From Hansfordia pulvinata (lineage: Eukaryota; Ascomycota; Sordariomycetes; Xylariales): a DNA stretch of 64,000 nucleotides. A program made the position numbers and the translations under genes. Positions within the stretch are counted from its first letter, which is position 1. Each line of letters begins with the position of its first letter. Below, one piece after another: positions 1 to 64,000 of this stretch. The stretch is taken from positions 2,294,001 through 2,358,000 of the forward strand of contig BJKQ01000008.1 of the NCBI GenBank assembly GCA_006538405.1, given 5' to 3'. The notes beneath the pieces were generated by a model. It was given only the letters and a program-made list of their open reading frames with translations. It made no database searches and was not told the origin of the DNA.

Positions 1-541
1 CTGTCCTCTCTGTTCGGGTGGGACATCAGAGGTAATCTGGGTAAACTGACTCCCCGGCGCGCCCTGCGCAACGTGACTCCAACGGGGATCCAGGTGGCAT
101 GCGCTTTGATGTCATCAGCCCACTTGATCACAGCCTTGCGCACCAACAAGACAAGGCAGTAAAACTTCATTGCTCAGGCTCTATAGAACAGCTCTTCCAA
201 CTACCAACTACGAATGACCCTGAGTGTCATAAGGGCTTGGCCGGGCCAATCCCCTCGGCGACATGAATGGAAACCAAACCAGCGATTCTGCCGCGACACA
301 TCCTCCCCACGATTCGATGCTTGAATCGTCGCAGATCGCAACCTCCCACAAAACAGCCAGCCCAATTGACTACATATTTGAGGGCTTCCTGTGATCTTCT
401 CATCGCAGGCCGCCCTTTGCATCCCATCCTCTATACCAGGCGGCAGTCATATGACGGCATCTGGTACTCGAACGGGTCGTAAGATCCTTTGGGCAGCCAT
501 CGGCGGCTTCAATGCTTCCACGCCCCAAAAACCGACGGTGC
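1..541. other. noncoding, nothing recognised
   Basis: No open frame here resembles a protein and no RNA gene is visible. It is the 3' flank of the GNAT gene that ends at 542 on the minus strand. Confidence 0.5.
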
Positions 542-2785
542 TTAGAACGTAAAGATCAGCTCGTCAAGCGCATAGTCCGTGTGTTGGTAAATGCCAATCC
601 TATGCGAGTGAAGCTTGAACCGGAACCCCTGGAAGAACTCCTTCACCCACTTGTATTCGTCCCCCTGGAGCGGATCGCGCCCGTGTCGCGCAGTTCGGAT
701 GTTGACGTGGACTTCAAGGAGGTCCCACACACGTGCATTCTCTTGGGGTCTTTGGTAAATCTCGTCATCTCCCTCCGGGTCCGAGACCCAGGGACAGTTC
801 TGGTATCCAGGGGTGAGCGGAGGATAGCTCCGAGCGCACGTGTACATGATGCCTTCCATCAAGGCACTGCCTATCTTCTGACGCCGCCACTCTCGATCGA
901 CCACGATTGTGATTTTTCCGACCTTCTTAGCGACTGTCTCATACGACCCCATGATGCCTCTTGAAGCCACGTCGACGAGGGCGAAACCAATGACAGGATT
1001 TTCCGGCTGGAACGGCGGCCCTTTACAGGCAACAATGAACTGTTGTCTCTGGTTGCGCATGCCGCTAAAAAGCTGCTCAAATTTCTCGCGGCGTACCGGC
1101 CGTATGTCCAGAAGCGTGTGGCCATTGCTGACTTCGTCATTGTAGATAGCCCGAATCCGCTCCAAGTCGCACTCTTTCGCAGGGCGTAGATGTGAATCAA
1201 GCTTGACTGTGTGAACTTCCTGAGGAGGAAAGGGGTCGCCAAACTCTGACGACATCTGCTGCAGTCGCCTCTGAGATTTCATTTTGTGTAATCTGCGCTT
1301 CTCTTCGAGCTGTTCTTTCTTCAATGCCCTCGACTTCATGCCCAGATTGGCCGTCATGTGCAATTTCTTAAAAATGTTCGAGTCATCTGGGTCTGGTAGC
1401 AGACAAATCGGTCAGTGTGTGACGAATACGAAAGCAGCATGTGCCCACTTACTAGGCCAGGTCTCAGAGTATTCCTCGACCTCCCCATCGCAGTTGATCA
1501 GCGCGGGAACGAGCTTGCCGCGATGGTCCATCCAAGATCGGCCTTTATCTTTGAGGACCTTCTTCTCGTCCTCAATGGTGTCTAGTGAGACCGAGGGAAT
1601 CTGCGACCACCAAGAGCCTAAGGCGCTCGACGAAGGCTCCGCGAAGGCAAGAGATAGCCCCCTTGCACGCTTCTCGGAATCCTGCTCACTGTCTTCCGTA
1701 GAGCCCCCTGCACTGGCGACCTGTGACAAAGAAAGACTCTCCAGCGCCTGAGTTGTTGGCTGATCTTCAAGTCGATCGGCTGTCAAGGGAACTGGGGGGT
1801 CCGCAGGCAGCTCGCAAGGCTCCAGTTTGTTTTCGCCAGGCTTAAGTGGAGACTCGCTGCGCTTTGCAGAGCTCATACTCTGGTCTTGGCCGGCTGTAGC
1901 CTTGTTGTGGTTTGCATCGAAGTCATGCGCAGCAGCCGCATCCGCAGACCTCTTGCTGCCCATGATCGGACTGAGCTTTTCCCAACCAGAGTCTCCGTTG
2001 GCGTCGTGGCCGTTGCTTGTGTTGAACTGATGTGCCTCTTCGACATGGGCCCAATTGGCGCCATCGTCAATGTGTGTGGTCAAGTTCTGTGCCTCTGTCT
2101 TATGGGTCTTGCCAGCATCGCGGAACCCCTTCATCGCTGTTAGCCTTGAATGTCGAGAGCACGCAGGACCAGGGGTTTTACCTCTGGCGCCCACCTGCTT
2201 TTGCGGAGCCCTGAGACAGGGACTGAGCGCGGGGTGGGCGTGAAGATTCTATCCGGATGACCAAGCTTTGTGGTGGGCGTGGCATACAAGGGCGTCGGGT
2301 GAGGGCGCTTTGAATCGTTTGTGGATCCGTGAGCAGAGATCGTGGTCGCAGGGTGAGGCGATGTCTCGGCCAACGGCATGTCCTCTGGCGTGTCGCCTTT
2401 CGACTCCCGAGGGGCATCAGGGGTGGTGACTACGGCATTGTTAGGGAAGTACTAGAATGAAAAACCAGCATGGGGCTTGCTTACCTTCGTTCTTAGCATC
2501 GACGGAAGGCTCTGGAGTTCTGTGAGTACTGACGGGCTGCTTGGCGTCCTTGTGCTGCTCTGTCCAGTGGATATCTGCATCGGTGCCGTGTACATCAGGC
2601 GAATCCGCGCGTGAGATGTCTGCCACGAGTGGCGAGAAGCCGTCAGGATTCTGGGCAAAAGCGTGCCACTTTCTGCTGGAACGAGCAGCGCGCTCTTCTT
2701 GCTCTGCGGCGGTGTATTTCGGGGTGGCCACCCTAGGAGGAGGCCAGAGGATCTTCTGCCGAGCCGGGGAAACGACGTCGGACAT
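542..2785 (-). CDS. GNAT-domain acetyltransferase-like protein with long disordered N-terminus
   Basis: Spliced gene of four exons: 2785-2485, 2429-2182, 2128-1453 and 1392-542, about 691 aa. All joins keep frame. Introns have GTAAGC, GTAAAA and GTAAGT donors, with CTAAC or CTGAC branch sites 10-18 nt before the acceptor. The start ATG at 2785 opens with MSDVVSPARQ. Residues 1 to about 400 are low-complexity, rich in Ser, Pro, Asp and Glu, with no fold seen. A short basic coiled stretch follows. Residues about 475-680 look like a GNAT fold: HLRPA-type first strand, then the acetyl-CoA loop REWRRQKIGSAL (the R/Q-x-x-G-x-G/A pattern). The domain is known to transfer acetyl groups from acetyl-CoA to amines or proteins; the substrate here cannot be predicted. 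The acceptor of intron 3 could also lie 6 nt further on (1386). Confidence 0.8.
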
Positions 2786-4787
2786 AACGATCAATATGAG
2801 CCGTAAAGGTGAGGGTACTGGGCAGAGTCTCGAGATATGAGACTGTGAAATTCAGTTGAAGAAGAAGACGGTCGATCCTGGGTGTCTTTCATATGAAGTG
2901 GTGATGAAGCCGTCACAAGGCAGGCCAAATGCCGATGCGAGAGTGGCGAGCGGTGCAAGACGGTGGGAGGGTGTGTGCGGTTGTGGACGAGAAGAGAAGG
3001 AAAAGGGGAAAACTGGGCGGCGTGAGTGTGAGTGGAATATGAGAGGCGACCTGACGGGTTTGTTGGTTTTCTGTCGTCTGTCGTCTTCTTTCGCGCTCAC
3101 CTGCCTGACTTTTTGGCGGGGAAGGTGCGGCCGGGCGGTGGTCAGGGACTGCTCTTGCCTGCTGCAGCCACGTGACGCGATAATGTTCTCGATCCGATGT
3201 GGTTGGCAATGAATCATATGTTCCAGGGATCAAGAAAGGCCCGTGAACAAGAGAACGTTCAAATGTCGCCGTCAGTGACGTGAGTCTGGCGAGCCGGCAG
3301 CTTGACGGGGGATCCCGATCTGGGTTGATGGGTGAGGTTGATGCGTGTAAACGTACGGCAAAGACAGGTCAAAGGTGTCCAGAAAGACCAATGTGAGGTG
3401 CCATGGGTGTTTCCAAATGGGGCCTCAAGACGGAGGCCTTCAGTGCCTAACGTATCCCATTTGTGCGCTTTGGTTGTTGCTCAGTAACAACCTCGGCCGC
3501 TCTTTCCCCAACTCCAACCTACATGTACGTACAAGATACCTTACCTAATGTATTGAAGGTATGCATTGAATGGAGAGAGGCTGCCATTGAGAGACGCTTC
3601 CAGTCAGACAGCCAACCCGAGCTCTGGGACCGTGAGGCTCATGGTTGCCCTCCCGACCGAGTCCTGCCCTCACTGGGCCATCCTCTAGAGATGGATGAGA
3701 CTTGGTCCCACTGTGGGCGAATATGGACAGCTGACAGATCCGATGCGTGGGTGCTTGATGCGACCGATAAGCCTGCCCAGGCTGCAGCCACGAAGGGCAT
3801 GGCCAGCGCTGGCCACCGAGGATGCCGATGCCTTCACCTGAGAGTGGCCCAGCTTAGATACGGATTGCAGGCCACTTTGCAGGAGCCAGTCCAGGCTGAG
3901 TGTGCCCGGGCTGCATAGCCAGCCAGCCAGTCGTCCTAGGCCCCAGCCGCTTCTCAAAGACAGGCCTATCTTCTAAGGGGCGTTAATATGTCGTGACTGC
4001 CACTGCGCATGTCATGAGCATGAGGCGCAGCGAGGCTGGCCAGAGCGGTTGCCTCGCCGGGGATCACTTGGGGAGGTTGTCTGGCTGCAGATATGCCCTC
4101 TTTCTACGTGAGTGTCTGCACGCTTTCATTACTGGTACATTGCGCCACAGGGGAATCCGTAGGTAGCTACATGGGGTGCTTGTCGTGCAGCATCGCGCGT
4201 CGAGTAGCGTGCAGAGTCGCGAAGGAAATCCAGTAGTGACCAGCTGGCTGCCTGGTCTGGTTATAGGGCGGTGTGAAATGGGGGTGAGCGGGTGCGCGAG
4301 ACCGGTGCATCGCGAGAGGCCGCCCACATAGAGGCCAGTGTTGGAAATGGGCCAAAGCACGATGGGGGAGTGGGCGAAGCGAAGGATAAACCGATACGAC
4401 TATACACCAGGAATAAAGACCGAGCAGTGCAGGGCGATCTTGGAGGAAAGGAGTGTTACGAGATACTCTCGGGTCAGCTTTGAGGGGAAGCGGGCCGAAG
4501 TGGGCGACACTAAGATTCCCTTGGCCAGTTGGGGTTCTGATGGCTTCTTGACATGAGGTAGATAGGTAGGTAAGGTGAGGGAGGGAAGAGTCGACGTCAC
4601 GGCAGAGCTCGGCTATCCACCTAGACAGTCTTGCTAGCTGATGAACCTCGAGTTGGAGAGGCGGTTGGGTTTCTACGTTGACCGAATGAGACGGACGTTC
4701 TCATAGGGCTCGAAAACAGAGCAGAGGCTGTCTTAAAGAGCGTGAGAGCTCCATATGAGATGTACCAGAGTCAGAAAGAAGAAGAGA

Positions 4788-4788
<1 letters not shown>

Positions 4789-4816
<28 letters not shown>
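4789..4816. repeat. poly-G tract (G28)
   Basis: An uninterrupted run of 28 G on the plus strand in noncoding DNA. Its true length is doubtful given the homopolymer errors seen elsewhere in the window. Confidence 0.9.
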
Positions 4817-4820
<4 letters not shown>

Positions 4821-5026
4821 AGGGTCTTCTTGACATTTTCGCAAAAAGAGTCAAGCACAGTTACAGGGGCGTTCCTGGGTTGCGGTGGAAGATCCCTTCT
4901 TAGTCACATGCGGTAAGGTAGTGATGATGACGGCCTTGCAGACATGGGAAAGACGTCACTGATTCTCCAATGTCGTCGTAGCCGAGGGCGCCCTTCAATT
5001 CCCTGTCGTCAGTCCAGTTCTGCCGA

Positions 5027-5028
<2 letters not shown>

Positions 5029-5090
<62 letters not shown>
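5029..5090. repeat. (GT)31 microsatellite
   Basis: A perfect dinucleotide repeat of 62 nt in noncoding DNA. It creates artificial Cys-Val and Thr-His open frames on the two strands, which are not genes. Confidence 0.95.
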
Positions 5091-5091
<1 letters not shown>

Positions 5092-7696
5092 TTGTTTGAT
5101 CGTCGGAAGGAGCACAACGCGGATGACCCGACGGTGGTTTGGGCGTGGGAGCCCGCCAGCAGCAAGCAGCCGCCGCCGGTGTGTCGATCTCGGCTTGTCG
5201 GGCGGTCCCTGCAGCGGCTGTTTCTTCGTCTCTGCCGCCGTCGCGCTTTGCGACGCGGCTGGGTCAGAAACGCGGCTCTTGGTTTCGGATCCGCTTGCCA
5301 GGGCGGAGGAGATGGATAGATCTGCAGTTAGAACGGTACCCCCGTTACGGAGCGTGGGAGGCCGTCGTCGTTGTCTGTGGCGGCCGCCAGCCATTACCGC
5401 GGCCGGGGTGGGCGTTTCCACACAGTACATACGGTAGGTAGAGTCCGTCCGGCTGATATGGTGGTCGGCACTGGCAACGCTGGAAGGCAGACTCTACGGA
5501 GTGGTGCGCGATGACCACGGCGCTGTCTATTGATTCTATAGTCGTGTCTGGGCAAGAGTCAGCGTGTGATGTGCCATGTCCCAGTATCCAGAAAGAGAAG
5601 AAGACGGAGGAGGAGAAGGACAGATGGCGCGCCCTTCTCTCCCCCTCTGGTGCACCCTCTCTCTGTCTCTGTATCTCTCCGTCTCTCTTTTCTCTGCGCC
5701 TGTTGCCCGCGTGGGATCGCCCGTTTCACAGCCATCAGGATCCGCCGTCGCCGAGGATGGGATCGCCCGCCCGCTGTCCAAACCAAACCCCACCTCGCAT
5801 CGATTGGCTGCGCAAGGTGGCGCCAAATCCCCCGTGCGGTACGTGTAGGCCAGGCTGAAGCGGCGAGAAGAGCTTCAACCCGGTGCCGCCCAGCAGGTGC
5901 GTGTCGGTCGTGCTGCGGGTGGTCGTGATGCGGGTGGCCGCGTTGTGTGATGTGTGGCGAGGATGAGGTGCGCCTTTCAGCAAACTGGCAGAGAGTCCTG
6001 CTCCACTGCATGTGGTCAATCAAGTACAAAGTACCAACTTAAGGTACCTGGGCACATACCTAAGGTCGTCCGAATCTGGAATGGCCATGTAGGTACCCGA
6101 GTACACGACTCTCTTCAGTGACCCGCACCCGATACTTCCCAGTTACTGCATTCACACTTTCCCTCCCACGCAGACCTTTGGATGTCAGCCTGTCCGCTTC
6201 AACGGCTTCCGTTGCGTGCGAGCGAGTCGTTTCTTTGACTGAGTGCCAAGTACAGGTCTGATCTACTTGTACACCGCTACCCAGGAGCCGGTGGTGGGGC
6301 GGCCCCGGTTCGCCGCCAGGATTGCTGAGATCGGGCCGGCATGGGAAGGATAGGTTAGGTACGATACAGCGGGAAAAAGAATGCCATCCGTCATCAATCG
6401 GTCGGTCCTGGAAAGAAGAGCCGTCCACAGCTCCCGGCTCCCCTTACTTACGGCCGCTGCTGTCTGCCGGCCAGGGCCCTTTGCCAGAGTGCTTCCCCCC
6501 CTCTACCTTTCTCTCTGCTGAGCCGCTGCAGAGGGGAATCCTCGCGGATCCGGGTTCCCACCGCGCGAGGATCGGGGCCCCTTCCCCTCCCCTTCCCCTC
6601 CCCACAGGCCACGAACCCTTGCTTACCGTAGGTGGTAGGTGCCTGGTACATGTACCCTTGCAACCCCCGGGCGAGCCCAACACCGATTTTCGAGAAGGCC
6701 ACGCAGAACACCAACGCCGCTTTCAGGCCTCCGACGCCCCCAGTCAACTGCCATGGTTGGAGGACGTGGGCAAAAGACCAGGCTGCTCGTGCTCGCCAGG
6801 CATCGCGCGAAGGGGAGGCTCCCACAGGCCCGGAAAAGAAGACCACGAGAGTGAGTGGCCAAGATGCAAAGGGCGTGTGTAACTTGCGGCAGGGCTGGCA
6901 CCTACCTACTTGTACTCAACATGCGGATATACCTAATATATAAAAATCAATTTACAGCTTACAGCTGAGAATGGCGGCGCGGCATCGTCAGTCGGCTCGC
7001 CAACTGCCTACTTACCGAGCTACTACCTAGATTTCACACCCGCGGTGACGGCTACTGTGTCAGCACGAACAGCATCAGCCGTGCCAGCCAAGGGAGGTAT
7101 GGGAGGGCCACAGTGATGACCGGCCCACACACAGCGCAGAGCGACGACGGCCCCGTCCGATGATCCCATCCATGGGCAGCAGCCGGCCGAACCCCACGCA
7201 AGCTCAGCCTCCCCAGTTTGCCACTTCCGCCAGATCCAAAGCCGGGCGGATCGGAGGGAGACAGGGCTTCCTTGGCGCGCCCTGCCCCGTTCTCCCCTTG
7301 CTCATTGGCCGGCCTTGTCTTCCACGGCGAGTCGACGAAGCTGTCGGCGGCATCGTTACGCGAGTTGAGTCTCCATAGCCCCCATGGCCCCCTCTTCCCA
7401 CAGATAGCTGCCGAGAGCAGCTGCTGGAGGAGGAGGGCAAGAGGAGAAGGAGGAGGACAGGCACCGACACAGGCACAGACAGGCACAGGCACAAGACAGA
7501 CCAGGGTTTATTCTGACAGAAAGCCCCATCAGTCCATCAGTCAGTCTGCATTGCCCTTGCCAGCAAAGCCCGCCCGAAATAGATCGGCAAGACGATCCTC
7601 GACCCGGTGTGTCGGGCGCTGAGCCCCCCCTCCCCCCCGTCTCTGCTCCCGCTTTTTTTTGTTTTGGGGCAACTCGGCTTGGGACAAGTCGGTCGG

Positions 7697-7702
7697 TATA
7701 TA
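7697..7702 (+). promoter_or_regulatory. TATA-like element of the GPI-protein gene
   Basis: TATATA about 380 nt upstream of the ATG at 8080, followed by a long C/T-rich stretch typical of fungal promoters and leaders. The assignment is by position only. Confidence 0.3.
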
Positions 7703-8079
7703 CTTGACAGACCACCTCGGAGCTCTCTCTTTCTCGTCTCTTTTTGCCGTCCGAACTATCTCCTGGCCTAATAATCTGCCTTTCTGGTTTCAGCCACTTG
7801 TGCGGTGCTCGAAGTCCCAGGCCTCACTCCGAGTCCTGTCCTAATTTCTCTCCCGAGCTTGCAAATCTTGTGTCGTCTTTTACCGTCTTTTCTCTTCTTC
7901 GCTTCTTCTCTCTCCTATCCTTTCCTTTCTCATGCTTCAGTCCTAAGCCTGCCTCGGTTCCCCGCCCCAAGCTTTCCCATCTCCCCCCGCACGCCTCAAA
8001 ACAGACTGCCGGACAGTCTTGCGGAAGTAATAACAGCCTTTCTACTTGTTTCTTTTCAGCAGAAACCCGGTCGACAGCG

Positions 8080-8239
8080 ATGTACCGGTTCCTCGCCCTG
8101 CTGGCCCTGGCGGCCGCCCCCGCCGTCGTCGTCGCGGGCGACGATGACGGCGCGGTGACGGCCACCGTCTACCAGACGACGACGGTGTGCCCGTTGACGC
8201 AGACCAAGACGGCGGGAGGCTCGTAAGTAACGGGATCTT

Positions 8240-8296
<57 letters not shown>

Positions 8297-9707
8297 AGCT
8301 TTTTCAATAAAATTGGGAAAGAAAAGAGAAAAGAGTTGAAAAAAAGAAAAAAAGGCTAAACAACGACTAACTTTCCCCTCTTAGAACATACCTGGAGACG
8401 GTCTCGACGACGTCGACCATCACCAAGACGGACTGTCCGGGAGGCGTGTGCGGGCCGCGGATGGTGACGACGACGCTGCCGCCGCAGACGACGGCGACGA
8501 CGACCGAGGTCGAGGTGACGTCGACGACCGTCTGCCCCGTGACGGAGACGGTGACGAGCGCCGGCTCGACGTACACCAACGTCTTCACCACCACGAGCAC
8601 CGTCCTGAAGCACGGTAAGCCTGCTGCCTCAGCTGCCCCCCCCCCCCTCCCACCCCGTCTTCCATCTCCCGTTTGGTTCCCATTTCGATTACTTGGTTGG
8701 GTTTACGTACCTACCTAACCTACGTTCACCACTGTCACCTCCGTTTTCCCACCCTTCCGCTGACACGACAAAAAACCATAGTCCCCACAACAATCATGGC
8801 CACCGAGACGCTGCCGCCCTCGACGACGGCCAGCACGACGCAGGTCGAGGTGACGTCGACGTCGCTGTGCCCCGTGACGCGGGTCGTCACGCAGGGCGGC
8901 TCGACGGTGACCAGCGTGTACACCTCGACCAGCACCGTCGTGACGCACGTGCCCACGACGGTCCTCGAGACGACCACGGGCCCCGCCACCACGCTCGACA
9001 CCACCGCCTTGACCGCCGTGACCTCGACCTCGCTGTGCGCCGTGACCTCCACGGAGACCGTCTCGGGCTCGACGGTCCTGCACACGTGGACGTCGACGTC
9101 GACGCTCGTCACCCACGTCGAGACCACCGCCACCGCGTACACCTCGTCCACCGTGACCCGGCAGGTCGAGACGGAGACGGTGCGGACGCGCACGGCGCAG
9201 GAGACCGTCCTGACGACCGTGTCGATGGGCGAGACGGTCGCGCTCACCCGCACCGACACCCGCACCGTCGACGTCACCAGCGAGCACACCCGCACCGCCA
9301 CCGTCCCCGTCACCCGCACCGCCGAGGTCGACGTCACCCTCACCCGCTCCGCCGTCGCCGACTCCGCCGTCGTCGTCACGGAACACCCCACCGTCGTCGT
9401 CACCGACGCCGAGTCCACGGTGGTCACCGTCAGCGGGAATGCCGTCGCCGCGACGGTCTCGGGCTGCCCGACGACCATCACCACCTCCGCCCGCGGCACC
9501 AGCTACGTCACTGCCGCCACTCCTTTGGTCAGCAGTTTCCCCGCCGTCGTTGCTGGATCATCATCAGCCGGCGGTGGCGGCGGCGGCTACCCCACGGCCG
9601 CGGCCTCGTCGCAGCCCCCCGTCGCCACGGCCGCGGCCCCTCCGGCCCGGGCCACTCCCGCCGCCGCGCTGCTGCTCGGCGCTTTCGGGGCTTTCGCTCT
9701 GCTCTGA
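8080..9707 (+). CDS. GPI-anchored Thr/Ser-rich cell-wall protein with tandem CPVT repeats
   Basis: Three exons: 8080-8222, 8385-8614 and 8782-9707, 432 aa, all phases consistent (GTAAGT/TTAG with CTAAC branch; GTAAGC/ATAG). Signal peptide at residues 1 to about 20 (MYRFLALLALAAAPAVVVAG). The body is very rich in Thr, Ser and Val and holds about four tandem units of roughly 60 residues. Each unit carries a TSTxxCPVT-like motif, then a GSTxxxxxxTTSTxxxH motif. The C-terminus is Ser/Gly/Ala/Pro-rich and ends in a hydrophobic tail (AAALLLGAFGAFALL), the pattern of a GPI-attachment signal. It is probably a heavily O-mannosylated surface protein; no enzymatic domain is seen. Intron 1 holds a long (TC)n repeat. 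The two introns interrupt successive repeat units at comparable places, suggesting growth by duplication. Confidence 0.85.
8244..8294. repeat. (TC)n microsatellite inside intron 1
   Basis: About 25 TC units lying wholly inside the first intron of the GPI-anchored protein gene, between the donor at 8223 and the branch site near 8375. Confidence 0.9.
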
Positions 9708-10733
9708 TAAGGATTTCCTTTCTTCAAGTCTTTGGAACCTGCCGTTGACGGAATATAGAGAGAGAAGGGAGGTCGGGAGATGGGAAACGGGCGTGGTAAT
9801 GAAGACGAAGAAACAAAACAAAAAAGACCCCGAGGGGATGATTAATAATGATCTACAATGCTTCTTGGATCCGGGGGCAACAGGGTGAAGAAGAGGGGGG
9901 AGGAGATATGAACGGGTGGAGCCGGCAAGAAAATGGGGCCTTACTGGAGTTGAGGGTGTTTTACGGAGTCCCTTTTCTTTTCTCTCACTCATCGTTGTTG
10001 TCGAGGGGGGTGAGAGAAGGAGAAAAGGTTGGTGATGGTGGTGAAAGCTGGGACTCTGGTCCCGGTTCGCGCTGTCTTGCTGCTTCTCTCCCCTGCCCCT
10101 TTTTTTCTTCCCTTCTCTCGGCATTTTACTTTTGTTTATATTATGGAGGCACAGTGTGCCTTTTACTCCGAGGGGCGCCGGGACCGTAGGAGGCACCTGG
10201 CGCTAGACGCCGCTCCCTCTTTCCCCCCTTTTTCTCTTTATAACTATGTACATGTTGGTCGAGCACCCAGTGTTCTCGGCCGCACATATCAATTCTGCCG
10301 GCCACGAGGACGTTCTCTGGCCGCTTTTGAACAATTCAAAAGGACTACAAGCTCTAACGGGATCTGCTTTACCTGCTGAGTAAGATGTCAAGACTCAGCC
10401 GTGCTGTCTTTGTAGTCCCTGCAAGTCGGATCGGACCCGCTCAGGTCAGAAACCGGTTTCTGCTCTTGGGTTGCCAGAGAGTCTGGCAGACTGCGGGGTG
10501 TTTATTCAGACAAGATAATGCTCCAGGTACGGAAACCTCGGAGCAGTCGTTCTCTTTCCAGGCTGGTGCAAGTCAAATCACGACAGAACTCCTCCATCTC
10601 CTATTAATTAAATACATAACAGTGGTCAAATATAAGATGATGTACAAATCAACTCTGGTGATCGTTCTGGCCAGAGTCAACTTCCCCCCCCCTTTCCCCC
10701 ATCTGAACCCTTCGACAAGTCATCACCCATGCC
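9708..10733. other. intergenic region between convergent genes
   Basis: 3' flanks of the GPI-protein gene (plus) and of the secreted Cys-rich protein gene (minus). No coding potential was recognised. Confidence 0.5.
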
Positions 10734-11467
10734 TCAGAACAACGACCCGAGCAGCTTCTGCCCGTCCTTCTTCCGGCAGTAGCCGCTCTCCGCGCACGTC
10801 CAGCCGCGGCCGCAGCTCGGGCAGCCGTCGTCGCCCTCGTCCGCGTCGCACATCCACCCCGCCCCCGCCGCGCAGTGGTTGTACTTGGCCGAGTCCTTAT
10901 CGTGGAACAGCCCGCCCGCCATGCTCGACAGGCTCGTCGTCGACGACGACGACGAGCTCCCCCACCGCCGTTGTTCTTGCCGCTCTTGCCCCACTTGCTG
11001 GGCGACTTGAACGGCCACAGGTTCTTGATCTTGGTCCAGCTCAGTCCCCGGGCTTCGTTGTTGTTGTTGTTGCTGTTGTCGTTGTTCTTGTTGTTGTTGT
11101 CCCTGCTGCTTGGTATCGGCGTCCTCTTCCTCGTCGTCTTTCTCCGGCGTGGTGGTGTCTCTGGTGCCGGCGGGGCTCTGATGCGTGGTTCTTCTTCTTC
11201 TTCTTCTTCCTCCCGCTTGTCTGCCGCCGCTGCGCCGTGTCCACGCCCCACCTCCTCAACCTCCATCCGCGACGAGAGATGGAGGGTCCCCCGCGGCACC
11301 TCCGGGCTCGCCGGCCGGCGGGGGAGTCTGTGTCGGTCGCGTCCGGCCCCGCCGGCAGCAGCAGCATCAGCAGCAGCCTCTCCCGCCGCAGCCGCCGCCG
11401 CCGCCGCCGCCGAAGTGACGGCAACGGCGACCAGCGCGACTGCGAGGCAGAGCAGATGCAGCCGCAT
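10734..11467 (-). CDS. secreted protein with Asn-rich middle and six-Cys C-terminus (frame broken at a C-run)
   Basis: The ATG at 11467 opens a clear signal peptide (MRLHLLCLAVALVAVAVTSA), followed by an Ala-rich stretch, a Glu-rich stretch, an Asn-rich linker and a WTKIKNLWPF-type segment. That frame then degenerates into Arg/Thr noise. A different frame, ending at 10734, carries a Ser/Thr linker and a compact tail with six Cys in the order HC, MC, GCPSC, WTC, GYC. The two frames join exactly if one base is added to the CCCCC run at 10959-10963, giving about 244 aa. I treat this as one gene with a sequence error or real frameshift. No intron fits: no GTRAGT donor lies at the junction. The function is unknown. 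It is probably extracellular, and the Cys tail may form three disulfides. Its promoter contains a (CT)27 repeat. Confidence 0.6.
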
Positions 11468-11716
11468 CCCAGGCCCAGTTCCCCAGTTCTTCCCCGAAGT
11501 CTCTCTTCTCTTCTCTCTTTTTTGTGCCCCCTGCCAGACACACGCTCTCGGTTCTTAACGGTCGACTTGGTGTGGGCGCAAGTTAAGCCCGAGCCAACAA
11601 GGCCCAAAGGAGAGAAGCGCTGCCTTAACAGCAACAACAGCCAGGGAAACGAAAATCCGTCAGAGCTGTGATCCGGTGATGTCAGGCGACGAGGGCGCGT
11701 CTCTCGCGCCTGTCAT

Positions 11717-11718
<2 letters not shown>

Positions 11719-11773
<55 letters not shown>
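11719..11773. repeat. (CT)27 microsatellite
   Basis: A perfect dinucleotide repeat about 250 nt upstream of the start codon of the minus-strand secreted protein gene. On that gene's coding strand it reads as a GA tract. Confidence 0.95.
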
Positions 11774-11775
<2 letters not shown>

Positions 11776-11912
11776 CGCTGCTGACCTGTTTCCTTTCTAT
11801 CGCGTTGCCTCCCCTCTCCCTTGCGCTCACGCGTGTGTGGCTCGTGTTTTCCTCCTACGGGCTGCTCTCTTTGCGGAATGTGTAAGGAGAAAAAAAGACG
11901 GCGCTCCGTCTG

Positions 11913-11945
<33 letters not shown>

Positions 11946-12768
11946 CTCTCTGGCCGTGGCAGATCCGCCGTCGGGGCGATGCTGAAATGATAACCGGGAA
12001 ACCAAGATCAACTGACAAAAGCCAAGTTGGGCACTCGATGAGAGAGAAACGGTGTGCGGAGGGTGAAATGTAGTTTTCCCTGTCAGCTTAGGGCAAAGTC
12101 TCAAGAGCAGAGTTCGGAAAAGAAGAAAGAGGGAAAAGGAAGCACGCGCGGGGCGAGATGGGACTGCGGCCCCCCATATGCCTGTTTATCCGACAGGCCT
12201 CCTCGACGTCATCCTCCTCCTGTGAGTCCTCCCAAGGAGGCAACAAAACGCCAGGACTGCCCCAATACAACTCTAATAGGTCGCCGAGAGGCGAAACGGC
12301 GTGCCTTTGGCCGGGTGGTGGCGGCGTGGCGGCGTGGCGTATTCCGGAGGCCGCGCCCGGCCCGAGTGTGTCGATGGACTACCAGTATATATCCTACCTG
12401 TGAGGTTTCAGTGGACCATCCCCACGGAACACCTCTGCTTCACTCCTTTCTCCATCTCTCTCTCTCTCTGTCTCGGTATGCATCATCGCCTTGACCCTGG
12501 CCTGGCCGTCCAGAGCATGGCGCGACCGTGAGCCCAAAGCCAGCAGTCAATCAAGAAGAGACTGCGGAAGGATCACCCTCAACAAAGTCCGCGCCATGCG
12601 CTGGTTTGTCGCGCGACGCCGCGAATCCTTCGCTTGCGCCCAAAGGCCTTCTTTCCTCTCCACGTCGAACCAAGAGAGACCAACGGATGGATGAAAAGAA
12701 AAAAGTATGTGCGCCCGATCCCCCGCTAATCGAGAGTTGTCCGACCTTTCTTATTCCCAAGGTTTAAA

Positions 12769-12791
12769 CCCCCCCCCCCCCCCCCCCCCCC
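12769..12791. repeat. poly-C tract (C23)
   Basis: An uninterrupted run of about 23 C in noncoding DNA. The exact length is unreliable. Confidence 0.9.
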
Positions 12792-13848
12792 ACGGCTTCT
12801 AGAATTAGAAAGAAAACAATCGCCACCCTCCTGGGAAAGCGGATCGGATCAGCCCTCCTCCTCGTGATCCCTCTACGTGGCGGCGCAAAGGTGCAGCCAG
12901 GCTGTGTCGTGACTTTGTTGTCACAATGTCATCTAATCACAGCCATTGCGTTAGACATCTCGGGGCGTGCAATGCCGAGCGAGGGAGCGAGACAGAGTGT
13001 GCTTCCTTGCTTTGTCTCCTGAGGCACTTGAAGCCTCTTATCTTGTCAGCAGCACCGTGCCTCGCGCGCCTCCTGCCTTCTACCTCGAGACGTTCCAAGG
13101 TGCGACCCAGTCGACAATAGCCGCCTGGCTGTGTTGGTCTGCCGGGTTGGAATCTGGAATCTTGTCTGGTCAAACTGACTGGTGCCGCCACACGAGTGTT
13201 CGCTCGCCTCACGGCTGCCTTCTCGTCACTGCAATCAAAAAGCGGGTGGTGGGCCCGCGAGCTACACGTAAAGCAAGTGAGTGGCACCGCGGGTTTGCGA
13301 GGTTGCCTCTTACAGAATTGGGCGAGAAGGATGTATGCTGGCAACTCATGTCCGCAAATCTTTTGGTTTCTTTGTTTGTCGCCCGTGCGGGACCCGCCTA
13401 CTTTCTTCTCCTCGTGGCTTCGTCACAACAAACTGCGCTTCCCGGCTCAATGTTCCCCATCACATCACACCGCTGCTGTGCCCTCGCTCCTCTCCATTCC
13501 GAATGCATCGCTCCGTAATCCCATAAGCAGCAGACCGTGGTCTGCCTGCCTTCCCCGTGCGCCTTGAACCAGGTTCCGCTGTCAAAACAAATGGACGTCC
13601 GCCGGTGATCCGCTGGCCCATGCAACGTCGACTTCCTCCCGGCATCTGCCGAGTCAACCCGCTATAAAGAGCACACATCGCTGATGGCAGCAAGTAATGA
13701 TATATCATACACATGAGGTTTTCGCTTGGCTTATGTAGCAAGACTGAATGCCATCGTCAAACGGCACAAGACGTGGATATGTGCCCGGAACGGCCAACGT
13801 CACCTCGACCATCGAGGCTGTGACGACAATTCAGCCTCCCGGCAAGTC

Positions 13849-16800
13849 CTACTCGCTCAGAGCCTGCAGAGCTTGCGTCAACGAGACTATTCGAAGACTG
13901 CGGCCCCGCTTCAGGCCGACACCGGTCCCGGGTGGGTTCATCACCGTGGGGCTGTCGGCATCCCGCCACTTGCGGAACACGCTCTTCAGGTCCCGGGGGA
14001 TGCCTTCCAACACCACCGTGGAGATGGGGACGAACGGCCTGTCCTCCATCCCCGCAGCAAGGATCGCGTACTCTTGCGCAAAGTCCAGGGCGTTGTGGAA
14101 CGACGCGTATTGCGCTTGGGCCTCGGCGCCAACCACGACATACATCTCGAAGAAGGCGTCCAGTATGTAGATGCCGGCGGGCTGGAGATCAGCCTGCGAG
14201 AAAGGCGACAGCTCAACAATCTGGAAATGCCGGTTAGTCACACTGCCACGAGAACGGGCTTCAACCTGCGCTCACCTGCTGCTTGGAACCGGCGTCCGAC
14301 CGGAACAACCTGCCGCAATATTTGTCGTAGTTCGGCTTCAGTCGCCAGTGGTCGGCAGATCCCCTCTTGAGGCCATTGTCAAACAAGCTCCAGAAGTGCT
14401 CGGGCTCGCAGTCGTCATCCATCTCCTCCAGCTCGCCGGTGAGTGCATAGTCCATACCAATGAGACGCGCGCAGCTCAGCTCAACCACGCCGCTGCCCTT
14501 GCCCTTCCACAGGTAGCATTTGCCAGTCTGCGTGATCAGGTACGGGAATCCCGAGCAGAGCGAGGACGGCGTGAAATCGACCTCGTCAAAGACAACGTGG
14601 CCGTGGTATCTCCGGCCGCAAATCATGTGCGGAGCCAGCGAGTCGTACTTGTTGCCAGACCCCCTCTGCACGATGATAACGCCGCCGAGGGCTTGGATGA
14701 ACTCGGGCGTCTCCTTCCCCTGGCGCAGGTGGACTGCCTTGCCACCCACGGCCTTGGCCTCTCTGGCGACGAATATGGATGCGTCGTCCACGGTCGACTG
14801 CGGAACCTCGTCTCCAGCCCACAAATACACCTCTGTGTTGCGCCTGCCTATGACGTCGCTGAAGTTGTGCGTGCAGAGGTACATCTCGCGGTCGAACAGT
14901 GAGCGCTCCCGGTGCGAGGGCACTGGCTGTTTCTTGCCATCGGCCGAGAACTGGAAAAGCTGCGCGCTGATGGTCTGGATCTTGCGCGCTTCCATCGATT
15001 GTCTGTTCATCAACAGCTCGGCGGGATCCACTTTGTAGTTGCGGGCTGGCCGTTCGGTTCCAAAGAACTCCTTAAGAGTACTCGATACGGTCGCTTCCTG
15101 CTTGGCGGGGCTCCGCGCCGGGGACGGGGCAGACGTGAGGGGCGACGCGACAGCCGGCTGGGGCAGAGGCCTCGATTCACGCTTGGGCTCAAGGGGAAGA
15201 GGGCGCATGGGGGTCTTCAGAGGCTCGGGGCTCGATACTGGAGGCAATGGCCGGGGCTCAGACTCTCGGGAGTCGCGGGCCGGCTCAGGAGCTGGGTTCG
15301 GCAACGACTTGTTCACATCGATGGAGGGCTTCTTTCCGAGTGACAGGGGCTTCGGCTCGGGCAGGGGCCTCGAGGTCCGTTTCGGAGGCGACGGCAGCGG
15401 CCGCGCACCCGCTGGCTTGTCCGCATTGGCTTTGGGCTCTGCCGTGGGTGTGGACGGAAGAGTGCGTTCGGGGCCGGCCGATCCCTTTTCGTTTGCGTCT
15501 GTCGTCTTGGGACTTTCTGGCTTAGATTCGTCAAGGAACCTCGACACGCGGTTCAAGTTGAGCTTCCTGGGAGAGACAGCCTGAGCGGGCTCCTCGGGCT
15601 CCTTCGTAGATGACTCTGATTGTCTCTGTGTGACGAATGCAGCCACTTGATCGTGAATCTTGGGCTCGGGCGGCGGTGTCGTTTCACGTTGTGTGGGCTC
15701 ACTCGACGAGCTGCCAGCCCCATTCGCGGCGGCTTCCTTCGTACTGAACTCTGCTGGAGACTCGGGCAGCGGTTCTTTCTTCGCCGCGGCATTGACCGGA
15801 GCTTGTTTCACCGGGCTCTGGCCACGTGCAGCACTGGGAGCATTGCGCTTGGGTCCACGGGCGCGACCTTTCGTCATGTGCGTCAATTTGGGTCCCGACC
15901 CAGACTCGTTGTCGTTAACCGCGGCAGGAGGGTCTTCTGACTTGTTGTTGGCCGAGCCGCCAGACGAACCCGAGGCCATGGGAGGAGGGCCTCGAGCGAG
16001 CATGCCTGCGAGGGCAGGATTGAAACGATTCGCCAGCGAGCCCCCAATCTTGCCCTGTAGCCGGCCCGGAGCACTGGGTTCCTTCTGGGAAGGGGGCGGC
16101 GCCGCGGCCGCTTCTTTTGAGGCCGCGATATCATCCACAGGCGAATTCTCGGCGGGCCTTGCAACCTTTTGTTCCGCCTCAGGTACAGAGTCGCGTTTCT
16201 CATCCCTGTTTGGCTGCCGGCTCAACCCGACGCGAGACCCTTGAACATAGTCGGTCCTTGTGAATGTGCTGAGCGGTCTGGGCTCTGAAGGCTGGCTGCC
16301 CCCGGCAGCAGCTTCACGTTTTCCAGGCCCTGTTCGCTGCATCTCCAGGCGCTTAGCAAGGCCCTCCGGAACGGGTTGTTCGCTAGCACTGCTGTTAGTG
16401 CGGGAAACGCCTCGCCCGTCAGTCTTTGCCTGTTGAAAGGCTTGCCGTTTGGCCAAGATGGCATCCTTGAACTCGTCTTTGCGCTCGGACTTCTGCGGGC
16501 CTCCAGTCAAGTTGAGGGCAGCCTTGCCCTAGTGATATTATCCTTCAGCTCGTCCGGCGCTTTGTAGTTCTGAGTGGTGGTTCGGCGCAGGTTTCCGAAT
16601 ACGTTCTTGAACTCGGGGTCCTGGCCCCCCGTTGACGATGTGCTCGGGGCTTGGCGATGCTTCAGACCGGCTCTGAAATCCATCTTGGCGGGAACCTGAG
16701 GCTTGGGCTTGACGTCGGCGCTCGTCTCGAAACCTGTCGGCGACGACTCTTTGGGGCTGTGCTTTTCGGTAGCTGTCGGCTTCGGCTGGTCCTCAAAGAT

Positions 16801-19241
16801 AGAGGCTGCACTCTGCAGCGTATTGGGCGAAGTACGTGCCGAGCTGCGCACACTGCTGTACCCGGGTCGATCGCTGGAGTTGGGCTGCGAGGCAGCGCCA
16901 TGAATATCGGCAGAAGTGGGCGGCTTCGACGCATTGCCCGGGGCGGTTGATCTCATAAGACCACCAATGCTGACTTGGTGTTTATGGCCGATCGTAGGAG
17001 ATCGCTTTCGATCGCTGTCTGGGTTGGCGGCTTTCTGGGCTTTTGCTTTCTGCAACTCGGCCATCCATGCAGGCTGGTTCGAGGTGGCAGGGGAAGGCTT
17101 GGGCTTGGGCGAATCCGGCTTGTTCAGGGCCGACTCGAGCCAGCTTGACTTGGTCGGACTCCAGCGCCGGGGGTCCATGGTCTTGGAGGGGCTGGCAGGA
17201 GGTGACGTTTTTTCGACGGGGTGGGTTTGCGGCTCAGAGGGCTCCGTATCAATCTTGAGCGCATTGTCAATTCTTGCGGAGATCAAGTCACCGTCATCGC
17301 CAGGTGCGCCAGGGTGCGGGAGAGATTCGGATGAAATATCCCGCATCATGCTCGTGGGCCTCGAACGTGATCCCACGTCGCCTTGGGGTGGCCCGGCCTG
17401 ACTATTGCGATTGGAGACGGCCGAGTCGGCACGCTGCAGGGCTGGCGGGGATTTGACACTCCATCTCTTGTTGACGCTGTCAGACCGTTTCATCATGGCA
17501 CTCTGGACGAAGCCGCCCATGCCCTTTGTGGGCGAAGATGGCCTTTCGGATCGAGAAGGCGATGTCCGACCTGAAGGTGGTGACATTAGACCCCTGTGTT
17601 CCGAGCTTGTCTCATCGTTGGTCTGGGGTGTTGCAGTGGGCGGGTCCAGGGCTGGCGGGGACGCCAACTTGGCACGAGGCGTCGAAGTGCCGGCCCCCGC
17701 GGAATCGGGCGAAGTGACACGCGACATTCCTGGCAACTGCGCCCTCATCGCCGACATGTCAGAACGGTGATCATCCTCGACCTGGTTCTTCCTGTATGCG
17801 GCCGACACGGCGCCGCGATCCGCGGTTTGCCGGAACCACGTGGGGTCTTTTCCAGCCAGGGCGGCCGCGATCTGATCGCGGGACATGGATTCGGAGGCGG
17901 AGGCAGACGCGGGCTCTGTAGGTGAAGTGGTTGAGCGGGCAGCCGCGTTCTCGGCAGCGACCATGGAAAGGGGCCTGCTGCGGGACCGGTCGGAGGCTTG
18001 TGAGTTTGGACGTCTCTGCCAGGACAGGCCTCTGGCAACCGAGTCGCTTCGCGTGGGAGAAGTCTGGGCGCCTGATTTTCGGCCGGAATCAGCGTCAAAG
18101 GGTGAGTGGTTCTCTTTCGAGGGAGAGGTCGAGGCTAGCCGGGGGCCGCCATTGGTTCGGACGCCGTCGGAGGGGATTGAGGGTCGGCGGCGGGAGGGTC
18201 AAGAACGGGCGAGGAATCGAGGTTGAGACGGTCGGAGGAACCGCGAGTGTTGGTGCGGGGGCGCTGCGTTGAGGGAGGCGGCGTGTTGGCAGGGGAGGAC
18301 TTCTGTGGCGAGATGGACCTGGCGCGTTCTGACGCGACGGGATGTCAATGGGGCGATTCTCAAAGAGGACTGCCACGAGAGTGGCGGAAACCCGCGAACA
18401 AGGGTATATGCGCGTGCGAGATCGGATGGGGCAAATCAACTCAATCTTCAAGGAGCGAGAAGTGAACCTGCGAGAGGACGAATCGTGTGAAAGGCAAGGA
18501 GCGTAGGCGGGATGTGGGGGCAGGGGCGATGAGGTTATCTTGAGAAATAACGCGACAAAGTATGCACATCTCCAGGCACGAGAAAATGACTGCCACGCCA
18601 ACCGCCTGGGCAATGGCCTCGGAGCGAAGGTAGATGCGTGTACGCGTAATTTCCTGGTGCAGCGGGAAAAGGACAAGGGAAATTTTGATCAAGTGCGCGC
18701 GTAAACAAGAGACACTTCGACCATCCGCGCGCCTGTGTGCCTCGCGCTATTGAGGGGCGTGCAGGCGGGCGGGTCCCGAGGCTGCCTTGTGCGATGGACG
18801 TGCGCGAGCCGGATGAAGAAATGGTTCGTCGACCTAGTCGAGAGCTGTACCAAATTTTCGAATGATCTCGGACGATAAAAACACAATAAAGGTGCGTAAA
18901 ATCCGCAGTCGGCACGCTGAGGGCGGCCGGGCAGAAAAAGCAGTCGAGAGGAGGGGCATTGGGGGGAACGGGCAGGAGGGGGGCAACTAGCGAGAGCCCA
19001 AAACAAATAACACAGGCACATATTGAATGGGTGTCGTGGATGGCAACGCAATTCGAACACGGCAAAACAATAAGACAGCGCCGCGGGCAAGGGAGGAAAT
19101 GGAGCCCAGCTTACCTGCGCGCCTAGCTTGACGCTCCTTCTTCTCTTGCAGAATCTTTTCTTCGAGTCCGCGCGAGTCCTCGTCTGCGCGGCGGCTGTCG
19201 AGGCCTTTGACCTCCTCGAGGAAGCGGCTGACTTCGGACAT
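13849..19241 (-). CDS. DUF4045 / gelsolin-repeat actin-binding protein (two single-base frame breaks)
   Basis: Exons 19241-19115, 18328-14276 and 14220-13849. The first intron is unusually long (786 nt). The N-terminus (MSEVSRFLEEVKGLD, then EEKILQEKKERQARRAE and RARSISPQKSS across the splice) is the signature of fungal DUF4045. The middle is a very long Pro/Ser/Lys-rich disordered region. The last roughly 370 residues contain gelsolin/villin-type repeats (YLWAGDEVP, LYLCTH-like and YLWKGKGSG strands) and a final domain ending in GRSLRIVSLTQAL. It should bind or sever actin filaments in the cytoplasm. The frame breaks at GGGGG 18141-18145 and at CCC 16527-16529. One extra base at each restores continuous family-like sequence and a total of 1517 codons, so I regard both as sequence errors. 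A GGC repeat sits just upstream of the ATG. Confidence 0.85.
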
Positions 19242-19267
19242 GATGGGTGCCGTGTATCGTGGGACGG

Positions 19268-19270
<3 letters not shown>

Positions 19271-19306
<36 letters not shown>
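19271..19306. repeat. (GGC)12 trinucleotide repeat
   Basis: A perfect triplet repeat about 30 nt upstream of the ATG of the DUF4045/gelsolin gene, so probably in its 5' UTR as (GCC)n. Confidence 0.85.
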
Positions 19307-21879
19307 AGGTAGGTGATGGCGTGGGGTGCGCGGCAAGGACAAGTCGGGTAGGCCTGTGGGCGCGTCTACTCGCAAGGCCGTCGTCCTGTCTACAGCATCG
19401 ACCGGGACTCCCGGTGGTGTCGTTGGCAAACGGCGGTGACAACCTTCGCTTATGGGCTGGGCGGCCGTGAAGACAGGCAGCACGAGGGCTGCACTGCGGG
19501 GGAGGGCGAAAAGGTCGGGTCAGGGGGCTCTCGCGAGGCGGCCTACGCACGGGGCATGACAGGGCCAAGTCAAATCAAGTCCAAGTCAACAGACGCGTCG
19601 AATCAGCCGTTCATGCGAGGCGGTTCGGCAATGGTGGTGGCAGCGGTCGAGGGATGATCCCAGCTACTACTCGTACGCAGTGTTCTGTCGGACGGGCGCG
19701 GCGGCGGCGGCGGCGGCGGCGTGATCCGGGGCCACTGCGGAAGGTCGTCGGCGTTGTGCGTCCGGGCGACGGAGAGTGCTTGTGCTGGCCCCCGGCTCTG
19801 TTCGGGGCGAGGCGTTTTGTGCTGGTCAAGGGGATGAGGTCGAGGAGCGGCAAGGAGGAGGAATTGGAAGTCTGGTACCTTCGCTACTACGAGAGGTAGG
19901 GGTTGAGAGACCTAGGCTCGTGGTTGGACGACGGTCAGCAAGAAAATGTAAAATGTCCAGTGGCAGCGGCTCGTCACAAATTCATCAGCCCAACCGACGG
20001 AAGGCCTGCTGCTGCAGCTGCTGCAAGGTACATACAGTAGACGTCCGCATGTATGGGGAACTTAATCGATTCCCACGGTCGCGGAAGCAGGTACACGCCC
20101 GAGGCTGCCGCAATCGGCTCTCTGCGGTCGGAGCGGAGCCCCGAATACCAGTCTCACGAGGTGAGCGGGTCGCTGGCAAGTACACGGTACGCATCCGCGG
20201 CAGGTGTCGCACAAGAGAGAGCTGGGCTCCACTGACTGTGCGACGCGGTGGAGGTCCGATGCTGCTGCGGCTGCGGCTGCCCAACCGCGTCACCGGGAGC
20301 TGCGGTGGGCACTCGTACAAGTGATAGGTACAAACGCAGACAGGGTGACAGGGCTGGCGAAAAGTAATGGAGTACTTCAGAAGGGTGCGACTAGAGGTGC
20401 ACACTGCAAGTACAGTTACACAGCGACGCGTTGTGGGCGATGGCGTCAGCGGGGCGGCACCAATTGAAGGATTGCGAGCGCGCATGAAACTGGAAAAGAA
20501 ACCGAATTGAATAAGGTACGGAGTACTCTAGATACATCGGGAGTATTATTGAAACGAATATACAAAATTCCGTACCCAACACATGCATCACCTCAATGGA
20601 TGTTGGTATTTACCACTACATCAATGCGATAATACCTCCCTAATACCTGAATGCTTACCTTAGGTAGATGGCTCGATATCCCCAGCACACGCTTCATCAC
20701 CCCGCAGATGGCGGCTCCGCGATGGATCGACGCTTCTGTCCAGACGCGGCACTCAGTCAAGCATGCGCGGGTTTTCTGTCTCACGCAGTCTCGCGTGCAG
20801 ACCTGAATTCGTCCTTTTCCTGTGTCTCGGACGACGACCTTGTCGTGTCTTAGTCTATCCTATTATGCCGCTTAATAAAAACATTTAGGGAACGCGCCAC
20901 GCCGCAGCCGGTACGTCTTGGAATGTGCGCGTGGTCCAACTTCAGTCTTCTTTGGGTGGGGCAACAATCACCTTCTTTCCCAGAAACTCTTCCGCATCCG
21001 TGACAAGTCTACTTTAGGTCACTTACGCGTAGTTGGGCTCGAACCGGGCCGCCTTGCCTCGTGCCGTCTTGGACGCGGACGCGGACGTGGAATTTCCCGT
21101 GGCTTATTAGGCACTCGTACAGGTTCGAGATGCGGGACAGACAGCTCTCAATGCGGCGCGTCAATAGCCCACCAGCCCGTGAGCCGCCCGATCCCGCCCA
21201 GGGGTGTGAGACGGCGCAGTGAGAGTCGACCCGCGCGCGGGTGAGTGTTGGAGGTAAGAGCGGTTCTTGCTGTCTCCAAGTTAGAGCTCGTAGGCCAACG
21301 TACTCGTTACTGGGACTCGAAACAGGCCTCGGCTCTCTGGGGACGAGAAGCGGCCAGCAAGCTCCCCGTCTGTTTGGCTTCCGCCTCATTCTCGACTATC
21401 TCAGTAGGCACAGCGAATATCTGACAAGCCGGACATGGCCAGTTCTTCAAGCAGAGAAACCCATCAATACCAGACCACTCTCGGAAAGGGGTTCTCCCTC
21501 CAATCGAATCCCGTCTAAGCTGTGTACTCATTCGTGTGGCGCGGCCGCGGCCGGCCGCAAGGGGCTCCGCTCCGATCTCTTTTTTGAGGCCTCTCCCGCA
21601 TATTCGCTTCCGCCACGAGGCCGTCTCAGTGGAGGCAGTTGGCGATTCTACGATTCGCCGCAGCGGCCGCTCGGGGGCTCTTAGTCTTGCGTGTGTGATG
21701 CGAAGCGCATTGCCGTGAAACAAAGAGAGAGGGAGAGAGAGAGAGTCCATACGGGGACACAGGTCTCGCATCATGCCCTTCTATTCGGATGCCGTGTCGT
21801 AATCATAATAGACCAGAGTCGGAACCCGCCATTGCTTGTTCTGTAGTCTGCAGCAGTCAACTCGGGCGTAACCCCCCCT

Positions 21880-21912
<33 letters not shown>
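21880..21912 (+). repeat. (CT)n(TA)n composite repeat at a promoter or leader
   Basis: A CT stretch runs into a TA stretch and ends about 20 nt before the ATG of the 113-aa secreted protein. Two out-of-frame ATGs (21911 and 21917) lie between the TA stretch and the real start. If transcribed they would form a short upstream frame overlapping the start, so transcription may begin inside this element. Confidence 0.6.
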
Positions 21913-21933
21913 GTATATGTATAAATATAAATC

Positions 21934-22390
21934 ATGCGCCTTTTCGCGACTACGTGCCTGCTGCTGCTGCTGCTGCTAAGCTGGGCGGCGAAGACGCAGG
22001 CCGCCCGGTCCTCCTCGACGAGCCCCGAGGCAGATCAGCAGCGCACCGCCTGCAGAGCAGAGAGGAGAAGGACGTCGAGCAGGGCGGGTGAGACTGCGGC
22101 GACAAAAGAGGGCTACCTCACCGCGGAACACCTCCGCGACTGCATGGGCGTCGGCATCACGGGCATCAAGGCCCTGGCTGGAGGTGAGTCGCCGCGTTGT
22201 TTTTCCGGTCCACAATCGAATCTAAAAACAAGAATAAAAAACAAAATAAAAAATAAAAAATAAAAAATGCTTACGGGAGGACCAACCAACGCCCCAAGAC
22301 GTCGAGTTTCAGGAACATGCGCACCATGTCGACGACGCCTGGGGGATAGATATCAAGCACGACAACTCCATCGAGACTTACGAGATGTAG
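21934..22390 (+). CDS. small secreted protein, 113 aa
   Basis: Two exons, 21934-22183 and 22299-22390. The donor is G/GTGAGT and the acceptor CCCCAAG/AC; the join keeps frame and ends at TAG. The ATG opens a signal peptide (MRLFATTCLLLLLLLSWAAKTQA, cleavage probably near residue 23). The mature part is short and charged, with GYLTAEHLRDCMGVGITG in exon 1 and an acidic, His-rich tail (DVEFQEHAHHVDDAWG) in exon 2. It has two mature Cys. No family is recognised; a secreted role such as an effector is only a guess. The acceptor was chosen because it alone gives the protein-like final frame. Confidence is limited by the Arg-rich stretch around residues 38-50. Confidence 0.55.
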
Positions 22391-23954
22391 GCAATGCCTC
22401 AGGTAGGCACCCACGCCCGGGTACGAGTACCACGTAGGGTATGTAGTTGGAGCTTCGAGGTAGGTGGTCCCGCTGCCACATCCCATCCCACGCGGACGGC
22501 GCCACTGCCAACGGTCGGTAACGACGTCCCGCGGCTGCACTCATTGGGGTTGCGGCGAGCGGCGAGCCCAGGGGTCAAAAGTTCTCAAAAGTTCCACGGG
22601 CCGCCGCTCCCCCAAGAACCACCTCGGCCGTAATGCACGTCTGTCATATTGCTTGCCGTTTCGGGGTCGCGGCAGCATCGCAATGGCCAGGGGGGGTGGG
22701 AGGCATAGTTGGTGGCGAGAGGAGTAGCACGGGTGCCTGGGCATGGCAGACCAGATAGTTCGCCGCCGCCAGATCTCTCAAGGGTTCGGTGGCCAGCTAG
22801 CTCCTATATCGACGAGATTTCATCTCCTTCTTCTCCTTCTTCTACCGGAAAAGTCGGGTGCAAAGTGTGGCAAAGCTTGGGAAAAGGGGAGGGGGGGGGG
22901 GGCGCTTCTATTTGAGATGCGATTGATCCGAACCGTTCCCATCCGTGCATCTTAAGACTCAATTGCCGCCTCTAGGCTTCCATCCGTGTGATCCGCGCGG
23001 AATACCGCCGCGCCCCCCCTCTTCCATCCCACGCGCGCGGCACCTCGTCTCTCCTTGTCGACTAGGTACTTCTTGTTCACGCGTTGCGTCGTTTTCTTTT
23101 ACTCGACAGCATCACTTCCACGGGCTATGCTGAGAGTTTTTATTTTAGAACGACCAAGTTCCGTCCCTTTGATCATTTGTCTCGATTCATGGACCACAAG
23201 GAAGACTAGGTAATCGTAGTTATCACGTATGATTCTCCTGCGGCCAATCCAATTGGGCCTTGCAGCGGCCCTTTCCATTGCACTAGCAAATGTTAGAGCT
23301 CATCGGCATGGTGACGTTCCAGGAAAATCGTGATGAAGCCTATAACGGCTGAAAACTAAGTTAGCGATGAGAAGGCAGGATCCGACCAACGGGGGCCTGA
23401 GTCCGTACCTTACCCGTAGCGTCTGCATAAGGTAGGTATTGCCTCTCTATTATAAAAGACAAGGCAGATAGAAAATCCTGCATCATCCCTGCCCTTTCGC
23501 CTGCCACCACCGCACGCTCGCACGCACGACTTGCGATGCGCTACATCCTGCTCTCTGCTCCGCCCTCGCAACCCACAGTACTCGCCTTGACTGGGGCGAG
23601 GTGGTCAGTGCCGGACCAGGAGAAACGCGCTTGGGGGACATACATGCTTGGAATCCTCGCGAGACTTCTCTTGAGCCAGCGTGGATACATTTTGTCACGG
23701 CAAGAGTCGGGCACCCAGCCGAAGATCGTCGAAAATGAACCTCAATTCGGATCAAGTCGAGACACACTCTTGAGTCTATATAAGCCGGCTCACTTGAAAT
23801 CAAAGCAGACGGCATTCCTCCTCTCGCAACCACCAGGATACAAGACAGTCACACAGTCACCTCACCCAACCACCTGAGCCTTGAACCTCCGGCTATTCCG
23901 ACAAACAAGACAGCTTCCCCAAAACACCAGCCCGAAAGCAAAAAAGCAGGCAAG
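22391..23954. other. 1.6 kb noncoding region
   Basis: 3' flank of the 113-aa protein gene and promoter of the 8-Cys secreted protein gene. A G11 run lies near 22891-22901. No further gene is seen. Confidence 0.5.
23777..23784 (+). promoter_or_regulatory. TATA box of the 8-Cys secreted protein gene
   Basis: A good TATATAAG consensus 171 nt upstream of the ATG at 23955, followed by a purine-poor leader. The position fits a fungal core promoter. Confidence 0.55.
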
Positions 23955-24455
23955 ATGCTCATCACCCAAGCTCTCGTGTTGTCCTTGGTTGCGGCCGCCA
24001 TGGGCCAAGGCTTCCGTATCCAGGCCAGAGTAAGTAACAGCCTCCCCGAGCCTCCCTCCCTGTCATCCGTTGCTGAGAACGCATAGGGCGCGATCAACAA
24101 GCTCATCCACTATTCCGGAGACTGCGATACCGCGTACGTGACGGACGGCGAGGGCCACGCCCTCGAAGGGCCCCTGGTGACGCTCCAGGCCAAGCAGGTG
24201 TGCGAGAGCATCGTTGGAGAGAACGGCAGCGCCGGATCCTCGGAGCAGCGGCACTCGCTGTCGAAGAGAAGAGGAGCCGGTGCCGTCGCGGCTGGTGCTG
24301 CCGCCGCCGCGGATGCCGTGTTCCTGGACCGCAGGTCCTGCCCTACAAGCTGCCCGATTTTGAAAGGGGAGGGCCGGGGCGACTGGGGGGTGATGGACAC
24401 AAAGGCGTGCTTTGGGGCGGGATGCGACTGCTCCGACAAAGGCGTGTGTTCGTAA
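23955..24455 (+). CDS. small secreted 8-cysteine protein with internal dibasic sites
   Basis: Two exons, 23955-24029 and 24087-24455, 147 aa (donor GTAAGT, acceptor GCATAG, phase 0). Signal peptide at residues 1 to about 18 (MLITQALVLSLVAAAMGQG). Cys at 38, 64, 110, 114, 133, 138, 140 and 146 could form four disulfides. A dibasic KRR lies at 85-87, followed by an Ala-rich spacer, then DRR at 106-108 directly before the SCPTSC cluster. A Golgi Kex2-type protease could therefore split the chain into an N-terminal two-Cys part and a C-terminal six-Cys part. No family is recognised. It is tail-to-tail with the DUF6594 gene, 141 nt apart. Size, Cys content and TATA promoter fit a host- or environment-facing secreted protein, which is inference. 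Confidence 0.8.
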
Positions 24456-24596
24456 TGATGAGACCGGGCGGCGGGGGCAAAGATGCTGTATACTGTGTGC
24501 CAGGCGAGCGTTGAGGTTCACTCAGATAAGCCGATATGGATGGTGGTCATCGTGATCGCGGAGACGTCACCGTTGAGTTGACCTCCACGGCCGAGC

Positions 24597-25783
24597 TCAG
24601 GAGCCTCCGACGTTGCCGCTGATGAATACGACGAGGACTGCCGCGTAGCTGGTAGATAGACGAAATATCAGCCATTATAGATGAATATGTTATCAGGTGA
24701 AAGGGTCCACTTACGCTGCTGTCGCGCCGTAGACTTCAGGTCGCTTTGCGTTCGTCAGGAGGCCCACGCTCGCCGCGAACAGGATGGTGAAGAGAGTGAC
24801 GAGCCCAAGCTTGAGGTTGTTGGAGGCGACGTTGTATAGTATCAACATGGCGCCAAAGAGAAGGATGGCTGTCAGCGAGGCGCTCAAGTAGGATACAAAG
24901 GAGCTGATTTTCCGATGCGAAACGTAGACTATATCCGGCGGCGAGTGCGCCGCACCCCCGGCGGGCTTGTCCTTCTGGTGGTGAAAGCATGAGCAACGAC
25001 ACATCCTTGCGCAGCAAGCTCACCGTGAAGAAAAAGGGCAGTCGCTTACGGACAAAGATGGTCATCGGATCGAGGTCCGCGGCGTCGTGAAAAGAGACGA
25101 GGTCGTCAGGATCCTCGTAAACCGTATCGTTCGCCCCTTCAGTCGGGGCATATGGATTTGAATCTTGTGTTTCTACTTGAGAGACTCTCGTTTGGAATGC
25201 TCTCAGCGCCTCTCTGTCTGGGGGTGCAACAGAGCCCAGGGTGCTTTCGAGCAGGAGGGCTTCTCCTGCATGGCGTCAGTGGCAACATCGACTCCATGCA
25301 GTATCTTGTTCATCAGGCGGAGACGCACGGTATTCTTCCAGGGTCGATCTGATTTGCAGTATCAGATCCATCCTTTCCCTGCCATCGTTACGCGACTTGT
25401 AGGCTTCCCCGTCCCGGAGATACGGTGCCACCTTTGGATCGGAAACATCTTGAGTGTCGAGTGTCAAATGCATTTAAGCGAGCCTGCAGATGGGTAAGTT
25501 CAGCTTGCAATATGAGAAGGTTCCGGGCTGCCAGTCGACTGAAGCGCTTAAATATGACGGTCGAGCGATCCTTGTCACTGGCGATGAATGCGGCCAGTGA
25601 AGGAAAGCTTAGGCTGTGTTGTTGATGTATGGTTGGCGAACCCGACGGGGAACGTCACTAGCGATGCCGTTCAGTCCGCGAATGAGGCCAGGACGCCGGT
25701 GCACCTCGGCTCGGTGATGTAGATTTGTAGGTAGGCAGAGAAAATGCTGGTTCATGAATGGAAACAAGGGCATCGGATGCCAT
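24597..25783 (-). CDS. DUF6594 family membrane protein (start uncertain, one apparent frameshift)
   Basis: Family-like segments appear in order on the minus strand. They are FPSLAAFIASDKDRS and FKRFSRLAARNLL near 25610-25500, then YLRDGEAYKSRNDG, STLEEYR, EALLLES, a DDLVSFHDAADLDPMTIF stretch, and a C-terminus with three membrane segments (about 24900-24600) ending ISGNVGGS. Introns at 25328-25266 and 24714-24649 fit well. The intron near 25050-24975 is less certain. DUF6594 proteins of fungi have a soluble N-terminal part and C-terminal helices; their role is unknown. Between NAF and DTQDV (about 25465-25480) the frame changes as if one base were in excess. No in-frame ATG precedes the conserved N-terminus, so a first exon starting at 25783 (MASDAL...) is only a suggestion. 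It could be a recent pseudogene. Confidence 0.6.
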
Positions 25784-26339
25784 TGATCCGCCGTTTCTCG
25801 ACGGGGACCTCAGGCGATACGCACTTGGAAGGTGCATCAAGTACTTAGTATGCACGGTACATACATGTAGGTAGCCATGGAGGCGTAGGTAGCTCCAGCT
25901 TGCAGCCCGTCTGCCCGCTCACTGTACTTGACATGCCTCCCAGGAGTACCAACAACCTGCTGACCTACTATGCGTACCTCCTTACACGGTATCTGAGGCA
26001 TACATGTACCTACCTTAGCATTGAAGGTCACAAAACGTCTCCTGGAAAACCTGTACTACATCTGGTAGTATCGACTTCTGGGCAGCCCATATGGTACATC
26101 CATGTACCTCCCTGACATATGGATGTGGGTGGTGACTCAGGTCGGCCCTCCTTCTTCTGCCGGAAACCATCCATCAGATCAACAGCACGCAGCAGATACG
26201 TCATGTACTTAGCTACTTACCTGCCCGCTGCCCGACGACGAATCACAGCGACTGCGATGCGCTCACGTGGAGGCCCCTCTCTCTCTTGGACGGGTCACAC
26301 TGCCTCCATCCAAGCCTCTTATGAGATGCTCCCCTCTGC
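25784..26339. other. noncoding region
   Basis: Rich in TACCTAC/GTAGGTA-type short motifs. It separates the DUF6594 gene from the decayed protease/zinc-finger gene. No gene is seen. Confidence 0.5.
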
Positions 26340-27480
26340 CCACCTCATGCCCAGACTCCGGCTCTCACGAAACAATCGTCTCGTGGAACCTGACGTCTCG
26401 ACTTGGACTGAAAGTCGACCCTTGTGAGAACGGGAACGAGTTCTCCCTGGCCAACAGATCAGTGGTCGCCGCGATCGGTCAGACGTGGCTCGGCTACTCA
26501 TTCACCGGAGACAAAGACTTCACCCAGGTTTTCACCTGCCTCGCATATGTGTTCAGAAATCTGGCCGTGCCCAGCCCATTCTCTGTAAGGGAAATAACAC
26601 CGGACGGATTCGTCGCAACGCAAACAACAAACTCGTGCTCTACGTGTTCGACGATCTCATGACTGACGTGATCATTGGTCAGCAGACAGCGGATGACCTG
26701 GGACTGTTTCAGTGGAATTCTGGGCTGATTTTGCAAGGAGACGTCCCGGCCGGGCTGTCCCCTTGCAATTATATTCGTCTCGTGGGGGCTTTTGAGAAGA
26801 AGTTTCGAGACTATTGGCGGCGTCTCTAAGGCGCCGTGACGGGTGGACAGCATAACGAGAATATTAGTGAGTTCATGGCTCATCTTTTGCTGTTGTGGCT
26901 ACCCTCGGGCAGTTATTGACTACATAAGGCAATGGAATCGATGCGACCGATAGCCGAGTGGACAGACTTGTGGACGAGCAACGGATCAATGCTCAGGAAG
27001 AGGCGCGAACACATTCTACCAGCGACAGCCTAGCCCCCGTCAACACGTCCCAACGCCCGCCAGCAAGACGTTGGTATTGCGAGGAACCTGGTTGCAATTG
27101 CAGCACAGTCGCAAGGCCTCCAGGGTTCAAGTCCAAGAAGGAACTTCGAAGGCACATAGAAGAACACTGCGCTCAATTCTTCTCTTGTGACATCTGCTCC
27201 CGGCGAGGCATAAGAGGTGATAACATCATAAGGCAAGTCATCTGAATACTTACCGCCACTGTACTTCATCTGAAAAAGCTAACCTCCAACATCAAGGCAT
27301 TTCCGGTCCAACCACCCAGGCATGGATCTGAATAAGAATATCCAACGCATCTTCTCGGGGGAGAGGAGTTCCAGGCATGCTCGAGGCAGGGTGCGACAAG
27401 CCGCACCAAGGCAGTATCGTCTCAGTGAGGAGTCGGCTGCCCTCGAGCGAGTTCTTGAGCGAACACACGCGGCTTATTGA
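26340..27480 (+). pseudogene. decayed gene: retropepsin-like domain plus two C2H2 zinc fingers
   Basis: Three protein-like blocks lie in order on the plus strand but in different frames. Block 1 (about 26340-26575) contains CPDSGSHETIVSWNL, which resembles the D-S/T-G catalytic loop of retropepsin-like folds, and runs to VFRNLAVP. Block 2 (about 26605-26829) contains NNKLVLYVFDDLM fused directly to DVIIGQQTADDLG and ends in a stop, as if an internal segment were deleted. Block 3 (about 26958-27480) has two Cys/His units, WYCEEPGC...HIEEHC and FSCDICSRRG...HFRSNH, and ends at TGA 27478. Within block 3 a GC-AG intron (27234-27298 approximately) keeps frame. No start codon or upstream N-terminus is evident. 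I infer a remnant of a fungal host gene, not a virus. Confidence 0.55.
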
Positions 27481-28070
27481 GAGATATTATCTGAGGCTAC
27501 ATAGTCGCCCGTGTCCCGTGATAGGCGACTAGGAGCTGACCGAACTCTCTGAGTCATGATCCTTCACCGCGCCCTGGCGCTTATAAACCACGTGCTGGCC
27601 AGAGCTCATGTTCCCACACTAACCTGCGCCGTGCGGTTCCTCGAGAAGCAGCACTTGGAAGATGCCATTAGCCATCGTGCAGTGTCTTTTATATTAGCCG
27701 TCTTGGGGAGTACCAGGCGTCGGGTCCCTGGACTTACTTACCTCCTGACTTGGCGCAGCCTTCGCGCAGCGTCGTCTCTTGCCGTCACTTAGTTAGTGGC
27801 CTCACCCAACGATGCCGCCTCTGAATAAACACGGCAGGAATGCAGCCACGTCCCGAGACTTCTTCACGACGAGTATAAAGGCGGAAATCTCGCCCGATGT
27901 CTGCCTGTTTTCATCCCAGAGGCCAACAGACCAACCAACAAGTCATCCAGTCTCACAATCAGTCGTCCAGTCTTTTCCTTTCTTGCTCTCACCTCCTTTA
28001 CTGTCCCGTCCGGCTTTAGCCCTCCACATTTCCGCCACCCCGTCCAGCAGCAGCAGCAGCAGAAGCAAAG
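27481..28070. other. noncoding region, promoter of the next gene
   Basis: No gene seen. Positions 27870-28070 form a typical promoter and leader for the secreted repeat protein, with TATA-like and pyrimidine-rich sequence. Confidence 0.5.
27874..27880 (+). promoter_or_regulatory. TATA box of the secreted repeat protein gene
   Basis: TATAAAG 197 nt upstream of the ATG at 28071, in the same relative place as the TATA box of the 8-Cys secreted protein gene. Confidence 0.5.
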
Positions 28071-28535
28071 ATGCGACTGTCCCTCTCCACCCTCGCCCTC
28101 GGCGCCTCCCTCCTCGCCGGGCTCCCCGCCGGCTCCTCCGCCGCCGCCCCCGCCGCCGCCCCCGCCGTGCAGCCGAAGGACGCCGGCGTCCCATTCGACC
28201 CGGTGAAGGACCCGACCGGGCCCGTGGCTGGCCTCGGCGGGACCCCTGCTGAGCGGCGCGACGGTCCTGGGCAGGGAGACAACCAGAGCGGCGAGGGGGA
28301 CGACGGCCCGATCCCCGGGGTCAGCGCGGCCGGCGACGTGGGGGACCTGGACAGGCGCGTCATTGTCGGCGGCGGGGAGGGCCCGCTGACCGACTACCAC
28401 GGCCCGGCCGTCACGCTCACCCCCGTGCCGCGGGCCGCCACCACCGACGACGCCGGGCTGGGCAGGCGCGTCATCGTCGGGGGCAACAAGCCCGTGCTGG
28501 ACCCGGCGCCGGCGACGACCACCTTGGGTTTGTGA
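28071..28535 (+). CDS. secreted protein with dibasic-flanked repeated VIVGG peptide (KEP-like)
   Basis: Single exon, 154 aa, ending at TGA 28535. Signal peptide at residues 1 to about 24 (MRLSLSTLALGASLLAGLPAG then SSAAA). The mature chain has no Cys and is rich in Gly, Pro, Asp and Ala. It has three RR sites, at 62-63, 95-96 and 132-133. The last two are each followed by an identical VIVGG and then a Gly/Asn-rich run (VIVGGGEGPL and VIVGGNKPVL), each preceded by an L-x-R-R context. Signal peptide, Kex2-type sites and repeated cores between them are the architecture of fungal Kex2-processed repeat proteins, some of which are precursors of cyclic ribosomal peptides. No modifying enzyme gene (UstY-like DUF3328 or tyrosinase) is visible nearby, so a peptide product is inference only. 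Confidence 0.75.
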   Translation: MRLSLSTLALGASLLAGLPAGSSAAAPAAAPAVQPKDAGVPFDPVKDPTGPVAGLGGTPAERRDGPGQGDNQSGEGDDGPIPGVSAAGDVGDLDRRVIVGGGEGPLTDYHGPAVTLTPVPRAATTDDAGLGRRVIVGGNKPVLDPAPATTTLGL

Positions 28536-29128
28536 GGGTGGGATTTCAAGGCAGCGATTCTGGGGTGTTTCTTGAGGAGTGAGAAGGAGAGGGGTTTTTT
28601 CTTTTTTTTTTTTTTGGAGAGCAGGCGGCAGCAGGACTGATATAGCCGCTTTATGTGGAACGACGGGGTGCGCTTTCGCCTGGATCATTAATCCTAGTTC
28701 TTCTTTTTTTCTTACCATTCCTTCTTCAAGTTCCCGTGGTGCTTCTTCAAGCTGTCCCCTCAACCTCCACCTCTGTCGTCCGAGATGATCTATCACGGTA
28801 TCTCGGCGCAGTGCGTGTTCGTTCTCTCTCCCTTTTATAGAGGGGGGGAGAAGGTCCCGACGACTGGCGTGCCACCAGGTCTATCAGCTTACCTCGTGCC
28901 TGCGTGTTTTCCGCGCCCGCTGTCCACTGGTGTAAGCTGAGGTGGGCAGAGACCGAGAGGCATTCTGAGTCAGCGGCTATTGTGAGCGCTCCGGGTCCGA
29001 GCTGGCCGGGCAATGAGAGGGCGACATCGCCTCGTCGTGTGTCTTGCCGTCGCCACTCGGCACTGTTCCCCAGCGCGCAGTCTCCAGACCAGACCAGACC
29101 AGACCAGACCAGACCAGACCAGACCAGA

Positions 29129-29159
<31 letters not shown>

Positions 29160-29328
29160 CGGTCCCCCTTGTCGAAGCGGCGAGACACCCGAACCGCGCC
29201 GCGGCCAACGACAACTGCCCTGATAAAGGTATAGCCCTTCCTGCACGATATCTTGCGCCATTGCCCGTCCTCGCGTTCGACGAGACTTCACCCCCTCCCC
29301 CGTCTTTCCTTTCTCTCCTCCCGCCGTC
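28536..29328. other. noncoding region with pentanucleotide repeat
   Basis: Lies between two plus-strand secreted protein genes. It contains the (AGACC)14 repeat about 175-245 nt upstream of the CVNH-like gene. Open frames crossing the repeat are artefacts of its periodicity. Confidence 0.5.
29086..29155. repeat. (AGACC)14 tandem repeat
   Basis: Fourteen perfect 5-nt copies followed by one imperfect copy (AGCCC). It lies in the probable promoter of the CVNH-like secreted protein gene. Confidence 0.95.
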
Positions 29329-30096
29329 ATGCAGCTGCTGTCGGCCCTGGCCCTCCTCGCCGTCCCGGCTCTGCCCACGGCCCTCGCAGAGCCCGGCGAC
29401 GGATTCACGCAGTGGTGCCCGGAGTTCCGCGTGGATCACGCCGATGCCTTCTACGCCAGCCCGTGGCTCGTCGCGACCTGCTACCAGAAGACGGGGATGC
29501 ACCCGCTTCCCGTGACGACCAGACTCCATTTGGGCAGTTGCTACAAGTTTGACCGGTGGGAGAATAAGATCGTGCCTATGGGAGGGTATGTTCTTTTTTT
29601 TCCTCTGTTTTCTTTCTTCTCCTTTTTTCTTCTCCTTTCTTCTTCTTCTTCTTCTTCTTATTCTTCAATACACCTTTCCTGCCCTTCCCCCTTTCTCTTC
29701 CCCACCATCTTCTGCCAGAAAGCCCCCCCCCCCCCCCCCCCCGCAGCTCAAAAAAGAAGAAATCTTGCAGAAGCTTACCTCAAACCCCCCGATAAGACAC
29801 CTCACATCCAGCGGCGCATACCAAGCGTTCTGTAAATCGTGTTCGACGACAGGAAGCATCATGCAATGCAAATGCCACAAGGACTCCAACAGTAAAAAAG
29901 CACAATGGACTTCCGTCGACCTTGGTAACGAACCTCCCCCGCGCCCTTCTCTCCTTTCCGCCATCGGACTTGCAACAGTTCCCCCTTTCCGCTGACGCAC
30001 TCCCGGGGGGAACAAAAAAAAACAGATGATACGATCAAAACAAATGATGACGGATACTTGCAATGCTATCGCTTCCTGGGAGACAAAGTATACTAG
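29329..30096 (+). CDS. secreted CVNH-like (cyanovirin-N fold) 8-Cys protein
   Basis: Three exons: 29329-29585, 29812-29924 and 30026-30096, 146 aa, phases consistent (GTATGT/CCAG; GTAACG/ACAG). Signal peptide at residues 1-20 (MQLLSALALLAVPALPTALA). Eight Cys at 30, 51, 71, 93, 96, 105, 107 and 137. The pattern LGSCYKF...AFCKSC...QCKC...SVDLDDTIKTNDDGYLQC matches the CVNH layout (a short C-containing strand, then a LDLxxxIxNxxGxLxC strand). CVNH domains in fungi are sugar-binding folds. Here the extra N-terminal region (residues 21-65) and extra Cys are not part of the usual domain. Intron 1 contains C20. The domain call is by pattern resemblance, moderately sure. Confidence 0.75.
29723..29742. 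repeat. poly-C tract (C20) inside intron 1 of the CVNH-like gene
   Basis: An uninterrupted C run between the donor at 29586 and the acceptor at 29811. It replaces a normal polypyrimidine tract but lies about 70 nt before the acceptor. Confidence 0.9.
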
Positions 30097-30488
30097 TGGG
30101 CAATTTACCAAGATGCGCCGGAAACCAGCTGGCCCGTTTCGGGGGCAAATCACCCGCCTTCGCGAAGTACCGGCGCCGACCTCTGCGAAAGAAAAAGCAC
30201 ACAGTGGTGCCGGGTTCGCGTCATCATCATCATCATCATCACATGCGCCCTCGCCCCGAGCAAAGGGCCACCTTCGCCATGTGGCGCTCTGGATCTTGCC
30301 CCCTTCTAGCACACTCGAGCTGTTACTTACATGGTGAGATCAATAGAATAAGGCCTGGGTACATGTGTCTCGCATAACATAAGGTAGATGCCAGTGTGCT
30401 GTCCGCTTACGTCCAAGAGAGACGGAACAATCCCTTCGTCGAGCTGTCGAGCTGCGCTTCCTCACGTGCCATGTCCCAGGTGAAAGCT
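30097..30488. other. intergenic region between convergent genes
   Basis: 3' flanks of the CVNH-like gene (plus) and the DUF7924 gene (minus). A short (ATC)n tract lies near 30220. Nothing else is seen. Confidence 0.5.
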
Positions 30489-32071
30489 TCACTGCCGACA
30501 CTGCTTGCTTGCCCGCGAGCGGAGCCGCCTGCCCGACATCTGCCCGCCACCGCCGACGGCCTTGCCAACCTTGCGTGGTCCAGCAGATCGCGCTCCGGCT
30601 GCTGGGTCAGTAGGCTCCTCGCCATTTTCCCACTCTTCACTTATTCCATCATCATCATCATCCTCCTCCTCCTCATCATCATCATCCTCTTCGCTTTCCT
30701 CGGCCTCGTCGTCGCAGGACGGGGCTGCCGCGGGGCGAGCCCGTTTGACTCCGCGGGGTTCCGCAGGCCGCGACGAGGAGGGCTCCCCGTCGTTGTTGCC
30801 GGCTCGCTGGGCTGCTCGACGCTTGTCCGCCTCGCTGATGAGGCTTAAGGCGCGCTGGATGTCTCGCAGGCGGGCACCCTGACCCCATTCGAATATGGTT
30901 TTGACAACTTTGATGAAATGCTCAAGGTGTTTGCTGTCCATGTAGGCGAACTGGCAGATGGGTGTCATCACCCACCCGTCGCCGCTCCTGTAGGTAACGA
31001 ATAGTGTGCCGAACTGTTCGTTCGTGGTGATGGCGTAACAGGTCGAGTTTACCGGGGCGGCCTCGGGGCAGTGGTCGGCCAGAACCTGGTTCAACTTCTC
31101 CACCATTGCCATGGCGGCCGCCGTCGCACCAGAGCACTGGTTCCTCCCGACCGTGAGGCTGGAGTTTGTGCTACTTGCCGACTTGTACTCGACGATCAAG
31201 AAAGGAAAGCTGACGCCAGTCTGTGTCGGGATGCCCATGGGGGGGGGTCCATCTTCTCACCAGCGGCGTGCTGCGCCTCGGTAAACTTGGAAAGAGGGCA
31301 CAACTTTTCTTTTCCAGACTTGTTCTTCATTCTATAGGGCCAGTATCCATAGGTGACGTCGGGTCTTGGGATGGAAATTCGAGGACAACCCTCGACAGGG
31401 ATGGCGCCAGGAACGTATTTCCGGACGAAGAATGCGTTCCTGGCCTTCTTGACGCCAGCATTCATTAGTTCCATGACTGGAAAGAAGCATTGCTGGTCGA
31501 ATATATCCTCGACTGCAGTTTCTTCGCCGTACATATCGTTCTGTGCGAGCATGAACCCAGTCGGGAGCTGACTCGGGGGTGCAGGGAGTTCGCAAAAGCC
31601 AGCCAAGCCACTTTGTTCTTTGATGAGAGACCAGGTGCGGGCGGCTTCGGCCGGCAACGTCGTCCAGCGCTCGGCGCACATCATACCATTGGCTTCAAGA
31701 TGTTCAGAATAGTAGTTGTCACCGGCAACGGTGCACTTGTGGGTCGAAATGGTTTCTGCGGAGAGTGTGATTCGAGTGAGATTGTTGGAAGCTGCCTGCG
31801 ACCCGTCGCCCTGAGCGTTCGCTGCGTCCTGCACCGTGCTGGGCGGGGTGGGCTTTTTGTTGATAACAGAAGCCGGGGTCATGGTGGGCTGGTTTTGAGA
31901 CGGGTTCTCGATTTCTTTGGTTCCGGTTGTGCTTGAGAGCCACGATGTGATACGGGTTGAGAGATCTGTAGAGCAGAACTTGTGGGTTTCTGTGAGGGTG
32001 TGTGGTTTAATTTCTTGAGGAGCGACCTGTCGTGGCAACTCTTTCGGGGCTTCTTGCTGCTTTCCGATCAT
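30489..32071 (-). CDS. DUF7924-type fungal protein with acidic tail (frame broken at a G9 run)
   Basis: The ATG at 32071 opens a frame that ends in nonsense after 31247. A second frame begins there and ends at 30489. Adding one base to the GGGGGGGGG run at 31239-31247 joins them into 527 aa with continuous sense (AGEKMDPPP then MGIPTQTGVSFPFLIVEYKS). The central block has the features of the fungal DUF7924 domain: RPDVTYGYWPY, FPFLIVEYKS, NQC, TYRSGDGW and HFIKVVKTIFEWG. This core resembles restriction-endonuclease-like folds (E-x-K in VEYKS), which is inference. The tail has an RGVKRARP basic motif and about 35 acidic residues, then a basic end, so it is probably nuclear. It shares its upstream region with the divergent EEP-family gene. 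The biological function is unknown. Confidence 0.7.
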
Positions 32072-32911
32072 TGCGAACTGGGTCCGTCTGATTCGACTCT
32101 TGCTGATTGTCGTCTGACTGATATCAGTGAGTGTTCTTCAATCAATGTTGTACGAATGCCTCGAGGGCGAAGGCGATCTGGTTGGGCAGGTTATGGACCG
32201 AGCGATGTTTCGACTGTTCGGATCCGAGGAAGGGGCGACGATAAGGCGGAAGTGAGGAAAGACGCAGAAGTACTTTTCAAGTTGTGGAATTTGACGGCAG
32301 TTTCCTTGGATCTCTTCTCTTTGTCCGCGCCTTGACGAGCGCTACTGGCCGGGAAACAAAGCGGTCCCGTGGAGACCCAAAGGGCAACCTCTGTCTTTGT
32401 CGCAGCACCTCGCGAAGAGCCGGGCCTCGGCTGCTTCTGTCATTGTCGATAAGCTGGTAAAGGGATACAGACGACCTTGTGAGGGCAGAAAGGGGTCGGG
32501 AAGTGCGACGGAGAATGGGAGAAGACCAAAGCAAGGGAAAGGCCGCGAAGGGCGCAGCTTTCTTTGGTCGTGGCAATGAGCTTTCCCTTGCTTAGCGCGT
32601 CGTCAGCAAGAAGGCGAGAATCGACGTTAGTGATCCAGCGTGGCCGCATAGAATGACGGGACGATGTGTTGTTTGGTTGCGGTGGGAGTCAAAGATGACC
32701 AACACGATGCAATGGGTGCAGGTGGTAGCGAAACAGACACGGCGACCTGCCAACATCAAGACAGGTACTCGGGTACTTTGACCACCAACCAGGCAGCCAG
32801 GCTGTTGCCCTCTTCGTCATTCGAGCCATCAACGTCGTCCGCAACTTCACCACAGTACTCATTACATCACGTCCCACCTCGAACACCTGTTACCAGAGGC
32901 TGACCTTCGCG
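32072..32911. other. 840-bp divergent promoter region
   Basis: Lies between the start codons of the DUF7924 gene (minus) and the endonuclease/exonuclease/phosphatase gene (plus). No other gene is seen. Confidence 0.5.
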
Positions 32912-34016
32912 ATGCTCTCCTTCCGCCGCAACCAGTACGTCTCGTGGCCGCAGGACATCCCCCTCCCGGCAGACATCACCGACGCCACACCGACCTCGCA
33001 GCCATGGCGACAGTTCGATCCCGCCTCCGGCCAGTGGGTGCCTGTGCCCCCTCACCACCGCCGCCGGCAACAACACCAGCCCACAGACGACTCCCGCGGC
33101 GCCCCGGGGCGAAGGCGAAGATGAACCACAAGGCGGAAACCGCTCCGGGAGTCTCACCCTCGTCACCTGGAACATCGACTGGGTCGAGAAGCACAAGGCC
33201 TTGCGCGCCGACGCCATCCTGTCGCGCATAGCCGCCCTCGGCGAGTCGGTGGACGTCATCTTCCTCCAGGAGGTCTCCCGCGAGGCTCTGGCCTTCCTGC
33301 TGGGTGACCCGCGCGTCCGCGAGTGCTGGTACTCGAGCGACGCCGACGAGGCGAGCTGGCAGGGCCAGTCGTTCGCCAGCATGACCCTGCTCTCCCGGCC
33401 GCGCTTCGACGGCCGCCGCCGCCGCCGCGCCAGGCTCGGCCCGCTGTGGCGGCTGCGCTGGCCCAGCCGCTTCGGCAGAGACACCCTGTGCTGCGACGTC
33501 TTTGTCTCCGCGTCCTCAGACCTCTGTCCTTCAGCCTTCTCCCGCGTCCGCCTCGTCAACGTGCACCTCGACTCGCTGGCCTCCAACAGCTCCAGGAGGC
33601 CCCGGAAGCTCGCCATCGCTGCCTCCCTGCTGCGCAGCAGCGGCCGCCGCGGCCTCGTCGCCGGCGACTTCAACCCGGTCCAGCCCGAGGACCTCGGGCT
33701 AGTGGAGGAGAACGGGCTCCTCGACGCCTGGCAGGTGCTGCACCCTGGCGACCCCGGGTTCACGTGGGGCGTGGACGGAGAGCAGCCTTTCCCTCCGAAC
33801 CGCATGGACAAGGTCGCGGTGCTTGGTCTGAAGCCTCTACGCGCCGAAATCTTACACCCAGGATCTGTCCCCGAAACCGCCGAGGACAGTGCGCCTCCGG
33901 ACGCGGGCAGAGACGAGCAAGAAGATCAGGACGGTAAATTGAACCAGCAGATCCAGCCGGTGCCATGGAGCGACCACTCTGGTATCCTGTTCTCTTGTGC
34001 TGTGGTAGGCGAGTGA
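32912..34016 (+). CDS. TDP2-like endonuclease/exonuclease/phosphatase family protein
   Basis: The ATG at 32912 (MLSFRRNQYVSWPQDIP) starts an N-terminal segment; the catalytic domain lies in another frame up to the TGA ending at 34016. The domain has every core motif of the Mg-dependent EEP fold in order: LVTWNIDW (Asn), FLQEVS (Glu), VNVHLDS (His), GDFN (Asp/Asn) and WSDHSG (Asp-His). The TWNID start and overall order resemble TDP2-type 5'-tyrosyl-DNA phosphodiesterases, so DNA repair is likely but not certain. The frames are joined either by a 46-nt GT-AG intron (33034-33079), giving 352 aa, or by a one-base change in the C5 run at 33047-33051. The intron keeps frame but is shorter than others here. 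Confidence 0.8.
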
Positions 34017-34435
34017 AGCATTCCTAGAATACCTGCCCACCCCTCTGTACACGGATATGGCATGAGCAAGCGGGTAGAGATCTATGGCCACGTCGCAGCC
34101 TTTCTATCGTCAAAGGTCGACCCCGCCTGTAGGGTGTCTCCATGTGCAGATTCAACGTACACCAAGCTCCCGAGAGTCCAACTGCAGGCCATCGACGGGG
34201 CGTAGATACATCGACCAGCCCGCGCCGCGACGCCCACAGCGAGCGTACTCGAGCCAGCACAACCCGGTCTGCGCGGGATGAGAAGCGCCGGTCTACACGC
34301 GCGCAGCCCACATCCCACTGGCACCTTGACACGCAAAGGCATCAACCTGCTCGCCGCGAAACGTGTACATACTGTCGATCCTCTGACGAAACCTCCCGAC
34401 AAACGCAATCGCACCGGTATCACATCATCCAGAGT
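34017..34435. other. intergenic region between convergent genes
   Basis: 3' flanks of the EEP-family gene and of ARL2. No gene is seen. Confidence 0.5.
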
Positions 34436-35523
34436 TCAGTACAGGAACAGCCGTGCCTTGGCCTCGTCCACGACCCACGCGAGGCCCTCGCCGAGGTTCT
34501 GCCCCGTCATGGCGCTGCACCGCAGCACGTGCCAGCGGTGCGTCCGGATGCCCTCGAGCCCTAGGCCCTGCAGCATCTCGGCCTCGTCCATGCACCCCTC
34601 CACATCCGTCTTGTTGGCGAGCACCAGCAGGCTGGCTCCGGAAAGGCGCTGTTTGCGATTCCCAGCGGCGGGGGTTGGGGGTGGTGTCAGCTCTGCTCGC
34701 TCGGGTTCTCGTTTTTTTTTTCTCTCTCCTTCTCGGGTGTAAAGTGACGACCAAGATTATAGAGCGGGGAAAGACGGGACATGATAAGAATCGTAGGTGG
34801 AAACGGGGGTTGGGACGGCGGCGGCAGCTCGAAAAGCAGACTTACCTCCTCCTGGAGCAGCCCGTGCAGCTCGGCGCGGCAGTCCTCGATGCGCAGCCGA
34901 TCCGTCGCGTCGACGACCCAGATGAGCGCGTCCGTCTTCTCAAAGTAGTTCCTCCAGTACGAGCGCAGCGTCTTCTGGCCGCCCACATCCCCTGCGGAAC
35001 CACCGGGCGCGCCACGCCCATCCTCGTCAGCCCCTCCTCACCTCGCCTTCACGTCGCGCCGGGATGATGTGCGGCTCCCTCTTACTCACAGATGTTCAAC
35101 TTGTATCTGCACACGCACACACACAAGGCGCCAAAGCGAGCGGATCGTCAGCGTAATGGCCCTCAGACGGAAGGGAAAGAATGGAAACCGGGAAGGGGAA
35201 GCAGAAGGCCACCGCAACTCACCCCTCGTAGTCAATAGTCTTGATGATGAAGCCCAGCGTAGGGCTGACGGTGTGGACGTCCTCGTCCATGATCTTCTTG
35301 ACAATCGTCGTCTTGCCCGCGTTGTCGAGCCCGCTGCCACCCCGTCAATCAGCTTCCTTCTTCTTTTTTTTTCATATATATATCGTTCTCCGCCGCATCT
35401 CTCTCCTTGGGTGGGGAGGGGGGCTTTGACTATCAGTTAAAAAAAGGAAATGGGTCAGGCGCACAGCATCAGGATCCTCATCTCCTTGTCCTTCAGCCGC
35501 GCCTTTCGCAGAATCGACAGCAT
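34436..35523 (-). CDS. ARL2: ADP-ribosylation factor-like GTPase ARL2 (Alp41/Cin4)
   Basis: Five exons: 35523-35465, 35333-35223, 35106-35090 (a 17-nt microexon), 34991-34846 and 34648-34436; 181 aa, the usual ARL2 size. The N-terminus [18 protein letters not shown] is diagnostic. GTPase motifs are the P-loop GLDNAGKT, switch I SPTLGF, switch II WDVGGQ, the base-recognition motif NKTD (usually NKxD) and CSA. The C-terminus [17 protein letters not shown] is also ARL2-like. No myristoylation Gly2 is present, as expected for ARL2. The protein acts with tubulin-folding cofactor D and the BART-type effector network in tubulin biogenesis. The microexon encodes only YKLNI plus split codons, and introns around it use GTGAGT donors. 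Confidence 0.95.
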
Positions 35524-36069
35524 CGTCCTTTTGTCTCTCGTGTCTTATCCTCAGCTGGGTTTGCCGGTGTTCCCTGGGTCAAGGTCCCGCGTGAGACTCT
35601 CTTTCCATCGATCGAAATGGACACGGCTCGCCTCAGAGGCGCGTTGGGCGTGGATATTGCCGTGGGGTCCTAAATGCCGTTGCAGTGTGATGTGGCAGCT
35701 GGAGGCGTCGGCCTGGCTGAGGACGCGCAAGGCCCGAAGGGCGAGGTTCGGTGCTGGCGGGGCCCCTAATTGGCACTCGCACCGCCTGTATTGGCGCTGT
35801 CACGCCCCTTGAGCACGTGACGCGCAAACAGAGGTGCGGTCATCAGCATCGACCCCGACCTTGGAGAAGTGCATCGCTCGCGATGCTTTCCACGTTGCTG
35901 CCATGGATGCTCAAAGACCCAGAGCTTGTTGGATAATCTGACTGATATCGATACTGGACCTAATAAGGTGCGGTAATCTTCGAGAACCAGCCTCCGCATA
36001 CCTCTCACCCACTTAATGGTACTGCCCCCTCACAAGCGTCTTTTTTTTTTTCCCCATCGCAATCGCATA
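35524..36069. other. noncoding region, ARL2 promoter
   Basis: Upstream of ARL2 and downstream of the DUF2235 gene. No gene is seen. Confidence 0.5.
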
Positions 36070-38251
36070 TCAGGCGCTGGTCCTTCGCGCTCTTTTTTTG
36101 TCGCTCTTTTTGGATCTCCAGTACTCCAATGCCTTGATCTGATTGACGTCAGTCTCCCTTGCGAACTCGTCGACGTGCACTTTGCCAGCTGAAAGATCCA
36201 GCAGATGCTGTTCGAACGGACCCAGCGGTTCCTCCGCCATCACACAATCTGGAGGTGCGTTCCCTGCCGGCCCAATATAATACCACTCCCAGCGCGACCC
36301 CATCTTCTCTGCCTCTCCAGCCGCGTTGGTCGTCTCAGCCCCTTCTCCGCCAGCAGTCGCAGCGCTTGTTTCGTTATGGGCTTCTGGCGGACCAGTCTCG
36401 CCAAGTTGTACAGGCGCCAATGCTCGCGACCCATCGGTGGCTTCTCCCGAAGCCGCAGCGTTTCCCCCAGCTGCGTCGACATAGCTCACTTGTCGCAGCC
36501 GCCAGTGGCGCAGTAAGGGTGCGCATCGCCAAATGCCCGTGTCGTTGAGGGCCAGTCCCTCGCATGCAAGGCGGACTCTCACGCTGCTGTGAATATTTTC
36601 ATTGGTGTTTTCAAGAAATGCTTTGATGCGTCGCCCGGTGTCCGGGCTGATCTTCTTGTACAGGCCTGGAGAGCGAGTTGCTGCCCCCACGAACTTAAAT
36701 GGGCTGTTGACCGATTCAATCTTGTGCAATGACCATGGTCGGATGGGCTTGTTCTCCTGATAGATCCGGCCCACTGCCCAGTGCGACAACCTTCTCAGGA
36801 CATCAGGTGGCGAGCAACAGCAGCCCGGCGGGCACATCTTGATCTTCCCCTTGGTTTTTGTCTTTTGGTAGTAGGACACATTTGCCTGGTACAACTTGTC
36901 GATGGAGTGGTCCACAAACTCAACTCCGATGGAAGCAAGCTGATCCATCATCCCTGCTCAAAATCAGCTGCTGGCCGATACGTCTAGTACCTGAAGGAAA
37001 GAGAGATCGGTTTCATTTCTCCCATTTATGCGGCAGGTTGACTCACAAGCCAAAGCGATGTCGGCTACTCCCTGGTCGGCCAAGCCGCCGCCCACGTTGC
37101 CATGGCTTCCGGGGAACCACACCTGACGCAGATTGGTCGCATCCTTGTTTTCTGGGTGTCTCTCCCAGAGCGTTGGGCTGAACGGCCCTCGGGTCTCGTC
37201 CAGTGCGAGTGCGTGGAATGCGTTTTCGATCTGGGCGCACAGGTTCGTGTTGTAGAACTTGAATTTTTGAGACTGTCAGCTTCGGGCGGTCTCGTGTGAT
37301 CGGGGAAACCGGAGACTTATTCTTTGACGCTGCGCTTGATCCCAAGGCCTGAGAGAAACTGGTTGTCCGGCACTCCGAGGCTACCAACCGTGTCCTAAAC
37401 AGCTGTTGTTGTCAATAAGGAATCAAAAGCCGGTCTGAGGATGGCACGAACCAACAGCTTTGACGTTGATCCAGTCGCCGTTACCCTGCTTCTGGCGGAC
37501 GCGAGCAAACCCGCCCTGGGCCGTGTCAGCAGGAGCAACACATCCTTGATGGTGACCATTACCTCGACAAGTCTCCTCCGGTACTCTTCTTTTGCGCCCA
37601 TGCCCCGAGGCTTGTTCGAGAAAGGCAGGTCGGGGAATTGGTCCTTGTACTTTTCGTTCATCCAGTTCTGCATGTCTTTGAAGACTGGGTAGAAATGATC
37701 CATGCCCTCGCGGGTCAGCAGGCCCAGGTCGGACACCATGCCAGCCACCGCCCGGGCCGTGTAGGCGCCGCGGCTGAAGCCCAGGAGAATGATTTCGTCT
37801 CCATCGACGTAGTTGGCGCACAGGAAAGCATAAGCCTCCCGAATATTCTACGACAGGTTCCTCGCGTCAGCTTTCCGGGTCGGTCACTGCCCGCGCTTGC
37901 ATCGCCGCAACGAACCTCGGCTATCCCGATCCCGAAGGCACCTCCGAGGATCTTGTCGAGCGCGTTGGAGTTCGATCCAACACCGGCGTGGTAGTAGATG
38001 ATCTGAAATGTGCCATCCGAGCACTCTCTCTTGAAACACCGCGAGATGCGGGTAACGTTGGACGGGATCTGTATTGATGGCAGTTTATTGGTCGAGGAAG
38101 GCTTCACGTAGCCGTTGTCGCTGCAGGGCTGTCAGTCGAAGAACCCACTCGATCTCTTGGCCGCACGCTGTCCTTACGAGTTCTGCTAGGTTCCATCGCA
38201 GCAGACAATGATGCGCTTCTTCTGGGCCGCGGAGAACCAGTGCGATGCCAT
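36070..38251 (-). pseudogene. DUF2235 (Tle1-like) alpha/beta hydrolase with premature TAG at a conserved Trp
   Basis: Seven family-like exons: 38251-38178, 38120-37916, 37847-37563, 37515-37452, 37402-37320, 37272-37047 and 36953-36070; about 606 codons. They carry KKRIIVCCDGT, YYHAGVG, the nucleophile elbow LLGFSRGAYTAR, DTVGSLG, FYNTNLCAQIENAFHALALDE, and WFPGSHGNVGGG. DUF2235 proteins are Ser-His-Asp hydrolases related to bacterial Tle1 phospholipases. Lesions are as follows. Codon 22 is TAG (38188-38186) where the family has the Trp of CDGTW. A second TAG (37397-37395) sits at the Trp of GVWDTVGSLG if the upstream acceptor is used. After exon 5 the donor lacks its G (GAA/TAAGTC), leaving an in-frame TAA. 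The rest of the frame is intact over 600 codons, so any decay is recent. RNA editing of the TAG codons is an alternative. Confidence 0.75.
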
Positions 38252-39600
38252 TGTCGTGGAGGCAAGGTGTCAGTGGCGCGAGAGTAGAGATACCAAAATA
38301 ATATATAATGTGTCAGTGTTGAAGAGGCGTGCGGTTGTGCCTTTCGCCTCGGCTTGCATCTCCGCCGCTTAGGGCTGATGGCGAAGACCGCCCAGTGGTG
38401 TTTACGATAGAAAAGACATCGCACGTCCATGGTCAAGGATCCGAATGGTGCCAGTCAGAGGCGGCAGTTTCCTCGGCGATTTCGGAATGCTGCAAGGCAA
38501 CCACGACCTGGATAAGGTACCGAGCCTGCAAAATGTTCCTGGGCGGTTCTTGGTCTGTTCTCGGCGATAACTCGCAAGTTTTCGCTCCAGGGGCAGCTCG
38601 GATAAGGAAGGGGGTGCAACATTGCAGTATTCTCGAGAGCAACTTTTGGTCAGCACCGAATCCACAGAAGAGGCTCCCGCATTCTTCCCATTTCTCCCCT
38701 CCATCACCGGGAACACGCGCCGAGGACATGGAGCGCAGCCCGTCTGCACCCCCTCTTTCGACGATCCCTGGCCGCTTTGTGCAACCTCTATCATGAAGGG
38801 CATGCCAGACAGAACTAAACACGAGGCTTGACCACTGCTTAACGTATCAGGCGAACGCCAGCCCTTTAGTACGGCATCTCGGCCAGGCTCACCCCGCGAT
38901 CCGGTTGCTTACAATCTACCTCGCGCACTATTGCTTTGTCAAGTTGCCCTTCAGCAACAACAGTTGTTTTCCTTTCTTTCTTTTTTTCTTTCTTTCTTTC
39001 GCAGTCCTCCCAACGTTGGCGCTGGCGCACTGCGCCCTCTGCTTACTGGCAGTCTGTTTCGCCTGGATGCTCTACTAATTGGGCCTGGTACACATATTTT
39101 TGGCGAAGCTGCTTGGTGCCTGCTTCGTAAAGATGATGGCTTCGGTGGAGATAATAAGTAGGTCTCAGCTGCAACGAGGCACGGCCGTCTCACTGAGATC
39201 AGCCCTACAATCACATGCTTCCAGTCGCCAGGAAATGCTTGACAGGCGCACTGATAGCGGTGGCTGTGATTTTGAGTGAGAGTGATTTGTTATTATCATT
39301 AACCAAGTGGCCAGTATAGTGTGGTCATAGTAGTGGGGTGGTGATACATCAAGGATACAGCAACACACCCCCAACTCCTGCATCTGTCGCGAAGCCCTCG
39401 CTTTGGCCTCGCCGAGCTTGCCGTCGACGGGGTTGCTCGCATGTTTCCCTACGTTATCCCGGCCCCGCTCTTGGTGCCCGTAGCCCCGGACGTCGTTGAA
39501 TCCAAAACAGCACCTCGCCAAATTTTGAACAGTGAAAGAAGACGAAGGAACCCTAGAATTGATACAGAGAATGGCAACGCAAAACGTCGAGCGACGAAGC
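38252..39600. other. 1.3 kb noncoding region
   Basis: Promoter of the DUF2235 gene and 3' flank of SUR2. A T-rich tract lies near 38970-39000. No gene is seen. Confidence 0.5.
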
Positions 39601-40800
39601 CTAATTCGACTTTGCCGAGTTCTTCTTGGCTTCCGCCTCGAGGAACATCTGCGCGTTGTTCCGTGATCTTTCGTACTTGAGGCTGGTGTCCCCTTTCCAG
39701 ATGGTCCCGAGGATTCGGTCCCAGAAGGTGAAGAATGGCTGGGAGAAGTTGGTCTTGATGCCCCAGCTTTGGTGGTGAATGTCGTGGTAGGTGGCGTTGT
39801 TGCCGGAGATGTGCTGCAGAGGATCCCACGGGAAGTTGTAGCCGCAATGGTCATCGACCGTCTTGAGCGTCGAGAAGATGAAGAAGAACATGCCCTGGCG
39901 GGGGGTCATGAGAGCCAGTTTGTAGGCGAGTCCGGCGCCAGCCGTGTCGAGCAGGAAGCCCTCGAATGGGTGGTTGTACAACGCTCCGTAGGCGTAGGGA
40001 ACGTAGAGTCGGTGATGTCTTGAGTGGAATTTGGCTGCGCATCCAAGTTAGCGATCGGAGTTCCAAGAACGCACCGGAAACAGCTTCAAGGTCAGGCGGG
40101 CCAACTTACTATACAGCCACTTGTTCATGTGCATAGCCCGATGGAGGAAGTACTGCCAGCTGTCGAGGAAGGCAACGGCCACAAAAAGCTGCACGGCGGG
40201 AACAACCAAGTAGTAAATGGCATTGGCGACCATCAGTTCCCAGGCAGCGAACGTGGGAACGGGAAGCCCGTCAGGTCCAGGAATGGACGAGGTCAGGAAA
40301 GGATAATGACCACCAGCCAAGGCGCCAGCCAGCAGGGGATGCGAGGGGGACATATTCTTGGCAATGGTGGCGGCATTGAGGCCAAGCAGGCCGAGGGCAG
40401 CGGGCAAGGCGCGCTGGGCGAGCCTGATGCGGGTGGCCCAGACAGCGAGTTCGTGGTCCTCATGGCCGGTCATTTGGGGCGGGTCGGTGAAGCTTAGCAG
40501 CATGGAGACGCCGGCCTGGATGACCTGCTGGATTATGACATCGCGGAAAACCTCGAATCGGGAGGCGCGGTTGCGCTGAGCGATCTCGGCGGGTGTGTGG
40601 AGGCGGTACTGAGGGAAGAAGTCGTAGACGTCGATGAAGTGGAAAAAGGCTGAGAAGAGCCAGTAAACGATGGTGGGGGAGATGACGGAGAGGTAGAAGT
40701 CGGGCAGCCAGGGGATGATGTCGGGCTTCTCGGAAACGATGTACGAAGGCAGCGGGGGAAGGTCGGCGCCGGCCAAAGGCAGCGAGAAGTTGGCGGCCAT
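39601..40800 (-). CDS. SUR2: sphinganine C4-hydroxylase (SUR2-type)
   Basis: Two exons, 40800-40110 and 40034-39601, 374 aa (donor GTAAGT, acceptor GCGCAG with CTAAC branch). It converts dihydrosphingosine to phytosphingosine in the ER membrane, an early step of fungal sphingolipid synthesis. It belongs to the fatty-acid hydroxylase superfamily with a di-iron site held by three His boxes, all visible: HRAMH at about 221, HSRHH at about 235 (just across the splice) and HDIHH near 310. Hydrophobic segments precede and separate them. The start at 40800 (MAANFSLPLAG) was chosen because the longer upstream frame is low-complexity and unlike the family. It is divergent from TCTP, separated by 3.6 kb. 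Confidence 0.93.
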
Positions 40801-43800
40801 GACGACGGCAGCGGCGGCGGGCAGCGCCACGGAGCGTGCAGCAGCCAGTCGCCGGGCACCGAGCGGCCCGGTAGTGTCGACAGGAGGAGCGGTGACGGCT
40901 TGTATGGCCGTGGGCGTGACCGAGGGCGCGGGCGCGGGCGCGGACTGGGCGTGTGGTGGCGTGTAGCGGAGGGGAGGTGTCGATGAGCGCGGCGCGCGAC
41001 GTGGGTGGTGGGATGACGGGACAGAAAAGGGGAAGGAGGGCGAGCAGCGAAGGTGAAGAGAAGAGGTGGAATTAAAAAGAAGCCTGGGCGCGCCGGGTCG
41101 AGCCGAGGCGGGTATGAAGTAGGAAGGATTGACGTGGACGTTGTCGTAGGAGCGGACAGGCGGACAGAAGCGAAAGGAGAGTAAAAGGAGAGTATCGAGG
41201 CGAGTCAGAGTCGAGAGCCCGCGGGTTGGAGATGCAGCAACATTGGACGGATGGGATGAAAATGGATTGGATGAGTGAGGGAGAAGGAGGTACAGTGACT
41301 CGTCGGGTGCAGGTGCGGTCATGGATTCGACGGGACCTACGAGTACCCAGGCACCCAGGAGGCACGCCAGGGCTGATTTCCAGTTGGAGGGCCGAGGCGG
41401 GTGGGTAAGGGCTCCTAATCCGTGCTGGAGGCCGTCAGAGACACCCACTCAACGCGTCGTACGAGTACGAGTACAAGGGTTCCCTCCCATATGTGTACGA
41501 GTGAGTACACGTACTTGCTCGCCCTCATTTCATGGCCAGTGGCACGCACGGCCAAGCCCCAGCAGCGACGCATCCGACCAGCGCGGGCGCCTGTGACGTG
41601 GGCTGCGTATAGGTATGTAAAAACTTGAAGCTGTCTCAGCAGTCTGCTCCCGTGGTCGTTCATTCATTGCAATCGCTTGCAAGCCCGGATGCACAAGCTT
41701 GAAGAACACTCCCAGCGTGTAGATGGATGTGTGTGTCTTCGGGCCTTAGCAGCGACCCGAGAACCCCGGAATTGGTCACATGGGTACAGGAACGTCGGGC
41801 TGGCACTGGGACGATCAGAGGGCCGAGAGAGCCGAGTCATGACGACGGGACTTGGATAGGCATGGATAGGACCAGTGCCGCCTGATTCCAGGTGGCGGTA
41901 CTCCCCAAGTGCGTGGCTTTGTAGTGTGAAGGGAAGTACCACTGCCGGTGCTAAGAGACAGAACCCACTTCGCGAGTACCTATACCTACCTCATGTATCT
42001 ACCTCAGCTGATGGACGCAGATAAGATCTAACGAGATGGATAGCATGGATGGGGTTCGCCATATGGACATCGACCGGCCGTGTGTGTCTGAGCAAGCTCA
42101 ACGAGGTACTGATACTCGTGGCCGATGCCGCTCGCCCACGTTGGGCACCCAAGAGCGTGCTCGGCGCATGAAGCAACCTCCGAGGCATGGAGAATAGGTA
42201 CAGAAAGGGGTGCAACGCGCGGTTCGACGCCTGATCAGGGCTGCCCATCGGCCTCGGGCAGACATCGCAGACGTGGTGGGCTGGTGGCAGTACTCGTACG
42301 AATACCTGATAGAAACAGGTGAGCAAAGCTTGCCATTGTAATGAGCCCTCGCGCGCGCACCATTAGAACTGCAGACGTACTCCGCAATGCACCCAGTAGA
42401 ACTCATCGAGACTGACCCTCCACGCACTCTTAATTGGCCTCTGTGAAGCTCTCGGGTCAATATGGCTGGTCTTTTGACAGTGCCGGCAACGCCGACGACA
42501 ACAACCGATTTTTTCTGGCCTGTGTACCTACCAGTTTTCTATCCAATATTTTTTTTTTTGGCTCCCGGCGCACGGCGCACCCGCGTACGCCGCGCTTGCC
42601 TGTGCTGTGGTCTCCATTTTATTAGGTACCTCTTTACGGGTCATCTCGCGGCCGTGCGAGTGGAAACGCGACCGAACGCGGCAGGCTCCTGGGCGGGCTG
42701 TCGCAGCTGTTTGCGTGCGGCCTGAATGTGCCTAGCGCGCGCATCTGGCACAGACGCTGGCATCCTTGTCCTGTGCCATGTGCATGCAGATCATATCACC
42801 AAGACACATGCGAGTGGCTTGTATGTGTACTTGCTTGCAGCTGAGTCGACTTCCAACGCGGGATTCGACTCGAACGATGGCGCAACACACGACGGGCGCT
42901 TCTCTGCCCCGTACCGTACACTCATGATAGCAGCGTCTGCTCTGTACTCGTAGCCAGCCGGCGGCAAGGAGACTCGCCAGGCAGCGCGGTGGCCGCATGG
43001 CGACAGGATCGAATGTTGACGGCACTGGCATTTCCGAGCAACAGCCCACTTGGGGGCCCTCTTCCTCCGGTTTAGGCCCGTCCCATGCTCTTGGCGGTCT
43101 CCAGCAGTCGAATCGCAATTTCAGGCATCCGCGGACCCCGTCGAGCCCGTTTTCTCACGTGCCTGGTATCGATCAACCGTCCTTTCCTGCAAGCCTGCCG
43201 TTTGTACGGGTACGCGGAGGACTCGAAAGGTAGGACAGGAGTGTTTTTGTCGGACATGCGGATAATGAGGCAATACGCGCCTGCCATGGGCTGAGCCACG
43301 GCAACCCATCGGCCACCTATGCGACACAGCGCCTCGTCCCACTTTGGCTACGTCTGTCATTGTGGCTGATGGGCGGCTGGGGTTGCTGACACACATATAC
43401 GGCGTATTCGTACGATCGTGCAGAGGTGGGAGGCTTGGTGGGGTGATGTTGGTGGCAACCTTGACTGACCTGTGTAGCAATATAACAACACGTTTTCTAC
43501 TGATCTGACACCCATACACGGGAAACGGGAAGTCCTAGGAAAAGGGGCATTCACGGCATCCTGATAGAAGTCCACGGCGTCCCCGAAAGATATCTATCCT
43601 GTTGAAGCAGCTGGGGAAGTGTGATCGAGGCAACTGTTGGTCGACATCAAGAAAAACCTTGGCTATAAGCCTCTGTCTCGATGTGTGATGACTGAGTACG
43701 AAGCTTGCGTGCTCGTACGCGTACACAATACTCATACTCAATTCAGTCTTGGCTACCCGCCGCATCATGTTGAATTTGGATGTTCCCCTAGCGGGCAAAA

Positions 43801-44412
43801 TCGACTTCACATGGGGAAACCAAATTCGCAGACTACAAATCCAGATTATGCAAGAAACGCATACAAGTCACGTATTGAGTAATGGGGCTACGGACTAGTG
43901 CAGATTCGGATTAGGAGACTCTCACAGAGTCTGGCCTCTGATGGTCAATTTTCTTCCCCAGCCTGGGCCGCGCCCCGCCACCCGATTCCCGGCTCCTGAG
44001 TGGCCGCTCCTGCCCGCCCTGTCCGCTCAGGGCCCCTTTGCCCCTCCTGCCCGCGTTGTTCTGGCTCGCAGGGTCTTCTCTCCCATGCGCTTGTACCCCC
44101 CGCCCGCTCCTTGGCTGTGGCCCGCTCCGTGCGACGCCCCCAGGGTACATCCGCGTCGCGCCCTCAACCGCCGCATTGCATTCATGCCCCTCCTTCCCAC
44201 TCCCGCCCTGTCTGGTCTTTTCGATGGGAGTTTTTTTTTCTGGCAATCCTGCTCCCGGCTGCTGTAACCCCCGCCTCAGGGTTCTGAAGCCAAGTACCTA
44301 CTTCTTCCCCTCTTCCCCCCTTTCCCTCCAAGCCGTTGCCGCCATCTGTCTCCTCCATCTCCTTCCATCCAACCTCTGAATACATCGTCCTACGCCCTTC
44401 CAAACCGCCAAA
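40801..44412. other. 3.6 kb noncoding region between SUR2 and TCTP
   Basis: Divergent upstream region of two highly expressed housekeeping-type genes. It contains GTACGAGTA motifs at 41459-41474 (two overlapping) and 42291-42299. Positions 44200-44412 are a C/T-rich leader of TCTP. No gene was recognised. Confidence 0.5.
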
Positions 44413-45321
44413 ATGAAGATTTACGAGGTAAGCCCATGCCCCCCCGCTCCCGTCACTCTCGTCGCATTCTCGTCCATCGGCGTGTGGCGAGGCGTCGTTC
44501 GATCTTCTCTGCTTCCACCCATGGAAATCCACCGCGGACTGCTGGCTGACCCTGGTTTTGTTCCCTTTCGCAGGATATCATGATCGAGTCGGGCGACAAG
44601 GAGATCATCTCCGACTCGTTCGATCTCAAGGAGATCGACGGTGTTGTCTACGAGGCTGACTGCGCCATGATCGAGATCGGTGCCGTCGCCGTCGGTATGT
44701 CCTACTCCCACCCAAGCAGACGAGCACAAGGCTTCTTTTCCCAGAGCGCAATATCGTTCTGACTCTCTCGCAGACACCGGTGCCAACGCCTCCGCCGAGG
44801 AGGCCGCCGAGGACCTCGATGACGGCGCCCAGAAGGTCAACAACATCCTGCACAACTTCCGCTACCAGGAGACCGCCTTCGACAAGAAGTCTTACACCGC
44901 TTACATGAAGGGTAAGTGAGCACGCTCGCCTCGGGCTGAATCGAAAACTCGCCCCTCGATCACTGCTAACGTCGAACTTTCGCCTAAAGGTTACATGGGC
45001 GGTGTTGCCAAGAAGATGGCTGAGATGGGCAAGACCCCCGAGGAGGTTGCCGACTTCAAGGCCAGGGCTGCTCCCATGTTCAAGAAGATCCTCTCCAAGT
45101 TCGGTGACTACGAGTTCTTCACCGGCCCCTCTGGTGACCCGGATGGAATGTAAGCTCGCTCTCCCATTGCGCTCCCCTGCCTATCCATGGTCTTCTATCG
45201 CGGCCAATTTGCTGACCCATTTCCTCTAATTGATAGGGTCATCCTGCTTAACTACCGCGAGGACGGTGTCACTCCCTACGTGACCATCTGGAAGCACGGC
45301 CTCAAGGAGATCAAGGTTTAA
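44413..45321 (+). CDS. TMA19: translationally controlled tumour protein homologue (TCTP/Tma19)
   Basis: Five exons: 44413-44427, 44574-44694, 44774-44911, 44990-45149 and 45237-45321; 172 aa, the usual size. Exon 1 encodes just MKIYE, a common fungal arrangement. Diagnostic sequence includes [20 protein letters not shown], a [10 protein letters not shown] segment, the acidic flexible loop with [13 protein letters not shown], the helical hairpin [17 protein letters not shown] and the C-terminal LLNYREDG...[15 protein letters not shown] is an abundant, ribosome-associated cytosolic protein linked to growth, stress response and calcium binding. All five joins keep frame with GTAAGY/GTATGT donors. 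Confidence 0.97.
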
Positions 45322-45739
45322 GGTGGTTCTCCTTGGGCGACGAGACGAAGGGACGATGATGAATTTCCTATCTATTAACAGCATCAGCCGGAAATACGTG
45401 ACCATTTGGGAAAAAGGTGGCGATTCCTGTCAACGACATTGAGCCCGGGCAAAGACAGCCCCAGAGGCCAGGTTGACAAAATGAAGATATCACACGATTC
45501 AGATGACATGAATGTTGGAAACTGCCCAGCAGTCTTTTGATTCACTCGCAAGCTTAGATGGCTCTGTATTGCCCCGGGATGACACAGGTACTTTGTAAAT
45601 TCTTTCGCCTTGGGGGTCCTCAGCCAACTCGCAGGTCATCTGGGCATGCAGATGAAATGCGACTGGCTACTCTGACGCTATCTGCAATCGTGGACAAACA
45701 AAATCAGGCCCGGCAACCTCGCTCGCCGTGGAAAGAGAA
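45322..45739. other. intergenic region between convergent genes
   Basis: 3' flanks of TCTP and the proline-rich protein gene. Nothing is recognised. Confidence 0.5.
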
Positions 45740-46960
45740 TTAATTATTAAAATGTAGGTCGGGTACCCAAGGGCACAGGAGGCGGCGGGCCTTCGTGGTC
45801 GTCCCTGGATGGTGGTTGCCGGGGTCCGCCCCCGAGAGCCGGTATGCTAGGCTTGTTCCTGGCCGGGGAGGGGGCGGGGGCGGCTTCTTCTTGCCCTCGG
45901 CCGCCGGACCTGCCCCGGGCGCAGCAGAACCTCCTCCGATGCCCAACCCCGGCACCGAAAAACCCGAGGCGCCCAGCCGCCCGACAGCGGCCTGGTTCAG
46001 ATAGCTGCTGCCTCCAGCGGTCGCGGCGGCGGGCTGCGGGGCGGGCGAGGCTTCGCGGGGCGGCAGACGGGGCGGCAGCGAGGGTGGAGGACCGCGCGCT
46101 GAGGGCCGGGGCGGCGCGCTGCTGCTGCTGCTGCCTGCTGTTGCAGACGGCGGCAAGGCTGTGTACGGCGGCGGCGGGGAGGGGTTGTTTGTCAACTGGG
46201 ACGCAGATGAGGTGGTGGAAGAAGCAGTGCCGGCGCGGCGCGGTGGCGGCGGGAGGTGGGCCGTCGACAGGCCCGTCGTGTCGGCGCGGTACGGTCGGGA
46301 GGGGGCCGGGGCGGCTTCGGGCGCGGCGGCGGCTGACTGCGGTGCCGGGGGCGGCGAGGCGATGCCGGCGCGGGCCGGGACCGAGGGAGGGGCAGCGCGA
46401 GCGGCGGCGCCCTGCGAAGACGGCGGCGGCGGAGGGCCCCCTGCGGTGGGGTACTTCTTGGGCGGCGGCGCAAAGGACGCCGGGTCGCGCAGCGTGCTCA
46501 GCGGCGCCGACTGGTGGCCTTCGGGCGTGTGGCGGTTGCTAGCTGCGCCGTCGCCGCGGCCGACGAGGCCTTTCTGCTGCGGGTTGGTATGGGTGCCCCT
46601 TTTGTTTCCGGGTTGGGGATGCCGTTTTGTCGAAAGGGGGTGGAGATTCACGAGGGAAAAGTGGACGGCGGAGAACGGGGTTCGGGACGTACAACTTGGC
46701 CCCGAATGGACGGTCTGCCATCAGACTGTGAGGAGCTGCCGCTGTCGCCGCGGCCAATGACCCCTTTCTGTTGGGCGGTTTTTCGCCGTGGGTCAGTCTC
46801 GCCGATATACCGAAGAAAAGAGTTGCGTGGAGGGTGCAGGAGAGCGGGTTCGGATCGGAGGCGGTGTATCGGGTTGACGACTTACAACCTGGCCCCGGAT
46901 TGACTTGCCCTCAGCCTCTGGGTGCCAGCCGTTCTTGGCGAAATTCTTCCAGTCCGGCAT
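45740..46960 (-). CDS. proline-rich protein with a duplicated exon
   Basis: Three exons in phase 0: 46960-46886 (75 nt), 46767-46693 (75 nt) and 46573-45740; 327 aa. The start MPDWKNFAKNGWHPEAEG precedes SIRGQV at the end of exon 1. Exon 2 begins KGVIGRGDSG and again ends SIRGQV; exon 3 begins KGLVGRGDG. Exon 2 therefore looks like a copy made from the exon 1 end and exon 3 start. The remainder is a long Pro/Ala/Ser-rich disordered region with PPPPP runs (possible SH3 or profilin ligands). It ends with KKPPPPPPRPGTSLAYRL, then ARRLLCPWVPDL. I do not recognise the family with certainty. Proline runs suggest a link to actin or membrane trafficking, but that is a guess. It is divergent from MTW1. 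Confidence 0.75.
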
Positions 46961-47713
46961 GGCGTGGGTATCGCTGCGTCCGCTGTGCGCCCAGACGCGG
47001 TCTGTCAAACGGAGGGGTGAAGGTTGCGATATCGATGTCCGAACGAGCGTCAATGCCGGCACAAAGAGGAATACGACGTTCTCACTACCCGTGTATATAG
47101 TAGCGAGAAAGAAAGGGGGGGGAAACACCCGAATGCTTGACGGGCTATGGGATTTTCAACAATCGCATGGGCTTCAGATTACTGGGTTGTGCTCTTGATG
47201 GATTGAGGGAGTGCCCCAGGGTCCGACGGGGTTCGACATGGCGGGCGAGACTGGCAGATTGGGCGCAAGGGATGACGTAGCGGGAGGCCTGCATGGCCCG
47301 TTCGATACAATCATATATGCAAGTAAGCAGAGAGAAGATATCAGCCGTAAGTGGCTTAGCGCGCTCTCTGCGAACCCCCCAGGCCCGCGCGGGTCTTTGC
47401 GGCGCAGGCGAGGAAGGCGCGTCGGCGCGCGTCGGGTCGCAACATCCCACTTTGCGCGCGAGACCAGCAGCGCCACTGGAGCTATCGCATCTTCGGATGG
47501 GCACCCGCGCTACCTGACGAAGATTGATGCTCTCGCCGTACGCCAGCAGGTCTTCCGGCGCCGCCACGAACAGCACCAACTGCCTTTCCGCCGCGCGATC
47601 GACGCGGTTCTCCCGGCACGAGGCACTCCCAGCGCAGTCGCCCGCCCCCGCGTCTAGCACGCCCACCGGCACCGTCTGGCGCAAGATCACCGCCGCCGTC
47701 GCCGCCGCCCACC
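46961..47713. other. 753-bp divergent promoter region
   Basis: Lies between the start codons of the proline-rich protein gene (minus) and MTW1 (plus). Long open frames on both strands lack an ATG or splice context and are not called. Confidence 0.5.
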
Positions 47714-49149
47714 ATGGCCGCGGCCCCCGACTCCGACACGGAGCTCTTGACGGAGCACTTCGGCTATCCTCCCGTCAGCCTCATCGACGACATCATCAAC
47801 AGCATCAACATCCTCGCCGAGCGCGCCCTCAACAGCGTCGAGCAGGGTCTGCTCAACGCCCCGCCTGCCAGCCTCGGCTTCCGGCCCAAGCCCAAGTCCA
47901 AGTCCAAGTCAAAGAAGCAGCAAGACAAGGAGGCCGACGACGCCAGCGGGGCCGACCCGGAGCAGGCCGCCCGCACAGAGGTCGAGGCCGGCACCCACCA
48001 GCTCGAGACCCTGCTCTGCGCCAGCATCGACCGCAACTTTGACAAGTTCGAGATCTTCGTCCTGCGCAACTTCCTCACGGTCCGGCCCCCGCCCTCCGCG
48101 ACTGGATCCGCCTCTCGCACTACGACGGCCTCGACTTTTCCGCGCAGCTCGCAGACCCCAACCCGGCCCCCGACGGCGCGGGCGGAGACGCGCGGATGCA
48201 GGACAACCCCGCTGGCAACAACGACGACGACGACGACGACGACGACTCCCTATCGGTCGCGTCCATCGACCGCCTGCGCCACCGCCTGCGCGCCAGCCAG
48301 CAGCTCAACGCCCTCCTGAGCGCCGAGCACGCCCGCAACGCGCGCGCCCTGAGCGAGCTGCGCCGCCTCGTGGGCGAGGGCGCCGCCTCGACATCCAAAG
48401 TCAAGACGGAGCCCACCGCGGGCGGTGGCGGCGGCGGCGACGACGACGGCAATGACGGCAACGCGCACAGCTCTGCCACCGCCAGCCCCTTCGCCTTCCT
48501 GCACGCAAAGGGCGACCTCGTCTCGGGCGGCGGCGGTGCCGCGCCGCTCAGCACCACGACCGCCTTCGCGCTGTCGCAGACCCAGGCCCTCCGGGCCCTG
48601 TCCGCCTCGCTGCAGGGCCTGACGCCGGGCCTCATGCCCCCCACGGAGGCGGAGGCGGAGGCGCAGGCGCGGGCCCACGACCCGGACGCCAGCAAGAACG
48701 ACGGCGACGACGACGACGACGAGGAAGGAGCCGCCGCCGCCGCCGCCGCCGCCGCCCCCAGGAGCTGGCGCCGCCAGCGCACAGAGTACATCGAGACGGC
48801 CACCCGCCGCTACCTGGAGAAGGTCGAGGGCCTCGAGCTGGGCCGCCACGGCGACGTCCGCGATGGCGACTGGTGGGTGGGCCCCGCAGCCATCGCGCCG
48901 GCGGCCTCGTCCGCCTCGGTCGCCGCCGTCGAGGGCGCCGTGTCCCTCTTGGAATCCTCCGCGGAGGCACCGCAGGCGCCGGCGCCGGCGCCAACGACGA
49001 CGACCCCTGGCGGGAAGAAGAGGAGGGCGAGCACGGCCTCGCAGGCGCAGCGGCCGGGAAACCCCGCCAAGGCGAAGGCGGCGGGGAGGCGAGGAGAAGA
49101 CGACGATGACGACGATGCTGACGAGGGCGACAGGATGGACGAGTCGTGA
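47714..49149 (+). CDS. MTW1: kinetochore protein Mis12/MTW1 (frame broken at a C-run)
   Basis: The ATG at 47714 opens the Mis12 N-terminal helix: LLTEHFGYPPVSLIDDIINSI, then NILAERALNSVEQGLL, and later NFDKFEIFVLRNFLTV. The continuation LRDWIRLSHYDGLDF, also Mis12-like, is in another frame. One extra base in CCCCCGCCC at 48086-48094 joins them into 478 aa. The protein is the core of the MIND/Mis12 complex that links CENP-C/Mif2 chromatin to Ndc80 at the kinetochore. The second half has a coiled-coil-like stretch (SIDRLRHRLRASQQLNALLS), Asp-, Gly- and Ala-rich insertions, a YIETATRRYLEKVEGLEL helix and a basic/acidic C-terminal tail. The low-complexity insertions make it longer than yeast Mtw1 (289 aa). 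Confidence 0.9.
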
Positions 49150-50097
49150 CGGGGGAGAGGGGGGGGGGGGAACTGGCTGACCGTCTTGCTTTCCCCATCT
49201 CAAACAGTCTCGTCTTTCTTCCAAGGACAGAAAGAAAGACGGGTGGGCCGATCTTCATGTACATAGCCTTGATTCACGGGGTACTGCGAGTACACACACC
49301 CATTGCGGCGCCGGGGGCGGGTCCTGAACAAGGAAGGGAAGGCGTTTTGACGGTTTTTGTTGTTTTTGGGAAGGGGGGCCGTGAGAGTAGGTCACCGTGG
49401 GGAGGCGGACACGACCTCGTCTCGCCTTTCGGGAGTCTTTCTAACTTGATGACATTTGACGGTTTCTCCTTAGGCCTCGGCCTTGCGCCCTCGTGTGGTT
49501 ATGTCACCGTGCCTCTTCTCCCCCTCGTTTCTCAACGTGCCGTCCATCTAACCTGCGCTGGGTCCGCCGTCTCCCATGTGTAAGTGAGACGCCCAGCGAC
49601 TCTTGACAAGGTGCAGAGGTTCAGCTTCACCCGAGTACATGTGTTCGTGTTCTCCGCGAGGCGGGCCTCGGGGTTTTGCGAGCTCTTGTCTGCCTTCACC
49701 TTCCTGGTCAACTCCACGGTTCCTGGGCGGCCGGGTACGTGCTTCAAGTCCGGTACAGTGCGTCTTATATTCGTGGCATGGGTATGTAGTACAGCTGAAG
49801 ATATGTGAGAGGTGGACAGCGCCTGGTTCAGCGACGTGATATATACAGAGGCGACCTCGGCTGTCCGGGTCACCACGGGTCTGTGTTGGATACGCGGATC
49901 TTAAATATACACGGCCTCATGGCTTACCTCCTCTCTATTTGCATCCGAAACGCCATTCGCAGATGGCCAAGTATCTGTTACCATCTAAGACCTTGGCCTG
50001 GTCTGCCGCTGCTCAGCGGATTCACCCAAAGTCAGAAGAGCGCTGAGATGACCGGCAGCTGAGGAGGGGATTCTCCTGGTGAACTACGTCGTATCCG
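49150..50097. other. intergenic region between convergent genes
   Basis: 3' flanks of MTW1 and the PPR protein gene. No gene is seen. Confidence 0.5.
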
Positions 50098-52845
50098 TTA
50101 CTCGGCCGGTTTTGCCGGAGTGTCGGGATTGGGTAAATGCTGAATGAGGTTGTGCCGAAGAGCAATGTGCCAGTAGGAGTGGCGCCAGCATGAGGCTCGC
50201 TCGTCGGAGCTGAGAGAAGTCTGGCTGAACTCGATCGCGCGCCTGGTAGACGCGACGAGACCCTTTGCGTCCTCCCAGCGGTCCTGGCGGAGCAGCATAC
50301 GGAGTAACTCCGTCTGGCTGCCCAGCGTGACAAGGAACCCGGCGGCGGTGACGCGATAGTGTAGATTGAGGGCGGCCGTGGTGTCGCCGACAAGCGAGAA
50401 GCCCTTGATGACGCGGTCGTAGAAAATGCGGTCCATATCGTCGAAGTCAAGTTTTTGGCGGCGGGCCAGAAGGCTGTTGACTGCATCGAGATCCGGAGGC
50501 GACCGCGAGAAGAAGTGCTCGACCAGCATGGTGTAAATATGAGGTGATAGTTCAAAGCCCTGCGCCCAAAGATGCGCCAGGACCGATTTGATAGCCTCTT
50601 TGGCGCGGTCGCCGGACTGCAGCAAGAGATAGATCATCTTGCCGTAGTTTTGGAGGTTGATCTCCAAACCAGCCTTCTCCATCTGAGAGAAAACATTCTC
50701 TACCATCAGAGACTGCTGCTCCTCATTCGCCGACGTCACCCGAGCCATGGTGGCATCGAGGCAAATGGTGAAGGTGGCCGCATCAGCACGAACACCAGCG
50801 CTCTCCATGGCCTGGAACAGCCGAGAGACCTCCTGCTGGCGGTCCTCGCGTACCAACGGGCGGAGCAATGTGTTGAAAGTGACAATGTCAGGTTCAATGC
50901 CTTGCTGACCAGCCCACGCCAGCAAGCGATCCGAGGCGGCCCTGTTCTTCAGGCGAGCGAGCCCGGCGAGGGCGGCGTTAACAGGCTCAATGGAAGGAGG
51001 GACGGCGTTCTTGCGCTTCTGCTCCCATTGCAGAGTCATCTGCTCAAGCGCGCCCATACAGCCCTCAATGTCACCGCACTCAATCAAACCGGAGACCCAG
51101 GTGGTCCAGAGGCCTGTATCAAGTGGCTCTCCAGAGGCAGTCAGCTTGGCCCAGATGTTGCGCAGAGCATTGAGATTGCGAGCCTTTTTGCAGCCGTCAA
51201 GCATGAGGTTCCAAGTCCTGGGGCTGGGCTTCACGCGCACTTTCTTGAGGGTATTCCACGCGGAAATGGCCTTGTCAGGTTGTTTCATGGCCATGAAGAT
51301 ATTGATGAACGAGTCAACAAGAGCCAGATTCTCACGGATTCGGACCGCATTCGCCTCAGGGAGGAGGCCGGGGCCATCAGTTTTCCCGGCAAAAGTGTCC
51401 CACAGGCGATCTACCTCGCCCGAGTTTCGGGCACCGTAGGCCTGGGCGAGACGGCGGCCCAGTTGTTTCCCATCAAAGTCGGAGGGCTTGCCGCGAGCAG
51501 ACGCGGGGCCAGGGATTCGGAAGGCGCCAGTGGCATCGGCGTGCACTTGATTCTCATCCAGGGACTTGTGACGGTGCGCCAGCTGAGCCTTAAGTTCGGG
51601 CCACTGGCTTATCACGTAATCGGCAAGAAGGGGGTAGTGCTTCTTGAACATGGCCCGCAGGGCGTTCTCGCGGACTCCAACGTAAGTAATGAGGTAGGCG
51701 ACGCGGGTAATGAAGCGCGAAGCAGCGCGGCGGGCATTCGGACTGCTGCGCTGGCGGTCAAGCAACAAAGCGTAGGTGGTGAGGCCGAGAATGGGACAGG
51801 TCGCCCCGAGGTCGGAGTTTTGGTAGTTGGGGAAGAGTGTGTTGAAGCCGGGGCCGAAACGACTGGTTTTTGCGTATTTTGACAAGGGGAACTTGTCAAG
51901 GCGAGGGAACCAGAAGCCGTCCATGATGTCGTCGTGCGGGGCGCTCTCGAGAGCGATGCCTTTGGGCATGGACAAGACCTTCCAGGACTCAACCAGGTCT
52001 TGCAGCATGACGTCCCGGTGGGCGAGGTGCTCCTGGTAAGCCTCGATAGACGGATAGGCCTCGGTATTGGGGCTCATGCGGACGATCTCGTGGACGAGGG
52101 CAGCCACAATGTCGGACCATTCCCGGGGGCGCAAAAGGCCCATGTCGGCATACACGCGGAGAATCTCGGCCACGGGAGGGAGAGGCGACATGGGCTGGTC
52201 CATTTGCGTCTTCTTGGCGGCGGTGACGCGGCGCATGAGCTGGTAGACGACGGAGTGGAAGACGTGAGGGAAGATGAAATCCCTACCCTTGTGGCGAACA
52301 AGAGGATAAATCTCGTTGCGCAGGTAGCTGTAGGCGTCAACCTCGGAAGTTCCGTCGGTCAACATGGTGCTGAGGCGGCCGATGGCGTTGACAAACTCGA
52401 CGTCGAGGCCGCTTTCCGCGGGGACGGGCGGATCAAGCGATAGTGGGTTGGCCGGGTCGGAATTCCTCGACTGATCCAAAGCCGCCTGGTCAGCGACTAT
52501 CTGCTTGAATAGGGCGTCCATCCGGGCTGAAGAGTCGTTGGAGATGGGCTCGGGGCCGGGGCGGGACCGGGCAGGCAGCCGGGGTTCGGGACGGGATGCG
52601 CGGGGCGCGGCGGACGGTGTTGGCCATTGTGCCGGCGCGCCGGTGTCTGGAAAGCGGGAATCTGGGGTTGCCGGTGATGAGGAAGAGGATGCTGAGGGTG
52701 CGTGAGGGTGGCTGGGTTCGTGGGCGCGGAGCCGAGCGGTGGTTGTCAAGGACTTTGCGGGCTGGGACGAGGCGGAAGCCTTAGCCTTTGCGACGGGAGC
52801 GATGCGATGGCGACATAGCAGGCAGACTGCCCGAGGGGCCGTCAT
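50098..52845 (-). CDS. pentatricopeptide-repeat protein, probably mitochondrial
   Basis: Single exon, 915 aa from the ATG at 52845. The open frame extends 124 codons further upstream, but MTAPRAVCLLCRHRIAPVAKA is basic, Cys/Arg-containing and acid-free, like a mitochondrial presequence, so this start is preferred. Residues about 60-160 are Pro/Ser-rich. Further on are helical repeats with PPR character: the D-K-A-x-x-A-W-N-T-L-K-K block, SPRTWNLMLDGCKKARN, EPDIVTFNTLLRPLVRE, ADAATFTICLDAT and NLQNYGKMIYLLLQSG. Fungal PPR proteins bind organellar RNA and act in its processing or translation; the target is unknown. No introns and no frame breaks. It shares a 1.1-kb divergent region with the phosphatase gene. 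Confidence 0.88.
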   Translation of the reverse strand: MTAPRAVCLLCRHRIAPVAKAKASASSQPAKSLTTTARLRAHEPSHPHAPSASSSSSPATPDSRFPDTGAPAQWPTPSAAPRASRPEPRLPARSRPGPEPISNDSSARMDALFKQIVADQAALDQSRNSDPANPLSLDPPVPAESGLDVEFVNAIGRLSTMLTDGTSEVDAYSYLRNEIYPLVRHKGRDFIFPHVFHSVVYQLMRRVTAAKKTQMDQPMSPLPPVAEILRVYADMGLLRPREWSDIVAALVHEIVRMSPNTEAYPSIEAYQEHLAHRDVMLQDLVESWKVLSMPKGIALESAPHDDIMDGFWFPRLDKFPLSKYAKTSRFGPGFNTLFPNYQNSDLGATCPILGLTTYALLLDRQRSSPNARRAASRFITRVAYLITYVGVRENALRAMFKKHYPLLADYVISQWPELKAQLAHRHKSLDENQVHADATGAFRIPGPASARGKPSDFDGKQLGRRLAQAYGARNSGEVDRLWDTFAGKTDGPGLLPEANAVRIRENLALVDSFINIFMAMKQPDKAISAWNTLKKVRVKPSPRTWNLMLDGCKKARNLNALRNIWAKLTASGEPLDTGLWTTWVSGLIECGDIEGCMGALEQMTLQWEQKRKNAVPPSIEPVNAALAGLARLKNRAASDRLLAWAGQQGIEPDIVTFNTLLRPLVREDRQQEVSRLFQAMESAGVRADAATFTICLDATMARVTSANEEQQSLMVENVFSQMEKAGLEINLQNYGKMIYLLLQSGDRAKEAIKSVLAHLWAQGFELSPHIYTMLVEHFFSRSPPDLDAVNSLLARRQKLDFDDMDRIFYDRVIKGFSLVGDTTAALNLHYRVTAAGFLVTLGSQTELLRMLLRQDRWEDAKGLVASTRRAIEFSQTSLSSDERASCWRHSYWHIALRHNLIQHLPNPDTPAKPAE

Positions 52846-53943
52846 CCCAGCAGCTGCTCTCTCTATGTCTCTCTCTTTGAGGGTTTGTGGACTTGGTGGT
52901 GGAGTCGAAGGCGAGGCGGCGGCGGTAGCAGAAGCAGCAGAAGCAGACGCAGACGCGACGAAGGGTGGTGGTGGTCGAGGGTTTTGGGTGCGTGTGAGAA
53001 GAGGTGATGTCGGACCGCGATAAAAAGTTGTACATAAGAACGAAGGTAGCTTCCAATGGCCTTCCATGGATGTCTGCCGATCGGCGTTGTGTGTTTTAGC
53101 GCGGCCGGGCGTGCCTGCCGCCCCAATATCCATCCATTGGATGTGCCGGAGCGCGTGCAGGTATGTACCTACTCGTACGTACCACCACCTACGAGTTACA
53201 TCCATATACCTGTCCACGGGTACGAGTACTGGAGATGGGTGCCCGCTCGGGGTTCCGGTCTCATCAGGCCTCCTGGAGCGCTAAACGCCACTGAAGTGCC
53301 CTCCATATCGCCGGCCTTCCAGGCGCGAACAGTGGACGGGACGTGGTAGAGGGCCACTCAGGGAACCTACCCGTACATACCCCGGATCGGCCCACGGTCT
53401 GCCTCCGACGTCACCATCGTCAGATGCTCGTTCGTGTCTCTGAGAGCCTCGGCGTTCGTCTTGACCGACTGTGTCTTCTACCTCTTTCCTGCCCTTCAAT
53501 GTGCTCTCGCACAAGTCTCGTAGCGTTTCGTCACGTCTTTCCATTTCCCTTGCTTCCAATTGTGCTCTAGGCACATATCTTATGTGTACGTTGACTGGCT
53601 GCTGGCTCCATCAATTGGACGTCTCTTGACCCCTCTTATAGACAACCTCACTCACGTTACGTCGCATTGGCTCTGCGGCATCCCGCGGATAGCTTCCTCG
53701 ATCTTCTTCCGCACTCATCGGATCGCCGCCCGAAGCATCGGAAGAAGTCACCTTGACCGTCCCATATCGCACGGGCCGCCATTGACACGGAACAAACTAC
53801 ACGCCTTGTACACTCCTGATTTCGCCCGTCGAGAGTCCCCCGTCCTGAATACCTATCGTCCCGCATAGCTGCGCTCGTCAAAGACCCCGTTCTTCAGCTC
53901 CCACCCCACGCGCCATCTGCATCTCCCCTCGGCGTCCGGCACC
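52846..53943. other. 1.1 kb divergent promoter region
   Basis: Lies between the PPR gene (minus) and the histidine acid phosphatase gene (plus). It contains GTACGAGTA-type motifs at 53169-53177 and 53220-53228. No gene is seen. Confidence 0.5.
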
Positions 53944-55708
53944 ATGACGACCCTCGTGCCCCGGCCGCCCTACTCGTCTGACGAGCTGCGCACCCTCTAC
54001 CCCGACGGCCTCGACCTGCAGTACGTCCAGGTCCTCCTCCGCCACGGCGAGCGCAGCCCCGTTTCCCCCCGCTTCCAGAACGCCGGCCTGCCCGTCTTCT
54101 GGCCCTACTGCTCGGCGGCCCGCCACCTCAAGTCGGCGGTCATGGAGTCGGCCTCCTCGCACGACTTCGGCACCCTCCGGTGGAGGCGGCGGCTCGAGGC
54201 GTTCGGCCCCGGCGACCAGCCCGTCCTGGCTGCCGGCCCGCGGGGCGAGCTGGACGGCATCTGCGACATGGGCATGCTGACCGACCGCGGCCGCGAGACC
54301 ACCTTGGCCCTCGGCGCCCGCCTGCGCGCCCTTTACGTCGACCAGCTGCGCTTCCTGCCCCCCAGGCTGACCACCGCCGACTCGCTGCACCTCCGGGCCT
54401 CTCCGATGCAGCGCGCCCTCGAGTCGGTCCAGGAGACCTTCGTCGGCCTCTACCCGCCTCACACCGTCGACCCGGCCCTGCCCCCGCCCACAATCATCTC
54501 CCGCGCGCCCGCCGACGAGACCCTCTTCCCCAACGATGCCCACTGCCGCCGCTTCGCCGCCCTCTCGCGCGCCTTCGCCCAGCGCACCGCCGAGCGCTGG
54601 AACCCCTCCGAAGACATGGCGTATCTCTCCCGCCTCTGGGGCAGGTGGATGCCCGCCGACGCCCGCTCCTCCTCGTCCACCGCCCACGGCCCCGTGGCCG
54701 TGGACTCCAAGCCCCGCCTCAGCGGCATCATGGACACGGTCAACTCCACCCTCGCCCACGGCCCCGAGACCCGCCTCCCGCGCGAGTTCTACGACCCCCG
54801 CGCGCGCCAGATCATCGAGCGCATCGGCGTCGAGGAGTGGTTCTCCGGCTACCGCGAGAGCCGCGAGTACCGCGCCCTCGGGATCGGGGCCCTGATGGGG
54901 GATGTCGTCTCTCGCATGGTCGGCAGCGCAGAGCAGTCGTCCGCCGACGGCGAGTACGAGGTCGCGCAACGCCTCGACCAGGTGGCCGCGGGGCCCCCTC
55001 GAGCCGCACTCCCGTCAAGATCGGTCTCAGCGGCTGCCACGACACCACTCTGGCCGCCGTCCTTGCCAGTCTCGGGGCCTTCGAGACGGACAAGTGGCCC
55101 CCTTACACAAGCCATATCGCCATTGAACTCTTCCGGAAGTCGGGGAGTCAGGCCAGCGGTGGTCAGGAGGCCGCTCCGTCAACCGCGGGCTCGGCTCAGA
55201 AGACTTCGGGCTTTCTCTCCTCCCTCTTCCCTGGGCGATCTACTGCGCCTGGAACCCCCCTTCAGGCGGCATTGGACGCAAGCGAACCGACGACCTCTCG
55301 CCGCAGGAACGGGCCAGGCTGGACGGCTACTACGTGCGCCTGCGGTACAACGACGAGGTGGTAACGGTGCCCGGGTGCCGGACGCCCGGGAACCATTTAG
55401 AGGGCGATGAGAGCTTCTGCACATTGGTGAGTCCCCTCTTTTCTCGATTTATCTGCCGTCATTCATATGATCTTGACCCCTTTTGAGCTTCACTCAAGGG
55501 GGGCGAGGGCAAGTGATCTTTGTTTTTTGTTTTCCCTTGCTAGTTTGAACCACCTCGCTATCCTGAAAAATCTCCCAACTGACACCCGTCGCAGACCGCT
55601 TTCAAGTCCATTGTCGACAAGTTCGTGCCGCACGACTGGAAGCGCGAATGCTCCGCAAGCATCAACGCGCCGGCATTCCCGCCCAAGCCCGAGCCCGCGG
55701 GCTACTGA
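53944..55708 (+). CDS. histidine acid phosphatase family protein (two frame breaks at G/C runs)
   Basis: The ATG at 53944; exon 1 to 55426, exon 2 55595-55708 (GTGAGT/CGCAG); 532 aa once two bases are supplied. The branch-2 histidine phosphatase signature LLRHGERSP lies near residues 33-41, and the catalytic C-terminal dipeptide appears as SGCHDTTLAAVLASLG. The order of frames is first, second, third. The breaks are at GGGGCCCCC (54990-54998) and CCCCCC (55255-55260), and each is repaired by one extra base. Between them lie HIAIELF and, after the second, DGYYVRLRYNDEVVTVPGC, which are family features. No signal peptide is present, so it is probably intracellular and closer to the ACP6/lysophosphatidic-type acid phosphatases than to secreted phytases. 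The substrate is not predictable. Confidence 0.85.
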
Positions 55709-58700
55709 GGCCGGCCGCCGTCTGCCCTGGCCGGCCACGATCACGGTAACGGCGTTCTTTCTGGTCACATGCTGCGAGCAGCAGTGGTGTATGTGATGGC
55801 TGCGACAGGGGAAAAGGCAGAGAAAGGATATTGGGGGGCACTGGTCTAATCTTGGGCTCTGGGCAGCGCATCGTGGACGGCGAGTTTGCGCCGCAGAGTT
55901 CAGCCCGTATAGAGCAGCGCCTCTGCAGAGGCAAATGCAAATGGGACCGGGTCGCGCCACGGCCCCGCCCCGTGTACATCGTATATAGTAAGGCCTACAG
56001 AGTCGCACATACTCCGATGCTGAAAGTTGTGTGCGCAACCGCCGATCCACAGGGGTGAGGGGATACCCCTTCAATGCTGACTCTTCAGTCTACGTTTGGC
56101 TGGCCGCGCGGCGCGAGCGACATAGACAGATAAGTGAGTCGGATGGTCACAAGTGCAAGGTGAAGACGAGCGGCGAGTGGTCTTCGACTTGAACACAGTC
56201 GAATAGAGGGGGGCATGGAGGGTGGGGTGCTTGATATGCCCCTCCGCGTTCAAGAAAGGGGTTGCAGCCTCCTTGGTCTTTGCCAGGCGGGCCACGCTTG
56301 TCCACTTCGCGCAGATAGAACTGATGTAGCCAAGCTAAATTTAAAGACGGTAGATGCGTCAGGAGTATGAAAAGGTAGTCGGCTGAGCAGCAACAGTCCA
56401 CACAGCATGTGTTGTTGAGAAGGAGGACGCAGCCGGGGCGGCTTCGTTTCGTCTTTAACACATGGCCCTCGGTGCGGAGTGATAGGGGCTTCGTCCCGAG
56501 GGCGCACTCTCGTTGTCGCTACAGTCTTGACCTTTTCGTTGGCTGGTAGGACATCAATGCAGTCGCTTACCGATCTCGGATATCTCGACACTATGCGCTA
56601 TAGCGACAGAGTCTAGTTGAGAGGTGGTTTCTCATCACGACCAGAGCGACTTGCAGGACGAGCAAGAAAAGCCGCGGAGATCAACTCCCCGTATAGTTTG
56701 AACTGATGCACGAGGGCGCGGATACGGAAACCAACCTGCCTGGCGCCGCTGTTCAGCGCGAGACCGCGCCACCAGTTTACTCTGTGGGTAGGCTGTAGTC
56801 ACACCAAAATAACATGGACACCAAAACTTAACGCTACGGCGTCGGGCACGGTAGTCATCAAGGCTGGTGAGAAGGAATTTCCCTCTCCCCTCCGTGATGA
56901 ACTAGCGTGCGGGGGCCAAAGGGGAGGGGGCTGAGACCCGTCTCAAGGGGCCATCCGTGCGTATGCGGCGGAGACGACATGATCGCAGGAAATGGTCTTC
57001 ATGCATGCCATCTGATCTTTGATAGCCACATCATTCGACGAGCTACCCCCCTAGACACAGCGCGGCGTGGGTTACCCATAAGTCCACGCGGCTGCGAATG
57101 TTGTTGGTGCTTACTTTCAGATATCGCGGTTGCATGCGGACCTGCTCCGGGCGAGAGGAGGGGAGGCAAGCCGAAAATGTGGAGGTGCACGCGGCTCCCC
57201 AGCTGCGCACGATCCGGCCACAACATGAATCAGGGCGCTGAGAGCCAGCCAGACGCCAAGGCTAGGCCGCGATCCTAGACATCCGCTTGCTCCAATGAGA
57301 CCCGTGCGCGTGGACTTTCCGATGTGCGACCTCGTCCCTGTTGATCCTTGGTGCTGGTGCGGTGCGGGGAGACTGTGAGTACGCTCACAACCCTGATCCA
57401 ATTGCACACTCACGGGCCCAAGATGATAATTATCTCAGCTGGATCCGAGTTTGCTCAGTCCAGGACACGCAACCCAGGCACCGTTATCAGCCATGGTTGT
57501 GAAAAGGCGTTATAATGATCGTGTCGACGACGGCATTTCGGGCCCGGGTCTGCTGCAAAGCCTCAGCGGCACTCCCGTGACGAGGGAAGGTAAGCAAGGG
57601 GGTTTTAAGAGGGCTACAGAACGAGCCCGGATCGGCCGTTTCTGCGTCGCCTTTCGGGTGTCGACAAGGACGGCCGGACCTCCGGGAATGCCGATGCGGA
57701 ACCCTGTCGACACCTGTCGTGCCCTTATAAACGGATTATTTCTATGGCTAAGTGAAGTACGGCTACCGCCGCTATCTTCTCACTTCTTAAAGCTGATGCC
57801 GGCAAAGGTCCAGTCATGGCATCGCAGAGCCAGTGCACACCATAGACGATGTGTCATTTCCCACCGTGGAGCTGTTAGACCCAGAGACCACATGATGGTC
57901 AACCGAGGGGCTTTCCAAGCAGAGCCGCAAAACCGGGGGTTCCCCTGTCGTGCCTTGGGGAAGATGACTGCGAATCTGGCGGCCTGCTCCGCTCTTACGG
58001 ATACGTCCATGTCGACATTGTCAGATGCGGTATGTTGCATAAGTATACTCCGCGAGGCACTGTGCAGGATTCGCCCCAGATCCCAAGAATAGACTGCCGC
58101 TGGCTTGGGAGTTCTGGCTGTCAGCGCCAAACCCGTCCGAGACTAGATGACTCTGCTCACAACGCTATCGACGGCGTTTCACGTCATTCGAACAACAAAA
58201 AAAAACTTCCATGTGGTTCGCCTCGACTGGATTTCGTAGGAAAGTTGTCAGCCCAGTGGCAAATAACCTCCATGGCATAGCAGAGAGTCAACGATGTGCA
58301 AAGCCGCATGGGCTGGCAATCGGGAATGGCGGTTTCATCCACCTGTTCGAGGCCGAGGTGCTCCTGGAGGAGAGTGCGGTCACTGGTTTGTAGGTCCTGT
58401 CTTGCGTGACGATAAATGTCTCGTAGATCTGGCGCCGCGTGGCACCCACCCATCGTCCTGTGAGCCATCTGAGCCAGCAAAGTTGGCCCAAGTCAGTGCA
58501 GCAGCTCAGCTGGCTGCGTCAGCAAGCAGGCAGGGACACAGCGCCACATGAGTGCCATCTTGCCAGGTGGCTTCGGCTAATAATATCGCCCGGCGCTGAA
58601 AGAAAGCCTGTGCAGAGAAGCAGTATTTTCAGCAACGGCATTTGGAACTGGACGCCACAAAACAGCAAAGTATTTCGGCGAGGGCTAAGCGTCCTAGCGA

Positions 58701-61700
58701 GCGAGTACCCATGAGCGCGGCAAGGGTCGGTCCCGTTTGGAGACGTACTGGCGGGCGCGACAGGGCTGCCGAACCCTGGGAGGTCTTCGAGGGAGGCCAA
58801 TCTCGAGACTGACCGCTACTCGAGTCATCGTCAGCCCTTCACAGGGCCTCCAAAGGTGGCAAACGAGACGAATCGCGGCTCACACCTATTTTTGCCCGCC
58901 GTTCCTCTGTGTGCGGAGCAGTTATGGAGTATGGCGCATGAAGGGGACGTAGGAATCGAGACGCCAAGAAGCCCGAAAAGGGATTCCGAAGAAGGGAGGG
59001 GCACGGCGCAGGCCGGTAGACGGAAGGCAGACGACTTCTAGAAAAGGAACAGAGGGGCGGCCACTCGCAGAGCGCGGGTCGGCGGCGGTGGTGGTCGTGC
59101 TCGGTCCTGTGGGAACAGTCTTCGGACGGGCGCTCGGGTCATGGAAGCACGTCTGGGCCGTGCTTACATCCTTCAAAGGGGGGCCGCGTGGGCGGGCGCA
59201 TTAGCTACTGGTCCGCCGTGTTCAGGTGGGCTGCCGTCGGAAGCGCTTCATACCATGTACAATATCATGGCGGCGATGGATGCTGCAGAATGGGTAGTGG
59301 TGATGATTGGGGGTCTGCAGGTCCGTCTTGCTGGTAGGGAGGGGACTCGACAAACTGCGGGGTAGCCCTGATCGCGGCAGTCAGCCTGGCGACAATTCAA
59401 ACGATGCTTGGGGTTGAATAGATCGTGGATGGATCCGCAAATGCCGTCCGCATCTCTCTATGGCGACGGGATTGCAGAAGAAAGGCAGAGACCACATCTA
59501 TGAGTACTTGATGGATGCAGCAAGGACTTCGTTTTCGAATCAATTCTCTGCTGATGGTGCCTGCCGACTCATCACTTCCTTGGATGCAACCTGATCGTGC
59601 CTGCCTACGATTGCGCCGCTACGATCCACTGTCGAAAAACGACCTCTGCTCGTACGTACTTGTACCCGCACCCGCACCCACATCTACACCTGCACCTGGC
59701 CTGCACCTGCCGTGCAACACCCAATACTTCAGATTACGCTCTCCGCAACGAATGCAACTTCCTGACGTGCAGTGGCCATCCTTGGAAATGGGTGCTGCAA
59801 GTAGGAAGGCGCCTGGCAAGGAGACACGGATGCGGTAGGTACGCGGCGGCGCGTCTGCAACCCTTTCCCCTTCCACACAGCCGGCGTGTGTACGAGCAGG
59901 CAGGTACCTAGCGGAATGCAGATTATTTTCATGATCGCAAGTGGTGGCTGCATCCACTGGATGGAAAAATATCGCCAATACGAGTATTGATTCGCGCATT
60001 GTGGGTGGACAAGATCGAACTGAATCAAAGGTGCACCAACCTACATGCATTATTCCGGTCGAAGTACTCGCAATCGTAATCAAAACAGCTACGGTCACGA
60101 GTATCCCCCCTGGCCTACTCTGTTCCTACATGTAAGGTGTGCCTGGCACTCACCACGCCCGAACGTCTGACGGGCCAGGGTCAGAGTAATGCGGGTGGCT
60201 TGCTCTGTACCTGCACCAACCGTCCTACAGCCCCCCAGCGGAGGGTTTTGAGGACGTACGGAAGTTAGACACGGGCTCGGGCTGCCTTCGGGGTACGAGT
60301 AGGTACCAGGTACGGAGTCTCGTATACACCATTGGATGATTTCAGTCTGGAGGGCGGCGGCGCAGGTACCGTTGCCGAAAGCTGAAAGCCATCAGCTGCC
60401 TGCCCCTGGACTAGGGACAAATGCAGACAGCCGCCACCTTATCCATGTCCCATCCAATTCGATCCGGTACCTCCCACATGCAGTGAAGGGACTGCGTGCA
60501 AGTCTTGCGCCCCGATCACTGGCGGATAGTGCACAGCACCAATTGATATGTGTACGAGTACTTCGTAGCTCGCGCCACGAGGATGAATATGACTTACCTT
60601 ACACATGACAGATAAGTCGCCAGGGACTGCTCGCAGCCAGATGGAGAGACCCCCATCCCTGACTGGCCTAATCTCACTTAGCGTGGCACTCTCGGGTGCG
60701 TCCAACTCGATTCGTCGACAGCCGGGCGCCTGGCCTACCCGCTCAGCTCAGCCGATGTCTCCTGGTGCCACAGGTACGAGTATCTGTGGCATGGCTGCTT
60801 TCTGTTCTCCGTCCACTACCCCTTTTCAGTCTCCTGGCCCGCCGTTCGAAAGTGCTTGTGTGTGTCGGAGTTACGGACGATTGAGGCAAGGGGTAGGCAT
60901 GTCTATGAGGGGAGTGCGCTAACGCCTCCCCTTTTCAAAGTCATGACAGCTCTTCTCATGTTCCCGATGCCCTATTTCTAACGCTGGGATTTCCAGTTGC
61001 TGCAGCCTCGTGCGAGTGCTCCGGAGTACTCGTCCCCCCATCTACGGAATCTTTGCGGGACGTTCAATAGAAGTACCGGACACACTGAACGGTACATTGC
61101 CTAGGTTCCTCTTCTTTGGGCTGCTCATCCCAGTCGCTCCGCTTATAATGGTCTTCTCCATAGCGGCATCCCGTGCGTCTGTGCCTATCCATGATGCTTG
61201 TACTCATACCCGTCACCACCGTCCACTGGAGGAGTCTGTGGGTACGAGTAGTACTTAACTCTCTTGAAGACCCGCCCGGGGCCCTCCGCCTGCAGATTCC
61301 CGTAGGTTCCTTTCTGCCTATGAGCCCTGGGACTCTTTGCTGTCTGTCCTTTCATAGGTAGGTAGGTATTCTCCCGATAAGTCGTGCGTCGGTTGGTCGG
61401 CGTGGCTTCGACTCTGGCTTCCTTCGTGCTTCGCTGGCTCTTGACTACTATAGGTACACAAATCTCAAGTACCGTAGGTGCATTCACCCGATATCTTTGT
61501 TCCTGCACTGTCGGCGTCCCCTGCCTTATCGGCATTTTGTACTTATAGACCCCTCTCCCCGTGATGCTGGTCAAGGCGAGGCAAATGTAGGTACCTTAGA
61601 TAGGTACCTACATGTAGGTGCCTCCAGGCTATACTGAGCTGGACACTTAGGTAAGGTACAACTCGAACCGGTGTGCTGCACGCTGGCACCCGGTGGTCAT

Positions 61701-62286
61701 CCGTTCCTGCCAGCGCCTACCCACCTCCCTCATCTCATCTTGCCGTTCCTGGCCTCGGCCAGGTGCTAATGGGACTGGACCCTGATTACCGTCCCGTGCA
61801 CCCGCAACGACTTTGATTACGGCCAGCCTAAGCCCGGTCCTATTACGAGGTACTCGTACCTCTGGCTCTGGATGCATCCCAGCAGCCAGGACAACCCTCT
61901 GCCTCGTCCGGAGTTAGGCTGGGCCCAGCTGCTAACTTACCAGGTACGAGGGACAGAACGTCGAGCCCGCCCGCAAGGGGGGTACCTGGGCCATTCCTGT
62001 TCCTTCCCAGGCTTCGCGACTATTCACCACCACCGCCGCTGGGCCGCCGCCACGCCAGGCCCTTCCTTCTCGCTTCCCTGCCCAGCCCAGCCCGCGCCTG
62101 CCTGCTTGCCTTGCCTTGCCTTGCCTCCCATTGCGCGCCCTGTCCTCTCTGCCACGCTCTCTTGCCCTCGTCTTCCTGCCCGGCATTACATGCTACGAAA
62201 CTCGTGCCTGCCTGTTTCCATACTACCGTACTTGGACGGGCCCTCACTCTCCTTTTCTCCCATCCGCTATTAATCACGCCGGCCCA
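55709..62286. other. 6.6 kb gene-free region
   Basis: No frame on either strand has recognisable protein character. The longest (57451-58092, plus) lacks homology-like motifs and splice context. The second half is full of short motifs: GGTACCT palindromes (61585-61660), and GTACGAGTA at 60293, 60552, 60774, 61242 and 61851. A (CCTTG)n tract lies near 62100-62130. Positions 62190-62273 form a 27-codon ATG frame that may be an upstream ORF of the Nrd1-like gene. It could hide noncoding RNA genes or promoter elements; I see no direct evidence. Confidence 0.45.
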
Positions 62287-63261
62287 TGTCGTGACCTCGC
62301 GACTCCACGATCGGCTGCCTTATTCTTCTCCTCCCTCCATCTTCGCCTCTTCACATTGTTATTCGTTCCTCTTCGTTGCTCTCGCCTTTGCTTCAACATC
62401 TATCTACCTATCTATAACTCTACCTGAACGCCCAGTAAATACTTTGCTTCCTTGCCTTCTTTTTTCCGTCTGGCTGTCCGCCGCCGCGACCTTTCTTTTC
62501 CTCTTCGCCTCATTTACCGGGTCCCGGTTCTTTGACCTACCCTTCCGTCTTGCTCACTTCCGCGCCCTACCCAGTCTAGCCTCGACTCGCCACTTGCGCC
62601 TCGTTCGCCCGTCCTCGGCTCGTACTGTGCTGGCTGTCTTTGCTTGGCTCTTTCGCTCTTTCATTACCGCCCTTTAATACACCTACGCTTTGTCCCCGGC
62701 TGCCCTTCCCGGTCGCCTCTCTTCCTGTCGAGCAGCTTTGCCCACAGCACTCGACCGTCACCACTGGTCTAAACGTTCTGGGACAGCCCTTTGTTCCCTC
62801 CCCGCACCATTGGACGACAACACCGAACTCCTCAGCATACGGCCTATCCCGCGCCTCGTTCGCCTCTGAGCTTCGCCCTCGGCAGAGCGCTGCCGCTTCA
62901 ATTCCAAATTCGCTATTCCCTTGCTGGGCTCGATCCGTCTCTGCTCGCTTTCCAAGACGCATTTCGTCGACCTGTTCCGAATACCCTGCGCATATTCTCG
63001 GAGTTCTCCAACAAAGATACCCGTCTTCTTCGCGCAAACCCCATTGGCAGCACCCGTCGAGGACCTCGTTCTCCCCGTGCCGTTTGATACAAAGCTCTTG
63101 TAATACTTGACTTTGCCTTCCCTCAGCAGGTTACCATTCTAGCAGCTCACAGCTCGTCCACTGTCCTATTCCGTGCCCAATTTAGGCACGTGGAATCTTT
63201 CAAAACGGCGGTCCTATCCCACAACTCTAGGGACAGCATTGTCCCGCCTCATCTTCTCGGG
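62287..63261 (+). promoter_or_regulatory. ATG-free pyrimidine-rich 5' leader of the Nrd1-like gene
   Basis: From the ATG at 62286 to the ATG at 63262 there is no ATG triplet in any plus-strand frame over 975 nt. The stretch is C/T-rich with few purine runs. Such depletion is expected of a long scanned 5' UTR. A frame continuous with the coding region extends back to about 63090 and includes a protein-like SFKTAVLSHNSRDSIVPPHL stretch, so part of the leader may be coding (spliced upstream start or non-AUG start). Confidence 0.5.
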
Positions 63262-64000
63262 ATGCAGGATCTTTCTGGCCCGCCCATGCCCTCCGGCCCT
63301 CCGAACGGGTCAGGCAGGCCGTTTGGGCATGCCTCCAAGCCCTCCAACAGTGACACGGGCTTTTCTCACGGCGCGTTCACTTCGAACTTTTCTGGCTTCG
63401 CCGACAGGAACACTCGACGCGCCAACATTCCTTCCATCAACACCCAGCAGATGAGCCAGCAGGGCCCACCGGCCAACGCTCACGAGATGGCCACCCCTGG
63501 CACGGCTTTTGACATGAACTTCACCCCTCTGCTGCCATCTCAGTTGCTCCTCGGAAGTCCTTTCCAGCCAGGCTCCCCTGCCACGTTCAGCCCTCACTTT
63601 CAGAGCATTTCCAGCTTCCAGAACAACCACCAGCAGCCCAATGGCCACCAGCAACAGCAGCAAAACGGCATGAACAGCCCGACCCAGCAGGCCTATCAGA
63701 CTATGGTGTCTCCCTCGGCTTACGGGGCCCCCCAGTTCTTCGCCCCCCTCAGTCGCCGACGAACCAGTACAGCAACATGAGTGCCCAGATCCAGATGCCC
63801 CCAAGCTCTCCTGTTTCCATGAACTCGGGTATGGTCACGGGCACCAGCAGGACTGTCTACCTGGGCAACATCCCCCCGGACACTACCGCCGAGGAAATCC
63901 TCGGCCACGTCCGCAGCGGGCAAATTGAGTCGGTCCGCATGCTGCCCGACAAGAACTGTGCTTTCATCTCTTTCCTTGATGCCAATGCTGCCACGCACTT
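63262..64000 (+). CDS. Nrd1-like RRM RNA-binding protein, 5' part (3' end outside window; one frame break)
   Basis: The first available ATG is 63262 ([12 protein letters not shown]). The first roughly 170 residues are Ser/Pro/Gln/Asn-rich. At CCCCCC 63743-63748 the frame changes, and one extra base joins QFFAPP to [16 protein letters not shown]. Near 63855 an RRM starts: [14 protein letters not shown] (RNP2 VYLGNI), then [15 protein letters not shown] (RNP1-like KNCAFISF), cut by the window end. The layout (disordered N-terminus, then RRM with the [12 protein letters not shown] motif) resembles the fission-yeast Nrd1/Msa1 family that controls sexual differentiation and binds stress-related mRNAs. 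Family-level assignment is fairly secure, the exact orthologue less so. The upstream in-frame SHNSRDS segment suggests the true N-terminus may be longer. Confidence 0.8.

What the first reader, a model, noticed from the sequence alone, without database searches (positions are those of the whole stretch)
38178..38251. TAG in place of the conserved Trp of CDGTW in a DUF2235 gene: candidate A-to-I edited stop
Codon 22 is TAG (38188-38186) exactly where DUF2235 proteins have Trp, while the coding frame upstream and for hundreds of codons downstream remains intact. In Fusarium, Neurospora and Sordaria, sexual-stage A-to-I editing turns UAG into a Trp codon in many such apparent pseudogenes, with strong preference for U at -1 (present here) and for hairpin loops. 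On the coding strand TCTGC (38205-38201) can pair with GCAGA (38186-38182), placing the target A as the last base of a 14-nt loop. A simple C-to-T mutation on the template strand in a CpA context (RIP-like) would give the same base.
Basis: partly seen in the sequence, partly recalled or inferred. Interest (0 to 1): 0.75.

Follow-up and report, generated by a model that had tools for sequence, protein, structure and literature searches.

The report
Fungal gene with two correctable stops
A conserved gene in a fungus of the order Xylariales carries stop codons at two places where its relatives have the amino acid tryptophan, and the likeliest reading, still untested, is that the fungus corrects both in the RNA message rather than in the DNA.

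Summary
In detail: minus-strand exon 1 (38251-38178) reads CDGT*QNS, with TAG at 38188-38186 where 114 of 114 homologue models that cover the site have Trp. Otherwise the gene looks sound: 135 of 137 strongly conserved columns kept, no frameshift, no second close copy found, and an ARF-like gene next door as in Xylariales relatives. The source is a Xylariales fungus encoding Tad2- and Tad3-like proteins and a DUF726 protein with the 'MV' signature of the editing activator Ame1. Best explanation (0.6): both UAGs are read as Trp after A-to-I editing. Main rival (0.3): a young pseudogene. The proposed hairpin is not robust, and RIP is not supported. Intron 5 is inferred to be a conserved AT-AC intron but ends AT...AA here: a tolerated variant or a third lesion. 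No RNA and no DNA of a related species could be examined.

The parts
38178..38251 (-). exon 1 of the DUF2235 (PF09994) gene, ATG at 38251
   Evidence: GTAAGG donor at 38177
38186..38188 (-). in-frame TAG 1 (codon 22), in place of Trp of CDGTW
   Evidence: Trp in 114 of 114 models that cover it
37916..38120 (-). exon 2
   Evidence: PF09994 match 2.8e-9 in this frame
37563..37847 (-). exon 3, with the GFSRG nucleophile-elbow-like motif
   Evidence: PF09994 match 2.6e-26; motif read
37452..37515 (-). exon 4
   Evidence: aligned
37321..37402 (-). exon 5
   Evidence: aligned
37395..37397 (-). in-frame TAG 2 (codon 212), in place of Trp of (G/A)VWDTVG
   Evidence: Trp in 97 of 105
37265..37320 (-). 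intron 5, inferred AT-AC class; begins ATAAGT, ends AA here
   Evidence: no cDNA seen
37047..37264 (-). exon 6
   Evidence: PF09994 match 5.4e-23 in this frame
36070..36953 (-). exon 7 with the final TGA stop
34436..35436 (-). neighbouring ARF-like GTPase gene (approximate extent), the neighbour expected from Xylariales models
   Evidence: PF00025 match in the frame 34687-35037; first exon read; fused gene models P0052, P0247

Best explanation
This is the single-copy orthologue of a conserved sordariomycete DUF2235 (PF09994) alpha/beta-hydrolase-like gene whose reading frame is interrupted by two UAG codons, each in place of a conserved Trp codon. During sexual development the Tad2-Tad3 deaminase with its activator Ame1 would deaminate the middle A of both UAGs; UIG is read as UGG (Trp), and full-length protein appears only then. 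Unedited message gives a 21-residue peptide. Shown: both TAGs, their match to conserved Trp positions, the otherwise conserved protein, the shared neighbour, and genes for Ame1-, Tad2- and Tad3-like proteins. Inferred: that the RNA is edited, at what stage, and that the product matters in sexual development.
For: Both stops are TAG, and both sit at conserved Trp columns (114 of 114; 97 of 105), while 135 of 137 columns conserved at 97% or more are kept. TGG-to-TAG is 6 to 18% of the single-base routes to a stop in the other codons, so the second hit is a modestly improbable coincidence. Both sites have U at -1, G at +1 and A at +3, the stated preferences (PMC11156358). One DUF726 gene of the genome has MV at the site that PMC11087585 shows to be essential in Ame1, and a paralogue has the ancestral KN. 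Tad2- and Tad3-like genes are present. F. graminearum has about 70 genes with UAG-to-UGG correction, one of them with two tandem UAGs (PMC11156358, PMC4817773). No second copy was found and the ARF-like neighbour matches relatives.
Against: No RNA. Conservation alone does not exclude a recent loss: at most one conserved missense before another neutral nonsense has a chance of 0.33-0.37. Against 50 relatives the window ranks 1st or 2nd of 51 for departures from conserved residues, though 5th, 6th and 9th for radical ones. Intron 5 ends AA where relatives are inferred to have AC. No hairpin preference: hairpin loops are as common for any UA in this message (21 of 35 in 31-nt windows) as for the two sites. 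No other TAG at a Trp was found in 134 WD40 rows or 141 kinase rows of the genome, so dependence on such correction is not otherwise shown here.
Confidence: 0.6

Rival explanations
1. A young pseudogene: the gene lost its function recently in this lineage and picked up two G-to-A nonsense changes, and perhaps a broken intron-5 acceptor, by ordinary mutation. No full-length protein is made at any stage.
For: Two stops, plus an AA intron end where relatives are inferred to have AC. Slightly raised departures from conserved residues. No Monosporascus or Eutypa protein of this family among the 120 listed hits or, although Monosporascus leads the Ame1 list, which could mean loss in neighbouring lineages.
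Against: Both stops are TAG at conserved Trp codons, no frameshift is seen, and 135 of 137 conserved columns are kept. RIP, which would favour TGG-to-TAG, is not supported: no second copy found; TpA/ApT 0.44 in the gene against 0.64 in the window.
Confidence: 0.3
2. The stops are avoided by splicing rather than editing, for instance at TAG 2, where TTTAG|GA itself looks like an acceptor; the product would lack the conserved Trp segment.
For: TAG 2 lies five bases inside exon 5, and a weak phase-0 donor (GTTGGT) upstream would give an in-frame deletion (read). A PSC gene of F. graminearum, FgBUD14, shows both editing and alternative splicing (PMC11156358).
Against: It cannot remove TAG 1, and it would delete residues conserved across the family.
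Confidence: 0.06
3. Sequencing or assembly error at both sites.
For: Reads were not available for checking.
Against: Two independent G-to-A errors, both at conserved Trp codons, are unlikely. The assembly is 46.8 Mb in 63 contigs, and pieces of the two neighbouring genes match their families without stops.
Confidence: 0.03

Closest known systems
PUK1 and other premature-stop-correction (PSC) genes of Fusarium graminearum (PMC4817773, passages; PMC11156358, parts 1-2)
   Same: In-frame UAG in a conserved domain where relatives have UGG; PUK1 too has two UAG codons; sexual-stage editing restores Trp there.
   Different: PUK1's UAGs are adjacent and its editing is measured; here they lie 190 codons apart, the gene family is different, and no RNA has been seen.
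CHE1 of F. graminearum and the OLD-ZAO genes of Neurospora (PMC11169179, PMC12754623; passages)
   Same: A premature UAG corrected by A-to-I editing; models over such sites are often wrong.
   Different: Edited in hyphae or on virus infection, and zinc-finger regulators rather than a hydrolase-like protein.
Fungal PF09994 (DUF2235) proteins of Xylariales, such as P0001-P0007
   Same: Same domain and conserved columns; 56-58% identity over 95-98% of the query.
   Different: These models encode Trp at both sites.

Membership tests
PSC-edited fungal genes | in-frame UAG where orthologues have a conserved Trp | tested here: met
   two sites; 114 of 114 and 97 of 105
PSC-edited fungal genes | U at -1, A or G at +1 and +3 | tested here: met
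   CCUAGCA and UUUAGGA; preference from PMC11156358; U at -1 and G at +1 follow from the codon itself
PSC-edited fungal genes | edited A in a stable hairpin loop (a preference, not a rule: 62.4% of sites in PMC4817773) | tested here: inconclusive
   site 1 paired in 4 of 5 window sizes; site 2 unpaired in 5 of 5, in a hairpin loop in 2; not stabler than shuffles
PSC-edited fungal genes | frame beyond the stop under constraint | tested here: inconclusive
   135 of 137 conserved columns kept, but a recent loss could look the same and departures rank high
PSC-edited fungal genes | A-to-G change in RNA, stage-specific | not testable with these tools
   no RNA data on hand
PSC-edited fungal genes | stop shared with close relatives | not testable with these tools
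   no DNA of a related fungus on hand; the Diatrype stigma model P0118 lacks both segments, which decides nothing
Tad2-Tad3-Ame1 editing system in the host | DUF726 protein with MV at the Tad3-contact site | tested here: met
   L011 NPWIVGMVRAE; MV in 96 of 123 aligned rows, L011 included
Tad2-Tad3-Ame1 editing system in the host | Tad2 and Tad3 genes | tested here: met
   L045 and L048 by deaminase-domain search and motifs that I recalled; orthology not tested by a tree
PF09994 (DUF2235) | match above the curated cut-off | tested here: met
   three exon frames at 37.1, 93.1 and 82.2 bits, cut-off 27
RIP-mutated repeat | a second similar copy and raised TpA | tested here: not met
   one match only for an 852-base stretch; TpA/ApT 0.44 against 0.64 in the window
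AT-AC intron (intron 5) | AT at the 5' end and AC at the 3' end | tested here: inconclusive
   AT seen; AC only inferred for relatives, from T in 17 of 19 aberrant models; the window ends AA

The most novel reading that the evidence does not exclude
A doubly locked gene: a conserved hydrolase-like gene, plainly encoded in other Sordariomycetes, that in this lineage needs two separate UAG-to-UIG edits and the removal of a rare AT-class intron ending AA before any full-length protein appears, so that its expression is confined to the fruiting body.
Probability: 0.35. Interest if true: 0.65.

Novelty: new member of a known kind. Interest (0 to 1): 0.5.

Why it matters
[quoted passage not shown] A gene with two stops that editing could correct gives a sharp, cheap test in Xylariales, for which the one search here listed a single paper, on Fusarium. 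It also shows how such genes, and genes with a rare intron class, can escape correct annotation, and raises the question of why a plainly encoded gene would come under stage-specific RNA control in one lineage.

Tried and rejected
Other TAG-at-Trp genes as support: among 134 WD40 rows and 141 kinase rows, nine rows hold a TAG (3 and 6); looked at by eye they are introns or terminal stops. Five DNA-methylase rows hold no stop. The MFS search scored only 9 of 367 candidates, no stops. PUK1 was not identified, and orthology of the Ama1-like and RID-like rows was not tested, so these are not real positive controls. Solved structures: 0 matches for P0001 at E up to 1. Sister species: the Diatrype stigma model P0118 lacks both Trp segments, but many Xylariales models lack the second because of intron 5, so shared TAGs are not shown; the search with P0118 gave two unnamed short proteins, P0241 and P0259, that cover only the part matching exon 7. 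A stop between two long frames near 1412 lies in a canonical intron. RIP: not supported. My first thought that conservation alone would exclude a pseudogene was wrong. A search for AT-AC introns with Neurospora found no paper.

Full report
WHAT IS THERE. The window lies in a 46.8-Mb genome of 63 contigs, C8:2294001-2358000. The gene is on the minus strand; I place seven exons at 38251-38178, 38120-37916, 37847-37563, 37515-37452, 37402-37321, 37264-37047 and 36953-36070, by homology and splice signals, without cDNA. Joined, they give 604 codons with the stop. Codon 22 is TAG (38188-38186) in CDGT*QNS, as reported. Frames of exons 2, 3 and 6 match PF09994.

RELATIVES. A search with X at both stops gave 4401 proteins at E of 0.001 or less among 7995 scored; 120 are listed, fungal in every named case, led by Xylariales at 56-58% identity. 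In an alignment with those 120, 137 columns are at least 97% conserved in 60 or more sequences; the window keeps 135 and departs at Trp22 (Trp in 114 of 114) and at S246C. Trp212 is Trp in 97 of 105. Thirteen of the 120 homologues, picked by me, lose 0 to 4 such columns when tested the same way. Six of the 120 models lack the first Trp segment altogether, and a TAG there would tend to hide a model, so 114 of 114 is a biased sample. With looser thresholds and 50 relatives, the window ranks 1st, 2nd and 2nd of 51 for departures from conserved residues but 5th, 6th and 9th for radical ones; its nearest relative is at 65%, and other isolated lineages look similar. This stands somewhat against the functional reading.

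IS IT THE REAL LOCUS? An 852-base DNA query found only itself, and the other PF09994 rows of the genome belong to a different gene on C18. Downstream lies an ARF-like GTPase gene. The Xylariales model P0247 runs from this family straight into an ARF start much like the one here, and P0052 carries both domains by its Pfam list. I read this as the ancestral neighbourhood.

HOW LIKELY BY CHANCE? Of the single-base routes to a stop in the other codons, TGG-to-TAG is 6 to 18%, depending on transition bias. The first TAG picked the gene, so the fair independent test is the second, at that chance. Conservation adds little: at most one conserved missense before another neutral nonsense has a chance of 0.33-0.37. 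Absence of indels was seen but not modelled. RIP is disfavoured by the single copy and low TpA/ApT, 0.44 in the gene against 0.64 in the window.

THE MACHINERY. In F. graminearum mRNA editing is done by Tad2-Tad3 with Ame1, a DUF726 protein in which MV500-501 is essential and replaced ancestral KN in Sordariomycetes (PMC11087585, passages and section 17). The source genome has four DUF726 genes. L011 reads NPWIVGMVRAE and L009 NPFTLAKNRSE. In an alignment of L011, L009, L008 and the 120 listed homologues of L011, 96 of 123 rows have MV, among them L011, Monosporascus, Neurospora, Sordaria and Colletotrichum. Of the other 27, five named fungi that I recall as Dothideomycetes have KA or KS, and several Xylariales or their kin have near forms such as LV, VI or IV. 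The pair stands 30 and 29 residues before the catalytic Ser here, against 31 and 30 in the paper's numbering, so the match rests on alignment. Tad2- and Tad3-like genes are present, named from recalled motifs. The best hits of L011 are Monosporascus and other Xylariales at 45-53%, so the source is a Xylariales fungus without a close relative in those lists.

RNA STRUCTURE. In spliced RNA, site 1 is in a hairpin loop in the 31-nt window and paired in the four longer ones; site 2 is unpaired in all five, in a hairpin loop in two. For comparison, 21 of 35 UA adenines of the message fall in hairpin loops in 31-nt windows and 16 of 35 in 41-nt windows. With intron 1 kept, site 1 is unpaired in folds no stabler than shuffles; a spliced 41-nt stretch at site 2 has z +0.92. 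Structure does not argue either way.

INTRON 5. Many Sordariomycete models go wrong at one place, between (I)K....E and [YF]x[FW][YH][ND]T (its automatic intact/broken labels, 53 and 64 of 120 with 3 unplaced, are rough). Of 140 homologues, 76 show the motif; the residue before it is E or D in 57, and T in 17 of the other 19. T is what AC plus A gives when the tail of an intron is translated, so I infer a conserved AT-AC intron, whose ATAAGT donor is seen in the window. AT-AC makes up 0.019% of annotated fungal introns (PMC7072748, passages). The window intron ends AA. I recall, from no call, that AT-AA introns exist in other eukaryotes; whether this one is spliced is unknown.

LITERATURE SEEN. 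PMC11156358: parts 1 and 2 of 3. PMC11087585: passages and section 17. PMC11169179, PMC7072748, PMC7306014, PMC4817773 and PMC12754623: passages only. The search for RNA editing, A-to-I and Xylariales listed one paper, on Fusarium (listing only); the search for DUF2235 and fungi listed 14, none of which by title or abstract start concerns editing (listing only). Subscription journals are largely outside the library.

VERDICT. Two correctable stops at conserved Trp codons, in an otherwise sound gene of a genome with an Ame1-type activator, make A-to-I correction the best explanation at 0.6. A young pseudogene at 0.3 remains open, with the AA intron end and the raised departures on its side. RNA from fruiting bodies would decide.

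Noticed in passing
window 37320-37265; homologues P0001-P0120, P0241-P0260: Gene models of this family break at one intron across Sordariomycetes; the pattern (T before the next exon in 17 of 19 aberrant models) points to a conserved AT-AC intron, which ends AA in the window.
   Followed up: partly
P0052 and P0247: Xylariales gene models that join this DUF2235 gene to the neighbouring ARF-like gene, probably annotation fusions of adjacent genes.
   Followed up: no
window 14261-18198, minus strand: A DUF4045 match passes from one frame (16507-18198) into another (14261-16528) at profile position 655; an intron or a frameshift.
   Followed up: no
G000 C5:2274885, C5:2755888, C14:658527, C4:936199: Four DUF726 genes, one with MV and one with KN at the Ame1 signature site.
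   Followed up: partly
hit lists: No Monosporascus or Eutypa protein of the DUF2235 family among the 120 listed or, though Monosporascus leads the Ame1 list; loss, shared stops or poor gene models are all possible.
   Followed up: partly
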